Assembly (NCBI GenBank): GCA_024637035.1 | Contig: JAGXFW010000028.1 | Span: 1-57,842, forward strand | Reading direction: 5' to 3' | Origin: Actinomycetes bacterium | Lineage (GTDB): Bacteria; Actinomycetota; Thermoleophilia; RBG-16-64-13 | DNA: 57,842 nucleotides | Notes under the pieces: generated by a model | Told to the model about the DNA's origin: nothing | Databases searched by the model: none | What the model saw: the letters and a program-made list of their open reading frames with translations, nothing else | Shown: in pieces, positions 1 through 57,842 of the stretch | How positions within the stretch are numbered: the first letter of the stretch is position 1 | How the letters are laid out: every line of letters starts with the position of its first letter | Made by a program: the position numbers and the translations under genes

Positions 1-2
1 CG

Positions 3-2102
3 TCGGAGGCGACCCCGGCGCCCGCCGCTTCCGCCGGCGACGACCCGCGGGTGGGTGTGTTCGTGTGCGACTGCGGCACCAACATCGCCGCCACCGTGGA
101 TTGTCCGAGCGTCACCGAGTATGCCGCGGGCTTGGGCGACGTGGTCTTCGCCGAAGAGGGCAAGTGGATCTGCTCGGTGGACTACCTCACCCGTATCCAA
201 GAAGCGGTCAAAGATAACGACCTGAACCGGGCCGTAGTGGCCTGTTGCACGCCCCGCACCCACGAGAAGCTCTTCAAGAACACTGTGGGCGCCGCGGGTA
301 TGAACCCCTACCAGCTCGAGTTCGTGAGCATCCGCGAGCAGGTGTCGTGGGTGCACAAGGGCGACAAGGCCATCGCCACCGCGAAGGCCAAGGATCTGGT
401 CAAGATGGGAGTGGCCAAGGCCCGGCTGCTCGAGGAGGGCAAGGAGATCAGGCTGCCGGTGAAGACCGACTGTCTGGTGATCGGCGGGGGCGCGGCCGGG
501 ATGACCGCGGCCCTGGCCGTGGCCGACCAAGGCTACGTGGTCCGGTTGGTCGAGAAGCAGGATGGTCTGGGCGGTCTCCTGAAGGGGGTGAACACCGTCG
601 CGCCCGAGGGCGTGTCCGCCGGCGAGGTGGTCTCCCGGCTGGTCGATCAGGTGACGGCCAATGAGAACATCGAAGTGCTCACCGGCGCCCACATCACCTC
701 CATCGGGGGCTACATAGGCAACTACAAGGTGGAGGTGGACCGCGGCGGGGTGCCCGGCGCGTTCGATTCCTCCACCATCATCGTGGCCACCGGCATGCGC
801 GAACTCGATGCCACCGGTCATTACGGCTACGGAACGGGCGACGACGTCATCTCACAGTTGGAGCTCGAAGGACGCCTGAAGAGTGGCGCCCCGCTCGGCG
901 CTAAGGACGTGGTGATCGTGCAGTGCGTGCGCTCGCGCAACGAAGAGCGGGGGTGCTGCCACATCGGCTGTACGGTCGCTCTCAAGAACGCTCTCGAGAT
1001 CAAGGAGCGCGACCCTGAGGCCAACGTCTACCTGCTATACAAGGACCTGGTCACCGTCAAGGACGAGTACGCCCACATGAAAGAGATCCTCAAGGCGGGC
1101 GTCAAGACGGTCCGTTTCAGCGACGCACGGCTGCCCCAAGTGACCCGGGGCGCCGACGGTCGCCCGGTGGTCACGGTGCACGACGTGCTGCTGGGCCAGG
1201 AACTCACGCTGCCCGCCGACCTGGTGGTGCTGACGGTGGGCTTCGAGGGCGACGAGAGCGTCGGCGACCTGAGAGGCCTGCTCAAGGTCTCAGCGAATGA
1301 CGACGGGTTCTTCACCGAGTCGCACATCAAACTAGGCCCCCTGGACTTCGCTTCGGCCGGGATCTACCTGGCGGGCTCGGCACGCTCGCCGAAGCCCCTG
1401 CGTGACGTTCGCGAAGAGGCCTTGGGCGCAGCCATGCGGGCCAGCATCCCTATGACCAAGGGTTTCATCGAGGCCGAAGGCATCGTGGCTACGGTCGACC
1501 TGGCCAACTGCTCACAGTGCGGCCTCTGCTGGAAGAACTGCCCGTTCGGCGCAATCGAAGAGGTGGACAAGAATCCACACATCCTTGAGGCCCTGTGCAA
1601 GGGCTGCGGACTCTGTGCCGCCGACTGCCCCAAGGAGTGCATCCAGATCGTGCACTACGGTGACGACCAGATCGCCGCTCAGATCGAGGCCGCGCTGGAG
1701 GACAAGCCGGAGGAGAAGATCATCGCCTTCGTCTGCCACTGGTGCGCGCTGGGGGCGGTGGACATCGCGGGCGTGGGTCGCTCGGAGTACCCGGCGAACG
1801 CCCGCATCATCCGGGTGATGTGCTCGGCGCGGGTGGCCCAGAAGTACGTGCTCGACTGCTACGACCGGGGCGCCGCCGGCGTGCTGGTGGCCGGGTGCGA
1901 GTTCCCCACCTGCCACTACATCACCGGCAACTACAAGTGCTCCGACCGCCTGGTCCGTCTGCGCAAGAAGATGGAGAAGAAGGGCTACGACACTAGCAAG
2001 CTGTGGGAAGTCTGGCTCTCGGCGTCCATGGGGCCCAAGTGGGTGTCCACCATGAAAGAGATGCATGAAGCCCTGGGCCTCGTCCCTGCGTGCAAGAGCT
2101 GA
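3..2102 (+). CDS. HdrA-like FAD/Fe-S subunit fused to MvhD domain (5' end probably outside window)
   Basis: The protein resembles heterodisulfide reductase subunit A, a flavoprotein that shuttles electrons between ferredoxin, NAD(P)H or a hydrogenase and a disulfide-type acceptor in the cytoplasm. Counting from the GTG at 51, there is an FAD Rossmann motif GGGAAG near residue 145, two [4Fe-4S] motifs (CSQCGLC near 487, CKGCGLC near 516) and a C-terminal domain from about 555 with the Cys-rich pattern of MvhD, the delta subunit that links HdrA to an electron donor. An HdrA-MvhD fusion is known in non-methanogens. The frame is open to the left edge (Ser-Glu-Ala-Thr-Pro...), so the true start probably lies upstream and 51 is only the first in-window start. 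The HdrC-GltD gene follows after 7 bp. Its redox partner is not visible. Confidence 0.85.
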   Translation, partial: SEATPAPAASAGDDPRVGVFVCDCGTNIAATVDCPSVTEYAAGLGDVVFAEEGKWICSVDYLTRIQEAVKDNDLNRAVVACCTPRTHEKLFKNTVGAAGMNPYQLEFVSIREQVSWVHKGDKAIATAKAKDLVKMGVAKARLLEEGKEIRLPVKTDCLVIGGGAAGMTAALAVADQGYVVRLVEKQDGLGGLLKGVNTVAPEGVSAGEVVSRLVDQVTANENIEVLTGAHITSIGGYIGNYKVEVDRGGVPGAFDSSTIIVATGMRELDATGHYGYGTGDDVISQLELEGRLKSGAPLGAKDVVIVQCVRSRNEERGCCHIGCTVALKNALEIKERDPEANVYLLYKDLVTVKDEYAHMKEILKAGVKTVRFSDARLPQVTRGADGRPVVTVHDVLLGQELTLPADLVVLTVGFEGDESVGDLRGLLKVSANDDGFFTESHIKLGPLDFASAGIYLAGSARSPKPLRDVREEALGAAMRASIPMTKGFIEAEGIVATVDLANCSQCGLCWKNCPFGAIEEVDKNPHILEALCKGCGLCAADCPKECIQIVHYGDDQIAAQIEAALEDKPEEKIIAFVCHWCALGAVDIAGVGRSEYPANARIIRVMCSARVAQKYVLDCYDRGAAGVLVAGCEFPTCHYITGNYKCSDRLVRLRKKMEKKGYDTSKLWEVWLSASMGPKWVSTMKEMHEALGLVPACKS

Positions 2103-2109
2103 GGACGCC

Positions 2110-4005
2110 ATGACCACCGACGCCACCATCACACACACGGGCGCCGCGGGCGCCACCGGTCGCGACGCCACCGCTCGCCCGGCCGTCGATCCGGCAGCTA
2201 CGAAGGCCCCGGCGGAGCGGGTCACCCTCGCCCGCGAGCCCATCGTCTCCTGCGAGCAATGCGGCATGTGCAGCTCCGCCTGCCCGATCACCGGGGTCGA
2301 CGACTTCAACATCCGCCGCATCGAGCGCGCCGTGCAGCTCGGGGTTGTCGATCACTTGCTCGGCACCCGACTCCCCTGGCTCTGCACCACCTGCGGCCGG
2401 TGCGAAGCCGCCTGCCCGAACGGCTACAAGATCATGACCACCACCCGTACGCTCCGGGCCATGATGGCCGAGGAACTGACTCCGCCCATGGCGCCGTGCC
2501 GCAAGGCCTGCCCGGCGGGCATGGACGCTCCCCGCTACATCCGCCTCATCGCCGAGAGTCGCTTCGCCGACGCCTACGCGGTGATCCGTGAGGCGGCACC
2601 GCTGCCCGGGGTGCTGGGCCGTGTGTGCGCGCATCCCTGTGAGGACCAGTGCCGGCGGACAGCGGTGAACCAGCCCATCTCCATCTGCTCGCTCAAGCGC
2701 TTCGCCTTCGATCAGGCGGCGGCCGACTTCGCTCCTCCGAGCACGGCGGCCGACACCGGCAAGACCGTGGCCGTGGTGGGTTCCGGCCCCGCCGGTCTGA
2801 CGGCCGCGTTCCACCTGCGCAAGAAGGGGCACGCGGTCACGCTGGTGGAAGCCCGCGCGGAAGCCGGCGGCATGCTGCGGTACGGCATCCCCGCCTACCG
2901 GCTGCCTCAGGAAGTACTCGACAAGGAGATCGGCGACATCCTGGCCATGGGTGTGGACTTCACGCCGAATACCGCCCTGGGTGAGCAGGTGACCCTGGAG
3001 AAGCTGCAGGCCGACCATGACGCCGTGCTCCTCACCGTGGGCGCGCAAGTGAGTCGCAAGGTAAAGCTCGAAGGCGCAGATCACCCCGACGTGCTGTGGG
3101 GAGTGGAGTACCTGGCCGACGTGCGCGCCGGGGTCGACGTGCAGCTCAAGGGCCGGGTGGCTGTAGTGGGCGGCGGTAACGTGGCCGTGGACGTGGCCCT
3201 CAGCGCCCTGCGTACCGGTGCTTCGAGCGTCGTGTTGGTGTCGCTGGAGAGCCGGGAGGAGATGCCCGCCTTCAGCTGGGAGGTCGAAGAGGCGCTGCAA
3301 GAGGGCGTGGAGATCGTGCCCTCCTGGGGACCGGGGCGCATCCTGATCTCCGAATCCGGCGCCGACACTGGTTTCGCCGCGGGCGCCGTGGGCGCCGACG
3401 GCTCTGGCAGGTCGGTGGTCACCGGCATGGAACTGGTGCAGTGCACCTCGGTGTTCGACGACTCCGGCGGGTTCTGCCCGCTCTTCAGCGAGGAGACCAA
3501 GGAGCTCGCCTGCGACCAGGTGATCCTGGCCATCGGGCAGTCCACCGACCTCACCTTCCTCGATCCGAAGGGAGAGGTGCAGTTGATGGGCGGCCTGATC
3601 GACGTAGACCTGACCACCCAGGCGACCGCGCTCGAAGGCGTGTTCGCCGCGGGTGACGCGGCCGCCAAGGCTCCAGGCACGCCGGGCACCATCGTCAACG
3701 CCATCGCGGCCGGCCGGCGCGCGGCCGGCGCCATCGACACCTTCCTGGGGGGCGACGGCGACACGTATGAGGCGATCGGCCTGGCCGATGGGGCTGTCAA
3801 GTACACCGGCGAGCGTGAGGTCGGTTTCGCCGAACTGGAGCGGGTGGCGATGCCGGTGCTGGACCCGGCCGGCAGAGTCTGTGGCTTCGACGAGGTGGCG
3901 TGCGGCTTCGACGCTGAGACGGCCGTGCATGAAGCGCGGCGGTGCCTCAACTGTGATCTCGAGATAGTGATGGCCCGGAACGGAGGCCCGGCCGTGCATG
4001 TCTGA
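2110..4005 (+). CDS. HdrC-type Fe-S domain fused to GltD-like NAD(P)H flavoprotein
   Basis: This 631-aa protein has an N-terminal pair of Cys clusters (CEQCGMC near residue 48, CTTCGRC near 92) like HdrC or a GlpC-type linker. A glutamate-synthase small-subunit-like region follows, with its own Cys-rich domain (CRKACP, CAHPCEDQC), FAD motif VGSGPAG near 223 and NAD(P) motif VGGGNVAVD near 353. GltD-like modules usually pass electrons from NAD(P)H through FAD to Fe-S partners; the role here is inferred to be the pyridine-nucleotide arm of the neighbouring HdrA complex. ATG 2110 is chosen over a longer frame because TGAGGA lies just upstream and the longer start would run inside hdrA. The first 40 residues are Ala/Thr/Gly-rich low-complexity sequence, one of several such tracts in the window. 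Confidence 0.85.
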   Translation: MTTDATITHTGAAGATGRDATARPAVDPAATKAPAERVTLAREPIVSCEQCGMCSSACPITGVDDFNIRRIERAVQLGVVDHLLGTRLPWLCTTCGRCEAACPNGYKIMTTTRTLRAMMAEELTPPMAPCRKACPAGMDAPRYIRLIAESRFADAYAVIREAAPLPGVLGRVCAHPCEDQCRRTAVNQPISICSLKRFAFDQAAADFAPPSTAADTGKTVAVVGSGPAGLTAAFHLRKKGHAVTLVEARAEAGGMLRYGIPAYRLPQEVLDKEIGDILAMGVDFTPNTALGEQVTLEKLQADHDAVLLTVGAQVSRKVKLEGADHPDVLWGVEYLADVRAGVDVQLKGRVAVVGGGNVAVDVALSALRTGASSVVLVSLESREEMPAFSWEVEEALQEGVEIVPSWGPGRILISESGADTGFAAGAVGADGSGRSVVTGMELVQCTSVFDDSGGFCPLFSEETKELACDQVILAIGQSTDLTFLDPKGEVQLMGGLIDVDLTTQATALEGVFAAGDAAAKAPGTPGTIVNAIAAGRRAAGAIDTFLGGDGDTYEAIGLADGAVKYTGEREVGFAELERVAMPVLDPAGRVCGFDEVACGFDAETAVHEARRCLNCDLEIVMARNGGPAVHV

Positions 4006-4095
4006 CGGCCGGCCGCGTCTACCCGAGGCGACGATGCGGAGTGGCGCGCCATGGCGCGCGTGTCCGCGACGGAGGGAAGGAGGTGGTCTGGTACG

Positions 4096-4112
4096 CCCCT
4101 GAAGGGGTTTTT
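4096..4112 (+). terminator. Small hairpin with T-run between hdr genes and OYE gene
   Basis: CCCC-TGAA-GGGG is followed directly by five T residues, the shape of a minimal intrinsic terminator. A second CCCC/GGGG pair follows at about 4115-4126. It lies in the 176-bp gap between the HdrC-GltD gene and the flavoprotein gene and may act as a terminator or attenuator. The stem is only 4 bp, so the call is weak. A 16-bp perfect palindrome (GCGCGCCATGGCGCGC, 4044-4059) sits just upstream. Confidence 0.3.
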
Positions 4113-4181
4113 GTCCCCGTAGGGGGAGCACGCGACCGTACAAGACATGAGGGATGTCGCCTGAGGGAGAAGAACGGAGCG

Positions 4182-6179
4182 ATGGCACGACAGATCTTTG
4201 AGTGGGACTACACGAACTATCCGGGGGCCAAGAAGTACCCCCACGTATTCTCGCCGATCCAGCTCGGGAATCTCATTATCCCGAACCGGGTGAAGTACGC
4301 GGCGACCGAGGACAACCTCAACAGTCACGATGGATATATCACCGACGAAGACGTCGCCTACATGCGCGAGCGCGCCCGCGGCGTCGCCGGCGGCCTGTGC
4401 ACTATGCAGGGCGTCTACATGGACGAGCGCCGCTTCGGCCAGGGCTACGTGGGCCAGGCTGCGGCGTGGGACGACAAGTTCATCCCGGGCCTGAAGCGCA
4501 TCGCCGACGCGATCCACGAAGAGCGCGCGGTGGCCAACTACCAGCTGATGCACTGCGGCCGCGTGGGCGGCGTCGAGACCCCCTTCTGTGAGGGTCCGTC
4601 GTTCCTGCCGCAGCGTCTGCGTCTCTTCAAGCCGGTGCACGAGATGAGTCACGAAGAGGTGGAGATCTCGATCCAGCAGCACGTCGACGCGGCCCGGCGC
4701 GGTGTCGAGGCCGGCTTCGATGTCATGGAGATCTCGGGCATCGTGGGCTACCTGATTTCGAACTTCTTGTCGTCGTACACCAACCGCCGCACCGACGAGT
4801 ACGGTGGCGACGTCTACGCCCGCTGCAAGTTCATGACCGACATCATCAAGGGCGTCCGTGGGGCGATCGGCCCCGACATCCCGCTCATCATCCGCATCTG
4901 CGCGTGGGAGCAATTGGACGACGTGGGCGGCAACACCCAGGACGAGTCGATGATCGTCTACCAGGAGGCCGTGAAGGCCGGGGTGGACTCCATCAGCGTC
5001 ACCGTGGGCTGGCAGGAGTCGATCGTGCCGGTGATCAGCCGCGACATCGACTTCGGCACCTGGCTCTGGGTGCCCGAGAACGCGAAGAAGCACGTAGATG
5101 TGCCGCTCTCGATGGCATACCGGCTCTTCCACGCCGACATGGCCGACAAGGCCATCGCCGACGGCAAGATCGACTACTGGGAGAACTGCCGTCCCCAGAT
5201 CGCCGACCCCGACATGCCTCTGAAATACCTGGAGGGTCGCGAAGAGGACATCCGGTGGTGCGTGGCCTGCAACGTCTGCTTGGCTCGCCTGTTCCGCGAC
5301 GCGCCGATGACCTGCTACATCAACCCCACCTGCGCTCACGAGAACGACCCCTCCTACTACCCGCAGCCGGCTTCCACCAAGAAGACGGTGTTCATCGCGG
5401 GCGGCGGCCCGGCCGGTCTCGAGTGTGCGTGGGTGGCCGCTGATCGCGGGCACGAGGTGCACGTGTACGACGACCGCGAGAAGCTCGGCGGCACCATCAT
5501 CGACGCCGGCCTCGCGCCGTACAACGACGACGAGCTCTACCGCATCATCGACTTCCACAAGGCCCAGTGCGACAAGCGCGGCGTGGAGTTCCATATGGGT
5601 GAGACGCTCACGGCTGAGATCCTCGAGGAGGAACTCCCCGATACGGTGGTCATCGCCACAGGCGCGGACTACCTGCGCGGCAACGGCGCGCCCGGCTTCG
5701 ACCGCGATAACGTGATCTCGCTTACCGAGGCTTTGTACGAGACGAAGCCCGTGGGCGACCGCGTCGTGGTGTGGGGCAACAGGAAGCCCGGCATCGGCTG
5801 CGCCCTGGCGCTGGCCAAGAAGGGCAAGAAGGTCACTCTGGTGGGACCGGAGCGCACCGTGGGCAAGGACATCAACCCGTCCTTCCGCTGGCGCTACAAC
5901 ATGTTCCTGCGCCAGAACGGTGTGACCAGCTACAACGACTGCGACATCGCCGAGATCGAAGACGGCCGCGTGATCATCATGACCTATGACGGTCACCGCG
6001 TCCCGGTCGAGGCCGATACGGTGGTCTACGCCGAGCGCGGACCGAGTGCGTTCGCCGCCGAGTTGAAAGCAGCCGCCGCGGAAGAGAGCATCGAGACCTA
6101 CGTCATCGGTGACGCCGTGGTTCCCCGGGGCCTGTCGGGCGCCGTTCACGACGGATACAAGATCGGGCTCCGGATCTAA
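4182..6179 (+). CDS. Old Yellow Enzyme / 2-enoate reductase-like FMN, Fe-S, FAD oxidoreductase
   Basis: The 665-aa length and layout match the 2-enoate reductase / 2,4-dienoyl-CoA reductase / trimethylamine dehydrogenase family: an N-terminal FMN TIM barrel (about 1-350), a [4Fe-4S] motif with Cys at CVACNVC near 361 plus a distal Cys, and a C-terminal FAD/NAD(P)-binding half (GGGPAGLE near 407). Such enzymes typically reduce activated C=C bonds or demethylate amines; the substrate here cannot be read. The Cys spacing is CX2CX2CX11C, slightly tighter than the usual CX2CX3C. ATG 4182 is preferred to an upstream in-frame start at 4041 because homologues begin near here and GGGAGAAGAACGGAGCG precedes it. 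The small protein gene follows after 16 bp with a strong Shine-Dalgarno. Confidence 0.85.
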   Translation: MARQIFEWDYTNYPGAKKYPHVFSPIQLGNLIIPNRVKYAATEDNLNSHDGYITDEDVAYMRERARGVAGGLCTMQGVYMDERRFGQGYVGQAAAWDDKFIPGLKRIADAIHEERAVANYQLMHCGRVGGVETPFCEGPSFLPQRLRLFKPVHEMSHEEVEISIQQHVDAARRGVEAGFDVMEISGIVGYLISNFLSSYTNRRTDEYGGDVYARCKFMTDIIKGVRGAIGPDIPLIIRICAWEQLDDVGGNTQDESMIVYQEAVKAGVDSISVTVGWQESIVPVISRDIDFGTWLWVPENAKKHVDVPLSMAYRLFHADMADKAIADGKIDYWENCRPQIADPDMPLKYLEGREEDIRWCVACNVCLARLFRDAPMTCYINPTCAHENDPSYYPQPASTKKTVFIAGGGPAGLECAWVAADRGHEVHVYDDREKLGGTIIDAGLAPYNDDELYRIIDFHKAQCDKRGVEFHMGETLTAEILEEELPDTVVIATGADYLRGNGAPGFDRDNVISLTEALYETKPVGDRVVVWGNRKPGIGCALALAKKGKKVTLVGPERTVGKDINPSFRWRYNMFLRQNGVTSYNDCDIAEIEDGRVIIMTYDGHRVPVEADTVVYAERGPSAFAAELKAAAAEESIETYVIGDAVVPRGLSGAVHDGYKIGLRI

Positions 6180-6195
6180 GGAGGAGGGACCAGAA

Positions 6196-6717
6196 GTGTC
6201 GTTCGATGCGGAAAAGGAAATCGCAAAGCTCTGGGCCAAGTGCCAGGCTGTGCAAGACGAGAATCGGCGCACGTTCTACCAGTGCCGTGAGGCCGCCATC
6301 CAGATGGCCGGCGACGGGGCCGACGAGAACGCCATCGCCCTGAAGGCGTGGGAGATCAAGGGTAAGGACGTAGCCAAGAGCTACCTCCCGCGCATCCGGA
6401 TGGACAAGCCGAAGTTCGTGGAGAACATCGCCAAGCTGTTCGTGAACAGCTGGCGCAACCAAGGTGCGGTGGTCACGGTGGAGCCGGGCGCGGACGAGAA
6501 CGAAGTGTTCATCGTCTGGGAGCGTTGCCCATGGCCCACCACGGCCAAGCAGTACGGCGCGCCGATGGCGGAGGACCTGGCGGGTTGCGATCTGGCCCTT
6601 CAGACCACCATCGCCGACGTGGCACTCTTCAGCAATCGCAACCTGAAGATCGAGACAACCAAGGCTATCCCCAGGGGCGAAGGCAAGTGCGTGCGCCGTC
6701 TCTGGCTGGAGCAGTGA
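6196..6717 (+). CDS. Small protein resembling the L-2-amino-thiazoline-4-carboxylic acid hydrolase family
   Basis: This 173-aa protein starts at GTG 6196 behind AAGGAGGAGGG. Its C-terminal half has the pattern of PF14196-type proteins: a WERCPWP segment, a conserved Cys-Asp (GCD), and a Lys-Ile-Glu-Thr-Thr-Lys strand ending in a Cys-Arg-containing beta hairpin. That family is named for a thiazoline hydrolase, but most anaerobe members are uncharacterised and occur beside flavin/Fe-S enzymes, as here. It sits between the OYE-like flavoprotein and a ferredoxin, with short spacing (16 and 12 bp), so it is probably translated from the same message. Function is unproven; an accessory or substrate-binding role is equally possible. 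Confidence 0.6.
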   Translation: MSFDAEKEIAKLWAKCQAVQDENRRTFYQCREAAIQMAGDGADENAIALKAWEIKGKDVAKSYLPRIRMDKPKFVENIAKLFVNSWRNQGAVVTVEPGADENEVFIVWERCPWPTTAKQYGAPMAEDLAGCDLALQTTIADVALFSNRNLKIETTKAIPRGEGKCVRRLWLEQ

Positions 6718-6729
6718 GGAGGCCGGCCT

Positions 6730-6939
6730 GTGGCAGCGCAAGTCGACTATAACAAGTGCACCATGTGCGGCGGGCTCACGCAGCCCCGGTGCGTGGAGAT
6801 ATGCCCCGACGAGGCAGTGCGCGTGCAGGACGGTCGCATCGTGGTGACCGAGTTCCTGTGCGAGGACTGCAACGAGTGCGGCATCGTGTGTCCCGACGAC
6901 CGGGCCATATGGGTGCCCGTGTCGGCGGTGACCTTCTAA
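6730..6939 (+). CDS. Ferredoxin-like 4Fe-4S protein
   Basis: This 69-aa protein has two cysteine clusters. The C-terminal one is regular (CEDCNECGIVCP). The N-terminal one has an expanded loop (CTMCGGLTQPRCVEICP). It is probably a small cytoplasmic electron carrier for the preceding flavoprotein. It starts at GTG 6730 behind GAGGAGGCC and is the fifth gene of the left module. A 34-bp perfect palindrome follows 14 bp after the stop codon and may end the transcript. Confidence 0.75.
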   Translation: MAAQVDYNKCTMCGGLTQPRCVEICPDEAVRVQDGRIVVTEFLCEDCNECGIVCPDDRAIWVPVSAVTF

Positions 6940-6953
6940 GAGGAACACGCTTC

Positions 6954-6987
6954 CGGGACCGGGGCGGCCGCGGCCGCCCCGGTCCCG
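6954..6987. terminator. 34-bp perfect palindrome, probable transcription terminator
   Basis: The arm CGGGACCGGGGCGGCCG is followed without spacer by its exact reverse complement. It lies between the ferredoxin stop and the VOC gene. A stem this GC-rich without a U-run is a common form of terminator in high-GC Gram-positives, but a protein-binding dyad or mRNA-stabilising structure is also possible. Confidence 0.5.
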
Positions 6988-7055
6988 AACGACCCCAGTC
7001 GCGCCTCCCGCGCCACGCGGGGGGCCGCCCCGCACGATCCACACAGGGAGAGCCC

Positions 7056-7487
7056 ATGAAGATCAACAAGATCGACCACATCTGCATCGCGGTCAAAGAC
7101 CTCGATGCCGCCCGCAAGCAGTGGGAGCCGATTCTGGGCAAGGCCGAGCCCGACGATCCCTACGTGGACGAAGCCTCCAAGATCCGCGTGGCCCGCTATA
7201 TCCTGGGCGACGTCGGCTTCGAGTTGATGGAAGACCTCACCGGCGACGGCGACGTGTCGAAGCACATCGCGGCCCGGGGCGAGGGCATCATGCTCATCGG
7301 CTTGAACGTAGACAGCGCGGCCGACTCGGTGACCGAGCTGAAGGAGAAGGGCTACCCCATCATCCCCGATCCGAAGTACGGCGACCTTCGCCCCTTCCGC
7401 GACTGCGAATATGCGTTCGTGCACCCGAAGGCCGTCAACGGCGTGCTGCTCGAGCTCATCGACGACAAGTGGGAATCAGCCGAGTAG
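7056..7487 (+). CDS. VOC-superfamily protein, methylmalonyl-CoA epimerase-like
   Basis: This 143-aa protein has the glyoxalase/VOC fold signature IDHICIAV at the N-terminus and HPK...GVLLELID at the C-terminus, and its best resemblance is to methylmalonyl-CoA epimerase. Aligned by eye with the Propionibacterium enzyme, the first metal His (IDH) and last Glu (LEL) are kept, the central Gln is Glu, and the His-His of GLHH is Met-Leu. Two of the four usual metal/catalytic positions are therefore changed, and a different VOC activity is plausible. A methylmalonyl-CoA mutase is encoded 27 kb away. The start at ATG 7056 has AGGGAGAG upstream. Confidence 0.65.
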   Translation: MKINKIDHICIAVKDLDAARKQWEPILGKAEPDDPYVDEASKIRVARYILGDVGFELMEDLTGDGDVSKHIAARGEGIMLIGLNVDSAADSVTELKEKGYPIIPDPKYGDLRPFRDCEYAFVHPKAVNGVLLELIDDKWESAE

Positions 7488-7507
7488 ACGTTCCCGCGAC
7501 GTCCTCG

Positions 7508-7855
7508 CTAGTCGGTGGGCGCTGCGCCGAGCAGCGCCGCCACTGAGGAAGCCACCGCCCTGCGGTCCGCCTCCCCAAGCGTGCCGATCTTCCAGCGGAC
7601 GAAACGCAGGTCGAGCGTGAAGAGCTTCATGCGGACCACGGACGCGGCCGGGAGCCCGGCCACGTCGAGGTCGGCGAGAGGCACGTCGAGTGGCCATGGC
7701 GGGTTGCCCGCGCTGGTGATCATGGCCATGGTCGCGTGGCCCACCGTTCCTAGTGAGTCGGGCCCGGAAAGGACCACTGCCGGGCGGCGGCGTGCCTGCG
7801 CCGCGTCGGTGAACGGGAATGGCACGACCACGACATCCCACCGTTCATAGGTCAC
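7508..7855 (-). CDS. MazF/PemK-type mRNA-interferase toxin
   Basis: This 115-aa protein has the N-terminal MazF/PemK signature (ERWDVVVVPFPF, then RRPAVVLS), typical of ribosome-independent endoribonuclease toxins. GTG 7855 is chosen because it overlaps the 3' end of the antitoxin gene by 11 bp, the usual coupled arrangement, and gives the standard family length of about 110 aa. It converges on the VOC gene with only 20 bp between the stop codons. Confidence 0.8.
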   Translation of the reverse strand: MTYERWDVVVVPFPFTDAAQARRRPAVVLSGPDSLGTVGHATMAMITSAGNPPWPLDVPLADLDVAGLPAASVVRMKLFTLDLRFVRWKIGTLGEADRRAVASSVAALLGAAPTD

Positions 7856-8105
7856 CGAATGCCTCTTCGTCTTCGGCGGAGAGCCACTCTCCGAGCGTCC
7901 CATCGAGGGCGCGGGCGAACTCCCGGTCGAGGGGTTCGGCGCGTCGCAGCGTCACTCGGTCGGCTTCGATGTCGAAGGCGACCATGTCTCCTTGGCTCAG
8001 GTGGAGCGCCTCCCGCACGGCGGCAGGGATGGTCGCCTGATACTTCTTGGTCAACCTACTCACGGCCCTTCTCTGCTCCTTGCTCACTGATACACCCCGC
8101 GGCAA
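7845..8105 (-). CDS. AbrB/SpoVT-type antitoxin
   Basis: This 86-aa protein has a swapped-hairpin AbrB DNA-binding motif (KKYQATIPAAVREAL, residues about 20-34) followed by a short acidic C-terminus (LSAEDEEAFGDL) that would wrap the MazF-like partner. It overlaps the toxin start by 11 bp. The N-terminal 15 residues are poorly conserved in such proteins and the real start could be an internal GTG. It is probably autoregulated through repeats just upstream (8111-8125). Confidence 0.75.
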   Translation of the reverse strand: MPRGVSVSKEQRRAVSRLTKKYQATIPAAVREALHLSQGDMVAFDIEADRVTLRRAEPLDREFARALDGTLGEWLSAEDEEAFGDL

Positions 8106-8110
8106 CTAGC

Positions 8111-8125
8111 GTAATACGGTAATAC
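8111..8125. promoter_or_regulatory. Direct repeat upstream of AbrB antitoxin, candidate operator
   Basis: GTAATAC occurs twice, at 8111-8117 and 8119-8125, immediately upstream of the minus-strand antitoxin start. The pair is enclosed by GCGTA/TACGC. AbrB-type antitoxins bind repeated AT-rich half sites over their own promoter. The position fits; binding is inferred. Confidence 0.35.
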
Positions 8126-8239
8126 GCACATTACCACGGGCCTCCCAATCGGTTGCCTGACATCTTTCGCCAAGCGCCAAGATCGGAAGCTCAGTGTGCC
8201 GCGGCGGCGTTCTCTCAAACATCGGTCTTTGGGTGGATA

Positions 8240-8267
8240 TTGACGACGGCCGCGTTCGGCGTATCAT
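8240..8267 (+). promoter_or_regulatory. Sigma70-type promoter for the kimA leader
   Basis: TTGACG (8240-8245), a 16-bp spacer and TATCAT (8262-8267) form a credible -35/-10 pair. It would start transcription near 8274, just before the riboswitch core. Confidence 0.5.
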
Positions 8268-8269
8268 CA

Positions 8270-8440
8270 GCCCTGCACAAGCCTAGATCCACCTCGAAGG
8301 CGAGGCGGATACGGGGGAACCAGCGGGTGCCGCATAGGCGGCGCCCAGGGGCGAATCGCGTGTAGGCCGCCGTGAGGCGGACGAGCGCATAGGGTACTTC
8401 CGAGCCCGAGCCCGACAGCTAACCCCGGCGGCACATACGG
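8270..8440 (+). ncRNA. ydaO-type cyclic di-AMP riboswitch
   Basis: The leader contains the conserved blocks of the ydaO-yuaA element in the right order: CGGGGGAACCA (8312-8322), GGGGCGAATC (8348-8357), GTAGGC (8362-8367), and the 3' block CCCGACAGCTAACC (8411-8424). This class binds c-di-AMP and turns expression off when the nucleotide is abundant, typically in front of potassium transporters and cell-wall hydrolases. Here it ends just before the AAGGA at 8441 that serves a KimA-like potassium transporter. No clear terminator stem with U-run is visible, so the output may act on translation. The P1 stem was not resolved by eye and the ends are approximate. Confidence 0.85.
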
Positions 8441-8452
8441 AAGGAACGAAGC

Positions 8453-10354
8453 GTGACGGTATCGGTGACCCAATCGGTCAAGCGTGCCCTTCTTGGCAAG
8501 CCTATTGCCACCGCCGAGGAGCACGCGCGACGCCTCTCCAAGAAGATTGCCTTGCCGATCTTTTCCTCGGACGCCATCTCGTCCACGGCCTACGCCACCG
8601 AGGAGATACTCATCGTCCTAGCGCTGGCCGGTGGAGCGGCGCTTCACTATTCGGTGCCCATCGCGGTGGCGGTGGCCGCCCTCCTGGTGATCGTGGCTCT
8701 CTCCTATCAGCAGACGGTGCGCGCCTACCCTGGCGGCGGCGGCTCGTACATCGTGGGCAGCGAGAACCTCGGCGTCGGCTACGGCTTGGTCGCCGCCGGG
8801 GCCCTCTTGGTGGACTACGTGCTCACCGTCGCGGTTAGTGTGGCATCGGGCGTGGCCGCGCTGACGTCGGCACTCCCTTCTCTGCTCGACCACCGGGTCT
8901 CGATAGCCATTCTCATGGTGATCGGTCTTGCCTTCGCCAATCTGCGTGGCCTTCGCGAATCCGGGGTGCTCTTCTCGGTGCCCACCTACTCGTTCGTCGC
9001 CCTGTGTGGAGGCCTCGTGCTCGTCGGGCTTGGGCGGCACTACCTGTTCGGGGGACTGTCGCCGGTGGTGGTGGACGGATCGATGGAGGCGGCGCAGGGC
9101 ATCACGCTCTTCCTAATCCTGCGGGCCTTCTCGGGCGGGTGTTCGGCGATGACCGGGACGGAGGCGATCTCGAACGGGGTGCCGATGTTCAAGCCGCCGG
9201 AGAGCAAGAACGCCGCTGTTTCCCTCGGGATCATGGCGGGCATCTTGGCCTTCCTCCTCATCGGCATCACGCTCGTGGCCCGCTTGGCCCATGTGGTGCC
9301 GGGCGAGACGGAGACCGTGCTGAGTCAGGTAGGGCGGGCTGTCTTCGGGGGGCGCAGCCTTCTGTACTTCGGATTGCAGGCCGCCACCGCGTCGATCCTT
9401 GTGGTCGCTTCGCAGGCGAGTTTCGCGGGCTTTCCGCAGCTCTCCTCGATCTTGGCCCGGGACGGCTTCCTCCCGCGGCAACTGATGAACCGCGGAGACC
9501 GGCTGGTCTTCTCCAACGGCGTGATCGGTCTGGCCCTGCTGGCGATCGTGCTCCTGATCCTGTTCGACGCGAAGGTGCACAGCATGATCCCCCTCTATGC
9601 CGTGGGGGTGTTCACCAGTTTCACGATCTCTCAGGCCGGCATGGTGCGTCACTGGTGGAAGCTGCGCGAGGTCAGCCCGGGTTGGGTGCACCGGGCGGCT
9701 TTGAACGGGGTGGGGGCGGCGCTCACCTCCACCGTCGCGGTCGTGGTGGCCGTGGTCAAGTTCACCCATGGGGCGTGGATGGTGGTGGTCGCGGTGCCCC
9801 TGCTCGTACTCCTGTTCACGGCGATCAGGCGTCACTACGCGGATGTCGCCCGCGCGATGGAGCCGGTGGACACGCGTGAGGTCGAACGGTTGCAGGCGCG
9901 GGTCACTCCAGCCGCGCGGACGACTGTGGTGCTCTTCATTTCGCAGGTGAACGAGTTGACGCTGCGGTCGCTCCATTTCGCGCGCTCGTACCGGGCGGAC
10001 GCGATCAAGGTGGTCACCATCGGCGGCGACGAGGACTCCGCCGCGCAGTTGCGCCGCAATTGGAAGGCCCTCGATTCGGGTATCGAACTCATCGTGCAGC
10101 CTTCGCCCTATCGGGAGCTGGTGCGGCCGGCGGTGGCGTTCGTGCGTTCACTGGATCCGGGACAGGATCACTCGGTCGTGGTGGTGATACCGGAGTTCGT
10201 CGTGCGGCACTGGTGGGAAGCCGCTCTGCACAACCAGAACGCGCTGAGGCTGAAGGGCGCGCTGTTGCTCGTGCCGTGGGTCGTGGTGGTGAGCATCCCG
10301 TTCCATCTCGCGGGGCCGGATCGCGCCGACCCATCCGGAGATCCCCAAGGCTGA
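8453..10354 (+). CDS. kimA: KimA-like potassium importer (APC superfamily)
   Basis: This 633-aa membrane protein has about 12 hydrophobic segments in residues 45-480 and a soluble C-terminal domain (about 480-610). The N-terminal signature SSDAISSTAYATEEIL and the YPGGGGSYIV motif are typical of the KimA (YdaO)/APC branch, proton-coupled high-affinity K+ importers whose cytoplasmic domain and mRNA leader both respond to c-di-AMP. The start is GTG 8453, 8 bp after AAGGA. The c-di-AMP riboswitch immediately upstream strongly supports a potassium role over amino-acid transport. The gene stands alone between two toxin-antitoxin pairs. Confidence 0.85.
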   Translation: MTVSVTQSVKRALLGKPIATAEEHARRLSKKIALPIFSSDAISSTAYATEEILIVLALAGGAALHYSVPIAVAVAALLVIVALSYQQTVRAYPGGGGSYIVGSENLGVGYGLVAAGALLVDYVLTVAVSVASGVAALTSALPSLLDHRVSIAILMVIGLAFANLRGLRESGVLFSVPTYSFVALCGGLVLVGLGRHYLFGGLSPVVVDGSMEAAQGITLFLILRAFSGGCSAMTGTEAISNGVPMFKPPESKNAAVSLGIMAGILAFLLIGITLVARLAHVVPGETETVLSQVGRAVFGGRSLLYFGLQAATASILVVASQASFAGFPQLSSILARDGFLPRQLMNRGDRLVFSNGVIGLALLAIVLLILFDAKVHSMIPLYAVGVFTSFTISQAGMVRHWWKLREVSPGWVHRAALNGVGAALTSTVAVVVAVVKFTHGAWMVVVAVPLLVLLFTAIRRHYADVARAMEPVDTREVERLQARVTPAARTTVVLFISQVNELTLRSLHFARSYRADAIKVVTIGGDEDSAAQLRRNWKALDSGIELIVQPSPYRELVRPAVAFVRSLDPGQDHSVVVVIPEFVVRHWWEAALHNQNALRLKGALLLVPWVVVVSIPFHLAGPDRADPSGDPQG

Positions 10355-10476
10355 TCCACCACGCGCCGAGTGCGCGGGGAGCCGCCGTCGTGTACACTGT
10401 AGTCGTGCGCACGAGCGAGGCACGGTTGACTTGCGATGCGCGAGTGGTGTGCTTTGGATGGCCGGGGAGGCAGGAG

Positions 10477-10698
10477 ATGCTCAAGAACATCACGTTGAGC
10501 GCGGACGAAGAACTGATCAGACTCGCCCGCGAGAAGGCGACGCGGCAGGGAACGACGCTCAACTCGCAGTTCCGTGTGTGGCTCCGCGCCTACATCGACG
10601 AAGAGCAGGCTTCGCGCGGGTATCGGGATCTCATGCGCGATCTGGCGTACGCCCGTCCGGGCCGCCGGTTCACCCGCGACGAGTTGAACGCCCGGTAG
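10477..10698 (+). CDS. VapB-type antitoxin
   Basis: This 73-aa protein starts at ATG 10477 behind GGAGGCAGGAG. It has a short N-terminal DNA-binding segment (KNITLSADEELI) resembling ribbon-helix-helix antitoxins and a basic, Arg-rich tail ending at RFTRDELNAR. It directly abuts the PIN-domain toxin gene: its TAG at 10696-10698 is followed at once by GTG 10699, so translation is probably coupled. A longer in-frame extension to 10060 is rejected because it lies inside the kimA gene. Confidence 0.7.
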   Translation: MLKNITLSADEELIRLAREKATRQGTTLNSQFRVWLRAYIDEEQASRGYRDLMRDLAYARPGRRFTRDELNAR

Positions 10699-11169
10699 GT
10701 GCCCGGACCCGACTCCACCGTTCAGATGTCGCCGGGGCGCTTCTTCCTCGACACGAACATACTTGTCTACTCGTTCGACGAGTCGGCGCCGTTGAAGAGG
10801 GCCGTAGCGCAAGAACTGGTGGAACGCGCGCTGACTACGCGTCAAGGCCTGGTCAGCTACCAGGTGATCCAGGAGTTCTTGGACGTTGCCGGCACGCGTT
10901 TCGCTGAGCCCCTCTCGTTCGAACATCGACACGCCTACCTCGATCGCGTACTTGCGCCGCTCTGCGAGGTGTTCGCAAGCACGGGCCTCTTCGCGCGCGC
11001 CCTCGAAGTCCAGGAGCGCTACGGGTACTCCTTCTACGATTCATTGATCGTTGCCGGGGCTCTCGAAGCGGATTGCACCGTGCTCTACACGGAGGATCTG
11101 AAAGCCGGTCAGCGTATCGGAGTCATGGAGATAGTGGATCCGTTCGTGCGCCGGGAAGCCGTCGCCTGA
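10699..11169 (+). CDS. PIN-domain ribonuclease toxin, VapC type
   Basis: This 156-aa protein carries the PIN acidic quartet: Asp-Thr-Asn (FLDTNILVYSFD) near residue 18, Glu in the QVIQEFLDV helix, Asp in YSFYDSLIV, and an Asp in the C-terminal YTEDL. VapC toxins cleave tRNA or rRNA using Mg2+. The start may be GTG 10699 or ATG 10726, which would shorten the product by nine residues and put the start next to the first catalytic strand, as in most VapC proteins. It pairs with the preceding VapB. Confidence 0.8.
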   Translation: MPGPDSTVQMSPGRFFLDTNILVYSFDESAPLKRAVAQELVERALTTRQGLVSYQVIQEFLDVAGTRFAEPLSFEHRHAYLDRVLAPLCEVFASTGLFARALEVQERYGYSFYDSLIVAGALEADCTVLYTEDLKAGQRIGVMEIVDPFVRREAVA

Positions 11170-11215
11170 GTGGGTCGCGCCCGGCAGGCGCTCGACCGTC
11201 GAGCCACGGATCTTC

Positions 11216-11233
11216 AAGGCCGGCTCCGGCCGG
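11216..11233 (+). terminator. GC-rich hairpin after vapC
   Basis: GGCCGG-CT-CCGGCC (11218-11231) forms a compact inverted repeat 48 bp after the PIN toxin stop. It has no clear T-run. It may end the toxin-antitoxin transcript before the TetR gene. Confidence 0.3.
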
Positions 11234-11380
11234 TTCTCACTAGATGCTTGGTCAGCCGAGCCGACCCGAGACCCTAGCTAAACGCCGCGTGCCTTAGTAT
11301 CCTTGTCTTGGTCGGGCGGTCAGTGAGGGGGAAGGCTGGCCGCGCTTTTGTTCCGAGCCACGACAGGGGGATTCCACCAC

Positions 11381-12007
11381 ATGCCGCGCACCAGAAGCAG
11401 CGAGGAGACTCGCCGGGGAGAGATCGTCGATGCAGCACTGCGGCTGATCCTCAAGAACGGCTTCCACAACACCACGCTCGACCAGGTGGCGGTGCAGGCG
11501 AAGGTGAGCAAAGGCCTCGTCTCCTACTACTTCCCCAAGAAGGACGAACTCTTTCTCGCCGTTCTCCAGCTGATGATCGAGCGGCTTCGCGGCGACCTGG
11601 AGTCAGCCTATCGCGCCGATCTGCCCGCCCGTGAACGGCTGCGCCTGAACTTCCGCAACCTGTTCGACAACGGCAAGCGCACGCGCCAGTACTACACGGT
11701 GGTCATCGACTTCCTGAGCCAGGCGTTGCGAGAGCGCGCCGTGCAGGGCTACACCGAGGTGATCTACGACACCACCCTTACGTATGTGGAGTGGACCATC
11801 ACCGACGGCATCCGCTCCGGAGAGTTCCGTCAGGTCGATGCGGCGAGCATGGCCGCGGTGCTGGTCGCGATGATGGAGGGTCTGGTGCTTCAGTGGTTGT
11901 TCGGCCGGGAGCCCATCTCGCTGGATGAGGCATATGCCCTGTGCGAGCGGTTCGCGGACGACTTCCTCATGGATCCCGCCTACCTGGGGGCGTCCGCCTC
12001 TTCCTAG
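11381..12007 (+). CDS. TetR-family transcriptional regulator (paralogue of the one at 28,999)
   Basis: This 208-aa protein has an N-terminal TetR helix-turn-helix (residues about 10-56, TTLDQVAVQAKVSKGLVSYYF) and an all-helical ligand domain. ATG 11381 is preferred to an upstream TTG at 11348 because GGGGG precedes it and it fits the family start. The sequence is clearly paralogous to the regulator at 28999-29604: both share LRLILK, VSKGLVSY, NLFD, TR-YY, YVE-TI-DG and GEFR blocks in the ligand domain, so they may respond to related acyl-CoA or aryl ligands. It stands alone, followed by a convergent amidohydrolase. Its target operator was not identified. Confidence 0.85.
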   Translation: MPRTRSSEETRRGEIVDAALRLILKNGFHNTTLDQVAVQAKVSKGLVSYYFPKKDELFLAVLQLMIERLRGDLESAYRADLPARERLRLNFRNLFDNGKRTRQYYTVVIDFLSQALRERAVQGYTEVIYDTTLTYVEWTITDGIRSGEFRQVDAASMAAVLVAMMEGLVLQWLFGREPISLDEAYALCERFADDFLMDPAYLGASASS

Positions 12008-12128
12008 CCGTCGCCCTTGCTCGGCCCCGCGCGATTGCCACGGACGGCCGCCGGCACGGGCTGCCGTGGTAGGCACCGTGGTGGGCACCAGCGTCCACTC
12101 GTTGCCGCCGAGCACCGGTCTCTCCCTG

Positions 12129-13001
12129 CTACTCCTTCAAGCCCAACAATCGGGCGCCGTTCTCCCATAGGACCGCCCGAGCCCCGTCTTCTCCCAGGAC
12201 CTCGCGCAGTGCCGCGATGTTCTCGCTGATCGATGGCAGCCCCGGGAAGTCCGACCCGAAGATCATCTTCCCCACCAGCCGCTCCAGCTGGGGGAAGTAC
12301 CTGGGCAGGTTGCGCGGGGGCAGCCCGGAGAGCTCCAGGTATACGTTCTTGTGGAGCGTGGCGAGCATGGCGGCGGCGTCGTACCAAACCCCCCGGCCCG
12401 CGTGGGCCAGCAGGATGGGCAGATCGGGGAAATCTACGGCGACGTCGTCGAGCAGAAGCGGGTCGGCGTACTTGAGCCGCGTGCCCGGGATGCGGGAGAG
12501 GCCGGTGTGGAAGGTGCACGGCAGCCGCAGCGCCTCGGCTCGCTCGTAGAGCGGGTAGAGACAGGGGTCGTTCGGATAGACGTACTGGTAAGGGGGAAGG
12601 AACTTGAGGCCCGCCACCCTGCCCCGAGCCAAGAGTGCGTCCAGTCGGCCGACGAGGTCGTCGTCGAGCGTGGGGTTGAGGGAGGCGAAGGGGTGCAAGG
12701 TGGGCATGTCGGCGCAGTAGTCCTGCATGAACTCGCTCGTCACCATGCCGGAGCTGGCCGGAGCCTCTTCGGCCAGCACGACGGCGTGGTCGATGCCCTC
12801 GGCCGCGAGGACCCCCCACAGGTGCGCCGGGTCCGCGAAGGAGGCGGAATCGGCGTACGCCTCTGGGTTGGCCTCGCGGACGTAGTCTTGCGCGCCCGCG
12901 GTCCAGGTGTGTGGTACGAGCGTGTGCACGTGCATGTCGAGCACCGGGTGCCCGAGTTCGGGGCGATCGGGCGCGGGATGTGCGAGGTCGGCGCCTACCA
13001 C
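12129..13001 (-). CDS. Amidohydrolase 2 family (ACMSD-like TIM barrel)
   Basis: This 290-aa protein begins (from GTG 13001) with the metal motif LDMHVH and has further candidate metal or catalytic residues at TFHTG, LAHAG and FGSDFPG, the order expected for PF04909 hydrolases/decarboxylases. Members decarboxylate or hydrolyse aromatic and semialdehyde acids. GTG 13001 overlaps the end of the upstream HTH-TrpD gene by 7 bp, so the two are co-transcribed and probably coupled. The partner suggests a small minus-strand operon acting on an anthranilate-like or nucleobase-like compound, but this is inference. Confidence 0.8.
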   Translation of the reverse strand: MVGADLAHPAPDRPELGHPVLDMHVHTLVPHTWTAGAQDYVREANPEAYADSASFADPAHLWGVLAAEGIDHAVVLAEEAPASSGMVTSEFMQDYCADMPTLHPFASLNPTLDDDLVGRLDALLARGRVAGLKFLPPYQYVYPNDPCLYPLYERAEALRLPCTFHTGLSRIPGTRLKYADPLLLDDVAVDFPDLPILLAHAGRGVWYDAAAMLATLHKNVYLELSGLPPRNLPRYFPQLERLVGKMIFGSDFPGLPSISENIAALREVLGEDGARAVLWENGARLLGLKE

Positions 13002-14413
13002 GACGGACCCCGACGGGCGGCAGACCGAGGGGGCTTGACCGCTCGCGTGTACTCGACGAAGGCGGTGAGCGTAGCGAGCGCCGCTCCGCTCTCGACCGCT
13101 TCGCGCGCCTTGGCGACCCCGTCGGCGATCGACCTCACCTTGTGAGCCAGGTAGATGGCCGCGCCGGCATTCAGCAGCACGATGTCGAGCGGCGCCCCGG
13201 GTTCGCCGGCCAGCACCCGACGCACCACTTCGGCGTTCTTGAGCGGGTCGCCCCCGGCGAGGTCCACGAGCGGCCACCGCTGTAGACCGAAGTCCTCGGG
13301 TTCCACCGAGTATGGCTCTCCTACCTTGCCGTTCCGCAACTCCACCAGTGTCGTGGGCCCGGTCACCGAGATCTCGTCGAGCCCGTCGTCGCCGTGGGCG
13401 AAGAGGGCGTGCTCCGAGCCCAGTCGTCCGAGCGCCGCGGCGAGGGTGGTGAGGTAGCGTGGGTCGCTCACGCCCGTGAGTTGTCGCTTCACCCCGGCCG
13501 GGTTGAGTATGGGCCCGATGAAGTTGAACACCGTGCGCATGTTCAGACTCCTGCGCATGGGGACCATATGACGGATGGGAGCATAGTGCAGGGGGGCGTA
13601 CATGAAGCCGATGCCCACCTCGCGCACACACGCGGCCACGGCCTCGGGCCCCAGGTCGATGCGGGCGCCCAAGGCCTGCAGGAGGTCGGCGGAGCCGGCG
13701 TGCGATGTCTGGCCCCGGCTGCCGTGCTTGGCGATACGCACTCCTGCTCCCGCCGCGACGAACGCCGATGTCGTGCTGATATTGAACGTCGCCAGCCTGT
13801 CGCCGCCGGTGCTTACGATGTCCACCAGTGGCTCCGCTATGTCGATCTCGACGCGCGTTCCGTACTTGCGCATGGTGCGGGCGAAGCCGAAGATCTCTTC
13901 CCCCGTCTCGCCCTTGGTGCGCAGGCCCATCAGGAAGGCAGCGGTCTGCACGTCGCTCACCTGCCCCTCCACGATCAACTCCAGCACGCGAGAGGCCAGG
14001 TCGGCGTCGAGATCGCGCCGGGCCGCGATCTGATCGAGCACGCGCGAGATCAGAGGCACGGCGGTGGCGTCCAACGATTTCGCGCGGCTCACCAGAAGGT
14101 CGTAGAACAGGTCGACCAGTTCCGGATGATTGGCGATGGCCTGATCGATCTGATACTTCCGGTACTCCTGGAAGTACTCCGGCGCGGCTCCGAGCGCTCG
14201 AGCCATGGCTTCGACGGCCTCTGGCTTCAGGCCGCGCTCACCGGAGATCTGTTTGCGAAGAGTCTCGTACTCCCAGCCCTCCACTCTCGCAAAGAACTCG
14301 CGCAGGTTGATGCGCGCCTGCGGGTCGCCGGCCTCCTGGCGCAGTAGGTCGGCGAGCGCGTCGGCGAAGCGCTTGCCCGTGTAGTCGAGCCGTGGGAATG
14401 CGGTGCCGATCAA
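12995..14413 (-). CDS. HTH domain fused to TrpD-like phosphoribosyltransferase
   Basis: This 472-aa protein has an N-terminal region (about 25-85) resembling an XRE-type helix-turn-helix (ETLRKQISGERGLKPEAVEAMARAL). It then carries a full anthranilate phosphoribosyltransferase / nucleoside phosphorylase class III fold from about 120. Family motifs are intact: TGGD with TFNIST (PRPP binding), KHGSRGQTSHAGSADLL, RHMVPMRRSLNMRTVFNFIGP and DGLDEIS. The first Gly of the usual GTGGD is Ser. No other tryptophan biosynthesis gene is nearby, so a role in TrpD's normal step is doubtful; a ligand-sensing regulator built on the TrpD fold or a salvage enzyme are alternatives. The amidohydrolase is encoded directly downstream. 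Confidence 0.8.
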   Translation of the reverse strand: MIGTAFPRLDYTGKRFADALADLLRQEAGDPQARINLREFFARVEGWEYETLRKQISGERGLKPEAVEAMARALGAAPEYFQEYRKYQIDQAIANHPELVDLFYDLLVSRAKSLDATAVPLISRVLDQIAARRDLDADLASRVLELIVEGQVSDVQTAAFLMGLRTKGETGEEIFGFARTMRKYGTRVEIDIAEPLVDIVSTGGDRLATFNISTTSAFVAAGAGVRIAKHGSRGQTSHAGSADLLQALGARIDLGPEAVAACVREVGIGFMYAPLHYAPIRHMVPMRRSLNMRTVFNFIGPILNPAGVKRQLTGVSDPRYLTTLAAALGRLGSEHALFAHGDDGLDEISVTGPTTLVELRNGKVGEPYSVEPEDFGLQRWPLVDLAGGDPLKNAEVVRRVLAGEPGAPLDIVLLNAGAAIYLAHKVRSIADGVAKAREAVESGAALATLTAFVEYTRAVKPPRSAARRGPSW

Positions 14414-14733
14414 CGTCGATCACTCCCTTCAGGTAACACCATCACCGTAGCGTTCTACGGGCACGTAGGAACAATACCAGGCGCGGAGCCCTGTCTCGGT
14501 CCTATGTACTACGCCACTGTAGGATTGACTACGATTTCGTTGACACCGCCAAGTCCGCCGTCTAGTGTGGCAGCGGGGCGAGGGGCTGGATCGGGGACTT
14601 CACGCAGCATTCTCAGGGTTTTCCAGACTTCAAGAGCCGAATCCGACTCCACATAATGCGACCCGCGGACTAGGGTGATCAGATCTCTGCCGGCAGATCC
14701 GGCGGGACATCTTCGAGAAGGGGTGGTGAGGCC
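14414..14733. other. Divergent intergenic region between HTH-TrpD and hydantoinase genes
   Basis: This 320-bp gap must hold promoters for both directions. Apart from the plus-strand -35/-10 pair listed separately, I see no gene and no riboswitch class that I recognise. The roughly 165-nt leader before the hydantoinase contains a possible short hairpin (TGCCGGCAGATCCGGCGG, 14690-14707). Confidence 0.5.
14540..14568 (+). promoter_or_regulatory. Candidate promoter of the hydantoinase-por operon
   Basis: TTGACA (14540-14545), 17-bp spacer, TAGTGT (14563-14568). The -35 matches consensus and the -10 is weaker. It would give a leader of about 160 nt. Confidence 0.45.
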
Positions 14734-16086
14734 GTGTTGGATCTCAAGATCGTCAACGGGACCATGGTGATCCCGGGAACGGGCATGGTGCGCGGCGGCA
14801 TAGGCTGTAAGGATGGGCGGATCGTCGCCATAGGGCCTGAGTTCGGCATGGAAGATGCCGTTCGCACCGTCGATGCCGGTGGCAAGTACGTGATCCCGGG
14901 CGTGATAGACCCGCACGTGCACCTGGGCATCTTCACCGGCGACTTCGCCGCCGAGACCGAGACCGAGACCCGAGCCGCTCTGGCCGGGGGCATCACCACG
15001 GTGGGCGTGTTCATGGGTGGCGAAGAGTCGTACCTGGGCATGCTCCCGAGCCTGATCGAGTCCGTCGAGTCAAAGGCGTCTACCGACGTGTTCTTCCACC
15101 TCAGCATGTTCACCCCGGAGCAGCTGGCCGAGATCCCACAGTACATCGAGGACTACGGCATCACCTCGTTCAAGTTCTACATGTGCGGGGTCACTGGCGT
15201 GTTCCCGAACGTGGAAGACAGCTTCATCAAGCAAGGCCTTCAGAAGCTCGTGGAGCTGGGCGGTCACCTCACCGGGTGCGTGCACTGCGAGAACCAAGAC
15301 ATGTTCAACGCCGACTTCGCCAAGGTCGCGGCGGCCACCCCGGACGGCGGGCTGCGCGAGTGGGCTGGTGCGGGCACGGCGGAGTCCGAAGAAGATGCGG
15401 TGATCCGCGCCTGCGGCCTTGCGGCCGATACCGGCGCGCGCTTCTACCTGGTGCACATGTCCTCGGGCAAGGGCGTGAAAGCGGCTGCCGCCAACCGGTC
15501 GGGCAACGTATTCGTGGAGACCACCTCGCCCTACCTCTCTCTCGACTGTGACGATCCCTCGGGGCTCCTTGCCAAGATGCTCCCGCCCATCAAGGAAGCG
15601 AGCGACCGCGAGGCCTTGTGGGACGCCGTCAAGGACGGCACGATCAACACGATCGGTACGGACAACGTGTCGCTGAACCGGGCCATCAAGGGCGCTGGGA
15701 ACGGCATGCTGAACACGATGCCCGGCTACGCGGTACTCCAGACCCATCTCCCGGTGCTGCTGCACGAGGGGGTCAACCAGCGCGGCGTGAGCCTCGAGCG
15801 GCTGGTGGAACTCACCAGCAAGGGCCCGGCCGAGATCTACGGGCTGTACCCGAGGAAGGGGACGATCGCGGTGGGGTCCGACGCCGACTTGGTGATCGTC
15901 GACCTCGAGAAGGAGCAGGTCGTGGATGAGACCAAGATCCACTCGTTCTCGGATTTCTCGCTGTACAACGGCCGCACCCTGAAGGGTTGGCCTGTGATGA
16001 CCATCAAGGCCGGCCAGGTCGTCGTCGAGGACGGCGAAGTGCTGAGCGGCCCGGGCATCGGCGGCTTCCTACGCCGCACCACGTAA
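14734..16086 (+). CDS. Dihydropyrimidinase / D-hydantoinase family amidohydrolase
   Basis: This 450-aa cyclic amidohydrolase has the metal motif DPHVHLG near residue 60, a candidate carboxylated lysine in SFKFYM near 148, His in VHCEN and VHMSSGKG, and the catalytic Asp in GTDNV. It fits the dihydropyrimidinase/hydantoinase/allantoinase group, which opens cyclic ureides or imides. It starts at GTG 14734 behind GGGGTGGTGAGG. A four-gene 2-oxoacid oxidoreductase follows, then XdhC/YqeB/ModABC, so a purine-, pyrimidine- or hydantoin-like substrate feeding an oxidoreductase is a reasonable guess. The exact ring substrate is not readable. Confidence 0.85.
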   Translation: MLDLKIVNGTMVIPGTGMVRGGIGCKDGRIVAIGPEFGMEDAVRTVDAGGKYVIPGVIDPHVHLGIFTGDFAAETETETRAALAGGITTVGVFMGGEESYLGMLPSLIESVESKASTDVFFHLSMFTPEQLAEIPQYIEDYGITSFKFYMCGVTGVFPNVEDSFIKQGLQKLVELGGHLTGCVHCENQDMFNADFAKVAAATPDGGLREWAGAGTAESEEDAVIRACGLAADTGARFYLVHMSSGKGVKAAAANRSGNVFVETTSPYLSLDCDDPSGLLAKMLPPIKEASDREALWDAVKDGTINTIGTDNVSLNRAIKGAGNGMLNTMPGYAVLQTHLPVLLHEGVNQRGVSLERLVELTSKGPAEIYGLYPRKGTIAVGSDADLVIVDLEKEQVVDETKIHSFSDFSLYNGRTLKGWPVMTIKAGQVVVEDGEVLSGPGIGGFLRRTT

Positions 16087-16105
16087 CGCAAACAGGACCG
16101 GAAGG

Positions 16106-16129
16106 CGCCCGGGGGTCTTCCTCCGGGCG
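16106..16129 (+). terminator. Hairpin between hydantoinase and oxidoreductase genes
   Basis: CGCCCGG (16106-16112) pairs with CCGGGCG (16123-16129) across a 10-nt loop. It is followed by TTA rather than a T-run, so it may attenuate rather than stop transcription before the gamma-subunit gene. Confidence 0.4.
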
Positions 16130-16156
16130 TTACCGGTCGATGGAGGTGTTCCAGCC

Positions 16157-16708
16157 GTGCTTCAACTGAGGATCCAGGGTCGAGGCGGCCAAGGGGCCCA
16201 GATGGCGGGCGAAGTGCTCGCCACGGCCTTCTTCCAAGAGGGTAAGTACGTGCAGGCCTACTCCACGTACGGCGGTGCGCGGCGGGGCACGCCGGTCTCC
16301 ACCTTCATTCGAGTGGACGACGACCCGGTGCGCGAGCGCTGCGACATCGAGGAGCCCGACGCCATCATCTGCTTCGACCCGTCACTGCTGAGCCCCGCTC
16401 TGCTGACCGGGGTCACCGCGAAGACCGTCCTCCTGGTGAACTCCGTTCGCGGCCCCGAAGAGTTCGCCGACCTGGGCGACCTGCGCGTGGCCACCATCGA
16501 CGCGCTCACGATCGCCCAGGGCAACGGCCTCGGCCGCATCGTCAACTCTACCTTGCTCGGCGCGTTCGCCCGAGTCGTGGGCGCCCCCGACCTCGAGGTG
16601 CTCGTGGAGGTCATCAAGCAGGTGTCGCCGCGTAAGGTGGACGAGAACATGAAGTCCACCCGCGACGGCTACGAACTTGTCAGGATGCTGGAAGGAGCCT
16701 CCCGATGA
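16157..16708 (+). CDS. porG: 2-oxoacid:ferredoxin oxidoreductase, gamma subunit
   Basis: This 183-aa protein has the gamma-subunit signature near the N-terminus (GRGGQGAQMAGEVLA) and the YGGARRGTPV segment of pyruvate/2-oxoisovalerate:acceptor oxidoreductases. The complex oxidatively decarboxylates a 2-oxoacid to an acyl-CoA with reduction of ferredoxin. The start is GTG 16157. It overlaps the next gene by ATGA. The substrate (pyruvate, branched-chain or aryl oxoacid) is not resolved; porG is used in the generic sense. Confidence 0.8.
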   Translation: MLQLRIQGRGGQGAQMAGEVLATAFFQEGKYVQAYSTYGGARRGTPVSTFIRVDDDPVRERCDIEEPDAIICFDPSLLSPALLTGVTAKTVLLVNSVRGPEEFADLGDLRVATIDALTIAQGNGLGRIVNSTLLGAFARVVGAPDLEVLVEVIKQVSPRKVDENMKSTRDGYELVRMLEGASR

Positions 16709-18537
16709 GCGAGGTGACCCGCAGGCCCGCCACGGGCCCCGCCGCGGCTTCGCCCGGCGAGGTGCCCACCATCTGGACCACCGGCTGGACCGACATCTTC
16801 AACACGGGCACCTGGCGCGCCGCCACGCCTATCCACGAGTGGCGCTCGTCACCCTGCCACACGGATTGCCCGATCGGCAACACCATCCCGGGCTGGATCG
16901 CGAACATCCGCGAGGGCGCGTACCAGGAGGCCTGGCTCGCCCTAGTCGAGACCAATCCCTTCCCGGCCGTGACCGGCCGGGTGTGCCACCACCCGTGCGA
17001 GGGTCACTGCAACCGCGAGGTGATCGAGACCGTCGTGGGCATCAACGGGCTTGAGCATTTCCTCGGCGACCGTGCTCTCGAAGAGGGCTGGGCGCTCCCC
17101 GCTCCCGTCGGATCTCAGGGCAAGCGGGTGGCCGTGGTGGGAGGGGGTCCGGCCGGTCTCTCCTGCGCCTACCACCTTCGTCGCCTCGGCTACGACGTCA
17201 CCGTCTTCGAGGCGCGTGACGAGCTTGGCGGTCTGCTGCGCTACGGTATTCCCGAGTATCGCCTGGCGGCCGGTGTGGTCGACGCCGAGATCGCGCGTCT
17301 GCTCGACCTGGGCATCGAAGTGCGCCTGGGCGCCCCGGTAGCCGACGCGGCCGAGCTCGAGGCGCTGGAGGCGGAGTACGATGCGGTGTTCCTCGGCGTG
17401 GGCGCGCAGCAGGCCAAGATGCTGGCTCACCTCGAAGATGGGGCCGGGGCGGGCCGGGTGCTCGATGGCCTCGAATACCTGCGGCGTTGCACGGAAGGCG
17501 TAGCCCGCGACCTCGGCGAGCGCATGACTGTGATCGGCGGAGGCAGCGCCGCTATGGACGTGGCGCGGAGCGCGCGTCGTCTTGGCCATACGGTATCCGT
17601 GGTCGCCCTCGAATCGCGCGCCACGATGCCCGCGCAGCCCGAAGAGATCGAGCAGGCGCTCGAGGAAGGCGTCGCCCTCTTCGACGGGGCCATGGTGGCA
17701 GCGGTGGAGGCGGGCGCTGACGGCGGGTTGATGCTGAACTGCGTCAAAGTGACCCTCGATCTTGGGGCGCCCGCCGGAGAACTCCGCCCCGTGCCGGTGG
17801 AAGGCGGGGAGTTCGCGCTGGCTGCCGACGTGATCGTCACCGCCATCGGCCAAGATCCCGACCTCGCGGCGTTCGGCGACGGGCTGGCTGTCGAGCGCGC
17901 GCTGCTCCTGACCGAACCCACGACTCTCGCGACCTCCCGCGCCGGCGTGTTCGCCGGCGGAGATGTCGCTTCGGTCGACCGCTTCGTCTCCGAGGCTATC
18001 GGCGCGGGCCGCCGAGCCGCCTACTCCATCGCCGAGTACTTGAATCATCCGGACGCGTGCATCCCAGAGCGCCCGAAGCTCGAGGACTCGGTGAACCGCA
18101 CCGAGGTGAACCCGTTCTACTTCGAGACCACCGAGCGCCGCGAGCGTGTCGTGGCCCCGGCCGCAGAGCGCCTCACCGGGTTCGACGAGACCATCTCGGC
18201 GTACTCGACGGAGGACGCGACCGCCGAGGCGGGACGCTGCATGAGCTGCGGCTTCTGCGTGCAGTGCGACAACTGTTTCGTCTTCTGCCCCGACATGGCC
18301 GTGCAGAAAGACGCTTCGGCCGCCGGCGCGGAGAGCGCGGCCCCTAGTGCCTCCGAGGGCGCTCCGGCCACCGCCCCGCCCGCCGGCGTCCGGGTGACCG
18401 CGGCCGTTCCGTGCGTCGGCGCTCCCCCCGACAGTGGCCCCTTCTACTTCGTGCTCGACCAGTACTGCAAGGGCTGCGGGCTCTGCGTGACCGAGTGTCC
18501 CCGCGGCGCGGTCCGACTGGAGCAGGTGAACCTATGA
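16705..18537 (+). CDS. GltD-like flavoprotein fused to delta-subunit ferredoxin domain
   Basis: This 610-aa protein has an N-terminal Cys-rich region (CHTDCP, CHHPCEGHC), FAD motif VGGGPAGLS near 148, a second dinucleotide motif IGGGSAAMDV near 275, and a C-terminal ferredoxin. The first Fe-S motif (CMSCGFCVQCDNCFVFCP, about 513-530) is separated from the second (CKGCGLCVTECP, about 590) by an unusual insertion of about 55 residues rich in Ala, Ser and Pro. Replacing a plain delta subunit with this fusion would couple the oxidoreductase to NAD(P)H as well as ferredoxin. It resembles the HdrC-GltD protein at 2110. ATGA overlaps link it to both neighbours. Confidence 0.85.
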   Translation: MSEVTRRPATGPAAASPGEVPTIWTTGWTDIFNTGTWRAATPIHEWRSSPCHTDCPIGNTIPGWIANIREGAYQEAWLALVETNPFPAVTGRVCHHPCEGHCNREVIETVVGINGLEHFLGDRALEEGWALPAPVGSQGKRVAVVGGGPAGLSCAYHLRRLGYDVTVFEARDELGGLLRYGIPEYRLAAGVVDAEIARLLDLGIEVRLGAPVADAAELEALEAEYDAVFLGVGAQQAKMLAHLEDGAGAGRVLDGLEYLRRCTEGVARDLGERMTVIGGGSAAMDVARSARRLGHTVSVVALESRATMPAQPEEIEQALEEGVALFDGAMVAAVEAGADGGLMLNCVKVTLDLGAPAGELRPVPVEGGEFALAADVIVTAIGQDPDLAAFGDGLAVERALLLTEPTTLATSRAGVFAGGDVASVDRFVSEAIGAGRRAAYSIAEYLNHPDACIPERPKLEDSVNRTEVNPFYFETTERRERVVAPAAERLTGFDETISAYSTEDATAEAGRCMSCGFCVQCDNCFVFCPDMAVQKDASAAGAESAAPSASEGAPATAPPAGVRVTAAVPCVGAPPDSGPFYFVLDQYCKGCGLCVTECPRGAVRLEQVNL

Positions 18538-19742
18538 GCGCCACGGTCGCCACGCCCCGTCGTTCCCCGCCGGCCAACCAGGCGCCGGCGCCCGGCGACC
18601 TGCGCCTTCTTCTCTCGGGCAATCACGCCGTCTCGTACGGCGCGATGCGGGCGCGGCCCGAGGTGGTGCCGATCTACCCCATCACCCCGCAGACCCCCAT
18701 CGCCGAGAAGATCAGCGACCTGCAACTCGCGGGTGACTTCGACGTGGATCTCATGACCGCGGAGTCCGAGCACTCGGCGATGTCGGCGTGCATCACGGCG
18801 TCGCTCACCGGGGTGCGTGTGTTCACCGCGACGGCGTCGCAGGGTCTGTTCCTCATGCACGAGATGCTCCACTATGCCTCGGGCGCCCGCGCGCCCATCG
18901 TCATGGTGAACGTCAACCGCACTATCGGCTCGCCCTGGGGCTTCTGGCCCGACCAGACAGACAGCCTGGCGCAGCGCGACACCGGCTGGATCCAGTACTA
19001 CACGGAGAACGGTCAGGAGTCGCTCGACACGGTGATCCAGGCATTCAAGGTGGCCGAGGAGGTGCTGCTGCCGGCCATGGTCGTGCACGAAGCCTTCTAC
19101 GTGTCGCACGCCCTGGAGCCGGTGACCGTGCCCTCCCAGGAGCGCGTCGACGCCTACCTGCCGCGGTTCGATCCGCCCCACAAGCTCGACACCGAGATAG
19201 GTGAGTCCTGGGGCAACGTGGTCAACCAGGACATGTTCTACCGGCACCGGAAGGACCTCGGGGCCGCGATGAACCAGGTTCTCGAAGCGTCCGTGAGGGC
19301 CGACGCCGACTACAAGGACGCCATGGGCCGCGGCTACGGCATCCTCGAGAAGTACCGCACCGAGGACGCCGACATGTTGATCGTGGCCTTCGGTGCGATG
19401 GTGGGCAGCGCCCGCGTCGCAGTGGACATGCTGCGGGCCGCGGGCAAAGCCGTGGGGTTGCTCAAGATCAAGCTCTTCCGGCCGTTCCCCGTTGAGGCGG
19501 TGAGGGCTGCCGTGGCGGGTGTCCCGCGATTGGTGGTCATGGAGCGGAACTTCTCTCCCGGCGGGGGAGGCGTCCTGCATCAGGAGCTGAAGGCCGCGCT
19601 CTACGGCATGCCCGATCCTCCGGCCGTGCACGGCTATCTCGCCGGTGTGGGCGGCGTGAACGTTTCGCCCAAGAAGATCGTGGAGTTGGCAGAGAAGGCA
19701 TTGACCGACGAGCCGGTACCCGACTCCGTATGGCAGAGGTGA
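18534..19742 (+). CDS. porA: 2-oxoacid:ferredoxin oxidoreductase, alpha subunit
   Basis: This 402-aa subunit carries the pyrimidine-binding TPP half with YPITPQTPIAEK, the AESEHSAMSACI segment and a transketolase C-terminal domain. The ATG at 18534 overlaps the upstream stop. The first 25 residues are Pro/Ala-rich and not conserved. It would pair with the beta subunit directly downstream. No iron-sulphur motif is expected or seen. Confidence 0.85.
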   Translation: MSATVATPRRSPPANQAPAPGDLRLLLSGNHAVSYGAMRARPEVVPIYPITPQTPIAEKISDLQLAGDFDVDLMTAESEHSAMSACITASLTGVRVFTATASQGLFLMHEMLHYASGARAPIVMVNVNRTIGSPWGFWPDQTDSLAQRDTGWIQYYTENGQESLDTVIQAFKVAEEVLLPAMVVHEAFYVSHALEPVTVPSQERVDAYLPRFDPPHKLDTEIGESWGNVVNQDMFYRHRKDLGAAMNQVLEASVRADADYKDAMGRGYGILEKYRTEDADMLIVAFGAMVGSARVAVDMLRAAGKAVGLLKIKLFRPFPVEAVRAAVAGVPRLVVMERNFSPGGGGVLHQELKAALYGMPDPPAVHGYLAGVGGVNVSPKKIVELAEKALTDEPVPDSVWQR

Positions 19743-19747
19743 GGCGG

Positions 19748-20644
19748 ATGCATACCTACGAACTCGACGAGCAGAAGGTCTTCAACTCCGGGCACAACGC
19801 CTGCCCTGGATGCGGTGAGGCCTTGGCCGTGCGTTACGTACTGAACACGATGGGTCCCAACACCATCGGGGTCATACCGCCCTCCTGCATCGCCATCATC
19901 AGCGGTCCCCAGCCGTACAGCTCGATGCGTATCCCGGTGTACCAGACGACGCTCGAGGCCAGCGCCGCCTCGGCAGCCGGTATCAGTCGGGCGCTGAAGC
20001 GCCAGGGCAAGCACGACGTGAACGTGCTCGCGCTCGCGGGTGACGGCGGCACGTACGACATCGGCTTCCAGGCTCTTTCGGGGGCTGCCGAGCGCAACGA
20101 AGACATGGTCTACGTGTGCTTGGACAACGAGGGCTACATGAACACCGGCGCGCAGAAGAGCTCATCGACCCCGTATCTCGCGGTGACCAGTTCCACGCCC
20201 GGCGGAAAGCCGAGCGACAAGAAGGACATCGCCGAGATCATGGCCGCCCACCGCATCCCCTACGTGGCCACGGCCACCGTGGGCTACCCCGACGACCTCG
20301 CCCGCAAAGTGGCGAAGGCCCGCGACATGAAGGGCATGCGCTTCATCGTGGTGCTCACCCCGTGCCTCGACGGCTGGGGCGTGGCGGATGACGGTGCCGT
20401 GCGCGTATCGCGCCTGGCCGTGGATACCGGCTTCTTCCCCCTCTACGAGGTGGAAGACGGAGAGCGGTACACGATCAACCACGGACCGAAGGGCATCCCC
20501 GTGGAGCGCTACCTCGAGCAGCAGAAACGGTACCGCCATCTGGACGAGGACCAGGTCAAGGAGATCCAGGCTGGTGTGGATCACCGCTGGAGTCTGCTGC
20601 AGGCGCGCGTGGAGTCGATGGCGGGTCAAGCCAGGATCAGATAG
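19748..20644 (+). CDS. porB: 2-oxoacid:ferredoxin oxidoreductase, beta subunit
   Basis: This protein of about 298 aa has the TPP/Mg motif GDGGTYDIGFQALSGAAERN...DNEGYMNTG and cysteines for the proximal [4Fe-4S] cluster (ACPGCGEA near the N-terminus and later Cys). ATG 19748 is preferred because AGAGGT sits 7 bp upstream; an in-frame ATG at 19730 that overlaps porA would add six residues. A perfect hairpin follows the stop codon. Confidence 0.85.
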   Translation: MHTYELDEQKVFNSGHNACPGCGEALAVRYVLNTMGPNTIGVIPPSCIAIISGPQPYSSMRIPVYQTTLEASAASAAGISRALKRQGKHDVNVLALAGDGGTYDIGFQALSGAAERNEDMVYVCLDNEGYMNTGAQKSSSTPYLAVTSSTPGGKPSDKKDIAEIMAAHRIPYVATATVGYPDDLARKVAKARDMKGMRFIVVLTPCLDGWGVADDGAVRVSRLAVDTGFFPLYEVEDGERYTINHGPKGIPVERYLEQQKRYRHLDEDQVKEIQAGVDHRWSLLQARVESMAGQARIR

Positions 20645-20651
20645 GGCAGGC

Positions 20652-20669
20652 CCGGGCGGCTACGCCCGG
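20652..20669 (+). terminator. Hairpin after porB
   Basis: CCGGGCG-GCTA-CGCCCGG is a perfect 7-bp stem with a tetraloop, 7 bp after the stop codon. It is followed by TTCGCC, not a T-run. It probably ends or attenuates the por transcript ahead of xdhC. Confidence 0.55.
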
Positions 20670-20778
20670 TTCGCCGCTCCAACGCTATACTTTCCCTCTT
20701 GGATCGTCGAAGGCCGTCCCTGGGACCGCCCGCACGCGTCGAGTCACATCGACCATCGGGCCAAGGTAAGGAGTACCG

Positions 20779-21702
20779 TTGGAAACGACCCACCTCTATC
20801 GCACCATGGCCGATCTGGCCGACCAGGGTACGCCCTTCGTGCTGGCTACCGTCATCGAATCCGTGGGGTCCACGCCTCGCAAGGCCGACTCCAAGATGAT
20901 CGTGATGGCCGACGGCCGCACCGTGGACACGGTGGGCGGCGGCAAGGTCGAGGCCCAGGTGATCGTCGATGCCGTGGAGGCCCTGAAGCGCGGAATCTCC
21001 GAGGTCAAAGAGTACGACCTGCGCCCCACCGGCGAGCACGCTCTGGGCATGGTGTGCGGCGGGCACGTGAAGGTGTTCCTCGAGGTGCACGTGCCCTCTG
21101 ACACCCTTCTGATCATCGGAGCCGGGCACATCGGCCAGAAGCTGTGCCCCATGGCGAAGGCTCTCGAGTTCAGGGTGGTCGTGCTCGACGAACGGGCGGA
21201 GTACGCGAACGCCGACCGCTTCCCGCTGGCAGACCGTATCGTCGTGGGTCACCCCAAGGATGCCGCCGACCTCGTGGCCATCGACGACCGCACCCACATC
21301 GTGATCGTCACTCACGGACACATCCACGACAAGGACGCTCTCCGTTCGGTGGCCGGCGCAGGCGCGGGCTACCTGGGCATGATCGGCAGCCGCAACAAAG
21401 TGAAGACCGTGCTGGGCGAACTGTTGGCGGAGGGTGTGTCGGCGGACGCGCTGGCGAGGGTCAAGGCCCCCATCGGACTCGACCTGGGCGGTCACACCCC
21501 GGGCGAGGTGAGCCTGAGCATCATGGCGCAGATCGTGGCCGAGCGTCACGGCAAGGGCGGATCGTCCGGGGCCGCGGCGCTATCGACGGCGCAAGCGACG
21601 GCGACGGGTCCGGTAGCTGACGAGGCGACCGCGGACGATGCGGCGGCCCAGGCTGAGGTGGATGCGACGACGGGCGCCGCGGAGGACGGTCTTGACTGGT
21701 AG
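20779..21702 (+). CDS. xdhC: XdhC/CoxI-family molybdenum cofactor insertion protein
   Basis: This 307-aa protein has an N-terminal XdhC domain (VESVGSTPRK-type, seen as ATVIESVGSTPRKADSKM) with GGGKVEAQV, and a Rossmann-like C-terminal domain (LIIGAGHIGQKL near 117, GMIGSRNKV). XdhC proteins bind Mo cofactor, help its sulfuration and deliver it to molybdenum hydroxylases. The start is TTG 20779 behind GGTAAGGAG. About 45 residues at the C-terminus are an Ala/Thr/Asp-rich tail absent from typical members. It overlaps yqeB by 11 bp. The enzyme it serves is probably the coxMSL-type hydroxylase at 41424-45492. Confidence 0.85.
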   Translation: METTHLYRTMADLADQGTPFVLATVIESVGSTPRKADSKMIVMADGRTVDTVGGGKVEAQVIVDAVEALKRGISEVKEYDLRPTGEHALGMVCGGHVKVFLEVHVPSDTLLIIGAGHIGQKLCPMAKALEFRVVVLDERAEYANADRFPLADRIVVGHPKDAADLVAIDDRTHIVIVTHGHIHDKDALRSVAGAGAGYLGMIGSRNKVKTVLGELLAEGVSADALARVKAPIGLDLGGHTPGEVSLSIMAQIVAERHGKGGSSGAAALSTAQATATGPVADEATADDAAAQAEVDATTGAAEDGLDW

Positions 21703-22543
21703 GATCCTCGTCGTGGTCAAGGGCGCCGGCGACCTGGCGACAGGTGTGGCGCTGCGTCTGCACCGGGTGGGCATGGCTGTGGTCATGACCGAGGTGCAGA
21801 GACCCACGGTGATACGGCGCACTGTCGCATTCGCCGATGCGGTCTACGAAGGGCGCTCCACCGTGGAGGATGTGGAAGCCCGGCTCGTGGACGGGCCGGA
21901 GGCGGCCGTGAGCGCTCTCTCCGAGGGACACATCGCTCTGATGATCGACCCCAGCGCCGAGACGGCTCGGGCGATGGGCCCCGCTCTCCTGGTGGATGCC
22001 ATCATCGCCAAGCGGAACACAGGCACCCTCATCAGCGACGCACCCGCCGTGGTGGCTCTGGGGCCGGGCTTCACGGTCGGTGTCGACTGCCACGCCGTCG
22101 TAGAGACGATGCGCGGCCACGACCTCGGCCGCGTGATCTGGCGGGGACAAGCCGCGCCGAACACCGGTATCCCCGGCGAGATCGGCGGCGCGGGCGCTGA
22201 GCGCGTGTTGCGTGCGCCTGGGCCGGGCAGGTTTGCCGGTAGTCGCCGCATCGGCGACCTCGTGGCTCCCGGTGACGTGGTGGGTGAGGTGGGCGGCGTG
22301 TCTGTGGCGACCACCATCGGTGGCGTCCTCCGTGGGCTGCTGCGCGACGGCCTCGAGGTCACCGAGGGCTTCAAGGTGGCCGATGTCGACCCGCGGGCCG
22401 ACCCGAGCCGGTGCCTCACCGTCTCCGACAAGGCCCTCGCCGTGGCGGGTGGCGTCGCGGAGGCGGCCGGTGTGCTGCTGGGTGGGTTCCGGGCCGCCGG
22501 GGTGCCCCTCGATCCGGCCGCCGGCCGCCGGCGTAGTGAGTAG
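21692..22543 (+). CDS. yqeB: YqeB/EF2563-family protein of selenium-dependent molybdenum hydroxylase systems
   Basis: This 283-aa protein begins VVKGAGDLATGVALRLHRVGM, the hallmark of the YqeB family, with a later SDAPAVVALGPGF and DVDPRADPSRC block. The family accompanies selenium-dependent molybdenum hydroxylases and is thought to help mature their labile-Se Mo cofactor. The start is TTG 21692 with GGAGG 6 bp upstream, overlapping xdhC. It overlaps modA by 8 bp. Its presence hints that the hydroxylase uses the Se-dependent route, but no selenophosphate synthase gene is in this window. Confidence 0.8.
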   Translation: MTGRILVVVKGAGDLATGVALRLHRVGMAVVMTEVQRPTVIRRTVAFADAVYEGRSTVEDVEARLVDGPEAAVSALSEGHIALMIDPSAETARAMGPALLVDAIIAKRNTGTLISDAPAVVALGPGFTVGVDCHAVVETMRGHDLGRVIWRGQAAPNTGIPGEIGGAGAERVLRAPGPGRFAGSRRIGDLVAPGDVVGEVGGVSVATTIGGVLRGLLRDGLEVTEGFKVADVDPRADPSRCLTVSDKALAVAGGVAEAAGVLLGGFRAAGVPLDPAAGRRRSE

Positions 22544-23369
22544 ACCCGCGCGCCGCGTCTGGGGGCCGCCCTGGGCGCGGATCCTCGTGCTGGCGCCGGC
22601 GCTGGCGCTCGCGTGGATCGGGGCATTCGGGCTCGGGTGCGCGGGCGCGGGCACTGCAGGCTCCGACTCGGGCGACCCGGTCACCCTGACGGTCTCCGCG
22701 GCCTCCGACCTCACTCTGGCGCTCGACGAGATCGGGCGCCTCTACCACGAGCAGGCCGGGGTGGACGTCACCTTCAACTACGGCTCCAGCGGTCAGCTGT
22801 CGCAGCAGATCGCTGCCGGTGCTCCCGTCGACCTGTTCTTCTCGGCAAACCGGCAGTTCGTGCAGGAGTTGGTTGATGCCGGCGTGGTGGGTGAGACGGA
22901 TGCCGCCCTCTACGCCATCGGGCGCATCACGGTGTGGATGCGGGCCGACAGTCCGCTCGAGATCGCGAGCCTCGCCGACCTGACCGATCCAAGGGTGAAA
23001 CGCATCGCCATCGCAAATCCCGACCACGCGCCCTACGGGGTTGCGGCGCGGGAGGCGTTGCAGTCGGCCGGTCTGTGGGAGGAACTCCAGCCACGCATCG
23101 TGATGGCCGAGAACGTGCTGCAGGCCCTGCAGTTCGCCGATTCGGGCAACGCGGACGCGGCCATCGTGGCCCGCTCGCTCAGCGTGCAAGGGGACGGCCG
23201 GTGGGTGCTCGTTCCCGAAGACCTTCACTCCCCTCTCGAGCAGACTCTGGCGGTGATACCCGGGTCGCCCCTGGCGGAGGAGGCGCGCCGGTTCGCGGAT
23301 TTCGTCAACGGCCCGGTGGGGCGTCCTGTGTTGGAGCAGTACGGGTTCGCACTACCTGGCGAGGAGTGA
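22536..23369 (+). CDS. modA: Molybdate ABC transporter substrate-binding lipoprotein
   Basis: This protein of about 277 aa has a type II signal peptide: basic N-terminus, hydrophobic stretch ILVLAPALALAWIGAF and lipobox GLGC near residue 33. The mature part has ModA features (VSAASDLTLALDEIG, FNYGSSGQLSQQIAAGAPVDLFFSA, NPDHAPYG). It captures molybdate or tungstate outside the membrane. GTG 22536 overlaps yqeB. modB starts 80 bp after its stop codon and overlaps modC. Confidence 0.85.
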   Translation: MSRPARRVWGPPWARILVLAPALALAWIGAFGLGCAGAGTAGSDSGDPVTLTVSAASDLTLALDEIGRLYHEQAGVDVTFNYGSSGQLSQQIAAGAPVDLFFSANRQFVQELVDAGVVGETDAALYAIGRITVWMRADSPLEIASLADLTDPRVKRIAIANPDHAPYGVAAREALQSAGLWEELQPRIVMAENVLQALQFADSGNADAAIVARSLSVQGDGRWVLVPEDLHSPLEQTLAVIPGSPLAEEARRFADFVNGPVGRPVLEQYGFALPGEE

Positions 23370-23448
23370 TGGCGATGCGCGACACACGTCGGCCTCCCGC
23401 TCTCGCAGCAACGCGCGGGAGGACGATGCGCGCCTCGGGAGGCGGTAG

Positions 23449-24087
23449 GTGATCGGGGAAGCCCTGCTCATGTCGCTGAAGGTGACCGCGGTGGCCACTA
23501 TCGCCATCGTGGTGGTGGGATTGGCGCTCGGTCTCGTCATGGCGCGCACCCGCTTCTTCGGGAAGAGCGTCATCGAGACGGCCATCTTGGTCCCCTTGGT
23601 GCTTCCCCCTACCGTCGTGGGGTACTACCTGCTCTTGCTCCTGGGGAGCGGTGGCCCCCTTGTCGAGTGGTTCTCGCTGGAAGTGGTCTTCACCTGGCAT
23701 GCCGCCGCCTTCGCCTCGTTCGTGGTGGGGCTGCCGCTGATGGTTCAGGCCAGTAAGGCCGCTATCGCCGGCGTGGACCCCATCTTGGAGAACGCCGCCC
23801 GCACACTGGGTTCCTCGGAGCCGGGGGTGTTCTTCCGGGTGACCCTGCCCCTTGCGCGCCGCGGCGTGTTGGCCGGGGCGGTCCTTGGAGGCGCGCGGGC
23901 GCTGGGCGAGTTCGGGGCGACGCTGATGGTCGCGGGCAACATCCCCGGCCGCACGCAGACCATGCCGCTGCTCATCTACGACGCGGTGCAACGCCGCGAT
24001 TACGTCACCGCGAACCTGATGGTGCTGGTGATGACAGGGCTGGCCTTCTTCAGCCTCTGGGCAGTGCGCCGGCTGGGGGATTCATGA
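23449..24087 (+). CDS. modB: Molybdate ABC transporter permease
   Basis: This 212-aa membrane protein has five hydrophobic segments and the EAA loop (ENAARTLGSSEPGVFFRVTLPLA near 112-134, followed by GALALGEFG-like ARALGEFGATLMVAGN) typical of ModB. It forms the channel for molybdate. It starts at GTG 23449 and overlaps modC by ATGA. Confidence 0.85.
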   Translation: MIGEALLMSLKVTAVATIAIVVVGLALGLVMARTRFFGKSVIETAILVPLVLPPTVVGYYLLLLLGSGGPLVEWFSLEVVFTWHAAAFASFVVGLPLMVQASKAAIAGVDPILENAARTLGSSEPGVFFRVTLPLARRGVLAGAVLGGARALGEFGATLMVAGNIPGRTQTMPLLIYDAVQRRDYVTANLMVLVMTGLAFFSLWAVRRLGDS

Positions 24088-25208
24088 CGCCCCGGCTGCG
24101 CTTGGATATCGAGAAGTGCTACGACTCTTTCGAGCTGCACGTGGAACTCGAGGTGGGCAGCGAGATCATGGTGCTGTTCGGCCCTTCAGGCGCAGGCAAG
24201 ACCACCACCCTTCAGGCTATCTCGGGCCTGCTCTCCCCGGACGCGGGCGAGATCGAGTTCGACGGCGAGGTGTTCTTTCGGCGCTCCCGCCCGGGTGACC
24301 GCGTCGATCTGCCGGCTCGGCATCGCGGGGTGGGGTACGTGTTCCAGGGATACGCGCTGTTCCCTCACCTCACCGCCCTCGAGAACGTGGCCTTCCCTCT
24401 GCGCGGTCACAAAGGCAGGGGAAAGGTCGAAGCGGCGGAGTTGCTCGAGTCCATGCGCCTCCAGCATCTCGCCCACCGCTACCCGCGGGAGATGTCGGGC
24501 GGCCAGCAGCAGCGCGTCGCTCTGGCTCGAGCGCTCGCGGCTCGACCCGGCATCCTGCTCCTCGACGAGCCCTTCTCCGCCGTCGACCGCCCCATGCGTG
24601 AGCGGCTGCAGCGCGACCTGCGTCGACTGCAGGCGGAGTTGAACCTGGTGGTGCTCTGCGTGACGCACAACCTCGAGGACGCCTTCGGCGTGGGTCACCG
24701 GCTGGCGGTGGTGCAGGACGGCCGCGTGCAGCAGGTCGGCCGGGTGGATGAGGTGCTCCGCCGCCCCCGCGACCTTCGCGCGGCCGAAGTGGTGGGTGTG
24801 AGCAACGTGTTCCACGCGCTGGTCGTCGAGGCGAGTGCCGATGGTCTGGTGCTCGACTGGGACGGGCTACGTCTCGAGGCGCCGCCTCAACACGCCGAGG
24901 TGGGCGAGCGGGTGCCCGTGTACATACGCCCCGAGGATATCAAGGTGCTCTACCCCGATCGTCGGGTGGGTGAGGCGCTGAGGACCAACCGGGTGACGGG
25001 CACGGTGGTGGATCATCACGCTACCGGTTCCGTCGCCAGCCTGCGCGTGGACCTCTCGAACGGTCGCGAGGTCGAAGTGCGGTTCCCCGAATACACCTAC
25101 ACGCCCCTGGCCATCAGCACGGGTGGCGCACTCGATCTCTGTCTGCGGCGGGAGAGCATCGTGTTGCTCACTGGCCCGGATGTCGCCGTGCCGCCGGCCG
25201 CCGTCTGA
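24084..25208 (+). CDS. modC: Molybdate ABC transporter ATP-binding protein
   Basis: This 374-aa ATPase has Walker A GPSGAGKTT near residue 33, a Q-loop at VFQGYALFPHL, signature SGGQQQRVALARAL, Walker B ILLLDEPFSAVD and H-loop THN. A C-terminal TOBE/mop-like domain from about 290 may bind molybdate and regulate transport. It completes a modABC set that supplies Mo for the XdhC/YqeB-dependent hydroxylase. Downstream genes are convergent. Confidence 0.85.
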   Translation: MTPRLRLDIEKCYDSFELHVELEVGSEIMVLFGPSGAGKTTTLQAISGLLSPDAGEIEFDGEVFFRRSRPGDRVDLPARHRGVGYVFQGYALFPHLTALENVAFPLRGHKGRGKVEAAELLESMRLQHLAHRYPREMSGGQQQRVALARALAARPGILLLDEPFSAVDRPMRERLQRDLRRLQAELNLVVLCVTHNLEDAFGVGHRLAVVQDGRVQQVGRVDEVLRRPRDLRAAEVVGVSNVFHALVVEASADGLVLDWDGLRLEAPPQHAEVGERVPVYIRPEDIKVLYPDRRVGEALRTNRVTGTVVDHHATGSVASLRVDLSNGREVEVRFPEYTYTPLAISTGGALDLCLRRESIVLLTGPDVAVPPAAV

Positions 25209-25233
25209 TCGGGTCGGGCGCCGGACGACCGGA

Positions 25234-25279
25234 CAGCCTTTAGAAATATAGGGCTCTTTCGCTTCCCAGCCTTTAGAAA
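25234..25279. repeat. 13-bp direct repeat, 33-bp period
   Basis: CAGCCTTTAGAAA occurs at 25234-25246 and again, exactly, at 25267-25279, in the convergent gap between modC and the PIN toxin. It is more AT-rich than its surroundings. No function is evident; it may be a recombination scar or part of a bidirectional terminator. Confidence 0.6.
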
Positions 25280-25371
25280 AGCACCCATCCGAGACGCGCT
25301 TCGGCCTTCGCTCGAGCCGGCGCGCCATGTCCGTCTGCCATCTGGGTCACGATCAAGAAGCCTGCCGATCC

Positions 25372-25788
25372 TTAAGCGCCGCCGGCATCCCGCCTCCGGA
25401 TGAACTGCCAGGCCTCCCGCGGGGAGAGTACCGGGAGGGGCATGTCCTCCCGAGCCTCGAGGAGGTCCGCGTCGCCCGTCACGAGGACATCCGCCTGGCC
25501 GGCCACAGCGGAGGCGACGATCCACTCGTCGTCGGGATCGCGCAGACCCAGTGACAGGTGAGCCGCGGGGTGGGGCACGACCGGTTGTCGCCTCAACAGT
25601 TGTTCGGTCCTGTGGACCAACGAGGTCTCAGCCGCGAGCTTCTCGCTCAGAACGCGCCTCAACTCGACTAACACCGTCTCGCCGACGATCAGATCATGCT
25701 CCGTGAGGACGAGTTCCAGGAGGTCTGCGCAGAGTCCTCGCGTGACGAACGCGCCGACGAGCACGTTCGTGTCCAGGAAGACCCTCAC
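25372..25788 (-). CDS. PIN-domain toxin (COG1569-like)
   Basis: This 138-aa protein begins MRVFLDTNVLVGAF (first PIN Asp) and carries LRDPDDEWIVASAVAG and LVTGDADLL, matching the acidic sites of the PIN family of putative toxin components. It starts at GTG 25788, overlapping the antitoxin stop by GTGA. It probably acts as a ribonuclease held in check by the RHH protein encoded just upstream. Confidence 0.8.
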   Translation of the reverse strand: MRVFLDTNVLVGAFVTRGLCADLLELVLTEHDLIVGETVLVELRRVLSEKLAAETSLVHRTEQLLRRQPVVPHPAAHLSLGLRDPDDEWIVASAVAGQADVLVTGDADLLEAREDMPLPVLSPREAWQFIRRRDAGGA

Positions 25789-26003
25789 GAGATGATCGCG
25801 AATATGTCCTCGTCGGTCAGCAGGTTGCGCGCCTCGGCGTACGGCAGAAGTTGAGTGCGCAGCTCACGGAACTCCTGAAGCGCCAGCTGGCGACGCAGAG
25901 CGTCGCGGACGACCTCGCTCCTGGTTCGGCCCGTGCGGGCCATCACCAAGCTCAGCGCGCTCTCCAAATCTTCATCCAGACGAATAGTCACGCTTTTCCC
26001 CAT
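25785..26003 (-). CDS. Ribbon-helix-helix antitoxin
   Basis: This 72-aa protein has the RHH strand (KSVTIRLDEDL) at the N-terminus and a helix pair (SEVVRDALRRQLAL). The C-terminus would neutralise the PIN toxin. ATG 26003 is chosen over an upstream in-frame start because the RHH strand begins there. Upstream, TGTAA recurs at 26003-26007 and 26013-26017 (10-bp spacing, one helical turn), and GTGTAACAC (26012-26020) is palindromic; both suit autoregulatory RHH binding. Confidence 0.75.
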   Translation of the reverse strand: MGKSVTIRLDEDLESALSLVMARTGRTRSEVVRDALRRQLALQEFRELRTQLLPYAEARNLLTDEDIFAIIS

Positions 26004-26267
26004 GTAAGACAGTGTAACACAACGCGTCCCGGGAGCGGCCACCCCGCAGGACACTCGTGAACCTGTTCAAGAGACTATCCCCGCTCGGGGTCCATGGGGA
26101 TGGGACTGTAGACCTACCTTGGCGGCGCCCCCACGCGACGCGCCGTGGACGACCTCGATCTGGGCGTGGCGCCTGACCGCCCGCCTTCGCCCGTGGCTGT
26201 CTGATCGGGCTGGCGACACGGGCCCGCCGACCGCCTGACTGGACACCCAACCCGTCGCCGTTCCCTC

Positions 26268-26296
26268 TTGACTTGCGGCAGAACCCTCCCTAGAAT
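26268..26296 (+). promoter_or_regulatory. Sigma70-type promoter of the ior operon
   Basis: TTGACT (26268-26273), 17-bp spacer, TAGAAT (26291-26296). Spacing and hexamers are close to consensus. The predicted start lies at about 26303, at the edge of a perfect dyad. Confidence 0.65.
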
Positions 26297-26303
26297 GAAA
26301 CCC

Positions 26304-26319
26304 GACTGTACGTACAGTC
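26304..26319. promoter_or_regulatory. Perfect 16-bp dyad, candidate TetR operator
   Basis: GACTGTACGTACAGTC is a perfect palindrome placed over the predicted transcription start. Size and position are typical of TetR-family operators. The operon encodes a TetR regulator (28999), so autoregulation is the simplest reading. I found no second copy near the paralogous regulator at 11381. Confidence 0.6.
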
Positions 26320-26504
26320 AGGAATGTGACCGAGTGGCCTGAGGGCCGCCGACGCAATCCAGAAGGGGTTCCTTTCGCGGGGGGTCGCGGAGCGCCGGTG
26401 CACAGTCGCTGGACATCCTCCTCCCCACATCGCGGAATCTCCTTGAGCCTGTTGATGGGCCGGTCAGCGGCCGCACTCCTTGACGGAAACGGAATGGGGG
26501 ACAT

Positions 26505-28400
26505 GTGAAGAAGCTCTTGTCCGGCAACGAAGCGATCGGCTACGGAGCCTACCTTGCGGGCTGCGGCTACGGGGTGGGCTATCCGGGGACGCCGAGCACC
26601 GAGATTCTCCAGTCATACAGCACCTACCCGGGCGTGCACGCGGAGTGGGCCACCAACGAGAAGGTGGCACTCGACGTGGCCACCGGCATCTCGTACGCGG
26701 GTGAGCGTGTCTTCTGCACCATGAAGCACGTCGGCCTGAATGTGGCCGCCGACTCGCTCTTCTCCATCGTCTTCACCGGCCCGCGCGGCGGACTCGTGGT
26801 CGCGGTGGCCGACGACCCCGGCATGCACAGCTCGCAGAACGAGCAGGATACCCGCCAGTACGGCCGGTTCGCCAAGTTGCCCGTGGTGGAGCCGGGCGAC
26901 AGCGCCGAAGGCGCCGAGTTCATGAGGGCGGCTTTCGAACTCAGCGAACAGTTCAAGACTCCGGTGATCATGCGGTCGGTCACACGCCTGTCGCACTCGC
27001 GCACGCCGCTCGAGGTCATGGACGAGTTGGTCCCCCTTCATGCAGCCCACGAGACCGTGAAGTACGACCGGGCCCCGAGCCAGCAGATCCCGCTCCCCAT
27101 GAACGCGCGCCGCATGCACCGCGAGGTCGAGCAGAAGATGTTGGACATCTCCGCTTGGGCGGAGGACTGCGAGCTGAACCGTATCGAGCCCGGCGGCTCC
27201 CGCCTCGGCATCGTGGCCAGCGGTATCGCCTACCAGTACGCCCGCGAGGTCTTCCCCGACGCGACGTTCTTGAAGTTGGGTCTGGCCTATCCGCTGCCCA
27301 ATGATCTGTTCCACACGCTTGCGGGCATGGTCGATCAGGTCGTGGTGGTCGAGGAACTCGACCCCATCTACGAGCACAACATCCGCCTGCTGGGCATCCC
27401 AGCCCGGGGCAAGGACATCTTCCCGCTCTGCGGTGAGTTCAGCACCGAACTGGTGCGCGAGCACGCCCTCGCCGCGGGTCTGATCGAGGCGCGAGTACCG
27501 GTCTCAACCAGCGGCGCCCCCATCGTGATCAACGGTCTGCCTGAAGACGCGGCGGCCGCGGTCTCTGGCGGTGCAGGCGACGCAGGCGACACCGCCGGCG
27601 ACGGCAACGGCAACGGCGGGGGCGACCTCGCCCTGCTCGACCCGGCGACTCTTCCCGGTCGCCCCCCGATGCTCTGCCCCGGTTGCGCCCACCGGCCCAT
27701 CTTCTACGTGCTGCAGCGTCTGCGCGCCATGGTCTTCGGCGACATCGGCTGCTACACGCTGGGCGCCGCGCCGCCCCTGAACGCCACTCACACCTGCGGA
27801 GCCATGGGCGCCGGTATCGGCGTGGTGCACGGCACCGATCTGGTTGGCGTCAAAGACCGCACCGTCGCGGTGATCGGCGACTCCACCTTCTTCCACGGCG
27901 GGCTGCCGCCGCTGGTGAACATCGCCTACAACAAGGGCGTGAGCACGGTGATCGTGCTCGACAACCGCATCACCGCCATGACCGGGCATCAGGCGAACCC
28001 GGGCACCGGGCACACCATGATGGGTGAAGAGAGCCCCACGGTGTCCATCGAAGCGGTGGCGCGGGCCTTCGGCTTCAGCAAGGTCGACACTCTCGACCCC
28101 TACGACCTCGACGAGGTGCGCCGGGTGCTCAAGGACCACCTCGACTCGACCGAGCCGTCGGTTGTCGTGGCCCGCTACAACTGCGTGCTCCAGACCAAGG
28201 AGCGCAACGCGGCGCCCCACGTGGACCTCGAGTTGTGCAACAACTGCGGCACCTGCTTGAACATCGGCTGCGCCCCCATCATCAACCGGGGCGACCACGT
28301 CGAGATCGACGACATCCTGTGCAACGGCTGCGATTACTGCGTGACCGTGTGCCCGCGCGACGCCATCGTGTCCAACCGGACCGACGGAGGTGAGGAGTGA
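26505..28400 (+). CDS. iorA: Indolepyruvate:ferredoxin oxidoreductase, alpha subunit
   Basis: This 631-aa protein has the fused alpha-beta layout of IorA: an N-terminal TPP-pyrimidine domain (GNEAIGYGAYLAG, YPGTPSTEIL), a TPP/Mg domain (GDIGCYTLG, AVIGDSTFFHGG) and two C-terminal [4Fe-4S] motifs (CNNCGTCLNIGC, CNGCDYCVTVCP). It oxidatively decarboxylates arylpyruvates (indolepyruvate, phenylpyruvate) to aryl-acetyl-CoA. The start is GTG 26505 behind TGGGGGA. A Gly/Asp/Asn-rich insertion of about 25 residues (27,560-27,635) interrupts the linker. It overlaps iorB by 1 bp. Confidence 0.85.
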   Translation: MKKLLSGNEAIGYGAYLAGCGYGVGYPGTPSTEILQSYSTYPGVHAEWATNEKVALDVATGISYAGERVFCTMKHVGLNVAADSLFSIVFTGPRGGLVVAVADDPGMHSSQNEQDTRQYGRFAKLPVVEPGDSAEGAEFMRAAFELSEQFKTPVIMRSVTRLSHSRTPLEVMDELVPLHAAHETVKYDRAPSQQIPLPMNARRMHREVEQKMLDISAWAEDCELNRIEPGGSRLGIVASGIAYQYAREVFPDATFLKLGLAYPLPNDLFHTLAGMVDQVVVVEELDPIYEHNIRLLGIPARGKDIFPLCGEFSTELVREHALAAGLIEARVPVSTSGAPIVINGLPEDAAAAVSGGAGDAGDTAGDGNGNGGGDLALLDPATLPGRPPMLCPGCAHRPIFYVLQRLRAMVFGDIGCYTLGAAPPLNATHTCGAMGAGIGVVHGTDLVGVKDRTVAVIGDSTFFHGGLPPLVNIAYNKGVSTVIVLDNRITAMTGHQANPGTGHTMMGEESPTVSIEAVARAFGFSKVDTLDPYDLDEVRRVLKDHLDSTEPSVVVARYNCVLQTKERNAAPHVDLELCNNCGTCLNIGCAPIINRGDHVEIDDILCNGCDYCVTVCPRDAIVSNRTDGGEE

Positions 28401-29002
28401 TGGCTTTGGAGAAGATCGATTTCGTGCTGGCGGGAGTCGGCGGACAGGGGACTATCCTGGCCAGCGACATCTTGGTGGAAGTGGGCCTCGAGGCCGGCTA
28501 CGACGTGAAGAAGTCGGAAGTGCACGGCATGGCTCAGCGCGGCGGTGGCGTTGAGAGCCAGGTCCGTTGGGGCGAGAAGGTCTACTCGGCCACAGTGGAG
28601 AAGGGCGAAGTGGACTTCCTCCTCGGCTTCGAGATGCTCGAGGTCGCACGGTGGATCGACTTCCTGAAGCCCGGCGGCGATGTGATCGTGAACCGCTACC
28701 GTATACCCCCGCCGCCCGTGAACATGGGCGTGGCCAAGTACCCGGACGAGAGCGAGATCCAGCGCCTCCTGCTAACCCGCGCCGGCCGGCTCGTGTGGGT
28801 GGGCGCCACCGACGTGGCCCGCGAACTCGGCAACGCTGCCCTTTCGGGCGTGGTGCTGCTCGGCGTGCTCGCTTCCGACCTGGGCATGGAACACGACCTG
28901 TGGCTCGGTGTGATCGAGCGGCTGGTGCCCGAGCGCTTCGTGGCCCTGAACAGGGAAGCCTTCTCGCGAGGCACCGCGATCGGTGCGGAGATGCTCGTGT
29001 GA
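28400..29002 (+). CDS. iorB: Indolepyruvate:ferredoxin oxidoreductase, beta subunit
   Basis: This 200-aa protein has the gamma-type signature (LAGVGGQGTILASDIL) and the conserved SEVHGMAQRGGGVESQVRWG segment of IorB. It partners IorA. ATG 28400 overlaps the iorA stop (TGATG) and has GAGGTGAGG upstream. Its 3' end overlaps the TetR start by GTGA, so the regulator is translated with the enzyme. Confidence 0.85.
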   Translation: MALEKIDFVLAGVGGQGTILASDILVEVGLEAGYDVKKSEVHGMAQRGGGVESQVRWGEKVYSATVEKGEVDFLLGFEMLEVARWIDFLKPGGDVIVNRYRIPPPPVNMGVAKYPDESEIQRLLLTRAGRLVWVGATDVARELGNAALSGVVLLGVLASDLGMEHDLWLGVIERLVPERFVALNREAFSRGTAIGAEMLV

Positions 29003-29604
29003 GACAGCGGACGGCCGAGCCCACCAAGCGAGAGGTGATCGTAGAGTCGGCCCTCCGGCTCATCCTCAAGAAGGGCTATGACGGCACCACCGTCGACGAG
29101 GTGGCTCAGCTCTCCGGGGTGAGCAAGGGCCTCGTGTCCTACCACTACCCCAAGAAGGAGAACCTCTTCCGTGCGGTGCTCGAGAAGATCGTGGGGAAAC
29201 TGGATGGCGAGCTCAAGGAGATCTACGAGAGCGACGCCTCGGCGCGCGAGCGGTTGCAGCAGAACTTCCGCAACCTGTTCGACAGCGAGGAGCGTACTCG
29301 TCACTACTACATCGTGCTGGTGGACTTCCTGGCGCAGGCGCCGCGGGAAGCCTGCGTGCGCAACTACACTCGGGTGATCTACCAGACCGTGCTGCGCTAC
29401 GTGGAGATGACCATCGCCGACGGCGTGCGGAACGGAGAGTTCCGCCCCGTGGACGTGAAGCTCGAGGCGGCGACCGTCGTGGCCCTCACCGAGGGGTTCG
29501 TCTTCCAGTGGCTGTTCAACCCCGACGGCGTCACCCTCGAACAGGCCTACACGGTGAGCGACGACCACATGACCCTACACCTTCTTTCGGAGGCATCCGC
29601 ATGA
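28999..29604 (+). CDS. TetR-family regulator of the ior/acyl-CoA operon
   Basis: This 201-aa protein starts at GTG 28999 (GTGA overlap with iorB). Its HTH lies at residues about 8-55 (TTVDEVAQLSGVSKGLVSYHY), followed by a helical ligand domain. It is a paralogue of the TetR protein at 11381. Lying inside the operon behind a promoter with a perfect dyad, it is the likely repressor that senses an operon metabolite, perhaps an acyl- or aryl-CoA. It overlaps the CoA-transferase gene by ATGA. Confidence 0.85.
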   Translation: MRQRTAEPTKREVIVESALRLILKKGYDGTTVDEVAQLSGVSKGLVSYHYPKKENLFRAVLEKIVGKLDGELKEIYESDASARERLQQNFRNLFDSEERTRHYYIVLVDFLAQAPREACVRNYTRVIYQTVLRYVEMTIADGVRNGEFRPVDVKLEAATVVALTEGFVFQWLFNPDGVTLEQAYTVSDDHMTLHLLSEASA

Positions 29605-30809
29605 GTGACAGCCCGCAGGGCATCTTTTCCGGCCTCACCGTGCTCAGCCTGGAGCAGGCCACCGTCCTCCCCTACCTCACGTACCGCTTCGCCCAGGACG
29701 GCGTGCGGGTGATCCGCCTCGAACACCCGAAGATGTGCGACCCGAACCGGCTGATCGGCGAGCCGTTCCGCGAGGGCGAGAAGAAGATGAACAGCTACTT
29801 CTTCGCGGTGAACTGTGGCAAGGAGGCGCTCACCCTCAACCTGAAGGACCCGCGGGCTCGGGAGCTCCTCCTGCGCCTCATCGTGGAACTCGATGTGGAC
29901 GTGTTCGCCACCAACCAGCTCCCTAAGAACTACGAGCCGCTCGGCATCGACTTCGCCACGCTGAGCGAGGCCAAGCCCGACCTGATCTGGCTGGGCATCA
30001 CCGGCTTCGGCCCCGACTCGAACGAGGCGGCCTACGACCCCATCCTGCAGGCGCGCGGCGGTCTCATGGACCTCACCGGCGAGGCCGGGCACGATCCGCA
30101 GGTGGTGGGTATCCCGCTCCCCGACATGGGCACGAGCGAGCACGCCTACGGCCAGGTGATGAAGGCGCTCTACGAGCGGGCGCTCACGGGGCTGGGGTCG
30201 CGCATCGACATGGCCATGATCGACTCGACGGCTTCGTGGCTCACGCAGCCCATCACCATGGCCCGCACCTTCGGGCGCACCATGACCCGTCGCGGCAACA
30301 CGCACGAGTTCTTCGGCCCGGTGAGCGTGTTTCCGTCGTCCGATGGCTACGTGTACATCGCTCTGGGCAACGACGTGCAGTGGCAGCGGCTCCTGGCGGT
30401 GCCCGGCTTCGAAGGCATGGCTGACCCGGCCTACGAGACCAACGCCGGCCGCATCGTCGACATGGCTGAGTTGAACAAGAAGCTGGCGGCCGTCACCGCC
30501 ACATTCAGTACAGCGCAGCTGCTCGGTACTTTCCGCGAGGCCACCATCCCCATCGCCGACGTGCAGAACGTGCACCAGGTGTGCGAGGACCCGGCCATCG
30601 CCCCGAAACTGCTGCACAGCGTGGACCCGGTCACCGGCTTCGAGGTGACCTTGGCGCCGCCGCCGGTGCGCACCCCGTTCCTCGAGGCGAGCGGCGGCAT
30701 GATGAAGTTCCCGCCCCGGCTCGGCGAGCACAACGAGGCCATCTTCGGTGGGGCACTCGGCTTGAGCGGCGAAGAGTTGGCGGCCCTGGCCGCCGACGGC
30801 GCGATCTAG
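29601..30809 (+). CDS. Class III (CaiB/BaiF) CoA-transferase
   Basis: This 402-aa protein has the family III layout: LEQATVLPYLTYRFAQDGVRVIRLEHP at the N-terminus, LNLKDPRARELL, GFGPDSNEAAYDPILQARGG, and a candidate catalytic Asp in IPLPDMG near residue 174, in the position of Asp169 of formyl-CoA transferase. It would move CoA between a carboxylic acid and an acyl-CoA, activating a substrate without ATP. An acyl-CoA dehydrogenase follows 9 bp downstream. Confidence 0.85.
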   Translation: MSDSPQGIFSGLTVLSLEQATVLPYLTYRFAQDGVRVIRLEHPKMCDPNRLIGEPFREGEKKMNSYFFAVNCGKEALTLNLKDPRARELLLRLIVELDVDVFATNQLPKNYEPLGIDFATLSEAKPDLIWLGITGFGPDSNEAAYDPILQARGGLMDLTGEAGHDPQVVGIPLPDMGTSEHAYGQVMKALYERALTGLGSRIDMAMIDSTASWLTQPITMARTFGRTMTRRGNTHEFFGPVSVFPSSDGYVYIALGNDVQWQRLLAVPGFEGMADPAYETNAGRIVDMAELNKKLAAVTATFSTAQLLGTFREATIPIADVQNVHQVCEDPAIAPKLLHSVDPVTGFEVTLAPPPVRTPFLEASGGMMKFPPRLGEHNEAIFGGALGLSGEELAALAADGAI

Positions 30810-30818
30810 GAGGCGGGC

Positions 30819-31970
30819 GTGGATTTCCGGTTGACCGAAGAGCAGGAGTTCTTCCAGAGGACGGTAGCCGACACCGTGGACCGCATGATCATGCCCCACG
30901 TGGAGCACATCGACGAGAGCGACGAGTTCCCCATGGAGCTCTGGAAAGAGTTCACGTCGCTGGGCTACTTGGGCCTGCGCTACCCCGAGGAGTTGGGCGG
31001 CATGGCGGCCGACACGGTCACCAGCATGATCTTCTACGAGGAACTGAGCCGGGCGTCCATCGGCTTCGCGCAGTCCGTGATCATGAACATGCTCATGGGC
31101 ACCCACCTCGTCTACCGCTGGGGGAGCGACGAGATCAAGGAGCGCTGTCTTCTCCCGGCGCTTCGCGGCGAGAAGATCGCCACGGTGTGCTTCACGGAAG
31201 ACCAGTCGGGCTCCGACCTCGCCGGCACGCGCACCAGCGCCAAGAAGGTGGACGGCGGCTGGGTGCTGAACGGCACCAAGAACTGGATCACGAACGGCCC
31301 ATTGGCCGACTTCGCCACCGTGCTCGCCACCACCGACCCTTCCAAGGGGATGAAGGCCCTCAACTTCTTCCTCGTCGAGAAGGGCACGCCCGGCTTCTCG
31401 GCCGGTCAGGTGCTGCACAAACTCGGCTGCCGGGGCACGGTCACCGGCGAATTGGTATTCGAGGACGTGTTCGTGCCCGACGAGAACCTGCTCGGCGCGG
31501 AAGAGGGCAAGGGCGTGGTCTACCTGGGTGAGATCTTGAACGAGATCCGCTGCATGACCGGCGCCATGGGCATGGGCTTGGCCCGCACCGCCTTCGACGA
31601 CGGTCTGGACTACGCCCGTAAGCGCGTGGCCTTCGGCAAGACCATCGGTGAGTTCCAGCTGATCCGCTCGAAGTTCGCCGAGATGGCCACCGAGATGGAG
31701 GCCGCCCGCCTGCTGCTCTACAAGGCGGCGTGGATGATCGACCAGGGCGAGCAACCCAAGCTGGAAGCGGCCATGGCGAAGATGTTCTGCGTGGAGACGT
31801 GCTGCAAGGTGGTGGACGAGGTCACCCGCATCTACGGAGCCAACGGCTTCGCCCACGAATACGGGCCGCAGCGGTACTTCCGCGACGCGCGCTTCCTCCT
31901 GTACGGCGGCGGCACGCACGAGATCCTGAAGAACTTCCTGGGTAAGGAGATCCTGGGCGGCAAGCGCTGA
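30819..31970 (+). CDS. Acyl-CoA dehydrogenase
   Basis: This 383-aa FAD enzyme has the usual segments (CFTEDQSGSDL, NGTKNWITNG, RVAFGKTIGEFQLI, IYGANGFAHEY). At the end, the common YEGT motif with its catalytic Glu reads YGGGT (362-366). As in isovaleryl-CoA and long-chain acyl-CoA dehydrogenases, a Glu lies instead in the LNEIR segment (Glu242), aligning by eye with Glu254 of human isovaleryl-CoA dehydrogenase. It probably dehydrogenates a branched or aryl-alkyl acyl-CoA and passes electrons to the EtfAB encoded 150 bp downstream. Confidence 0.85.
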   Translation: MDFRLTEEQEFFQRTVADTVDRMIMPHVEHIDESDEFPMELWKEFTSLGYLGLRYPEELGGMAADTVTSMIFYEELSRASIGFAQSVIMNMLMGTHLVYRWGSDEIKERCLLPALRGEKIATVCFTEDQSGSDLAGTRTSAKKVDGGWVLNGTKNWITNGPLADFATVLATTDPSKGMKALNFFLVEKGTPGFSAGQVLHKLGCRGTVTGELVFEDVFVPDENLLGAEEGKGVVYLGEILNEIRCMTGAMGMGLARTAFDDGLDYARKRVAFGKTIGEFQLIRSKFAEMATEMEAARLLLYKAAWMIDQGEQPKLEAAMAKMFCVETCCKVVDEVTRIYGANGFAHEYGPQRYFRDARFLLYGGGTHEILKNFLGKEILGGKR

Positions 31971-31979
31971 AGCCACGCC

Positions 31980-32001
31980 GGCGGCGACGGGAGCCGCCGC
32001 C
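31980..32001 (+). terminator. GC hairpin after acyl-CoA dehydrogenase
   Basis: GGCGGC (31980-31985) pairs with GCCGCC (31993-31998). A second inverted repeat follows (GATGGC/GCCATC near 32032-32050). There is no T-run. These may partly end the ior-acd transcript before etfB. Confidence 0.3.
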
Positions 32002-32122
32002 TGTGCGGGCCCCCGGACTAGCGCCGGAGGCGATGGCGCCGCCGCCATCCGCGGTCACCATGCCGGGCGCGACGGGGCGGAACCAGCGCCCCACTGAATA
32101 CGGAGCGAGGAGGGGGTAGGCA

Positions 32123-32887
32123 GTGAGAGTGGTCGTACTGGTGAAGGAGGTGCCCGACCTGGAAGCCGCAGTCAAGGTGACTGGGGACGGGTCGGGCCTC
32201 GAGGTCGAGAAGCGCCGCGGGCTGAACTTCTTCGACGAGATAGCCGTGGAAGCCGCGCTGAAGCTCAAGGAGAGCCACGGTGCCGTCACCACGGCCGTCG
32301 GCGCGAGCGCCGGCGCCGGCGTGGAGGCCATGCGCCGCGCGGTCGCCATGGGCATCGAGACCCCGCTCCTTGTGGACGACCCCGCCCTCGACGGCGCCGA
32401 CTCCCTCACCGTCGCCCGGGCGCTGGCCGCGGCGATCGCCCTCGAGCCCGCAGATCTGGTGATCGCCGGCAAGCAGGCCACCGACGACGAGGCCGGCCTT
32501 GTGGGTCCCATGGTCGCCGAGATCCTCGGCCTGCCCTGCGCGACGCGGGCCATCGGCCTCGAGGTCGAAGACGGCTTCGTGCTCGTGACCCGCGAGATCG
32601 ACGGCGGCGAAGAGGTCGTCCGCCTGCCGTTGCCCGCCCTCATCACCGCCGAGAAGGGTCTGGCTGAGCCCCGCGTACCCGGCATGGCCGGCACGATGAA
32701 GGCCATGAAGGTACAGATCGAGCGCACCGACCTGGCCACGCTCGGAGTGCAGGCCCACCCGGTATTGCCGGTGGCCGCGTACCGCACCGTCGGGAAGCGT
32801 CCCCCGGTGAAGATGATCGAGGGCGAGCCCGCCGATGCGGCCGCCGAACTCGTACGCCTGCTCAGGCAGGAGGCGAAGGTACTGTGA
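32123..32887 (+). CDS. etfB: Electron transfer flavoprotein, beta subunit
   Basis: This 254-aa protein starts MRVVVLVKEVPD and has NFFDEIAVEAALKLKE and the GKQATDDEAGLVGPMVAE adenine-nucleotide loop of EtfB. With EtfA it accepts electrons from the acyl-CoA dehydrogenase. GTG 32123 follows AGGAGGGGG. It overlaps etfA by GTGA. Whether the pair is a plain or bifurcating ETF cannot be settled by eye. Confidence 0.85.
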   Translation: MRVVVLVKEVPDLEAAVKVTGDGSGLEVEKRRGLNFFDEIAVEAALKLKESHGAVTTAVGASAGAGVEAMRRAVAMGIETPLLVDDPALDGADSLTVARALAAAIALEPADLVIAGKQATDDEAGLVGPMVAEILGLPCATRAIGLEVEDGFVLVTREIDGGEEVVRLPLPALITAEKGLAEPRVPGMAGTMKAMKVQIERTDLATLGVQAHPVLPVAAYRTVGKRPPVKMIEGEPADAAAELVRLLRQEAKVL

Positions 32888-33924
32888 GCGGCCTCTACGT
32901 CATCTGCGAAGCCCGGGGCGAGGAATTCCGCCCCGCCACCTACGAACTCCTGGCCGTGGCCCGGGCGATCACCGCCGCCACGGACGGCGAAGTGACCGCC
33001 GTGGTGGCCGGCCCCGAGGTCGCCCTGAAGTCGAAGCTCGAGGGCCTGGCTCATCGGGTGCTGGCGCTGACCGCGCCGGAACTCACCCCCTTCTCCGCCG
33101 ACTCCTGGGTGGACGCGCTCGCCACCGCCATCGAGGCGGGCTCACCGCGTGCCGTGCTCTTCGGAGAGGGCGGCCGCACGCGTGAGGTCATGCCGCGACT
33201 GGCGGCGCGCCTCGGCGCCTGGGCGCTCTCGAACTGCGTGGACCTGCGCGTGAGTGGCGCCGCCGCCGCCGGTGCGGGCTCCGTGGAGGCTGGTGACTCC
33301 GGTGCCACTGGTGGAGCCGCCGATGGCGCCGCCCTCGAGGTCTCGCGGCCGGTGTACGGCGGCAAAGCCTACGTGACCAACCTGGTGCCCGCGGACGGCC
33401 TGCTGTTGGCCGCCTTCCGCCCGCACAGCTTCGACGCCGGCATGGCGCCGGCGGGCCTTACCACTGCCGTGGAAGAGGTGGCGGCGCCGGTGGCGGCCTC
33501 GCGGGTGGAACTGGTGGAGCGCCGCGAAGGTGGGCCCCGCAAGGCCGATCTCACCGAGGCCGCCGTGGTGGTGACCGGGGGGCGCGGCATGAAAGGCCCC
33601 GAGAACTTCGGGCTGCTGGAAGATCTGGCGGCCGCGCTGGAAGGGGCCGTGGGCTACAGCCGGGCCCTGGTCGACGCAGGGCTCGCCGAGCACGCCTTCC
33701 AAGTAGGCAAGAGCGGCAAGACGGTGTCCCCCACGCTCTACATCGCGTGCGGCGTGTCGGGGGCCATCCACCACATCATGGGCATGGACACGGCCAAGGT
33801 CGTGGTCGCCATCAACATCGATCCCACGGCGCCCATCTTCGAGTATGCCGACTACGGGGTCGTCGGCGACGTACTGCAGGTGCTTCCGGCGCTGACCGAG
33901 CAGGTCCGCGCCGCCACGAGTTGA
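32884..33924 (+). CDS. etfA: Electron transfer flavoprotein, alpha subunit
   Basis: This 346-aa protein has the C-terminal FAD domain motifs GRGMKGPENFGLLEDLA, VGKSGKTVSP, LYIACGVSGAIHH and NIDPTAPIFEYADYGVVGD. An insertion of about 30 residues rich in Ala, Gly and Ser (33,250-33,345) lies in the N-terminal domain where typical EtfA proteins have a short loop. It overlaps etfB and is followed after 22 bp by the mutase small subunit. Confidence 0.85.
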   Translation: MSGLYVICEARGEEFRPATYELLAVARAITAATDGEVTAVVAGPEVALKSKLEGLAHRVLALTAPELTPFSADSWVDALATAIEAGSPRAVLFGEGGRTREVMPRLAARLGAWALSNCVDLRVSGAAAAGAGSVEAGDSGATGGAADGAALEVSRPVYGGKAYVTNLVPADGLLLAAFRPHSFDAGMAPAGLTTAVEEVAAPVAASRVELVERREGGPRKADLTEAAVVVTGGRGMKGPENFGLLEDLAAALEGAVGYSRALVDAGLAEHAFQVGKSGKTVSPTLYIACGVSGAIHHIMGMDTAKVVVAINIDPTAPIFEYADYGVVGDVLQVLPALTEQVRAATS

Positions 33925-33946
33925 TAGGTCGAGGGAGAGATGACGA

Positions 33947-34354
33947 GTGAATGAGACGGTTAGGGTCTCGCCAGTGAAAGTCTTGCTGGCCAAGCCGGGT
34001 CTGGACGGACACGACCGGGGCGCGAAGGTCGTGGCCATCGCCATGAAGGAGGCGGGCATGGAGGTGGTCTACATGGGCCTTCACCAGACGCTCGAGGCCA
34101 TCGTGGCGGCGGCCGTGCAGGAGGACGTGGACGTCATCGGCATCTCCATCCTCTCGGGCGGGCACCTTCCCATCTGCCGCAGGCTCATGGAGCTGCTGGC
34201 CGCGGAGGGCGTCGACGACATCGCCGTCTGCGTGGGCGGGGTCATCCCCAAGCGGGACGTGGCCGTTCTCCAGGAGATGGGCGTCAAGGGGGTCTTCCCC
34301 GGTGGCGCCGACCTGCATAAGATGACCGACGCCATCAAGGCGCTGGTGGGTTAG
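33947..34354 (+). CDS. Methylmalonyl-CoA mutase B12-binding subunit (separate polypeptide)
   Basis: This 135-aa cobalamin domain has the lower-ligand motif LDGHDRG near residue 21, then SILSGGH and a GGVIP loop, the three signatures of B12-dependent mutases. It is expressed separately from the catalytic subunit encoded 6 bp downstream, as in archaeal and many bacterial methylmalonyl-CoA mutases. GTG 33947 is the likely start. Confidence 0.85.
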   Translation: MNETVRVSPVKVLLAKPGLDGHDRGAKVVAIAMKEAGMEVVYMGLHQTLEAIVAAAVQEDVDVIGISILSGGHLPICRRLMELLAAEGVDDIAVCVGGVIPKRDVAVLQEMGVKGVFPGGADLHKMTDAIKALVG

Positions 34355-34360
34355 GAGCCT

Positions 34361-35992
34361 ATGATGGATGTCGCACGCTACATCAAGAACGAGAAGGGTG
34401 GCATCGACGACGTGATCCTGTCGTCGGGCATCCACGTGAAGCCGTCCTACGGCCCCGCCGACCTGGAAGAGATCGGCTTCGACTACGACACCGACCTCGG
34501 CGCCCCGGGCGAGTACCCCTTCACCCGCAACCTCTTCCCCGAGGGCTACCGCACCCGGGAGTGGACCACCCGCCAGTACACGGGCTTCGGCACCCCGCGC
34601 GAGACCAACGAACGCTTCCGCATGATGATCGACCACGGGCAGACCGGCCTCAACGTGGCCTTCGACCTGCCCACTCAGATGGGGCTTGACTCCGACCATC
34701 CCCTCGCTCTGGGCGAGGTCGGCCGCGTAGGCATGGCGGTGGACTCGCTGCGCGACTTCGAGGTGGCCTTCGCCGGCATCGACCTGCACAAGGTGGGGGC
34801 GGGTCTCACCATCAACGCCGTGGCCTCGATCATGCTGGCCATGTATCAGGCGGTGGCCGAGAAACTGGGCTTCGACCGCACCAAGATCTCGGCGACTCCG
34901 CAAAACGACATCCTTAAAGAAGTCATCGGCCGGGGCGCCTGGATCTACGCGCTGGAGCCGGCGGTGAAGCTCATCGGCGACACCATCGAGTACTCGATGA
35001 CCACCATGCCGCGCACCAACCCGGTGTCGGTGTGCGGCTACCACATCCGCGAGAGCGGGGCGACCCCTGCTCAGGAGATGGCCTACGCCTTCCTCATCGC
35101 CAACGCCTACATCGACGAGGTCGCCAAGCGCGGCTACGCGCCCGAGGAGTTCGTGGGCCGCTTCAGCTTCAACTTCAACATCTTCGGCAACCTGTGGGAA
35201 CAGGTGACCAAGTTCCGGGCCGGCCGCAAGGTGTGGGCGAAGAACCTCAGCGAGAAGTACGACGTGAAGAACCCCAAGAACCTGTGGCTGCGCGGCCTGT
35301 TCGCAGGCGGCGGCTCGGGGCTCACCAAGGCGGAGCCCGAGAACAACATCATGCGCGGCGCCTTCTACGGGTTGGCGGCGGCGCTCTCCGGGGCCCAATC
35401 GACGGCGCTCTGTTCCTTCGACGAGGCCTTCACCATCCCCACGCCTCGCTCGGCGCTGCTCTCGCTGCGCACCCTGCAGATCCTCATGGACGAGGTGGGT
35501 ATGCGCGACACCGTCGACCCGCTCGCCGGCTCCTACTTCATCGAGACGCTCACCAAGCAGATGGAAGAGAAGATCTGGGAAGAGATGGGCGAGATCGAGG
35601 AGCAGGGCGGCATCATCAAGGCCATCACCAGCGGCTACCTGCAGCGCAAGGTGGCCTGGCAGGCCTACGAGTTCGAGCGCGACGTGCAGCGCGGTGATCT
35701 GATCAAGGTGGGCGTGAACAAGTACGCCGAAGAAGAAGACGCCGACGTGGAGCTGCACGAGTACAACGAGGCCTGGGCCGAGGAGCAGCTCGCGGGGCTG
35801 ATAGAGCTCAAGCGCACCCGTGACTCCGCGGCCGTGACGGCGACCCTGAAGACGCTCGAGGCCGTCGCCCGGGCGGGCGAGAACGTCATGCCAGCCTTGG
35901 TGGATGCATGCAAGGCCTACGCGACCGTGGGAGAGATGTCCGATGTCTTCCGCGACGTGTACGGCGAATTCGACGAACCCAGCATCTTCTAA
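34361..35992 (+). CDS. Methylmalonyl-CoA mutase catalytic subunit
   Basis: This 543-aa TIM-barrel subunit lacks the cobalamin domain, which is the preceding gene. By-eye alignment with the Propionibacterium enzyme keeps the substrate residues: Tyr89 (TRQYTGFG), Thr195 and Gln197 (ATPQNDILKE), Arg207 (IGRGAWIY), Asn236 (TNPVSV) and His244 (CGYH). Isobutyryl-CoA mutase would have Phe and Gln at the first and Arg positions, so a dicarboxyl-CoA such as methylmalonyl- or ethylmalonyl-CoA is expected. The loop FDLPTQMGLDSDHP, however, resembles isobutyryl-type mutases. ATG 34361 or 34364 may start. It feeds or drains the acyl-CoA steps of the operon. Confidence 0.8.
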   Translation: MMDVARYIKNEKGGIDDVILSSGIHVKPSYGPADLEEIGFDYDTDLGAPGEYPFTRNLFPEGYRTREWTTRQYTGFGTPRETNERFRMMIDHGQTGLNVAFDLPTQMGLDSDHPLALGEVGRVGMAVDSLRDFEVAFAGIDLHKVGAGLTINAVASIMLAMYQAVAEKLGFDRTKISATPQNDILKEVIGRGAWIYALEPAVKLIGDTIEYSMTTMPRTNPVSVCGYHIRESGATPAQEMAYAFLIANAYIDEVAKRGYAPEEFVGRFSFNFNIFGNLWEQVTKFRAGRKVWAKNLSEKYDVKNPKNLWLRGLFAGGGSGLTKAEPENNIMRGAFYGLAAALSGAQSTALCSFDEAFTIPTPRSALLSLRTLQILMDEVGMRDTVDPLAGSYFIETLTKQMEEKIWEEMGEIEEQGGIIKAITSGYLQRKVAWQAYEFERDVQRGDLIKVGVNKYAEEEDADVELHEYNEAWAEEQLAGLIELKRTRDSAAVTATLKTLEAVARAGENVMPALVDACKAYATVGEMSDVFRDVYGEFDEPSIF

Positions 35993-36004
35993 GGGGGCCC
36001 GCCG

Positions 36005-38140
36005 GTGTACAAGATCGGTATCGATGTCGGAGGCACGTTCACCGACTTCCTGCTCACACGCGACGACGCCACGAGCTCCATCTATAAGGTGCTCTCCACG
36101 CCGAAGGACCCGTCCATCGCCACCATCGAGGGCATCGAGGAGATGGCGGCCGACGCGGGTCTGTCCACGGCGGATTTCCTCAAGCAGGTGACCACCATCG
36201 TGCACGGCACGACGGTCACCACCAACGCCACCCTCACCTACCGGGGGGCGAAGACCGGCTTGCTCACCACGCGCGGCGTGCGCGACGCGCTCGAGATGCG
36301 GCGCGGCATCCGTGAGGAGCAATACAACAATCATTACGAGAACGCCCGTCCGGTGGTGGAGCGCTACCTGCGCCTGCCGGTGAATGAGCGTCTCGACTAC
36401 GTGGGGACCGAGATCGAACCCCTCGACGAGAGCTCAGTGGCGGCGGCCATCGCCGAGTTCCAGAGGGAGAACGTCGAAGCGGTGGCCATCTGCTTCATGA
36501 ACTCCTTCGCCAACCCGGCACACGAGCACCGTGCCGCCGAGTTGGTGCGTGCGGCCATGCCGGAGGCCTTCCTCTCGGTGTCGGCCGACGTGGCGCCGGC
36601 GATACGCTTCTACGACCGGGTCTCGACTGCGGCGCTGAATGCCTATGTCGGCCCGGTGCTCACCCACTACCTCACCAGCCTGATCGCGCGGCTCGACTCC
36701 TTCGCCTTCGAGGGCATCCTGCTGATCATGGCCTCGAACGGCGGCGTCATCGCGCCGCAGTCCGCCATGGATCGCCCCGCCATGACCCTGCTCTCCGGCC
36801 CGGCCGGCGGCCCCGTGGCCGGCCTGGCTTTCTCGCAAGGCCAGGGCTACCAGGACTGCATCACCTGCGACATGGGCGGCACCAGCTTCGACGTGGCCCT
36901 GATCAAAGACGGGGAGCCGCTCATCACCACCGAGGGCGAGATCAACCGCCTGCGCATCAGCCTGCCCATGCTGAACGTGGTGACCATCGGGGCCGGCGGC
37001 GGGTCCATCGGTTGGATCGACGAGGTCGGCCTGCTGCGCATGGGCCCGCAGAGCGCGGGCGCCGACCCGGGCCCCGCCTGCTACGGCCGGGGCGGCCAGG
37101 AGCCCACCTGCTCCGACGCCGACTTGGTGCTCGGCTACCTCGACCCCGACTTCTTCGCCGGCGGACGCCTCAAGCTCGACCCCGCGGCCGCCGCCCGCGC
37201 CATCGAGGAGCGCGTGGCCAAGCCCATGGGTCTCTCCATGGAGGAGGCGGCGGGCGGCATGTACGAGGTGATCAACGTGTCTATGGCCGCGGCCGTGCGT
37301 GAGATCGCCGTGAACAGCGGCTACGACCCCCGTGACTTCCCGCTGGTGACCGCCGGTGGCGCCGGCCCGAACCACGCCTGCATGATCGCGCTCGCGCTCT
37401 CGATACCGGTGATCCTGGTGCCGCGGGAATCCTCGATCTTCTGCGCCGCGGGCATGCTGCGCTCCGACCTGCGGCACGACTTCGTGCGCACCTACCCGGT
37501 GCGGGTCAACCTGATCGACCACGACAAGTACGGCCGTCTCTTCCGCGAGATGCGCGAGGCGGGCCGCGGTCTTCTGCTCTCCGAGGGCATCACCGAGGAC
37601 CGCATCACCTACCAGCCGAGTCTCGAACTGCGCTACCTTCGCCAGTACCACGAGGTGAACGTGCCGGCCGCCTGGGACGAGGTCATGTCCGGCGACCTGT
37701 CGGGTGTGGTCTCGCGCTTCCACACGGCGCACGACACGCTCTATGGCTACTCGCTCGAGGACAAGGGCACCCCGGTGGAGCTGATCAACATGCGCCTGGT
37801 GGCCGTGGGCGACACCGAGAAGCCGAGTCTCACGGCTGAGCCCTACGTGGGCTCCGACCCGAGCGCCGCGCGCAAGGGCACGAGGCGGGTCTACCTGCCG
37901 AACGAGAAACGCTTCGCCGACGTCGACGTCTACGACGGTATGGAACTGCACTTCGGCCATCGCCTCGAGGGGCCGGCCATCATCGAGCAGGTGAACACCA
38001 CCACCTTCGTCACCCCGGAGTTCTCCGTGGTGGTCGACCAGCTGGGCACGTACACGATCTACCTGCGCGAGCGTGAAGAGGAAGTGCTGGGGCGCGTCCT
38101 CGGCGAGCACGCCGCGACGGCGGGAGGGGTGGAGCGATGA
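36005..38140 (+). CDS. Hydantoinase/oxoprolinase family A subunit
   Basis: This 711-aa protein has the ASKHA-fold signature of HyuA/oxoprolinase N (IGIDVGGTFTDFLL at residue 4) with VHGTTVTTNATL, LLSGPAGGPVAG, CDMGGTSFDV and TIGAGGGSIGWID. The family includes ATP-dependent hydantoinases, 5-oxoprolinase and the core subunits of acetone and acetophenone carboxylases, all of which use ATP to phosphorylate a carbonyl or enol oxygen. The adjacent B subunit overlaps by ATGA. With a CoA ligase and acyl-CoA enzymes nearby, a carboxylase role is as likely as ring opening. Confidence 0.85.
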   Translation: MYKIGIDVGGTFTDFLLTRDDATSSIYKVLSTPKDPSIATIEGIEEMAADAGLSTADFLKQVTTIVHGTTVTTNATLTYRGAKTGLLTTRGVRDALEMRRGIREEQYNNHYENARPVVERYLRLPVNERLDYVGTEIEPLDESSVAAAIAEFQRENVEAVAICFMNSFANPAHEHRAAELVRAAMPEAFLSVSADVAPAIRFYDRVSTAALNAYVGPVLTHYLTSLIARLDSFAFEGILLIMASNGGVIAPQSAMDRPAMTLLSGPAGGPVAGLAFSQGQGYQDCITCDMGGTSFDVALIKDGEPLITTEGEINRLRISLPMLNVVTIGAGGGSIGWIDEVGLLRMGPQSAGADPGPACYGRGGQEPTCSDADLVLGYLDPDFFAGGRLKLDPAAAARAIEERVAKPMGLSMEEAAGGMYEVINVSMAAAVREIAVNSGYDPRDFPLVTAGGAGPNHACMIALALSIPVILVPRESSIFCAAGMLRSDLRHDFVRTYPVRVNLIDHDKYGRLFREMREAGRGLLLSEGITEDRITYQPSLELRYLRQYHEVNVPAAWDEVMSGDLSGVVSRFHTAHDTLYGYSLEDKGTPVELINMRLVAVGDTEKPSLTAEPYVGSDPSAARKGTRRVYLPNEKRFADVDVYDGMELHFGHRLEGPAIIEQVNTTTFVTPEFSVVVDQLGTYTIYLREREEEVLGRVLGEHAATAGGVER

Positions 38141-39987
38141 GCAACGACGTGACGGGCACGGGCGCCACGAGCACGGGCGCCACCGGTTCGACGGACCAGG
38201 GCGCCGCCGGCGCCGCAAGCACCGGCGCCACTGGCGCCACCGTGGTCGACGGCATCACCATCGACCGCGTGCTGGTGAGCATCCTGCAGAAGCGCCTGAA
38301 GAGCATCACCGAGGAGATGTCCATCGCCATGACGCGGACCACCCGGTCCCCGATCCTGTGCGAGGCCAAGGACTTCGTCACCGGGCTCTACGACGCCCAG
38401 GGCAACATGCTCGAGCAGACCGAGAACCTGCCGATCCTGGCCTTCAGCCTGGCCCCGGTGTGCAAGTACATCATCGGTTACTACGGCGACGACGTGCATC
38501 CCGGCGACGTGATCTTCCATAACGACGTCTTCTCGATGGGCAACCAGAACAACGACGTGGCCGTCTACAAACCCATCTTCCACGGCGACACGCTGGTGGC
38601 ATGGGCGGCGGTCAAGGGCCACCAGGCCGACATCGGCGGCAACGTGCAGGGCGGCTACAACCCCCTGGCCACCGAGGTGTGGCAAGAGACCCTGCGTATC
38701 CCGCCGGTCAAGGTGTACGACAAGGGCGTCCTGCGCCGCGACGTGTGGGAGTTCATCTTCGCCAACATCCGCCTCGACATCGTCGAGGAGGACATGCGGG
38801 CCGAGATCGGTTCCTGCGTGGTGGGCGAGCGCGGCGTGCTGCGCATCGTCGAGCGCTACGGGCTCGAGGTGTTCGCGGCCCACAAGAAGTTCCTGTTCGA
38901 CTCCACCGAACGCATGATGCGTCAGGAGATCCGCTCGATCCCGAACGGCGTGTACACGGGCGAAGCTGACGCCTTCTTCGACGGGAAGACGCCGGGCAGC
39001 AAGTCCACCATCCGCGTCAAGGTCACCGTGGACGACGGTCACATCACCTTCGACTACACCGGCACCGACGGCCAGACGCCGGGCTTCGTCAACGGCACCT
39101 ACGCCTCGAGCGCCTCGGCAACCATCCTCACTTTCTTGCAGATGGTCAACCCCGACATCCCGCACAACCAGGGCATGGTGCGCCCCATCACCATCACCAT
39201 CCCCGAGGGAACCCTCCTCAACGCGGCCTACCCGGCGGCCACCACCTACGGCAACCACCTCTGCCCCAACAACGCCGACGCAATCATGCGGGCGCTTGGC
39301 CCGGTGATCCCCGACCGGGTCACGGCCGAGTGGGGCGAACTCCTCTGCAGCCTAACCACCGGCAAAGACCCACGCAAGAGCGGTGAGGCGTTCGTGGACA
39401 TCAACTTCATGGGCATGAAGGGTGGGTCGGGCGGCATGTACGGCACCGACGGCTACGACCACATCGGCATGATCGACGCCTCGGGCGGCGTGCTCGACCA
39501 GGACTACGAGATGTTCGAGCAGCAGACCCCGCACCTGCTCCTGAAGCACGAACTCTGGGAGGACTCCGCGGGCGCCGGCCGCTGGCGCGGCGGCGTAGGC
39601 GTGGAGATGGAGTACAAGGTTGGCGGCGTGGTCAACCTGGTCACCTTCGGCGACGGCGACGTGGAAGCGTCGCGGGGCGCCCAGGGCGGCAAGGAGGGCA
39701 CGCTCAACATCATCAAGCTCACCTTGCCGGACGGCACGGAGCACATCCCCACCACCAAGGACCTCGTGCCGAACGTGGAGGCGGGCACCGTCTACTTCCA
39801 GCAGGCGGGCGGCGGAGGCGGCTGGGGCGACCCCCACGAGCGGCCGGCCGAGAAGGTGCTGCGCGACGTGCGGAACGGTCTGGTGTCGGAGCAGAAGGCC
39901 CGCGACGACTACGGCGTGGTGATCAACACCACCACCTGGCGCGTCGACGAGGCCGAGACCGCGAAGCTACGGGGCGGCGCGGCCTGA
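38137..39987 (+). CDS. Hydantoinase/oxoprolinase family B subunit
   Basis: This 616-aa protein has the HyuB hallmarks: ITEEMSIAMTRTTRSPI, FVTGLYDAQGNM, DVIFHNDVFSMGNQNND and, at the C-terminus, QAGGGGGWGDPHERP. It partners the A subunit just upstream. The first 35 residues are a Thr/Gly/Ala low-complexity tract full of GGCGCC at DNA level and absent from typical HyuB. No extra subunits of the acetone-carboxylase gamma type are seen downstream. Confidence 0.85.
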   Translation: MSNDVTGTGATSTGATGSTDQGAAGAASTGATGATVVDGITIDRVLVSILQKRLKSITEEMSIAMTRTTRSPILCEAKDFVTGLYDAQGNMLEQTENLPILAFSLAPVCKYIIGYYGDDVHPGDVIFHNDVFSMGNQNNDVAVYKPIFHGDTLVAWAAVKGHQADIGGNVQGGYNPLATEVWQETLRIPPVKVYDKGVLRRDVWEFIFANIRLDIVEEDMRAEIGSCVVGERGVLRIVERYGLEVFAAHKKFLFDSTERMMRQEIRSIPNGVYTGEADAFFDGKTPGSKSTIRVKVTVDDGHITFDYTGTDGQTPGFVNGTYASSASATILTFLQMVNPDIPHNQGMVRPITITIPEGTLLNAAYPAATTYGNHLCPNNADAIMRALGPVIPDRVTAEWGELLCSLTTGKDPRKSGEAFVDINFMGMKGGSGGMYGTDGYDHIGMIDASGGVLDQDYEMFEQQTPHLLLKHELWEDSAGAGRWRGGVGVEMEYKVGGVVNLVTFGDGDVEASRGAQGGKEGTLNIIKLTLPDGTEHIPTTKDLVPNVEAGTVYFQQAGGGGGWGDPHERPAEKVLRDVRNGLVSEQKARDDYGVVINTTTWRVDEAETAKLRGGAA

Positions 39988-40030
39988 GCGCCGCCGCCGG
40001 CGGAGCTCGAGATACGTACGGAGGCGGGCG

Positions 40031-41320
40031 ATGACCAAGACGTTCATGCCGGAGCAGGAGTCCTGGGAGCAGCTGCGCTGGGCCCAGCTCGACATGCTGC
40101 AGTGGTCGGTGCGGCACGCCTATCAGGGCTCGCACTTCTACCGCCGCCGCTTCGACCAGGTGGGAGTAGCCCCGGCCAACATCCGCACCGTCGACGACCT
40201 CCGGAGCCTTCCCTTCACTACCGCGCACGACCTGCAGGAGGACTACCCGTTCCCCCTGCTCAGCGTGCCGCACGACCAGCTGGTGCGCATCCACAGCTCC
40301 TCGGGCACGACCGGCCGCCGCAAGATCCTCGGCTACACCCAGAAGGACGTGGACGACTGGGCCGACATGTTCGCCCGCTGCTACGAGATGGCGGGTGTGG
40401 GCCCCGGCGACCGGGTGCAGATCATGGTGGGCTACGGCCTCTGGACCGCCGGCGTGGGCTTCCAGGCCGGCTGCGAACGGGCCGGCGCCATGGCGGTGCC
40501 GGTGGGCCCGGGCAACCTGGAACTCCAGATCCAGTTCCTGCAGGACCTGCAGTCGAACGTCATCTGCTGCACGGCCAGCATGGCCCTCCTCTTGGCTGAG
40601 GAGCTGGAGAAACGCGACCTCGTCGGGAAGACCAACATCCAGACGGTGATCCTGGGCAGCGAGGTGTGCGGCGACGCCATGCGGGCCCGCATCCTCGAAC
40701 TCACCGGGGCCACCGACCTCTACGACATCCCCGGTATGACCGAGCTCTACGGCCCGGGGACCGGCCTGGATTGCCGCTACCACACCGGCATCCACTACTG
40801 GGCCGACTACTACCTGCTCGAGATCCTCGACCCGGTGACCCTCGAACCGGTCCCCGAAGGCGAGATCGGCGAGATGGTGGTGACGACGCTGCGCAAGGAA
40901 GCGGCGCCGCTGATCCGCTACCGCACCCGCGACCTCACGAGGCTCATCCCGGGCCAGTGCGAGTGCGGGTCGATCCTGCCGCGGCACGACAGGCTGATGG
41001 GTCGGTCGGACGACATGTTCAAGTACCGGGCGGTCAACATCTATCCGGGCCAGATCGAGAGCATCCTCTCGAAGACCGAGGGCGTCTCGTGCGAGTACAA
41101 CGTGCGCCTGACGATGGCCGACGGCAAGCACCAGATGACCGTCCTTGCGGAGCGCGTGCCGGGGGCCGACTCCGCCGCCGACGCCGCGGTCGCCCAGAAC
41201 ATCGCCGACAGCATCAAGAAAGAGATCATGGTGACCGCCGAGGTGCAGGTGGTGGACTACGGTTCGCTGCCTCGCTCCGAACGGAAGTCCAAGCGCGTAT
41301 ACGACGAACGCGGCACCTAG
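40031..41320 (+). CDS. paaK: Phenylacetate-CoA ligase family (aryl-acid CoA ligase)
   Basis: This 429-aa adenylate-forming enzyme is the size of PaaK, with the P-loop IHSSSGTTGRRKI near residue 90, YDIPGMTELYGPG, YRTRDLTRL and the C-terminal hinge GRSDDMFKYRAVNIYP. It activates phenylacetate or a related aryl or heteroaryl acid to the CoA thioester with ATP. An arylacetate is also the hydrolysis product of what IorAB would make, so the two fit one pathway. The symbol is used for the family; the actual acid is unknown. Confidence 0.8.
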   Translation: MTKTFMPEQESWEQLRWAQLDMLQWSVRHAYQGSHFYRRRFDQVGVAPANIRTVDDLRSLPFTTAHDLQEDYPFPLLSVPHDQLVRIHSSSGTTGRRKILGYTQKDVDDWADMFARCYEMAGVGPGDRVQIMVGYGLWTAGVGFQAGCERAGAMAVPVGPGNLELQIQFLQDLQSNVICCTASMALLLAEELEKRDLVGKTNIQTVILGSEVCGDAMRARILELTGATDLYDIPGMTELYGPGTGLDCRYHTGIHYWADYYLLEILDPVTLEPVPEGEIGEMVVTTLRKEAAPLIRYRTRDLTRLIPGQCECGSILPRHDRLMGRSDDMFKYRAVNIYPGQIESILSKTEGVSCEYNVRLTMADGKHQMTVLAERVPGADSAADAAVAQNIADSIKKEIMVTAEVQVVDYGSLPRSERKSKRVYDERGT

Positions 41321-41354
41321 ACCTAGAACCGACGCAATTCCTACGTTGACGGCC

Positions 41355-41373
41355 GCCGCGACCGCGTCGCGGC
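41355..41373 (+). terminator. GC hairpin between paaK and the molybdenum hydroxylase genes
   Basis: GCCGCGAC-CGC-GTCGCGGC is a perfect 8-bp stem with a 3-nt loop, 35 bp after the ligase stop. There is no T-run. It may attenuate rather than fully end transcription. Confidence 0.4.
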
Positions 41374-41423
41374 CGGCGGAGGCGCCAAGGCGCGACACAG
41401 AAGAAGAAGGGGGCGCGTAGCAG

Positions 41424-42419
41424 ATGGCCGGATTCGAATACGTGCGGCCTACCACCCTCGAGGGAGCGGTAGCCGAATTGAGTATGCGGGGCGACACGGC
41501 AGTGGCGGTGGCCGGAGCCACCGACCTGTGGGTGAATATCAGGTCGGGCAAGATGAAGCCGGAAGCGGTGGTGTCGCTGCGCGGCATCGCGGGCCTCGAC
41601 GTGCTCACCCCCGAACGTGCGGACGGCGGCGGCCTGACCATCGGCGCCATGACCCCCCACGGCAAAGTGGAGGACTCCGCCTGGACGGCTGCGCACTTCC
41701 CCGCCCTCCAGCAGGGTTGTGCCGGTCTGGGCTCCCGCCAGGTGCGGAACGTGGGCACGGTGGGCGGGAACATCTGCAACGCGGCGCCCTGCGCCGACTC
41801 GGCCACGGCTCTGATGCTCTTCGACGCCACCCTGGTGATCCAGGGCCCGGGCGGCCTGCGCGAGCTACCGCTGGGTGAGTTCTTCGTGGGCCCGGGCATG
41901 ACCCGCCTCCTGAAAGGCGAACTGCTCAAAGAGATCCGCGTGCCCGACCCGGGCGCGAACACCTTCTCCCGCTACATCAAGCACACGCGGCGCCGCGGCG
42001 TCGAGTTGGCCATGATGAGCGTGGGCGTGCGCCTGACCCTCGAGGACGACATGACCACGGTGAAGGCCGCCCGCATCTCCCTGGGCGTCTGCGCCCCCAC
42101 CCCCACCTGCGCCGACCGCGCGCAGGACATGCTGGTGGGCAAGCCTCTCACGCGCGAAGCCGTGGAGGCGGCGGCCCTGGTCGCCGCCGAAGACTCTCAG
42201 GTGCGCGACAGCTGGCGCGGCAAGGCCTGGTACCGCCGCGAGATGATCCGGGTGCTTGTGCCCCGGGCGGTGGAACAGTCGGGCGCGTATGTGGCGGCGG
42301 GCCTCGCGCCGGCGCTCGATGACGCGGGCAGCGCGGCTTCGAGTGGCGCTAGCGCCCCCGGCGCCCCAACCCCCGACGACCCTGGCGCCTCCAGCGGCGC
42401 GACGGAGGGTGGTGCCTGA
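41424..42419 (+). CDS. Molybdenum hydroxylase FAD subunit (CoxM/XdhB type)
   Basis: This 331-aa protein has the FAD-binding CO-dehydrogenase medium-subunit pattern: FEYVRPTTLEGAV, AGATDLWVNIR, QVRNVGTVGGNICNAAPCADSATAL. There is no [4Fe-4S] insertion of the 4-hydroxybenzoyl-CoA reductase beta type. The last 40 residues are an Ala/Ser/Pro/Gly tail beyond the normal domain end. It overlaps the next gene (TGATG). It relays electrons from the 2Fe-2S subunit to an acceptor. Confidence 0.85.
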   Translation: MAGFEYVRPTTLEGAVAELSMRGDTAVAVAGATDLWVNIRSGKMKPEAVVSLRGIAGLDVLTPERADGGGLTIGAMTPHGKVEDSAWTAAHFPALQQGCAGLGSRQVRNVGTVGGNICNAAPCADSATALMLFDATLVIQGPGGLRELPLGEFFVGPGMTRLLKGELLKEIRVPDPGANTFSRYIKHTRRRGVELAMMSVGVRLTLEDDMTTVKAARISLGVCAPTPTCADRAQDMLVGKPLTREAVEAAALVAAEDSQVRDSWRGKAWYRREMIRVLVPRAVEQSGAYVAAGLAPALDDAGSAASSGASAPGAPTPDDPGASSGATEGGA

Positions 42420-43051
42420 TGGCCGGCATGGACAAGAAGAACATCCACTTCGTGGTGAACGGCGACCCGGTCTCGGCTCTCGTCGGCCCTGAATGGACCC
42501 TGCTGCGCGCCCTGCGCGACGGCGTGGGGCTCACCGGCACCAAGGAAGGCTGCGGCGCCGGCGAATGCGGTGCCTGCACCGTGCTGGTAGACGGCACCGC
42601 CGTCAACTCCTGCCTGTTCCCCGCCCTCGAGGCCGAGGGCCGTAGCGTGACCACGGTCGAGGGACTCACCCAGGCCGACGGCAACCTGCATCCGCTGCAG
42701 AAGGCCTTCATCGAGTACGGCGCCGTGCAGTGCGGCTTCTGTACCCCGGGCGCGCTCATGTCGTCGAAGGCCCTGCTCGACCAGAATCCCGATCCTAGCG
42801 CTCACCAGATCAAGGTGGCCCTGGCGGGCAACCTCTGCCGCTGCACCGGCTACACCCAGATCGTCGAAGCCGTGCAGGCCGCCGCCGCCGAGATGAACGG
42901 CACGGCCGCGGCCGCTGTCGGGAACGGGTCGGGCGCCGCCGCAAGTGGCGCGGGTGCCACTGGCGCCGCCTCCGACACCGCCCTCGCGGGCGTCACCGGC
43001 GCCGTCGACCAGCCCAGCCACGCATCCACGAGCGGGGAGGTGACCGCATGA
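42419..43051 (+). CDS. Molybdenum hydroxylase 2Fe-2S subunit (CoxS/XdhC-ferredoxin type)
   Basis: This 210-aa protein has the plant-type cluster motif GCGAGECGACTVLVDG and the second [2Fe-2S] motif CGFCTPG...GNLCRCTGY, complete by residue about 150. A tail of about 55 residues rich in Ala, Gly and Thr follows. It could start at ATG 42419 or ATG 42428. It overlaps the large subunit by ATGA. Confidence 0.85.
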   Translation: MAGMDKKNIHFVVNGDPVSALVGPEWTLLRALRDGVGLTGTKEGCGAGECGACTVLVDGTAVNSCLFPALEAEGRSVTTVEGLTQADGNLHPLQKAFIEYGAVQCGFCTPGALMSSKALLDQNPDPSAHQIKVALAGNLCRCTGYTQIVEAVQAAAAEMNGTAAAAVGNGSGAAASGAGATGAASDTALAGVTGAVDQPSHASTSGEVTA

Positions 43052-45492
43052 ACCCGCCCGTGATCACCGAGCAGGAACGCGCCCAGAAGGAACTGGCCGT
43101 GGTCGGCAAGGGCATCCCGAAGGCCGACGCCGGGGTCAAGGTGACCGGTCAGGCCCAGTACATGCACGATCTCGAGCTGCCCAACATGCTCTACGGCAAG
43201 ATCCTCTACTCCGACCGGGCCAGTGCCCGCATCGTGTCCATCGACACGTCGGAGGCTGAGCGCATCCCCGGGGTGAAGGCCGTCCTCACCGCCTACAACA
43301 CGCCCGAGATCCGCTTCGGCTTCCTCAAAGACAACATGGCTCTCAAGAAGGACCGCGTCCGCCAGTACCGCGACGAGGTCGCAGCCGTGGCCGCCACCAC
43401 GCCGGAGTTGGCCGAGGCCGCCATCAAGGCGATCGTGGTGCACTACGAAGACCTGCCCGCCGTCTTCGACCCCGAAGAGGCCATGCAGGAGGGCGCGCCG
43501 CTCGTCCACGAGCTGAACCCCAAGGGCGAACCCAACAAGGACAACCGTCTGCGCCTCCCCTGGAAGTTCTCCGCGGGCGACGTCGAGGCCGGCGAAGCCG
43601 CCTCGGCTTTCATCGCCGAGGGTGAGTACGAGACGGGGTGGGTCACCCACTGTTGCCTCGGCACCGCGGGCTGCGTGGCCGCGTTCGACCCCGACGACAA
43701 CCTCACCATGTACTCCATCACCCAGATCCCGAGCCTGGCCAAGGCCGACTTCCAAGAGGCCATGAAGGCCATGGGCGTGCGGGGCAAGGTGCGCGTGGTG
43801 CTCACCACGCTGGGCGGCGGATTCGGTTCGAAGCTCGACACCTACGCCTTCGAGTACATCGCCATGCTGCTGGCGCACCGCACCAAGAAGCCGGTGAAGA
43901 TCCTCTTCGACCGCGAGGAGGAGTTCTTCGCCACCTCGCCGCGCCAGCCCACGCGCATCAAGATCCGGCAGGGTTGCGACGCCGAGGGCCGCCTCACCTT
44001 CCGCGACATCTCCATGGTGCTCGACAACGGCGCCTACACCAGCTGGGGCGCGACCACGCCCACCGTCATGATGATGCCGTCCTCCAGCCTCTACCAGGTG
44101 GAGAACGTGCGCTTCCGCGCTACCTGCGTCTACACCAACAACACCTATGCCCAGGCCATGCGCGGCTACGGCACGCCGCAGGTGACCTTCGCCATCGAGT
44201 CGAACCTCGACGAGTTGGCCGAGAAGGCCGGCATCGAGGGCTACGAGTTCCGCCTGAAGAACGCCAACCTCCCCGACACGGTCACCCCACAGGGCTTCAA
44301 GGTTGACAGCTGCGGTCACGTGCCCTGCCTGGAGGCCGTGGCGGAGCGCATGGATTGGGCCGGGTATCGGGCGGCGAAGGCGGCTCGTCTTGCCGGTGAC
44401 GCCACCGGGGCTGGCGGCGACGCCACCCTGGTCGAGTCGGACACCGCCGGTGTCCCCCCGGTCGCCCAGGCAGCCTGGACAGAGCTTCCCGACAAGGTGC
44501 GCGGCATAGGCATGGCCTGTCTGCTCCACGTTGGCGGCGGTGCCAAGATCTACAAGTCCGACGGCTGCGGCACCCTCATCAAGGTCGACGACCTCGGCTA
44601 CGTGGACGTCTACTCCGGTTCCATGGACATGGGCCAGGGCCTCGACACCATCCTCCGCCAGATCGTGGCCGAGACTTTGGGCCTCGGCGTCGACCGCATC
44701 AACGTCGTCATCGGCGACACCGACGTCTGCCCTTGGGACGCCGGCGCCCACGCCTCCCGCTCCACCTTCGTGGCGGGCAACTCCGCCCTCTACGCCGCCC
44801 AGCAGGTGCGCGAGCAGATCCTGAACTCGGCCGCCGACATCCTCGACACCCCCCGCGACGGTCTCGACCTCACGGGCGGCATGGTGGTCTGCGCCGACGA
44901 CCCCGAGAAGACCACCAAGATCGAGAAGGTGCTGCGCAAGGCCCACTTCGCCTCGGCCGGCAACACCATGTTCATGGCCGCCTACTTCTACGAGCCTCCC
45001 ACCGACCTCCTCGCCGGCGACTTCAAAGGCAACTACTCCATGGCCTACGCCTGGGGTTGCCACGGCGTGGAGGTGGAGGTGGACCGCCGCACCGGCCAGA
45101 TCGACATCGTGCGCTACATCGCCGCCCACGACGTGGGCAAGGCCATCAACCCCCTGCTTCTCCGCGGCCAGATCCTGGGCGGCGGCCTGCAGGGCATCGG
45201 CTGGGCGCTCGCCGAAGAGATGATCTTCGACGAGGGCAAGCTCCTCAACCCCAACTTCCGCGACTACAAGATGCTGACCGCCCTGGACAGCGTGGACGTG
45301 GAACCTATCCTGGTGGAGGACCCGGCCGCGGCCGGCCCCTACGGAGCCAAGGGCATCGGTGAGCCCGGCCTGGTGCCGACGGCCCCAGCCATCGCCAACG
45401 CTATCTACGACGCGGTGGGGATCAGGTTGCGCAAGCTGCCGATGAAGCCGGAGATGGTGCTCGCGGCCATCATGGAGGCGGAGGGGCGGTAG
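43048..45492 (+). CDS. Molybdenum hydroxylase large subunit (CoxL/XdhA type)
   Basis: This 814-aa Mo-cofactor subunit has TLGGGFGSK near residue 255, the MRGYGTPQ loop near 370, SMDMGQGLDT near 530 and the catalytic Glu in GAKGIGEPGL near 772. This is the arrangement of xanthine dehydrogenase, aldehyde oxidoreductase and 4-hydroxybenzoyl-CoA reductase. The CO-dehydrogenase active-site loop with its Cys is not present. It hydroxylates or dehydroxylates a heterocycle or aryl-CoA; the substrate is unknown. An insertion of about 35 residues (44,395-44,490) is low complexity. Its C-terminal third is duplicated at 49,288-50,059. Confidence 0.85.
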   Translation: MNPPVITEQERAQKELAVVGKGIPKADAGVKVTGQAQYMHDLELPNMLYGKILYSDRASARIVSIDTSEAERIPGVKAVLTAYNTPEIRFGFLKDNMALKKDRVRQYRDEVAAVAATTPELAEAAIKAIVVHYEDLPAVFDPEEAMQEGAPLVHELNPKGEPNKDNRLRLPWKFSAGDVEAGEAASAFIAEGEYETGWVTHCCLGTAGCVAAFDPDDNLTMYSITQIPSLAKADFQEAMKAMGVRGKVRVVLTTLGGGFGSKLDTYAFEYIAMLLAHRTKKPVKILFDREEEFFATSPRQPTRIKIRQGCDAEGRLTFRDISMVLDNGAYTSWGATTPTVMMMPSSSLYQVENVRFRATCVYTNNTYAQAMRGYGTPQVTFAIESNLDELAEKAGIEGYEFRLKNANLPDTVTPQGFKVDSCGHVPCLEAVAERMDWAGYRAAKAARLAGDATGAGGDATLVESDTAGVPPVAQAAWTELPDKVRGIGMACLLHVGGGAKIYKSDGCGTLIKVDDLGYVDVYSGSMDMGQGLDTILRQIVAETLGLGVDRINVVIGDTDVCPWDAGAHASRSTFVAGNSALYAAQQVREQILNSAADILDTPRDGLDLTGGMVVCADDPEKTTKIEKVLRKAHFASAGNTMFMAAYFYEPPTDLLAGDFKGNYSMAYAWGCHGVEVEVDRRTGQIDIVRYIAAHDVGKAINPLLLRGQILGGGLQGIGWALAEEMIFDEGKLLNPNFRDYKMLTALDSVDVEPILVEDPAAAGPYGAKGIGEPGLVPTAPAIANAIYDAVGIRLRKLPMKPEMVLAAIMEAEGR

Positions 45493-45523
45493 GGGCTACG
45501 GAAGGCACCCGACTGCGCTCTGA

Positions 45524-45557
45524 AAATGGGAGCGGCTCTCCCGAGTCGCTCCCATTT
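45524..45557 (+). terminator. Strong hairpin ending the molybdenum hydroxylase operon
   Basis: AAATGGGAGCG (45524-45534) and CGCTCCCATTT (45547-45557) form a perfect 11-bp stem with a 12-nt loop, 31 bp after the coxL-type stop. It separates the catabolic run from the defence-like gene. The U-tract is weak (CCGTTTCC). Confidence 0.65.
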
Positions 45558-45686
45558 CCGTTTCCGAAGGTCGAAAGGTGGGCCTCACGGTTCGCTCAGG
45601 GGTCGCCGACATGGGGCAGATCCGGCGCGGCCACGGCCACAGTTGGTGGTTGCGGCTCTTCATCTCGCACCTCTTTTTCGTCACGG

Positions 45687-45716
45687 TTGACTTGGCAGAC
45701 TCAATAACTCTATAAT
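45687..45716 (+). promoter_or_regulatory. Strong promoter of the PNP-NACHT-WD40 gene
   Basis: TTGACT (45687-45692), 18-bp spacer, TATAAT (45711-45716). This is the best -10 in the window, set in an AT-rich patch unlike the flanking DNA. It indicates independent transcription of the next gene. Confidence 0.7.
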
Positions 45717-45781
45717 GCTCTTGTAGCTTCCGAACGGCACTTGCCCGACGGGATTGCACCACCGAGAGGGGATGTGGTCGC

Positions 45782-48700
45782 ATGGGTTGCCCGCTCACGA
45801 AGGATGAGGCCAGGGGCCTTGTCAGTCTCCTAGAAGAGCTTTGGGAAACCGACCGAACACTGCTTCATCAACTGTGCGATCTCATTCCCAACGGCCACGA
45901 CGGCATGGAGCAGGGAATCGTTCTTCGTACCCTCTACTCCCAGCGTGACCACAAATCCCGCGTCAACGCCTTTGGCAAGCTCCGGCAGCGTGTTCGCGCA
46001 GCCGCCAACAGCGCCGGTGTGGACTTCTCACTAGAAATCCGTGGAGCCAAGAAGCTCGGCGACCGACGCCGTGTCCAATTCGAGGGTGAGCCACGCCTGG
46101 CTCAAGCCGCGCTCCCGGCCCTACTCCGCGCCGAGGGCCGAATGGTCGACAACCGTGCCCGACCTCTCGACAGGGTGGCGGTGATCTTGGTTGTCAATCG
46201 AAACGAACAGAATGCTGTTCTCAGAACCTTCCTCGGGAACGAACCAGCGGCGTCGACTGAGCGGAATGGCAGGACTTATTCGGAGCTGGGCCGGGTTGGC
46301 GACCATCGGGTGGTCCTGGCCATATGCAGGGCAGGCACCATAGGTCCTGGCGCAGCGCATTCGCGTGTGAGCCAGGCGATCGAGGATTGGTTACCGGAGG
46401 TGGTCATCCCCGTGGGAATCGCCTTTGGCACAGATCCGACAGCACAGAAACTCGGTGACATCCTTGTTTCCGACAAGATCCAATCGTACGAGCAACAGCG
46501 GGTCGGCAAGCGAGGGGTAGGTACGCGAGGGAAGCCCGTCATCGAGCCCAGAGGCGACAAGGTCTCAGCCTCTTGGGTTTGGCTCGAACGCCTCCGCCAA
46601 ATGGATGCTCACTGCGCACAGGGAGACGAGTCCTGGCCTGACGTCCATTTCGGCCTGATCCTCTCTGGTGAGAAGCTTGTTGACCACTTGGACTTTCGGG
46701 ACAGCCTGCTTGAGCTTGCCTCTCAGAAGGTGATCGGCGGTGAGATGGAAGCCGCGGGACTGTACGCCGCCGCTTCTGATGCCGACGTCAAAGTGCATTG
46801 GGTGCTCGTGAAAGGGATATCCGATTGGGGCGACGGCACGAAGAAGGCCGATACGCCCGAGGAACAACGCGTCGGGGAGGAGAGGCAGCTGCGGGCCGCC
46901 ACGAACGCGGCCCGTCTTGTGTGGTCCGCCCTTGCCCTCCAGCCATACGAATCGGCGGGCGCACGGGAGCCACCGCGGTCCGAGCCTGATGCCGGGCTCG
47001 CCGAACCGGTGCTTGCCGCGTGGAAGGCCGCCAGGGATCGCCACGTGAGTTCTCGCGGGCAGTGCGCGTCGATGGAGAAGCCGTGGGAATGGAGCCGTGA
47101 CCCGCCGACGGTGGCCGGCTCGGACCCCTCGGTTGACTCCATGGACTATGTCCGTCGATGGCTTGATGACGAATCCGCTCCCCCGCTCTTCGCCCTCCTC
47201 GGGGAATACGGTATGGGGAAGACCGTTCTATGCCAGAGACTGGCGGAAGCGCTCAACGAGGATGCTCGCGTCGGTTCGTCGCTGCAACACCGCCGTGCCT
47301 TCTATTTCGACCTCCGGGATCTCGTCAACCTGCGAGGGCGCGTGCCCTCTGTACGTGAAGTGTTGACCGAATGCCTTGAACGCAGCTACCGGCCGAAGGA
47401 GGGTCAAGCTCCGCTCACGCCTCAGCTCGTGGAGTGGAGCTACGAGAAGGGCGCGCTGGTCATCTTCGACGGCCTTGACGAGGTCCTTGTGCACCTCGAC
47501 GCGGCCATGGGCCAAGCATTCACGCGAGGACTCCTTAGTTTGGCTCACCCCGAGACGAAGGGCCGTGTGCTGATCTCGTGCCGCACCCATTTCTTCCGGA
47601 CACTGCGCGACCAAGCCACTCACTTCACCGCTGAAGACAGGACCGACAAGACGCCGGCCGCCTTCGACGCCATGACGCTGCTGCCCTTCGATGACGATCA
47701 GGTGCGTGAGTACCTGCGTCTCTCTTTGGGGCTGGACGACCTCGAGCCTCTCATGCAGTCGCTTGCCGCGGTGCACAATCTCCCCGAACTGGCCGCTCGG
47801 CCGTACACCCTCAGTTTGATCGCGGAGCAGTTGCCCGCCATCGAGAGACGAATCAGCGCCGGCGAGACGGTGAGAGGGGTCACGTTGTATCGCGAACTGG
47901 TGCGAGGTTGGCTGGAGCGCGACAATACCAAGCACCACCTCAAGATCGACCACAAGCTGGAGCTTGCCACCCATCTGGCAGCTGAGCTCTGGACTCGCGG
48001 CACGCGTCAGATCGAAGTCGGCGAGCTGGAAACGTGGTTCGGCCGCTGGCTCAACGCCGACCCGGACCTGCGGAACCGGTATGGCTCTTTGTCGCCGGAC
48101 AAGCTGGAGGAGGACCTTCGCAACTCCACCTTTCTCGTGCGCGAGGATGCTGCGAGAGCCGAGGAAAACGGCTTTCGTTTCGCACACACTTCCCTGCAGG
48201 AGTTCTTCCTCGCGCAGTATTTGTTCGACGCTCTGCGACACGATGACCCCGATCGCTGGCGCGTTCCATCGCCCAGCGAGGAGACACTCGACTTCCTAGG
48301 TCAGATGCTCGCAGAGGCCGACGGAGGGGAGAAGAACCCGCTCGCCACCCTCGCGAGATGGCGGCTGGTCTATCGCGCCCAGGTCAGTGAGCTGCTTCTG
48401 CGCTATTCGCTGCGCGCCCGGGAGCGGCGTTTGCCCGCGCCTGCGCTTGATGGCATGGTCCTTTACGGGGCGAATCTCATGGGGTTGACGTTCGAGTCAC
48501 GACTCGGTGACCCGTGGCTCGACCTTCGAGATGTGCATTTCGATGGCGCGAACCTCCGCGAGGTTCAGTTCCGTCGCGTGAACCTGCGCGGAGCGAGGTT
48601 CTTGGGTGCTGACCTACGCGGGGCCCTGCTTGACGAATGTGCCTTGCCAGACACTCGGTTTGCGGGCGCGGATTGTTCCGGCGTCACCATGCGACTGTGC

Positions 48701-49285
48701 GATCTCAATGAAGCGCAGTTCAACGGTGCAAAGACACACCATCTGAAGTGGGTGCGATGTAGCAACGTGCCGCAGGTACCAGTGTCGGTGCTTCGGGCGC
48801 CCGGCCTTGACGCTGACGCGGTGCGTCCACCCTTGGTGCTCTCCACCGGCCACCGCCACTGGGTCCAGTCCTGCGCCTACTCCCCGGACGGCCGCCGACT
48901 CCTCTCGGGCGGCGACGACGGCATGCGCCTCTGGGACGCGGACTCGGGCGAGCTTCTGCGCACCCTCGAAGGCCACCGCCACTGGGTTCAGTCCTGCGCC
49001 TACTCCCCGGACGGCCGCCGACTCCTCTCGGGGGGCGTCGACGGCACCCTGCGCCTCTGGGACGCGGACTCGGGCGAGCTTCTGCGCATCGCCGTGCAGG
49101 GTCGGGGCGGCCACTGCTTGTGGGATTCCGGCAAGAACGAGGTTCTCGAGTGTTCCGGCGAGGCATGGCAATGGCTTGGTTGGGCGGTGATCGAAAGCGA
49201 TGGCAGTCCCCGCATCTTGCCGCTAGAGTACTATGGCGAGGTTCCCGGACCACGACCACACGCTACCGACCTCTCACGGACGTAG
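45782..49285 (+). CDS. STAND NTPase: PNP domain, NACHT, pentapeptide repeats, WD40 (predicted defence receptor)
   Basis: This 1,167-aa multidomain protein has a helical N-terminus of about 95 residues resembling an effector-associated domain. A nucleoside-phosphorylase-fold domain follows (about 128-390, with GGEMEAAGLYAAA and VKGISDWGDG). Next are a NACHT ATPase (Walker A GEYGMGKT near 473, Walker B LVIFDGLDE near 559) and its helical C-terminal part, pentapeptide repeats (about 885-1000, DLRD/ANLRE/NLRG/ADLRG), and two WD40 units (about 1022-1103). NACHT/STAND proteins with PNP domains are known or predicted phage-defence receptors in which ligand sensing by the repeats triggers the effector, possibly nucleotide glycosidic cleavage. 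Activity here is inferred. It has its own promoter and no partner gene. The stop lies 2 bp from a truncated coxL copy. Confidence 0.85.
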   Translation: MGCPLTKDEARGLVSLLEELWETDRTLLHQLCDLIPNGHDGMEQGIVLRTLYSQRDHKSRVNAFGKLRQRVRAAANSAGVDFSLEIRGAKKLGDRRRVQFEGEPRLAQAALPALLRAEGRMVDNRARPLDRVAVILVVNRNEQNAVLRTFLGNEPAASTERNGRTYSELGRVGDHRVVLAICRAGTIGPGAAHSRVSQAIEDWLPEVVIPVGIAFGTDPTAQKLGDILVSDKIQSYEQQRVGKRGVGTRGKPVIEPRGDKVSASWVWLERLRQMDAHCAQGDESWPDVHFGLILSGEKLVDHLDFRDSLLELASQKVIGGEMEAAGLYAAASDADVKVHWVLVKGISDWGDGTKKADTPEEQRVGEERQLRAATNAARLVWSALALQPYESAGAREPPRSEPDAGLAEPVLAAWKAARDRHVSSRGQCASMEKPWEWSRDPPTVAGSDPSVDSMDYVRRWLDDESAPPLFALLGEYGMGKTVLCQRLAEALNEDARVGSSLQHRRAFYFDLRDLVNLRGRVPSVREVLTECLERSYRPKEGQAPLTPQLVEWSYEKGALVIFDGLDEVLVHLDAAMGQAFTRGLLSLAHPETKGRVLISCRTHFFRTLRDQATHFTAEDRTDKTPAAFDAMTLLPFDDDQVREYLRLSLGLDDLEPLMQSLAAVHNLPELAARPYTLSLIAEQLPAIERRISAGETVRGVTLYRELVRGWLERDNTKHHLKIDHKLELATHLAAELWTRGTRQIEVGELETWFGRWLNADPDLRNRYGSLSPDKLEEDLRNSTFLVREDAARAEENGFRFAHTSLQEFFLAQYLFDALRHDDPDRWRVPSPSEETLDFLGQMLAEADGGEKNPLATLARWRLVYRAQVSELLLRYSLRARERRLPAPALDGMVLYGANLMGLTFESRLGDPWLDLRDVHFDGANLREVQFRRVNLRGARFLGADLRGALLDECALPDTRFAGADCSGVTMRLCDLNEAQFNGAKTHHLKWVRCSNVPQVPVSVLRAPGLDADAVRPPLVLSTGHRHWVQSCAYSPDGRRLLSGGDDGMRLWDADSGELLRTLEGHRHWVQSCAYSPDGRRLLSGGVDGTLRLWDADSGELLRIAVQGRGGHCLWDSGKNEVLECSGEAWQWLGWAVIESDGSPRILPLEYYGEVPGPRPHATDLSRT
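48848..49093 (+). repeat. Two near-identical WD40-encoding repeats, 123-bp period
   Basis: Units beginning at 48848 and 48971 encode HRHWVQSCAYSPDGRRLLSG and RLWDADSGELLR in both copies. They differ at few bases, mainly one 3-nt length change around the GGDDG/GGVDG loop. Such DNA-level identity implies recent duplication or ongoing homogenisation of the sensor repeats. Confidence 0.85.
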
Positions 49286-49287
49286 GC

Positions 49288-50059
49288 CGTCTGTCCCTGG
49301 GACGCCGGAGCCCACGCCTCCCGCTCCACTTTCGTGGCGGGCAACTCCGCCCTCTACGCGGCCCAGCAGGTGCGCGAGCAGATCCTGAACTCTGCCGCCG
49401 ACATCCTCGCCACCCCCCGCGACGGCCTCGACCTCGAGGGCGGCCTGGTGGTCTGCGCCGACGACCCCGAGAAGACCACCAAGATCGAGAAGGTGCTGCG
49501 CAAGGCCCACTTCGCGAGCGCCGGCAACACCATGTTCATGGCCGCCTACTTCTACGAGCCTCCCACCGACCTCCTGGCCGGCGACTTCAAAGGCAACTAC
49601 TCCATGGCCTACGCCTGGGGCTGCCACGGGGTCGAGGTGGAGGTGGACCGGCGCACGGGCCAGATCGACATCGTGCGCTACATCGCGGCCCACGACGTGG
49701 GCAAGGCCATCAACCCGCTGCTGCTCCGCGGCCAGATCCTGGGTGGCGGTCTGCAGGGCATCGGCTGGGCGCTCGCCGAGGAGATGATCTTCGACCAAGG
49801 CAAGCTCCTCAACCCGAACTTCCGCGACTACAAGATGCTGACCGCCCTGGACAGCGTGGACGTCGAGCCCATCCTGGTGGAGGACCCGGCCGCCGCCGGC
49901 CCCTACGGTGCCAAGGGCATCGGTGAGCCCGGCCTGCTGCCGACGGCCCCGGCCATCGCCAACGCCATCTACGACGCGGTGGGGATCCGGTTGCGCAAGC
50001 TGCCGATGAAGCCGGAGATGGTGCTCGCGGCGATCATGGAGGCGGAGGGGCGGGGGTAG
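49288..50059 (+). pseudogene. 5'-truncated second copy of the molybdenum hydroxylase large subunit
   Basis: About 255 codons match the C-terminal third of the 814-aa large subunit at 43048-45492. By eye only about five amino-acid differences are seen (Asp to Ala, Thr to Glu, Met to Leu, Glu to Gln, Val to Leu) plus an extra final Gly, but many third-position changes. It lacks the first 560 residues, including the FGSK and MGQG regions, and has no start signal of its own, so it cannot be a functional subunit. Homology begins 2 bp after the stop of the STAND gene. The catalytic-Glu segment GAKGIGEPGL is still intact. Confidence 0.9.
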
Positions 50060-50257
50060 GGCAGGGGCCGACTTGAGTTACTGGGCGCCTAGTGCGCACA
50101 ATCCTCCAGGGTCTCACTCGCTTCTCTTCAGCCAAGCCCTGGCGCTTTGCTGAACCGCTGGTCCGCCCACAGCGCCCCTCCTTCCGCTTCGAGGAGGCGC
50201 TGGCCATCCAGTCCCGTTCCCTGGATGGCCACGAGGAGGCGTGAGCGTGAACTCGCC

Positions 50258-50945
50258 ATGGAACGGATTGCGCTTTCGGCTGAGCGCCTCCGCCCGCCCG
50301 ATCTCCCCGGCATCATGAGCGCTTCAGCTGAAGCGGTCGCCTCGCAGGAGCTTTCCATAGTCGAGTTCACCGAGAGTGTGCTCAGCGCCCGAGTGGAGGC
50401 AGCCATCCTGCGGGCTACGGAGACGCGTACGCGCCTGGTTTCCTTCCCGGCCATGAGACCTCGCCGAGTTCGACTTCTCCATCCGGCCCTCCCTCAACCG
50501 CAGGCAGATCATGGCGCTGGGTGGCTGCGCCCTCATTGAGCGGGCCGAGGACCTGCTCCTTCTCAGGCCGCCGAGCGTGGGGAAGTCGCACCTCGCCGTC
50601 GCGCTTGGCATGGAAATCGTTGGTCGTCCCCGGCACGTGCGCCAGCTGGGCTCCTACGCGGACCCCAGCCTGCTCATCGTGAACACCGTGGGGTTCCTAC
50701 TCTTCGGATCCGACGAGGCAGCGCTCCCTTTCGAGGCGGTCTGCCGCCGCTACGAACGGGGCTCCGTCACCCTCACCTCCAACAAGAGCTTCGGAGCCTG
50801 GGCGGAGGTCTTCTCCGGCGACGAGGTGATCGCCATCGCCATTTTCGACCGGCTGCTGCATCACTCTTCAACGATTACGATCAGAGGCGAGAGCTACAGC
50901 CCAAAGGACCGCAAGAAGGCCAGCGTCACGGTGCCGCCAACATGA
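50258..50945 (+). pseudogene. istB: Decayed IS21-family istB (helper ATPase)
   Basis: The reading begins at ATG 50258 and matches IstB up to RLVSFPAM. It then shifts frame near 50455 (an apparent 2-nt loss) and continues with DLAEFDFSIRPSLNRRQI, VGKSHLAVALG, RYERGSVTLTSNKSFGAWAEVF and DRLLHHSSTITIRGESY. Walker A is damaged (RPPSVGKS) and Walker B reads NTVGF instead of DEVGY. About 30 residues are missing between them. No istA is seen upstream. It marks an old insertion next to the truncated coxL. Confidence 0.8.
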
Positions 50946-50947
50946 GA

Positions 50948-50976
50948 CGGGGTCAGTTCTCGACCGGCAGGGTCAA
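50948..50976. mobile_element. Possible IS21 right-end sequence
   Basis: Just after the istB remnant, GGGGTCAGTTCTCGACCGGC resembles the terminal repeats of IS21-family elements. No matching left end was found by eye upstream of 50,258. Confidence 0.35.
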
Positions 50977-51041
50977 AGCTCTGCCAGCATTGATTCGGGC
51001 AAATGCTGGAGGTGAAGCGACTACGCGGAGGCTGCTGCGCG

Positions 51042-51070
51042 TTGCCAGCCTGTCAGCAGTCTATTATGAT
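51042..51070 (+). promoter_or_regulatory. Candidate promoter of the low-GC gene group
   Basis: TTGCCA (51042-51047), 17-bp spacer, TATGAT (51065-51070), about 88 bp upstream of the PNPOx-like start. This lies where base composition changes from the high-GC backbone. Confidence 0.45.
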
Positions 51071-51157
51071 GGTGCTTGCGCTCGTGCGGCGCCGCGTGCG
51101 TTCGGAGGGTTTCTGGGGCCGATCGATAGGATAGGTCCGCGAGCGAAGGAGAACAGG

Positions 51158-51643
51158 ATGTACGATCCTCTTGAATCAGGCTATGAACTCGCTGACTTCT
51201 CTGGCTTCGTTCTTGCTAGGACCACTGCGGTGATTGCGACCCCTCGAGAAGACTGGGGGGTGCAAGTGGCAACCGTCTTCTACGCTACGGACGATGGTAT
51301 TAACCTCTACGTTAAGTCCCACCTAGCCAGCGATCATGGCACGCAGGTACAGCGAGATTCGCGAGTCGCCCTTGCTGTCTACGATCATGCCAGTACATAC
51401 AGTGAGAAGTACGGAGTGCAGCTTCTGGGAATCTGTCACCAAGTGACTGAACGCGAGGAGCTGATTGCGGCAATTGAGATCTTCTCCAGGACATTTCCAG
51501 GCGCTCGTGAACGGTTTGCGCCCATCGAGGAGCTTCTTTCTCCGGGTGTCAAGAGCACTCTCTTTCGTATTCGAGCCATGTCCGGAAAGATGCTGACTCC
51601 GGCTGGCTACTCTAGCGGCTACCAAGTCTTGGCCCAGGGGTAG
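51158..51643 (+). CDS. Pyridoxamine 5'-phosphate oxidase-like (FMN split-barrel) protein
   Basis: This 161-aa protein has the split-barrel pattern of the PNPOx-like superfamily: FVLARTTAVIATPRED, VATVFYATDDGINLYVKSHLASDHGTQVQRDSRVALAVYD, then a C-terminal helix and strand. Members bind FMN, F420 or heme, so the cofactor is uncertain. ATG 51158 is preceded by GAAGGAGAACAGG. The radical SAM gene follows after 8 bp. GC content falls visibly from here to the end of the HAD gene. Confidence 0.7.
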   Translation: MYDPLESGYELADFSGFVLARTTAVIATPREDWGVQVATVFYATDDGINLYVKSHLASDHGTQVQRDSRVALAVYDHASTYSEKYGVQLLGICHQVTEREELIAAIEIFSRTFPGARERFAPIEELLSPGVKSTLFRIRAMSGKMLTPAGYSSGYQVLAQG

Positions 51644-51651
51644 CCGAGATC

Positions 51652-52524
51652 TTGACGCGTAAATCAGGCATTCGTGGCAAGCGTCGCACGCCTAGTGTGC
51701 GGCCGACTACTAGCCCATTTGACGTTCGAGACCAGCGTGCGATGGTCTCCCTCGGTGCCCTGAACTCCTTCGGCCATTGCCCGTACTCTTGTCCCTTCTG
51801 CTATGTCCAAGCCGACTTTCTCTCGTACCCGGCGCTCGGCGTGCCGGCTATTGTCCAATGGCTGAGCGACCAGCCATCAGACACCTTCGACATTGTCTAT
51901 GTCAGCGGTGACACAGATTCTTTCGCACCTCCCAGAACGCTCGAAGGCCTCTTTCTACTGGAGCAGCTCTTGGCTTTGGGGAAGGACGTGCTCTTCACAA
52001 CGCGAATGGTCTTCGGAGACTCCGCCCTCGATCGCCTGGGGCAAATCGCCGAGATGTATGCGCGAAGTGGTCTCCGGCTGTTCGGCTGCATGAGTGTTGC
52101 GCAGAGTACCATTCCCCGGCTGGAGCCACCCCCGATAGCCTCACCCCTGGCCCGACTCAAGCAGCTTCACACCTTCCGAGCAGCTGGCCTCATTGCGATT
52201 CTCGCAGTTAGGCCCTTTCTGCCCATTGTACCTCTCAGCGACTATGAGTGGATTCTGGCTCAAGCTGTTGACGGGGCGCACGCGGTTCTCGGTGAGGTAT
52301 GGTACGTAGACACCGAGGGCGTGCTGGAGTCGAACGTCTTGGGTAGTGAGAGACTGCAGACATATGATCTCGCGACCATGCCCTTTGACAATAACCTCGC
52401 CACTTGGAAGGTCTACATGGCCCACGAGACGCAGGAGTTCTTCTCTGTTCGCTGCAGAGAACTCGGTCTACCGTTCTTCATGCGAAGTCGCCCCGCTATC
52501 GACTTCATTCGTGCCAACCTCTAA
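51652..52524 (+). CDS. Radical SAM protein
   Basis: This 290-aa protein has the SAM-cluster motif CX3CX2C as CPYSCPFC near residue 43, preceded by SLGALNSFGH, a context like spore-photoproduct-lyase or SPASM-free DNA/RNA-acting members. The rest forms a partial TIM barrel (YVSGDTDSF, LFTTRMVFGDSALDRLG). It starts at TTG 51652, or possibly ATG 51742, which would sit 13 residues before the cluster. The pairing with a PNPOx-like flavoprotein suggests a redox partner. Substrate unknown. Confidence 0.75.
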   Translation: MTRKSGIRGKRRTPSVRPTTSPFDVRDQRAMVSLGALNSFGHCPYSCPFCYVQADFLSYPALGVPAIVQWLSDQPSDTFDIVYVSGDTDSFAPPRTLEGLFLLEQLLALGKDVLFTTRMVFGDSALDRLGQIAEMYARSGLRLFGCMSVAQSTIPRLEPPPIASPLARLKQLHTFRAAGLIAILAVRPFLPIVPLSDYEWILAQAVDGAHAVLGEVWYVDTEGVLESNVLGSERLQTYDLATMPFDNNLATWKVYMAHETQEFFSVRCRELGLPFFMRSRPAIDFIRANL

Positions 52525-52637
52525 TGTCCATAGCCGCCATGCCTTCTTTGTCAGAATCCCTGGTGAGTGTGCCGGCACTGTGTACCGGTATCGGTTTTCC
52601 ACACTCACTTCTCTCCGGCCGTCGGGATGAATAGCTC

Positions 52638-53984
52638 ATGACACGCCTTTCGAACTTCGTCAATCTTCTTGATCGCTACGTGGAGGTGTCGCACGTATAC
52701 CATCAGGGCATGACAGGGAATGATGTGAAAGTTCTCGTCAATGACGTGAAGGGCCGTGTCACTCGCCTTGTAGCACTGATTGAATCCGTGCCCGATGGAC
52801 CGCCGAAGTCACCTTTGGCCACACTGAGTCCGGAACGGTCCGGTGGACAGGCAGTCGTACCCACAAACGACGTATTGTTCATCACACAGCTGTATCAGAA
52901 GAACGTACTCGAACGACTCGCGTCTAAAGACACACCAGTTTCACCCCACAATATCGCTAAGCTCCGCGCAGTACTCAAACTTGATCCAGCTGAGTTTTTG
53001 GGCTACTTCCACACCCCAAGCTATGCATGGGATGTACTCACTGAGTTGTCTAGCCTTTCGGTTGTTCCCGACCCTCCGACCCTCGCTGCCAGAGATATGA
53101 TTCATATGCATGCGATTGAGTTACAATTGCATCTCGCGAGAGTCATTGCGCAGTCGCGTCTATCATCGCCATCGCAAGAGATCGCTCTGACGGGAGTGAT
53201 TACTGTCGATCAACTTAATAAGCTTCAGAGCGCGAATCGGTTGGTGGACAAACTCGTGGAGTTTGCCGTCCCTCGAGATCCAGCTGACCTATTGAATGAG
53301 CTGGCACCTCTTGTCGGGAAGCTGGAGGGAGTTGCACGTATCATTGATAACCGGAGAGATGATGTACTCAGGCGGCTGCAGCAGGAGACTCTTGCGTTTC
53401 CTGATACATTGGAAGAGAGCGCAATACGCCACAAGGCAGTCGACGTGTGTGATATGTTTGTGATATTTGGACTGGCAGCCGCCTATTCAGCCTGGTTTGG
53501 CGTCGCAACTGCGGGTATTGACGGGGGTATGGAGCAGGCTGCTTTGAGGAAGCACATTCTTTTCTGTACAAGGATACTCCTGGACGAGAAGCGTTGGGTG
53601 GTATGCCGTGAGGTTGGTGCGATGGCTTTGGAAATACTTCCCGAGTTGAACAAGACGTCTAACCCCGAAAGGCCTTTGGATGGGACCTATATGCCGCGCG
53701 CGAACTGGTTCTTCGCACGGCAGATGGCGGGCGAGGCCGTAGAGGATGAGGTCCGTCAGTGGGAGGTCAATGGGGAGGACGTCCATCCCCGCTACGGGTT
53801 CTTGAAGCAGGTTCTGATCGGTAGTTTCGCTGAGGCCGCCGCTGTGGGAAGGCGGTTGTTGGTCGAGGTTGAGGAGACGAACCGTACCAATCTTTGTATT
53901 GAGGAGGTTAAGGAGTGGCCGATTCTCCAGGGCTTCCGCGACTCCCCGGACGGAGAGGGTCTGCTGCGTGAGTTTGGCTCCTAG
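52638..53984 (+). CDS. Unknown 448-aa protein
   Basis: I do not recognise this protein. It is predicted soluble and largely helical, with no obvious catalytic motif, signal peptide or membrane segment. A conserved-looking patch HKAVDVCDMFVIFGLAAAYSAWF (residues about 264-286) is hydrophobic. Its 3' end overlaps the next gene by 17 bp, placing it first in a four-gene overlapping operon with a two-TM protein, a Gfo/Idh/MocA oxidoreductase and a HAD phosphatase. Codon use is less GC-rich than in the genes left of 50,000. Confidence 0.75.
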   Translation: MTRLSNFVNLLDRYVEVSHVYHQGMTGNDVKVLVNDVKGRVTRLVALIESVPDGPPKSPLATLSPERSGGQAVVPTNDVLFITQLYQKNVLERLASKDTPVSPHNIAKLRAVLKLDPAEFLGYFHTPSYAWDVLTELSSLSVVPDPPTLAARDMIHMHAIELQLHLARVIAQSRLSSPSQEIALTGVITVDQLNKLQSANRLVDKLVEFAVPRDPADLLNELAPLVGKLEGVARIIDNRRDDVLRRLQQETLAFPDTLEESAIRHKAVDVCDMFVIFGLAAAYSAWFGVATAGIDGGMEQAALRKHILFCTRILLDEKRWVVCREVGAMALEILPELNKTSNPERPLDGTYMPRANWFFARQMAGEAVEDEVRQWEVNGEDVHPRYGFLKQVLIGSFAEAAAVGRRLLVEVEETNRTNLCIEEVKEWPILQGFRDSPDGEGLLREFGS

Positions 53985-54786
53985 GACATGGCACAAGTAC
54001 GCGCCGACCTTGGTTCTGGGTGGCTTAATTCTAGGGGGTGTCCTTGTCGGTGGTCTCTGGTCCGTGGACCGTCGGGTCCTTGTTGGGACTGAGGCCCCCG
54101 GATGGCTATCGTTGCTGACGGTGTTCTCTGCCGTGGTTACTACCGGGGCGACCTCCCTCTACCCCTACGCTACGTGGCAACTACTGGTGGAGACCCGCAC
54201 GGCCAATGCTGAGAACCGGCAGCTAAGTCGGCACCTTCATCAAGACACCTTGGCGCCCTACGTTTGCCTCAACGGTATCCGTGCCGACCTGTATGTGACA
54301 AGCCGGAAGAATGAATCCTTGAGGGTTCATGCGGCGGATCTAGTGGAAGGACGCGGGGACGTTGTGATTGTGAACTCCTTGGGGGAGTACTCGGTCGATG
54401 AATTGGGTCTGAAGGGAAGTGTGGATTTCGCGCTAGGCAATACATCGGACAACACGGCCGATGCAAGGGTACATGTGAACGGAGTCTTCGGGGAATTGTC
54501 TCGCAAGATCATCATAGGACCGAAGGGAACCGAATCGGTTCAGTTCCGAATTGATGGGAGTATTCCGGATACAAGAGCTCTCATGTCGCTTCTCGATCAG
54601 AACGAAGAGGCGACCGTAAGTGTGTCTTCGAAGGGCCCGGGCATTTCGGCTACGGACCACTTCGAAGCGTCGTGGGTGCTGGGCGTAGGTGCTGGCGAAG
54701 GTCAAGTTGTCGCATCAGTTTCAGGCGCCTTCGCATACACTCGCCGCTATCGCCGATACGAAGCGAGCGAGGAACAACATGTCTGA
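53968..54786 (+). CDS. Unknown membrane protein with two N-terminal TM segments
   Basis: This 272-aa product has two hydrophobic segments near the N-terminus (about 9-29 TLVLGGLILGGVLVGGLW and 42-62 LLTVFSAVVTTGATSLYPYA) and a soluble C-terminal domain of about 190 residues rich in beta strands. GTG 53968, overlapping the upstream gene by 17 bp behind GAGAGGG, is the likely start; TTG 53974 is an alternative. It overlaps the next gene by 8 bp. It may anchor the operon's products at the membrane. No family was recognised. Confidence 0.65.
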   Translation: MSLAPRTWHKYAPTLVLGGLILGGVLVGGLWSVDRRVLVGTEAPGWLSLLTVFSAVVTTGATSLYPYATWQLLVETRTANAENRQLSRHLHQDTLAPYVCLNGIRADLYVTSRKNESLRVHAADLVEGRGDVVIVNSLGEYSVDELGLKGSVDFALGNTSDNTADARVHVNGVFGELSRKIIIGPKGTESVQFRIDGSIPDTRALMSLLDQNEEATVSVSSKGPGISATDHFEASWVLGVGAGEGQVVASVSGAFAYTRRYRRYEASEEQHV

Positions 54787-55858
54787 CGAGGCCGGAACCC
54801 TGCGTGTTGGAATTGTCGGAACAGGCGTCGGAATCCGAACCCATCTCGCGGGTCTCCAGTCAGTCGAGCAAGTCAAGGTAGTCGGTGTGGTCGGGTCCTC
54901 CTTGGAGAGAGCTAGGGAACACCTATCCCATGCCGGAGCACCCGTAGATCTGGCTCGCAGCTGGGAGGACCTGTTGATGGCCGAGCCTGACCTAGTCTGT
55001 ATTACGACGCCACTCGACGCCCGGGGCCAATACATCGATAGCTTGAGGGCCTTCAAAGGCTCGCTCCTCTTCGAAAAGCCAGTCGTGCGAAGCATGGCGA
55101 ACGGTGCCGACGTTAGGAGCGCATTGGGAGACTCCTTTGAGCGCTCGTATACCGATTTCCAGCTACGCGGTGTGGAGGCCTTTCAGTTGGCCCGGGCCTC
55201 CGCCCGGGCGGGGCTACTGGGCCCATTGTACGAGATAACCCTCTTCGAGAGAACATCGGCCCTCAGACGATCTTCTGTTCCGGCTTGGATGCGTACCAGG
55301 CGTACGGGTGGCGGTCAGATGTTCGCAATGGGCAGCCATCTACTCGACTTGGGTATCTTCTTGGCGGACGTTTCCTATGATGAGGCCCTGACAGGGAGTC
55401 CCTCGGGATTCATCGAAGCCCCTCGCCGTAGTTGGACTTCCGTCGTCGACGTTCTGGAAAGCAGTGATGAGTCATTCGGGTGTTCACTTAGTGTCCGAGG
55501 GTGCCATGTTCTGCTTACGACAACATCGATAAGCCCCGGTCCTCGGACTCTGGATGTCCGCGTGGAGGGTACTGAGGGATGCCTTGAGTTCCGCTACAGG
55601 GACGGCTGCGGACAGATGCGAATTTGGAACGGGGATGGATCAGCTGCTTCGTACGCCGTTGGACCCAGAGCGGAGCTGATTGCCCAAACCCAGGGTGTGG
55701 CGCAACTCGACCCATCGTTGTTTCGTGTAGCGTATCCCAGCTACTTTGAGATGGTTGCAGATAGAATCAGAGGGCGTAATGGGCATGCTGTTGCCACTCT
55801 CATGGATGGAATTAGGAACTCCGAGATACTTCAGAAATCAATTGAGAGATGGACGTAA
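54779..55858 (+). CDS. Gfo/Idh/MocA-family oxidoreductase
   Basis: This 359-aa protein has an N-terminal Rossmann motif (RVGIVGTGVGIRTHLAGL), the conserved FEKPVV Glu-Lys-Pro near residue 101 that contacts the nicotinamide, and GGGQMFAMGSHLLDLGIFL with the catalytic His near 192. The family oxidises or reduces sugars, inositols and related polyols with NAD(P). ATG 54779 overlaps the upstream TM gene, and its 3' end overlaps the HAD gene by 10 bp. A sugar or sugar-phosphate substrate is suggested by the HAD neighbour. Confidence 0.8.
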   Translation: MSDEAGTLRVGIVGTGVGIRTHLAGLQSVEQVKVVGVVGSSLERAREHLSHAGAPVDLARSWEDLLMAEPDLVCITTPLDARGQYIDSLRAFKGSLLFEKPVVRSMANGADVRSALGDSFERSYTDFQLRGVEAFQLARASARAGLLGPLYEITLFERTSALRRSSVPAWMRTRRTGGGQMFAMGSHLLDLGIFLADVSYDEALTGSPSGFIEAPRRSWTSVVDVLESSDESFGCSLSVRGCHVLLTTTSISPGPRTLDVRVEGTEGCLEFRYRDGCGQMRIWNGDGSAASYAVGPRAELIAQTQGVAQLDPSLFRVAYPSYFEMVADRIRGRNGHAVATLMDGIRNSEILQKSIERWT

Positions 55859-56793
55859 ATAGTTTGGATATTGAGTCCATGCATCGTCAGTTCTCACGAA
55901 ACGTGAGAGGCTGCAGAGCGAGGAGTGAAGTTCAAGGTGGGCGTAGCTTGCGTTCACCTAGGAAGATGTTTCGGGGGAGTATCGAGGCACTTGTTTTTGA
56001 CTTGGATGGAACAGCTGTTCCCAACGGGTATCAAGGAGTGCCTCGTGGCCACCTGTTAGCTACCTTGCGAGAACTGCAGAAATGTATGCACGTCTGTGCT
56101 GCAACCGGCAGACCGTGGTCTACAGGCAGAGACTTGATTCGTGCTCTGGGCATAATTGATCCATGCGTTACGGGTGGCGGTTCGCAAATAGTGGACCCAG
56201 TTGCCGGGAAGGTCATCTGGGAGGCGCGTCTATCGGTCGAGCAGATTGAAGAAATCTTCCGCAGATGCGAGCCGTACCCGTATGAGATCCTGTACGATGA
56301 CGAGTTCATTGGCGGGGGAAAGCCGGCATGGGAGCGCGCTGCCGCGCGGTCCACAAGTTCCCTGTATGTGATGAATGTCCTTCCGCTGGACGAGATGCGT
56401 CTTGTTGGCTTGATTCGGGGGGTCCTTGGTGTCACCTGTCGCAAAGGGTTGTCGTGGAGCGGCGTAGGAGTTGATTTGCACGTTACCACTGTGGACGCGA
56501 CAAAGAGGGAAACCCTGTATCGGTTGTGGGCTCTAACGGGCGTCAACCCCGAGGCCACGGTTGGTTTCGGGGATGGAGCAAACGACATTGGTTTGTTTGA
56601 GGCGGTCGGCTGGCGTGTAGCAGTCCAGGGTGCGGCCCCGGAGCTATCAATCTTGGCCGATGCAATGTGCGCCCCCCCAAGTGAGGATGGGCTGAGCAGG
56701 ATTCTGCATGAGATGTTCTTTGAACCGTCCCGGACTCGCCTGAGACGCAATTCCCTGAGTCCTTCGTCGTCCACAGGGGACCGCTCACGATAG
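55849..56793 (+). CDS. HAD-superfamily (Cof/IIB-type) phosphatase
   Basis: This 314-aa protein has HAD motif I FDLDGT near residue 50, motif II in AATGRPWS, and motif IV GFGDGANDIGLF near 245, in the order of Cof-type sugar phosphatases with a C2 cap. ATG 55849 gives an odd basic extension of about 39 residues; ATG 55966 would start right before motif I but has a poorly spaced Shine-Dalgarno. It is the last gene of the overlapping operon and probably dephosphorylates a sugar or nucleotide sugar intermediate. Confidence 0.75.
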   Translation: MDVNSLDIESMHRQFSRNVRGCRARSEVQGGRSLRSPRKMFRGSIEALVFDLDGTAVPNGYQGVPRGHLLATLRELQKCMHVCAATGRPWSTGRDLIRALGIIDPCVTGGGSQIVDPVAGKVIWEARLSVEQIEEIFRRCEPYPYEILYDDEFIGGGKPAWERAAARSTSSLYVMNVLPLDEMRLVGLIRGVLGVTCRKGLSWSGVGVDLHVTTVDATKRETLYRLWALTGVNPEATVGFGDGANDIGLFEAVGWRVAVQGAAPELSILADAMCAPPSEDGLSRILHEMFFEPSRTRLRRNSLSPSSSTGDRSR

Positions 56794-56820
56794 TACTATC
56801 CTGCTCCCCTCCGATTACTC

Positions 56821-57678
56821 CTAGAGCCGGAAGAGCTTGTCATCCTGCGAGAGCGACACGACCTCATAGAGGTCCACATCGATCTCAGGGGGTAACTTGT
56901 CGCGGAGGACCGGGAGGATGTACTGGCAATCAGCGTCGGAGACGATCTCAGTAAGCAGACTGCTGATTTGGTTGTCGTGTACGTTCTCGATTTGGTCCTG
57001 CAGAATGAAGTGCAGGCAGCGAATGTTCTCGGCGTCTGCGAACTGGATGTATGCCAGATCGAAGGCCGCGATCTGGCCCTTCTTCTTGCCGGTTCCTAGA
57101 TTGCCTTGAATGCTGGTCACCTTCAGATCAAGCCCCTTCTTGTCCCAGTCGGCGCTCAGCACGAACTGTTCGCCGTAAAGCCTCGACGATATGGCGGAGA
57201 AGTACACGTTGAACTGAGCCACCCTGCGTTGAAGCACGTCGTCCTGAGACTCGATGCCTTCGTTGATCGCCCTCAGCTGGGCTTCGATCTCGCGGATGCG
57301 TGCGGTCGAAATATCCCATCTGCGCTTCTGTTCCTCGAGGCGGCCTCGCTGCTCGTGAGCCTGGTTCAGGGCCGTGATGAGGTTCTGAAGGTTCTCGACA
57401 ATGCCGAGTCTGCGTAGCTGCCCACTTAGCGCTTTCTCCCTCATCAAAGCCACTGAAATCGCTCGTTTCGCCCCACCCAACTCGGTCTCGAGCGAGGGCA
57501 GTTCGCGGGTGATGAACTCGACCTTCTCCCGGACCATGTTGTTGTGGAAGGCGACCGTCGCCTCGAACGACCTCTGGAGATTTGGAAGCAGGAGTTTCGC
57601 CTCCTCGTACAGCGCCCGGATGTTCTGGGGTTCGACATCGCTTAGTTCATTCTCGAGTTCGGCCCTACTCTCAAGCAC
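56821..57678 (-). pseudogene. 5'-truncated SMC/ABC-like ATPase gene (DUF2326-type C-terminal half)
   Basis: Of the expected protein of more than 500 aa only about 285 C-terminal residues remain, from GTG 57678. They comprise a coiled coil (about 1-150, Glu/Arg/Leu-rich) and a C-terminal domain with GKKKGQIAAFDLAYIQFAD and FILQDQIENVHDNQIS, resembling the C-terminal ATPase lobe of DUF2326/SMC-like proteins used in conflict systems. No Walker A half exists upstream: the in-frame reading runs into an IS3-type element end by about 57,700 and stops at 57,757. The assignment to DUF2326 is by eye. Confidence 0.6.
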
Positions 57679-57759
57679 GAGGTCGCGCCGAAGCGAGAGG
57701 CAGAGGTGGCCGGGTTCCCTTGGACAGCTTCCCGGGGTTCTTAGGTGATGACCCGCTCA

Positions 57760-57842
57760 TCAGGCAGCCGTTCGTTCCGTCAGTAGTGTAGCCCAGTAGA
57801 TCTCGTCCGGGGTCTTGTTGTTAAGGCCTTGATGCCGGCGCC
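57760..57842 (-). mobile_element. 3' end of an IS3-type transposase (partial)
   Basis: The last 26 codons of a minus-strand reading end at TGA 57760-57762 and encode RRHQGLNNKTPDEIYWATLL, the typical C-terminus of the DDE integrase domain of IS3/IS481-like transposases. The rest lies beyond the window. The sequence between it and the DUF2326-type remnant (about 57,700-57,757) probably holds the terminal inverted repeat. Confidence 0.75.

Follow-up and report, generated by a model that had tools for sequence, protein, structure and literature searches.

A candidate imported enzymatic cassette with two orphan genes at a coxL-tail hotspot in an Actinomycetes bacterium

Prokaryotic viperins (pVips) are radical SAM enzymes of defence, and the radical SAM models of the PA0069/Rv2578c type are related to spore photoproduct lyase. 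A search of the literature found no published system made up of radical SAM, Gfo/Idh and HAD proteins. Defence hotspots beside core genes are known, for example in Pseudomonas aeruginosa (PMC10250203). According to a review, the ABC-3C systems are grouped with the Lamassu superfamily, which has HNH nucleases among its effectors (PMC10586767). The locus described here resembles the P. aeruginosa hotspots in that accessory defence cargo is repeated at one site in related genomes. It differs from them in being bounded by the duplicated tail of a coxL-like gene, and in that the cassette under study is not a known defence system.

The window, i.e., the whole stretch of DNA analyzed (57,842 nucleotides), carries six plus-strand genes near its right end. 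All of them were found at the coordinates given in a first-pass annotation made from the sequence alone. These genes, with their predicted products, and the promoter-like site in front of them are as follows:

51042-51070, plus strand: promoter-like site TTGCCA-17-TATGAT, 5' of gene A
51158-51643, plus strand: gene A (161 aa), putative split-barrel protein of the PNPOx-like type
51652-52524, plus strand: gene B, putative radical SAM protein, 290 aa, TTG start
52638-53984, plus strand: gene C, orphan protein, 448 aa
53968-54786, plus strand: gene D, orphan protein, 272 aa, GTG start; N-terminal hydrophobic hairpin and soluble domain
54779-55858, plus strand: gene E, putative Gfo/Idh/MocA dehydrogenase, 359 aa
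55849-56793, plus strand: gene F, putative Cof-type HAD-IIB phosphatase, 314 aa; start perhaps at 55966 instead

The genes are tightly packed. The spacing between genes A and B is 8 bp, and the overlaps of 8-17 bp annotated earlier for the last four genes were found again (C/D 17 bp, D/E 8 bp, E/F 10 bp), the start codon of gene D lying within the 3' end of gene C. The E/F value was obtained with the longest frames and depends on 55849 being the start of gene F. The typical HAD N-terminus is better matched by an ATG that lies within the frame at 55966, near the first HAD motif. Inspection of the sequence revealed ribosome-binding-like sites upstream of genes A, D, and E. The promoter-like site before gene A is well positioned, but sites of this kind are no more numerous in the region than expected by chance. 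Genes B and C are separated by 113 bp. No terminator-like site was found in this gap, and a hairpin considered there folds no better than shuffled sequences (z -0.55). The search in Rfam gave no family match, and the short repeats at the edges of the six-gene cassette look like chance.

The six genes have a GC of 0.54-0.58 and a GC3 of 0.57-0.66, at a window average of about 0.67. Their codon usage was assessed by a log-odds score built from the native genes, which reach 0.61 +/- 0.11 when each is left out in turn, whereas the cassette genes score from -0.30 to -0.64; this gap is far beyond chance. Thus, the calculation of GC and codon usage per gene, proposed as a check in the first-pass annotation, agrees with its claim that the genes are lower in GC than the backbone.

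As for gene A, its product narrowly misses the cut-off of the Pfam model PF01243 (E 7e-6, 26.8 bits, cut-off 28.1 bits) and matches TIGR03618 with E 2e-7; the nearest solved structure is that of Rv2991 (1rfe, E 1e-4). The product of gene B has the cluster motif CX3CX2C (CPYSCPFC, residues 43-50) within a radical SAM domain, which assigns it, by this motif, to the putative members of the radical SAM superfamily. Its match with the Pfam Radical_SAM model (E 0.005) lies under the curated cut-off, and its full-length relative matches the same model with E 4e-6. This relative (25% identity over the full length, E 4.5e-10) is encoded by an ORF in a genome from a different class of the same phylum (G274, L003). 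It matches the rSAM_PA0069 model with E 5.6e-9 and the models of the SPL type weakly. This match and the kept CX3CX2C motif liken gene B to the group of PA0069, Rv2578c, and spore photoproduct lyase, whereas B itself gives E 0.11 and scores far under all curated cut-offs. The structure model of the gene B product is too poor for use (pLDDT 44).

In the G274 genome (L012:1415-3860, also L003), phosphoribosyltransferase-like and deoxynucleoside-kinase-like genes lie downstream of the radical SAM gene, and such neighbors give a hint of nucleotide-type chemistry. The phosphoribosyltransferase-like product has an N-terminal hydrophobic segment, and a transposase-like gene adjoins this region (L012:1415-3860). 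Further genomes contain at most partial and weak matches to gene B. Among these weak matches, the surroundings were read only for that in G313, which turned out to be a longer protein with ordinary neighbors and was set aside. The scan of GTDB contigs with the gene B alignment detected no relatives.

None of genes A or C-F stands beside the G274 relative of B, which, together with the 8-bp spacing of A and B, the overlaps of C-F, and the 113-bp gap between B and C, would suit two unrelated imported units, namely, a redox and radical SAM pair (A-B) and an overlapping group (C-F), placed side by side by chance. We regard such an origin as unlikely, since all six genes share their direction, their GC3 range, and a similarly shifted codon usage, and the B-C gap contains nothing like a terminator. 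The earlier view of the genes as one unit is thus upheld by the shared direction, overlaps, and codon bias and weakened at the B-C gap.

The product of gene E matches PF01408 (E 1e-10) and PF22725 (E 9e-7), both above the cut-off, and its Rossmann GxVGxG, EKP, and GxHxxD motifs are intact. The combination of a Rossmann domain with the catalytic EKP and GxHxxD motifs indicates a Gfo/Idh/MocA dehydrogenase. It shares these signatures with DgpA and inositol 2-dehydrogenase, whereas its similarity to all such enzymes is low and its scores are far under every equivalog cut-off. The product of gene F matches PF08282 (E 9e-24) and TIGR01484 (above cut-off), and all four HAD motifs (DxDGT, ATGR, TK, and GDGxND) are intact, which, with the subfamily match, points to a HAD-IIB phosphatase. 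It is like the Cof-type HAD-IIB phosphatases of the BT4131 and YidA type in these motifs and in the Hydrolase_3 match, and differs from them in scoring below the Cof-subfamily cut-off. The relatives of E and F are related at the level of the superfamily only, and both superfamilies are very broad. The homologues of E in two genomes and that of F on a Microbacterium plasmid have unrelated neighbors.

In the case of genes C and D, the searches against Pfam, NCBIfam, PADLOC, and PHROGs gave nothing above noise, in line with the first-pass annotation, in which two members of the set belonged to no known family. The product of gene C is predicted to be mostly helical with very low confidence; the structure model made in the AlphaFold2 program, as had been suggested, has pLDDT 37 and is too poor for use. 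No homologues of gene C were found in 296 genomes of the phylum, GTDB contigs, viral contigs, plasmids, or phages. In 199 genomes of the class, matches with E 0.01-0.05 cover short stretches and were judged to be chance. Homologues of gene D were absent from 217 genomes, plasmids, and viral contigs. Gene D had been described as encoding a protein with two transmembrane segments; the first segment is strongly hydrophobic and the second is not. A second copy of the whole cassette was found nowhere else in the genomes, contigs, plasmids, and viral contigs searched. Since the scans of GTDB contigs need conserved short peptides and distant relatives could escape them, absence from these scans is no proof of uniqueness.

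The surroundings of the cassette in the window consist of the following elements:

43048-45492: coxL-like molybdopterin oxidoreductase gene, intact
45782-49285, plus strand: STAND gene (NNH6-PNP-NACHT-pentapeptide-WD40, PNP being a phosphorylase part)
49288-50053, plus strand: 766-bp copy of the coxL-like gene 3' end, 94.8% identity to 44724-45489
50511-50945, plus strand: remnant of a decayed IS21 istB gene, bordering the cassette on the left (Pfam IstB_IS21, E 2.8e-34)
56821-57678, minus strand: C-terminal part of PDC-M68B (SMC-like, DUF2326), interrupted by IS3
57679-57842: IS3 sequence (orfB) at the window end; the contig of the window ends inside this IS3 copy

The istB match on the left and the DUF2326 and IS3 orfB matches on the right bear out the IS21 remnant and the IS3-disrupted gene annotated at the two sides. 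The N-terminal part of PDC-M68B, with a frameshift, is located at the end of another contig, C10 (L047), together with its M68A partner gene (HNH-CTD10), and C10 terminates in IS3 orfA. The split PDC-M68B gene and the matching IS3 ends suggest that the window contig is joined to C10. No target-site duplication is evident at the IS3 junction of the two contigs. According to the profile searches (M68A E 8.5e-32; CTD10 E 3e-13; M68B parts E 8e-12 and 4e-25), this neighbor appears to be an ABC-3C system of the PDC-M68 type, with an HNH-CTD10 protein and an SMC-like ATPase, M68B being broken.

With both neighbors degraded (a partial istB; M68B with a frameshift and an IS3 insertion), the cassette could be decaying passenger DNA that has no present function. 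This seems very unlikely, as none of the six reading frames is interrupted along the 5.6 kb, and B, E, and F have kept their catalytic motifs.

The STAND gene lies between the coxL-like gene and the repeated 766-bp tail; its WD40 region contains two 118-bp stretches that are 95% identical. Beyond the M68 genes, contig C10 carries two short decayed coxL-like pieces. A PemK/MazF-like toxin gene (L047:13300-13845) adjoins these pieces. In G524, a sister species belonging to the same genus, the tail of the coxL-like gene is repeated around an HTH-ImmA gene that matches the RmrA models, and the copies also enclose a small gene without a family match. In another genome of the same family (G528; L064, G528:C1:2575000-2591500), PDC-S01 lies downstream of the coxL-like gene, and HmaA, a DUF4062 gene that also carries HATPase_c_4, and pieces of HmaB come next. 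The coxL-like genes of G526 and G530 are merely 65% identical; their downstream side was readable in G526, where TRAP transporter-like genes and no defence genes were found, and not in G530. From the defence-type genes here and in the two relatives, it follows that the site repeatedly gathers defence-type cargo. The cassette sits in this accretion hotspot, which adjoins the 3' end of the coxL-like gene. The composition, codon usage, IS debris, and repeated coxL-tail hotspot together give good support to the view, already expressed in the first-pass annotation, that the six genes were acquired horizontally.

The same annotation proposed a possible role in defence. Under such a role, the enzymes would make or modify a nucleotide or another signal that stops infection, with D as an effector or anchor and C as a sensor. 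The hotspot is shared with the PNP-NACHT STAND gene and the PDC-M68 ABC-3C system, and with the RmrA/ImmA-like and the PDC-S01 and HmaA/HmaB genes of the two relatives; prokaryotic viperins provide a radical SAM precedent. Against this role, hotspots hold cargo other than defence genes too, and none of the six proteins matches PADLOC at E <= 1, so genes A-F do not correspond to a known anti-phage system there. The same holds for gene B as a prokaryotic viperin, the radical SAM defence enzymes being included in PADLOC: B resembles the pVips in its radical SAM motif and defence-rich location and differs in this missing match and in that the cassette has no nucleotide kinase gene. In addition, the codon log-odds take intermediate values for the STAND gene (0.08) and for the genes of PDC-M68 (0.06 to 0.30), whereas those of the cassette are -0.30 or lower. 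The cassette is therefore probably of separate origin and likely arrived apart from the adjacent defence genes. The intermediate values also indicate that amino-acid composition accounts in part for the low overall GC seen in the SMC-like neighbor. On balance, anti-phage defence is the chief alternative, made likelier by the setting, yet a rather unlikely function. The proposed link is strengthened by the site, with its defence-type genes here and in two relatives; it does not extend to the cassette proteins, none of which matches a defence model.

Tentatively, with a chance that falls just short of even, we read the six genes as an imported, operon-like enzymatic cassette carried as hotspot cargo and yielding a modified sugar- or nucleoside-type metabolite. 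Here, the radical SAM reaction of B would act on a small molecule or a nucleic-acid component, and A would supply or remove electrons via a flavin-type cofactor. E may oxidize or reduce a sugar-like hydroxyl with NAD(P), and F may remove a phosphate. D could tether the set to the membrane, and C, as a helical protein, could serve as a scaffold or sensor. That the product is a sugar or nucleotide is a guess derived from the enzyme classes. A biosynthetic or modification cassette, possibly linked to defence, is the most economical reading of these genes. A more specific proposal is distinctly improbable, namely, that they form a system of defence or signalling not described before, whose divergent radical SAM protein, flavin-type partner, sugar dehydrogenase, and phosphatase would produce a modified nucleoside or sugar acting via the membrane-anchored protein and the helical orphan.

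The new element is an enzyme set containing orphans in a newly noticed coxL-tail hotspot; it is not put forward as a new system and merits testing. If a new metabolite is made, radical SAM chemistry with two orphan partners would join the cargo of bacterial genomic hotspots. Independently of this, the coxL-tail hotspot is a place where, within this bacterial family, further unknown cargo of the defence type may be sought, and the tail copies at its flanks point to a route by which such hotspot cargo may be gained.
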